A stretch of DNA of 7,183 nt from a bacterium (lineage in GTDB: Bacteria > JALSQH01): NCBI GenBank assembly GCA_026985515.1, contig JALSQH010000160.1:1-7183 (forward strand), read 5' to 3'. The notes under the pieces are model-generated. The model made no database searches. It was not told the origin of the DNA and was given only the letters and a program-made list of their open reading frames with translations. Every line of letters starts with the position of its first letter. The first letter of the stretch is position 1. This document shows positions 1-7,183 of the stretch, piece after piece. Made by a program: the position numbers and the translations under genes.

Positions 1-492
1 TCATCCTTTACCAGATATCCAGTAAATGTATTCATGACAAAATCCAAGACAAACGGTGCATATGTAAATTCAATACTTGCAAAAAGAGAGGCTGTGTCTC
101 TCGGGTATGATGAAGCTTTGATGCTTGATCCCGATGGATTTGTAGCTGAGGCATCTGGTGAAAACATCTTTATCGTCAAAGATAATAAGCTTATTACAAC
201 CCCTCCAACTTCCATTCTCCCGGGGATAACAAGGGATACAGTAATAAAAATTGCCAGAGACCTGGGAATCGACGTCAAAGAAGAGAGATTTACAAGAGAT
301 GAACTTTACATTGCAGATGAGGCTTTTTTTACAGGAACAGCTGCAGAAATTACCCCCATCAGAGAGGTGGATGACAGAACAATTGGTGAGGGAAAACCCG
401 GCCCCATCACCAGACAGCTCCAGCAGATTTTCTTTGACATAGTAAGAGGAAACAACAAAAAGTATATCCACTGGCTTGACTTCGTTGAGTAG
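1..492 (+). CDS. ilvE: Branched-chain amino acid aminotransferase, C-terminal part (5' end outside window)
   Basis: This is a class IV (fold type IV) PLP aminotransferase that interconverts Leu, Ile and Val with their 2-oxo acids in the cytoplasm, using glutamate/2-oxoglutarate. The frame is open from base 1, so the visible 163 residues are only the C-terminal part of a protein usually about 300 long. By alignment from memory with E. coli IlvE, the PLP-binding lysine is in SKTNGAY (codon at 46-48). It is followed by [20 protein letters not shown], the substrate/cofactor motif EASGENIF (usually EGSGENIF or EGAGENLF, so Gly is Ala here), the PGITRD motif, and [15 protein letters not shown], whose GTAAE segment binds the PLP phosphate. 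The C-terminus, ending in YIHWLDFVE, is typical of the family. An ATG at 34 lies inside the conserved domain and is not the start. A D-amino-acid aminotransferase or ADC lyase is less likely given the GTAAEITPI and GPIT motifs. No functional link to thi4 downstream is evident. Confidence 0.95.
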
Positions 493-497
493 CCAGC

Positions 498-525
498 TTG
501 ATAATTTCTGAAGAATCGTTATACT
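498..525 (+). promoter_or_regulatory. Predicted sigma-70-type promoter for thi4
   Basis: TTGATA (498-503) and TATACT (520-525) are separated by 16 bp. Each matches the -35 or -10 consensus at five of six positions. Transcription would start near 532, leaving a leader of about 19 nt before the ATG at 551. The 58-bp gap is too short for a TPP riboswitch, and I see no terminator hairpin after ilvE, so read-through from ilvE is also possible. Confidence 0.6.
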
Positions 526-550
526 ACCATTCTCAAACAAGGAGAATTTT

Positions 551-1342
551 ATGGGACTTGATGAAAGGGTTATAACAAGGGCAATTATTGAAAGGTACCT
601 GAAAAAACTTCTCGAAAATGTTGAAACAGAGGTGGCTCTTGTGGGAGCGGGTCCATCTTCTCTCGTTGCTGCCTATTATCTTGCAAAGGCAGGGGTAAAA
701 ACCACTGTTTTTGAAAAAAAACTCAGCATTGGTGGTGGAATCTGGGGAGGAGGAATGCTTTTCAATGAAATAGTTGTTCAGGAAGCAGGTAAAAGTATTA
801 TAGACGAACTGGGAATAAGAAGTGAAAAATTCATGGAAAACTACTATACAGTGGATGCTATTGAGCTGGCAACAACTCTGGCATCGAAAGCAATGCAGGC
901 AGGGGCAAAAATTTTCAACGCCATTATGGTGGAAGATGTTCAGGTGAGGAAGATAAATGGTCAATACAGGGTGACAGGACTGGTGATAAACTGGACTCCT
1001 GTGGAAATTAGCGGTCTCCATGTGGATCCTCTTGTCATAACAAGTAAATTTGTCGTTGATGGTACGGGACATGATGCTGAAGTGGCGAGGATTCTTCAGG
1101 ATAAGATGGGATTTAAATTAAACACTCCCACAGGCAAAATTATGGGAGAAAAATCTATGTGGGCAGAGCCAGCAGAGGAGTCAGTTCCTGAAAACACAAA
1201 GGAAATCTTTCCCGGAGTCTATGCCATAGGAATGGCTGCCAATGCCGTCTTCGGCTCCCATAGAATGGGACCGGTATTTGGAGGCATGCTCCTCTCAGGT
1301 AAAAAAGTGGCAGAGCTGATTTTAAAAGAGCTGGGGAAATAA
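551..1342 (+). CDS. thi4: Sulfide-dependent adenosine diphosphate thiazole synthase (Thi4 family, His-type)
   Basis: Thi4 makes ADP-thiazole, the precursor of the thiazole half of thiamine, from NAD and glycine with a sulfur source and Fe(II). The 263-residue protein has an N-terminal Rossmann motif ([10 protein letters not shown], residues 28-37) and FEKK at 54-57, where the dinucleotide ribose is expected to bind. The Gly-rich GGGIWGGGM follows at 61-69, then NWTPVE, GLHVDP (155-160), TGHDAEV (172-178) and the C-terminal signature [10 protein letters not shown] (237-246). Yeast Thi4 gives up the sulfur of a Cys at the GLHVDP position and works only once. Here that residue is His157, as in methanogen enzymes that use free sulfide and turn over repeatedly, so a catalytic, sulfide-using enzyme is inferred. 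The length matches prokaryotic homologues. The start is supported by AAGGAG at 539-544, six bases before the ATG. It has its own predicted promoter and ends 2 bp from the convergent thiolase. A plain ribose-1,5-bisphosphate isomerase of the related archaeal group is a less likely alternative. Confidence 0.93.
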
Positions 1343-1344
1343 AC

Positions 1345-2190
1345 TCAATTAAGCCTCTCAATAATAGTCGTGACTCCCTGGCCACCTCCACAGCACATGG
1401 TGGCAAGTCCAAGGGTTAGATCCTTATCTTCCATTATATGCAGAAGAGTGGTGATGATCCTCGTTCCACTCTCACCAAGAGGATGACCCAGAGCTATCGC
1501 TCCGCCCCGCATATTCACCTTTTCCATATCCATTCCAAGCTCCCTGATAACTGCCAGTGACTGAGAAGCAAAAGCCTCATTCAGTTCTATTGCATCAATA
1601 TCATCAAGGGTCATTCCAGCTCTCTTCAGAGCCTTTCTGGTGGCAGGGATTGGTCCTATACCCATTATCTCAGGTGGCACACCGGCAGCCGCAATTGAAA
1701 CAATTCTTGCTCTTGGTTTCAACCCAAGTGAAATTGCCTTTTCCTTCTCCATCAGGAGAATAACTGAAGCTCCATCATTGAGAGGGGAAGAATTTCCCGC
1801 AGTAACAGTACCGTTGGGGTCAAATACAGGTGGAAGAGATGCAAGTTTCTCAAGGGATGTATCGGGACGTGGCCCATCATCCTTTTCGGCTATTCTGTGA
1901 AAATTCCCTTCAGCATCAATAACTTCAATGGGAACAACTTCCCTTTTGAACTCACCATTGTCCCATGCTCTGACCGCCTTTCTGTGACTTTCCAGAGCAA
2001 ATTTATCCTGATCTTCACGGCTTATGTTGTACATCTTTGCCACATTTATGGCTGTTTCAATCATAGTGACAAATGCCTGGGGATATTCACTCCAGAACCT
2101 TGTATTTGGCCGCGGAGACAATCCACCCATTGGAATAAATGTCATACTTTCAACACCACCTACAATGTACGCATCCCCATTCCATTCCAT
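1345..2190 (-). CDS. Thiolase C-terminal fragment (as encoded, 281 residues)
   Basis: This is the downstream frame, carrying the NEAFA, GHPLG and CCGGGQG catalytic motifs. The first ATG in this frame (2190) is created within the duplicated repeat and overlaps the upstream fragment by 31 bases. I see no ribosome-binding site before it, so independent translation is doubtful. It lacks the acyl-accepting Cys91 and is best read as the rest of the broken thiolase. Confidence 0.55.
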   Translation of the reverse strand: MEWNGDAYIVGGVESMTFIPMGGLSPRPNTRFWSEYPQAFVTMIETAINVAKMYNISREDQDKFALESHRKAVRAWDNGEFKREVVPIEVIDAEGNFHRIAEKDDGPRPDTSLEKLASLPPVFDPNGTVTAGNSSPLNDGASVILLMEKEKAISLGLKPRARIVSIAAAGVPPEIMGIGPIPATRKALKRAGMTLDDIDAIELNEAFASQSLAVIRELGMDMEKVNMRGGAIALGHPLGESGTRIITTLLHIMEDKDLTLGLATMCCGGGQGVTTIIERLN

Positions 2191-2504
2191 ATGGCAAGAG
2201 TGGCAAAATGAAGAGCAGTCATGGCTGAGCCACAGAATCTGTTAACCGTTACTCCTCCAACCTCAATGGGTAATCCAGCCATAAAAACAAGCATCCTTGC
2301 AATATTCATTCCCTGCTCCCCTTCGGGAAAGGCAGTTCCCCAGTACAGATCTTCAATCTCATTCCACGGGAACCCATCATATCTCTGCATCATCTTTTTG
2401 ATTAATTGAGCGGAAAGATCATCAGGTCTGATTTCCTTCAGACCACCCTTTCGGGCTTTTCCTATAGGAGTTCTCAAAGCCTCAACGATAACTGCTTCTC
2501 TCAT
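2160..2504 (-). CDS. Thiolase N-terminal fragment (as encoded, 114 residues)
   Basis: This is the part translated from the normal start in the sequence as given. It covers the N-terminal thiolase fold up to and just past the nucleophile (VNRFCGS, Cys91). It ends with about six residues in the wrong frame (MGMRTL) before TAG at 2162-2160. It lacks the His and second Cys of the active site, so it cannot be an active thiolase alone. Confidence 0.6.
   Translation of the reverse strand: MREAVIVEALRTPIGKARKGGLKEIRPDDLSAQLIKKMMQRYDGFPWNEIEDLYWGTAFPEGEQGMNIARMLVFMAGLPIEVGGVTVNRFCGSAMTALHFATLAIWNGMGMRTL
2181..2190 (-). repeat. 5-bp tandem duplication causing the thiolase frameshift
   Basis: The plus strand shows TCCAT twice (2181-2185, 2186-2190), preceded by the near-copy CCCAT (2176-2180). 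On the coding strand this reads ATGGA ATGGA ATGGG. Removing one unit gives the codons for A-I-W-N-G-D-A in one frame, exactly the expected thiolase sequence. Confidence 0.85.
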
Positions 2505-2545
2505 CTTACCCTCCCTGGTTAAGGTTTTATAGAGAAACTAAAATA

Positions 2546-4213
2546 TCACAGATCATCAAAATCCAGTTCATCAAGAAGCTTTTTCAACTCTTCATCTTCA
2601 AGTTCCTCATCGCCTTTTTTCTTTTTTCCCTTTTTCTCCTTCTTCTCCTCTTTTTCCTCTACCTTCTCCTCTCCCTCCTCAACAGTGATTTCTTTAAATA
2701 AAGCATCAACCTCTTCATCCTCATATTCTTTCAACCTATCCTCTCCTCCAGCTCCACTCTCCTCTTCAAACTCGCTGAGTATTGCATCAAGGTCCTCCTC
2801 ACCCCCAGATTCCTCTGCTTCTACCTCAAGCTCAGCTTCTCCACCCTCTTCTTCACTCTCAACTTCTATTGCCTCTTCGATTTTCTCCCCCTCTTCAACA
2901 CCTAACTCCTCAAGCAACGAATCCACATCCACTTCACCCTCCTCTCCACCCTTTTCTTCTTTTTGCTCACTCATTTCTTCCTCTACCGATTCAACTTCAA
3001 TTTCTCCCGATTCAGTTTCAGTCACTTCAATTTCTTCATCCTCCACCCTCAGCTGATCAAGGAGCTCCTCAATCTCTTCTTCCTCACCACCTTCTTCCAC
3101 TTCAACCTCCTCACCTTTACCTTCATCCTCAGTTGAAACCTCTATTTCCTCCCCTCCCTCTATTTCACCAAATTCTTCAAATGAAACTTCAGTTTCAATT
3201 TCCTCGCCAGTATCTCCGGAGGGGGTCTCTTCCTCTGACTCCTCTTCCACTATTTCCTCAGTAACTTCACCTACTTCCACATTTTCCGATTCCTCCATAA
3301 CCCCTTCCTCCCCTTCAAGTTCTTTCAAAAGTGTTTCAAGCTCCGCACTTGTACCTTCTGCTTCCTCCATTTCCTCCGAAACAGCTTCCACTGAGATACC
3401 CTCTTCCTGGATCCCCTGTTCTGTAATTTCACTCGCTTCCCCACCTGATGTTGTCTCTTCAATCAGTTCTTCTGAGGATAATCCAGCGGCTTCTTCCTCC
3501 TTTACCTTTTCAGCAACACCGGAAAACTCCATATATGCTATCTCCACTTCTTTCTCTGTGACCTTCCTTAAAGAGGAAAGGTAAGCCTGGTAGAGTGAGG
3601 ACCATGCGAGTCTATTAAGGAGATCTATGTCACCATTTGAAAATTCCACTATGGAATCGATGGCTTCTCCAGTAAATATTTCACTGCTCCCACCAGCGTA
3701 ATTCAAATAACCCTGAATATACTTTTTCAATTCAGATGCAGGGGGTGGTTCAAGTTCCACCCCATTCTTTCCCTTTACTCTCTCCCTTGTAATAAGGAGT
3801 ACAGAAGCTGAAGAAGCGGAAAGCTCTTGCTCAATGTCCCCTTTTTCACTGGCACCTTCAAATCCATCAATGATTACAATGTCAAAAAGAGAAGCAAGAT
3901 TGGCCAGTGAACCTTCTGCACCTGCCACCTTATTCAGTCTCCTTACAATCCATTCAACTCCGGCATTGGTCGGGATAGTGATGTAAACAACTTTCCTGGA
4001 ATCAATTGGAATATATTCTATTGCTCTTTTTACCACACTTGTCTTTCCAGTTCCTTTTTTGCCAACCAGAAAAAGCAAACCTTTTTCACCGTTCAGAAAT
4101 GAGAGAATTCTTGCCATTACCCTGCTTTGAGTAGAAAAAACATAGAAAAATCCCCCTGCCTCAACAGGAACAAACGGAGCAGTTTTAAATCCAAAGAAAT
4201 TGAGTATATTCAT
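2546..4213 (-). CDS. Divergent ExeA/GspA-like P-loop protein with long Glu-rich repeat tail
   Basis: Residues 1 to about 230 (555-residue form) resemble the ExeA/GspA/MshM ATPases of type II secretion and pilus-like systems. The N-terminus has NFFGFKTAPF. Walker A is GKKGTGKT (51-58). A Walker B-like strand, DIVIIDGFE, follows at 111-119. The lid segment has YIQGYLNYAGG and the family-like FTGEAIDSI. Departures are clear: Walker B has DG instead of DE, the usual GxPRxIN sensor-2 segment reads GDIDLLN, and the stretches around Walker B are short. There is no transmembrane segment or peptidoglycan-binding domain, so it is probably cytosolic. From about residue 235 the protein is extremely acidic (44 Glu in residues 299-398 by my count), with six LLxEL-type motifs, a Lys-rich block (517-533) and the ending ELDFDDL. 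A TTG at 4219 also opens the frame, but AAAGGGGG (4228-4221) is one base from it and seven from ATG 4213, so ATG is chosen. The gene lies 13 bp after the TPR gene's stop and is probably coupled to it. Its function is unknown. Confidence 0.85.
   Translation of the reverse strand: MNILNFFGFKTAPFVPVEAGGFFYVFSTQSRVMARILSFLNGEKGLLFLVGKKGTGKTSVVKRAIEYIPIDSRKVVYITIPTNAGVEWIVRRLNKVAGAEGSLANLASLFDIVIIDGFEGASEKGDIEQELSASSASVLLITRERVKGKNGVELEPPPASELKKYIQGYLNYAGGSSEIFTGEAIDSIVEFSNGDIDLLNRLAWSSLYQAYLSSLRKVTEKEVEIAYMEFSGVAEKVKEEEAAGLSSEELIEETTSGGEASEITEQGIQEEGISVEAVSEEMEEAEGTSAELETLLKELEGEEGVMEESENVEVGEVTEEIVEEESEEETPSGDTGEEIETEVSFEEFGEIEGGEEIEVSTEDEGKGEEVEVEEGGEEEEIEELLDQLRVEDEEIEVTETESGEIEVESVEEEMSEQKEEKGGEEGEVDVDSLLEELGVEEGEKIEEAIEVESEEEGGEAELEVEAEESGGEEDLDAILSEFEEESGAGGEDRLKEYEDEEVDALFKEITVEEGEEKVEEKEEKKEKKGKKKKGDEELEDEELKKLLDELDFDDL
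2549..3340 (-). repeat. Six spaced LLxEL-type motifs in the acidic tail
   Basis: Within the Glu-rich tail the following short segments recur: LETLLKEL (292-299), IEELLDQL (381-388), VDSLLEEL (430-437), LDAILSEF (475-482), VDALFKEI (502-509) and LKKLLDEL (543-550). The pattern is [LIV]-[DEK]-x-[LI]-[LF]-x-[EQ]-[LFI]. It is often followed by x-[VF]-[ED]-[ED], as in GVEEGE, TVEEGE and DFDDL. Each could form a short amphipathic helix. The DNA copies differ, so selection appears to act on the protein motif rather than on a recent DNA duplication. Confidence 0.7.
2613..2680. other. Long polypyrimidine/polypurine tract
   Basis: The plus strand is pure C/T from 2613 to 2660 (48 bases). A single A at 2661 is followed by 19 more pyrimidines to 2680. 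The tract encodes the Glu/Lys block of the acidic tail on the minus strand, so it follows from GAA/GAG/AAA/AAG codons. Such tracts can favour triplex DNA or polymerase slippage. Confidence 0.75.
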
Positions 4214-4220
4214 TTTCAAG

Positions 4221-4228
4221 CCCCCTTT
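4221..4228 (-). promoter_or_regulatory. Ribosome-binding site of the ATPase gene, overlapping the TPR stop codon
   Basis: The coding strand reads TAAAGGGGG, where TAA (4229-4227) ends the TPR gene and AAAGGGGG (4228-4221) is the Shine-Dalgarno sequence. It sits seven bases from ATG 4213 and only one base from TTG 4219. It therefore decides the start and suggests translational coupling. Confidence 0.7.
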
Positions 4229-6509
4229 AAGATCTTGATTTTAAGATCTTTTCTTTAATTGCCTTGATCCTTTCTATGATGTCCCTGTACTTCTTGTTTT
4301 TCTCAAGGACATTCTTGTAAAAGTAAACCGCCCTTTTCAGATCTCCCTTTGCTTCAAAAATTTTCCCGAGTTCATAGTTGAGTTCAAGATAAGCTTCCTC
4401 ACTCAGGTCGGGAGATTTAAGAGCTTTTAAAAACCACTTCATCGCCTCATCAAGATCTCCTTTGTCTCTGTAACAGAGTCCTATCATGGTTGCTGCCTCA
4501 ACAAATCTCTCGGGATCCTTCGCAGCAATCCTGAATTCCTCAATGGCATCATCATACAACCCCATTTCTTTGTATGCTATGCCAAGATCATAATGGGCAG
4601 AACTATCAGCATCCCCAAGTTCTTTCTTTACGCCCTCTTTGAAAGCCTTTATAGTATCTTCCAGGGAGGGAACATCAAAACCTGCACCACCCTTCTCCTC
4701 CGGCAATTTCTCACCTATCAGCTCCCGAAGATCAATTTTTTCTTCTTCCCCTATTTCCCCGACTTCCTCCACATCTTCAATCACCTCCGCATCTTCAATG
4801 ACTTCTTCAGACGCAGTTGTACCAGGATTACCGGTACCGGTTACAACACTCGACTCAGACTGTGTAACAGTTTCCGCTTTATCAGTAACTGCCTTTTCTT
4901 CCATGTTTTTTTTCAACTTCTCATATTTTTCCCTTACCTCCTCAAGTTCGGGATGTTCTTTCAGGACCTTTTCATAGATATTTATTGCCTCTTCAAGAAG
5001 GCCCTGATCAGCAAAAAATTCCGCATCTGAAAGATCTTCGAGAACAGAAGAAGGAATTTTTTCTTCTCCAGCGGGACCACTTTTTACAACCTCTTCATCA
5101 AGTCCAATCTCCGTTTCTCCAAGAATCTCTGAATCATCAGCAGGGATAACCATATCGAGAGACTCTTCTTCTTCTCCACCCCAGCTGTACTGCTCCACTT
5201 TTTCCTGAGCAAGTTTATTTGATGGGTCAATCCGGAGTGCCTCCTCAGCATATTCTCTGGCACTTATCACATCTCCCAGACTATCAGATATCTCTGCCAG
5301 GGCAATCAAATGTGGAACTGCTCCCTTTGGATTAACACGTTTATAAATTTCTATTAATTTTGCTCTGGCATCTATGTTATGAGGATCCATCTTAATGGCT
5401 TCTTCAAGAGATTCAATTGCCTTATCAGCAAGTCCATTCTGAAGAAAAACATCAGCTCTCCTCATTAACCCTGATACCTGAGGCTGTGTCTGATCAAAAT
5501 TCGTGGTGAAGAAGTGCTCGTTGCCTGAAGTTTCAACTTCGGCAACTATTGCCTCTTCCTCTTCTTCCTCACCAAGCATCTCTTCTTCACCAACCAGAAC
5601 TTCAAGCTCTTCCGCCTTCTCTTCTTTTATACCGAGAAAACTTTTTGCATCTTCATCATCGGGATTTAACTCGAGAATCCTTTCTGCTATTACCCTTCCC
5701 TTTTCTCTGTCTTTTCTGAATTCGTTAAGAGCCTCTTTGAGAATATGAAGAGCCTTTTCTTTCTTACCAAGCATTTCATATGCTCTGGCGAGAAGGAGAA
5801 AGTGTTTATCTGTGAATTTACCTGCTTCATATATCTGCTTCAATTTGTTTATTGCTTTCCTGGGGTTACCAATCTGAATATAGATATCTGCCAGATCAGT
5901 TAAAATCTCCACATCTCCCGGTTTGTAATTCAGAAGCTTCTCATAGAAAGCAGCGAGATCCACAAGTTTGTGATGCAGCTTGAAGCCCTCAATCACGGAG
6001 GGGATCCTCACCTCAGCCTGATTAGTTTTTCCCGCAGCGAGGAGAGCCTCAACATACTTCGCCTTGATCGTGTAATCCTCGGGATCGAGTTTTACCATCT
6101 TTTCAAGAATGTCCACAGCTTTATCTAACCTTCCCTCAAGCTCATAGAGTTTCACCACATTTTTATAGTGCCTCAGAGCATCCTTAATGAGACCAGTATT
6201 GGCATAAAACTCGGCAAGCTTGTAGTGAAGATCTATCCTTTTGGGATCAAGTTCAAGTGCCTGTTTGTAGGCTGCAGCTGCTTTTGTCTCAAAACCTTTT
6301 TTTCTGTACTCATCTGCAGCTTTGATGTAGTATTTTATGGCCTCATCCTTTTTCCCGCTTTTCTGGTAGAGGTCACCAATTTTTGTGAGTATTCGGACAT
6401 CATTGGGATCGTCCTTTAAAATACCAAGATATTCCTGTATGGCTTTATCATACTGACCCTTTTGAATAAACTTCAGTGCCTTCTCAATGGCCTTAGCCTT
6501 ATTCGCCAC
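4227..6509 (-). CDS. Large TPR scaffold protein with acidic linkers
   Basis: This 760-residue protein has no signal peptide or membrane segment and is probably cytoplasmic. Helix-turn-helix TPR units, with the usual small/aromatic pattern and a Pro at the repeat end (for example ALELDPK, AIKMDPH, ALRIDPS), fall into four regions. Residues about 5-292 hold eight or so units, 346-440 hold two to three, 494-530 hold one, and 635-742 hold three (DLGIAYKEMG, IGLCYRDKGD, ELGKIFEAKGD). Glu-rich, probably disordered linkers at about 297-345, 443-490 and 540-612 separate them. The linker at 591-601 contains IDLRELIGEKL, loosely like the motifs in the neighbouring ATPase tail. TPRs bind peptides or proteins, so a scaffold or assembly role is likely, but no specific partner is shown. 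The start is GTG at 6509, supported by GAGAGG (6520-6515) five bases upstream. It lies 14 bp after efp and 13 bp before the ATPase. I recognise no named orthologue; similar TPR proteins occur beside motility and pilus genes in other bacteria, but that is only a hint. Confidence 0.9.
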   Translation of the reverse strand: MANKAKAIEKALKFIQKGQYDKAIQEYLGILKDDPNDVRILTKIGDLYQKSGKKDEAIKYYIKAADEYRKKGFETKAAAAYKQALELDPKRIDLHYKLAEFYANTGLIKDALRHYKNVVKLYELEGRLDKAVDILEKMVKLDPEDYTIKAKYVEALLAAGKTNQAEVRIPSVIEGFKLHHKLVDLAAFYEKLLNYKPGDVEILTDLADIYIQIGNPRKAINKLKQIYEAGKFTDKHFLLLARAYEMLGKKEKALHILKEALNEFRKDREKGRVIAERILELNPDDEDAKSFLGIKEEKAEELEVLVGEEEMLGEEEEEEAIVAEVETSGNEHFFTTNFDQTQPQVSGLMRRADVFLQNGLADKAIESLEEAIKMDPHNIDARAKLIEIYKRVNPKGAVPHLIALAEISDSLGDVISAREYAEEALRIDPSNKLAQEKVEQYSWGGEEEESLDMVIPADDSEILGETEIGLDEEVVKSGPAGEEKIPSSVLEDLSDAEFFADQGLLEEAINIYEKVLKEHPELEEVREKYEKLKKNMEEKAVTDKAETVTQSESSVVTGTGNPGTTASEEVIEDAEVIEDVEEVGEIGEEEKIDLRELIGEKLPEEKGGAGFDVPSLEDTIKAFKEGVKKELGDADSSAHYDLGIAYKEMGLYDDAIEEFRIAAKDPERFVEAATMIGLCYRDKGDLDEAMKWFLKALKSPDLSEEAYLELNYELGKIFEAKGDLKRAVYFYKNVLEKNKKYRDIIERIKAIKEKILKSRS

Positions 6510-6514
6510 ACTAT

Positions 6515-6520
6515 CCTCTC
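6515..6520 (-). promoter_or_regulatory. Ribosome-binding site supporting the GTG start of the TPR gene
   Basis: GAGAGG on the coding strand ends five bases before GTG 6509. It lies in the 14-bp gap after the efp stop codon. The first ATG-type alternatives would remove much of the first TPR unit, so GTG is preferred. Confidence 0.65.
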
Positions 6521-6523
6521 AAA

Positions 6524-7084
6524 TTAACCTATCCTCTCCACATATTCTCCTGTTCTTGTATCAATTTTAATAATGTCACCCTCATTGATAAAAAGTGGAA
6601 CATTAACCACCAGCCCTGTCTCAAGTTTCGCTGGCTTGGAACCTCCAGATACAGTGTCACCCCTTACCCCAGGTTCAGTTTCAACAACTTTGAGTTCAAC
6701 AAAATTGGGCAGTTCTATATCAATGGCATTTCCCCTGTAAAATAAGATTTTCACCTGTATGCCCTCCTGGAGATATCCAGCCTTTTCCCCAAGATTTGCA
6801 GCTGGAATGGAAAACTGATCGTATGTCTCAACATCCATGAACCAGTAACCTTCTCCATCAGAGTAGAGATACTGGGCCTCTCTCTCTTCAAGATCAGGTT
6901 TTGGAAACTTATCCCCCGATCTGAAGTTGATGTCAAGAACATTTCCGGTCAGAAGATTTTTCATCCGGGTTTTTACAAAGGCGGCACCTTTACCCGGTTT
7001 TACATGCTGAAAATCAATAATCTCGTACGGCTCACCCTTGTACTCAATTTTCAGTCCTCTTCTGAAATCTGTCGTGCTGTACAT
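6524..7084 (-). CDS. efp: Translation elongation factor P
   Basis: EF-P binds between the P and E sites of the ribosome and relieves stalling at consecutive prolines. The 186-residue product is full length for the family (about 185-190). The N-terminal KOW-like domain carries the loop [11 protein letters not shown], whose Lys32 corresponds to E. coli Lys34, the residue modified by beta-lysylation in that species. Because it is Lys and not Arg, the EarP-rhamnose type is excluded; whether it is modified here cannot be told. The middle and C-terminal OB domains follow, with the signature [12 protein letters not shown], then [17 protein letters not shown] and [11 protein letters not shown], all canonical. 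The start ATG is preceded by GAGGTG (7100-7095), ten bases upstream. It is the first gene of the leftward block and has a strong predicted promoter just upstream. Confidence 0.98.
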
Positions 7085-7125
7085 TTAGACACCCCACCTC
7101 TTTTAGTTTTCAATACCACATTTTA

Positions 7126-7154
7126 ATTTTAGCACAGGCACCTTTATTTATCAA
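7126..7154 (-). promoter_or_regulatory. Predicted sigma-70-type promoter for the efp operon
   Basis: On the coding strand, TTGATA (7154-7149) and TAAAAT (7131-7126) are separated by exactly 17 bp. A TGTGC just upstream of the -10 resembles an extended -10. Transcription would start near 7119, giving a leader of about 35 nt with the efp ribosome-binding site. The rest of the region up to the window edge (7155-7183) is AT-rich with nothing I can assign. Confidence 0.7.
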
Positions 7155-7183
7155 TTGTGGTTAATTTTCTGTAACCCGAAGAG

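Follow-up and report, generated by a model that had tools for sequence, protein, structure and literature searches.

What does a protein tail that repeats one short motif six times bind, and what has become of the ATPase domain in front of it? The question is raised by the window, the whole 7,183-nucleotide stretch of DNA analysed here, which encodes an ExeA/GspA-like AAA protein next to a TPR protein. The genes and domains concerned are:

2546-4213, minus strand: ExeA/GspA-like AAA protein with a motif-array tail (mechanical ORF 2546-4219, 557 aa, TTG start at 4219)
3524-4213, minus strand: degenerate AAA domain (residues 3-232), delimited by alignment to 14 canonical orthologues
2549-3523, minus strand: Glu-rich tail (residues 233-557), with 125 Glu in 325 residues
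4227-6509, minus strand: SgmX-like TPR protein, 760 aa, with Pfam TPRs, directly upstream of the ATPase
6524-7084, minus strand: elongation factor P (EF-P) gene, upstream of the TPR gene, a neighbour conserved in G001 and G049

The ATPase likely starts at the ATG at 4211-4213, the equivalent Met being where the homologue in G001, a relative from the same family, begins; 13 bases separate the TPR gene from the ATPase gene. Judged by its composition, the Glu-rich tail is probably disordered. When the contigs of the genome were scanned with the ATPase as query, no relative was found; the TPR protein as query retrieved distant TPRs only.

The best NCBIfam match of the TPR protein is SgmX (NF052243, E 1.1e-78), at 265.6 bits against a curated cut-off of 1800; the protein is therefore called SgmX-like, not SgmX. 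MglA-GTP and FrzS recruit SgmX, on which PilB localisation depends (PMC11580455). T4P-type ATPases, MglA and MglB are all present in the three genomes whose ATPases carry motif arrays (the window genome G000, G001 and G049). The sgmX operon consists of an SgmX-type TPR gene and, after it, genes for an ExeA-like ATPase, TamB and TamA. It is complete in G049, which belongs to another phylum: the gene order there, EF-P, TPR, ATPase with array, TamB and Omp85/POTRA, is that of MXAN_5766-5763 in M. xanthus (PMC3983030), where inactivation of mxan_5765 has no effect on S-motility (PMC7668184). The window holds the TPR-ATPase pair only, followed on the same strand by a thiolase gene (1345-2504, minus strand). 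This gene occupies two frames that overlap, 1345-2190 and 2160-2504, and its homologue in G001 is uninterrupted here; the window copy is either a broken gene or marks a sequencing error.

The motif array and its relatives

A sequence-only reading of the window described the tail as six 8-residue motifs of the form [LIV]-[DEK]-x-[LI]-[LF]-x-[EQ]-[LFI]. Run on the 557-aa ATPase, this pattern has exactly six matches, starting at residues 294, 383, 432, 477, 504 and 545:

3317-3340, minus strand: motif 1, LETLLKEL (294-301), aligned with LESLLKEL in G001
3050-3073, minus strand: motif 2, IEELLDQL (383-390)
2903-2926, minus strand: motif 3, VDSLLEEL (432-439), with the top profile score, 17.3
2768-2791, minus strand: motif 4, LDAILSEF (477-484)
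2687-2710, minus strand: motif 5, VDALFKEI (504-511), inside YEDEEVDALFKEITVEE; G001 retains YEDEEVENILKEITVSE
2609-2644, minus strand: Lys-rich stretch immediately preceding motif 6, present in G001 too
2564-2587, minus strand: motif 6, LKKLLDEL (545-552), C-terminal

The distances from one motif start to the next (89, 49, 45, 27 and 41 residues) reproduce the spacing of 27-89 residues that had been described, and the last motif is indeed C-terminal: motif 6 ends 5 residues short of the end of the ATPase, at the site where canonical orthologues place their single motif.

Could six such matches arise by chance in a Glu/Leu-rich sequence? Two types of shuffle and an independent profile rule this out and confirm the motifs. 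Composition-preserving shuffles of the tail give a mean of 0.014 matches and a maximum of 2 in 20,000 (P <= 5e-5); shuffles within 20-residue blocks give a mean of 0.017 (P <= 2e-4); and a profile trained solely on the single C-terminal motifs that orthologues in other lineages carry selects the same six sites, a number reached in 0/2000 shuffles. The further claim that almost all hydrophobic clusters of the distal tail fall in the motifs proved overstated: within residues 288-557, the motifs make up 18% of the residues and hold 22 of the 39 L/I/F/M (56%), whereas 19 of the 21 valines lie outside them. As for recent DNA repeats as a source of the window motifs, no motif-matching tandem repeat was found in the window, unlike in G049, and this origin was rejected.

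How widespread is the motif? The ATPase profile was run against 386 relatives and against 117 genomes from the phylum of G029, a 9-Mb genome whose size and sgmX operon mark it as myxobacterial, and orthologues adjoining the same TPR gene were detected in many families. Of the 82 orthologues whose ATPase domain is canonical, about 65 end in the motif (60 by the strict pattern, about five by a looser one), and the single copy nearly always stands 1 to 9, typically 3, residues before the stop codon, as in LDEIDSILDKLEKG, DDEIDDILGKIGT, KIDLAEIDRYLEGLGKL and TIDLSEIDALLADLNLPKKK. Canonical orthologues that have no motif are mostly tail-less. The long-tailed orthologues at L164, L165, L167 and perhaps L180 carry, besides the C-terminal motif, a second one in mid-tail, TT[VL]D[IV][DE]DPLAFL.

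Two other proteins carry arrays. The 627-aa version in G001 has nine motifs (EEDIDELLKNLEE and similar): compared with the window protein, the first and the last two motifs keep their position, the number in the middle differs, and the linkers gain or lose stretches. The same gene pair in G049 has a twelve-copy tail (EEEDLDALMADLES). The independent profile recovers all six window motifs, all nine of G001 and all twelve of G049, and 0/2000 shuffles of each tail match these counts. In part, the G049 array is a DNA tandem repeat, 4.5 copies of 66 bp (22 aa) with one motif each (L104, 9664-9957), and this repeat is recent array growth. Since a profile of single motifs recovers every array copy, the window array is best read as a multiplication of the widespread single C-terminal motif.

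Homologues were also to show whether the motifs are conserved while the linkers vary. In G001, G049 and other lineages, the motifs persist while the linkers change length; copy number is not constant (6, 9 or 12, and usually 1). The refuting condition set for the array, a motif number that is not conserved, therefore holds in a literal sense only, since conservation of the motif as such goes far beyond what chance would give. Because motifs persist while linker length and copy number vary, these conserved, short amphipathic segments of a Glu-rich tail look like docking helices in a multivalent array, as had been suggested, and they would be expected to form helices.

The same comparison relates the window protein to MXAN_5765 of M. 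xanthus (“putative Sec system ATPase”). Both follow an SgmX-type TPR gene, and relatives of MXAN_5765 in the phylum of G029, through which the comparison was made, end in the same motif (KIDLAEIDRYLEGLGKL); these relatives, however, have canonical AAA residues and one motif, whereas the window protein has six motifs and degraded residues.

Decay of the ATPase domain

Is the array attached to a working motor? The window AAA domain retains the P-loop GKKGTGKT, its Walker-B Glu is replaced by Gly, and the arginine finger and the sensor arginines are lost, as shown by alignment to the 14 canonical orthologues, in all of which (14/14) the same catalytic positions are invariant. Pfam AAA_22 matches the domain below its cut-off (E 7.8e-5), and a profile of canonical relatives recognises it in two pieces. 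The other array proteins have followed a similar path: across G000, G001 and G049, the Walker-B Glu position is Gly, Asp or His, and R184 is missing together with the arginine-finger region; the Walker-A Lys is present in G000 and G001 and is Arg in G049. The window protein thus departs from active ExeA/GspA-type AAA ATPases, which are recognised by Walker A, the Walker-B Asp-Glu and the arginine finger. Since catalytic residues are lost in all three array proteins, an array tail comes with what is probably a pseudo-ATPase. This association represents two lineages at most and possibly one origin: the MglA+MglB tree gives the two array lineages a single origin in 52% of bootstrap trees.

The decay bears on the idea that the motifs pair with each other or with their own AAA domain, so that the tail would serve for auto-inhibition or oligomerisation. 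Weak coiled coils can arise from amphipathic LLxEL helices, and the acidic tail offers a Lys-rich block just before its last motif. However, a tail that binds the ATPase domain should not expand where that domain decays, as the arrays have done, and orthologues with a canonical domain exist that have no tail at all; such self-pairing is improbable.

Candidate partners of the motif

Which other protein would the motif bind? Sequence likeness, a shared pathway and co-occurrence all point to MglA rather than to a TPR groove, and we give this reading a probability of roughly 0.45; a receiver domain would be its main rival, and the TPR protein would come third.

The TPR protein had been named as a natural candidate partner, its grooves receiving the motifs of the adjacent ATPase. 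Acidic or amphipathic peptides are the usual TPR ligands. Wherever an orthologue occurs, its gene almost always adjoins the TPR gene, so the two proteins probably act together. In dozens of genomes, the SgmX-like TPR protein has a peptide of its own: it ends in a basic sequence, roughly K-[KR]-x-[IV]-[SGD]-[YF]-[ILVM] (for example KKKVSYI, KARKVGYV and KKDRVSYL; L085 9435-12119, L088 9499-12426, L091 6700-9366 and L093 upstream of 9661), which appears to be another conserved docking peptide. It is retained even beside tail-less ATPases and is absent in the three array genomes, a difference that would favour the TPR groove there. Yet several lineages keep the TPR gene beside a motif-less ATPase, among them all five TPR-ATPase genomes in which MglA was not found at the threshold used; that these five keep the neighbour and have no motif makes it harder to explain the motif by the TPR groove. 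The groove is weakened as sole partner, and docking there is unlikely.

The motif tracks MglA instead. MglA is present in all 24 motif-bearing genomes (including G091, counted as such because its ATPase ends in SSIDLADLDALLANLKTRK), and a close, M. xanthus-type MglA is found in 20 of these 24 against 1 of 22 genomes with a motif-less orthologue, a group that includes the five without MglA (Fisher P 3e-8; counted by family, 14/17 against 1/16, P 1e-5), where close means E <= 1e-95, a threshold picked after the data were seen, and where the contrast rests on few independent changes, as the motif-less orthologues cluster: 9 of the 11 motif-less genomes in the MglA+MglB tree fall within one clade. 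Four motif-bearing genomes have a divergent MglA only, and G124 has an M. xanthus-type MglA but no motif. This co-occurrence, with the absence of the motif from the five MglA-less genomes, is why MglA is favoured over the TPR groove.

How might the motif contact MglA? The C-terminal helix (Ct-helix) of M. xanthus MglB, DDDIDNLFS, binds a pocket of MglA in the crystal structure 6IZW: MglB D150-152 touch MglA, while D154 and F157 lie opposite K185 and K181. The exchange activity of MglB also comes from this helix (PMC6785124; PMC11016934). The core of the ATPase motif, D/E-I/L/V-D/E-x-L-L/F, matches this helix. MglB ends in ...EITDEDIENLF or ...EITDDDIDNLF in G000, G001 and G049, and in a variant of SPFxEITDxDI[DE]xLF in every motif-bearing genome where it was found. 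In the window, motifs 2 to 5 fit the MglB pattern (acidic residues, then I/L/V-D/E-x-L-L/F), motif 5 being the copy nearest to DDDIDNLF, and motifs 1 (AELETLL) and 6 (EELKKLL) fit it less well. Conversely, when the motif profile was run on the C-termini of about 500 other ORFs, its best match outside the ATPases was MglB (L272, score 15.5). The pocket residues L64, I67, K181 and K185 are intact in G000, G001, G049 and the other motif-bearing genomes checked; they are mostly intact in motif-less genomes too, so that their conservation is permissive only.

The two segments thus share (i) a C-terminal, acidic, short amphipathic character after a flexible linker, with the core D/E-I-D-x-L-L/F, and (ii) a setting, the same polarity and pilus system, with the MglA pocket residues in the same genomes. 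They differ in that the window protein is an AAA homologue without a Roadblock/LC7 domain, its motif has an extra third hydrophobic position, and the arrays hold 6 to 12 copies. In a chimera, the function of the MglB Ct-helix can be taken over by a Glu-rich helix of RomR (PMC6785124). This C-terminal RomR helix resembles the motif by its description, an acidic helix borne by a polarity protein; it is, however, a single helix and also binds MglC.

MglB is not the only protein with a comparable segment. The motifs could bind a receiver domain, either CheY-like or the pseudo-receiver of FrzS or RomR, in which case the array would gather receivers at the SgmX site. The C-terminus of CheZ binds a CheY-type receiver, and many motif copies (TIDLSEIDALLADL, DEIDSILDKLE and EKIDALFDDLE) are near-identical to the FliM motif. 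The latter, EIDALL, is the CheY-P site of FliM (PMC9126983), and the FrzS pseudo-receiver binds SgmX (PMC11580455). Receiver domains number 10 to 54 in the three array genomes, and in G349 an ExeA ATPase is fused to one in place of the motif tail. Because EIDALL fits the motif equally well by sequence, a receiver is the main rival of MglA. Yet the FliM motif is N-terminal on a flagellar switch protein, and FliM was not found in G000, G001 or G049, for which reason flagellar CheY use of the motifs was rejected; receiver domains are nearly universal, which leaves the absence of the motif from MglA-less genomes unexplained; and the G349 fusion lies outside any sgmX operon. A receiver partner, if the closest competitor, is itself not likely. 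The G349 ATPase (L048/L101, 246-1802) carries its receiver at the N-terminus, has no motif tail and does not adjoin a TPR gene. In G000, the motif profile strongly matches DDLDRLMDDLT in a CheA-like protein (L224, 656-2407) encoded beside a CheY, a match that could bear on a receiver partner.

A possible role beside SgmX

If MglA is the partner, what would the motif do? The six copies repeat one short amphipathic docking sequence, typical of the end of the SgmX-neighbour ATPase, and each would work like the MglB Ct-helix, entering the MglA pocket that helix alpha5 and the beta2-beta3 loop make up. It would thereby tether MglA, a Ras-like GTPase, beside SgmX, the protein that MglA-GTP uses to activate type IV pili, and might favour nucleotide exchange. 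Most lineages have one motif, at the end of the flexible tail of a canonical ATPase; in G049 and the window lineage, the ATPase domain has decayed and the tail has grown into an array. Such a protein would no longer be a motor and would serve instead as a scaffold that holds several MglA molecules. The full version of this idea is more doubtful than MglA binding itself: a decayed ATPase turned scaffold for a Ras-like GTPase, whose 6 to 12 MglB-Ct-like helices, in a copy number that evolves, would concentrate MglA beside SgmX and make pilus activation depend on avidity or clustering.

A conserved MglB-type C-terminal motif on the sgmX-operon ATPase gives a specific, cheap hypothesis. If it is true, this ATPase would be the third part of the SgmX module to contact MglA, the MglB-like motif could be used to search for further MglA clients, and the arrays would illustrate a route by which a small GTPase of prokaryotes could acquire a multivalent effector.
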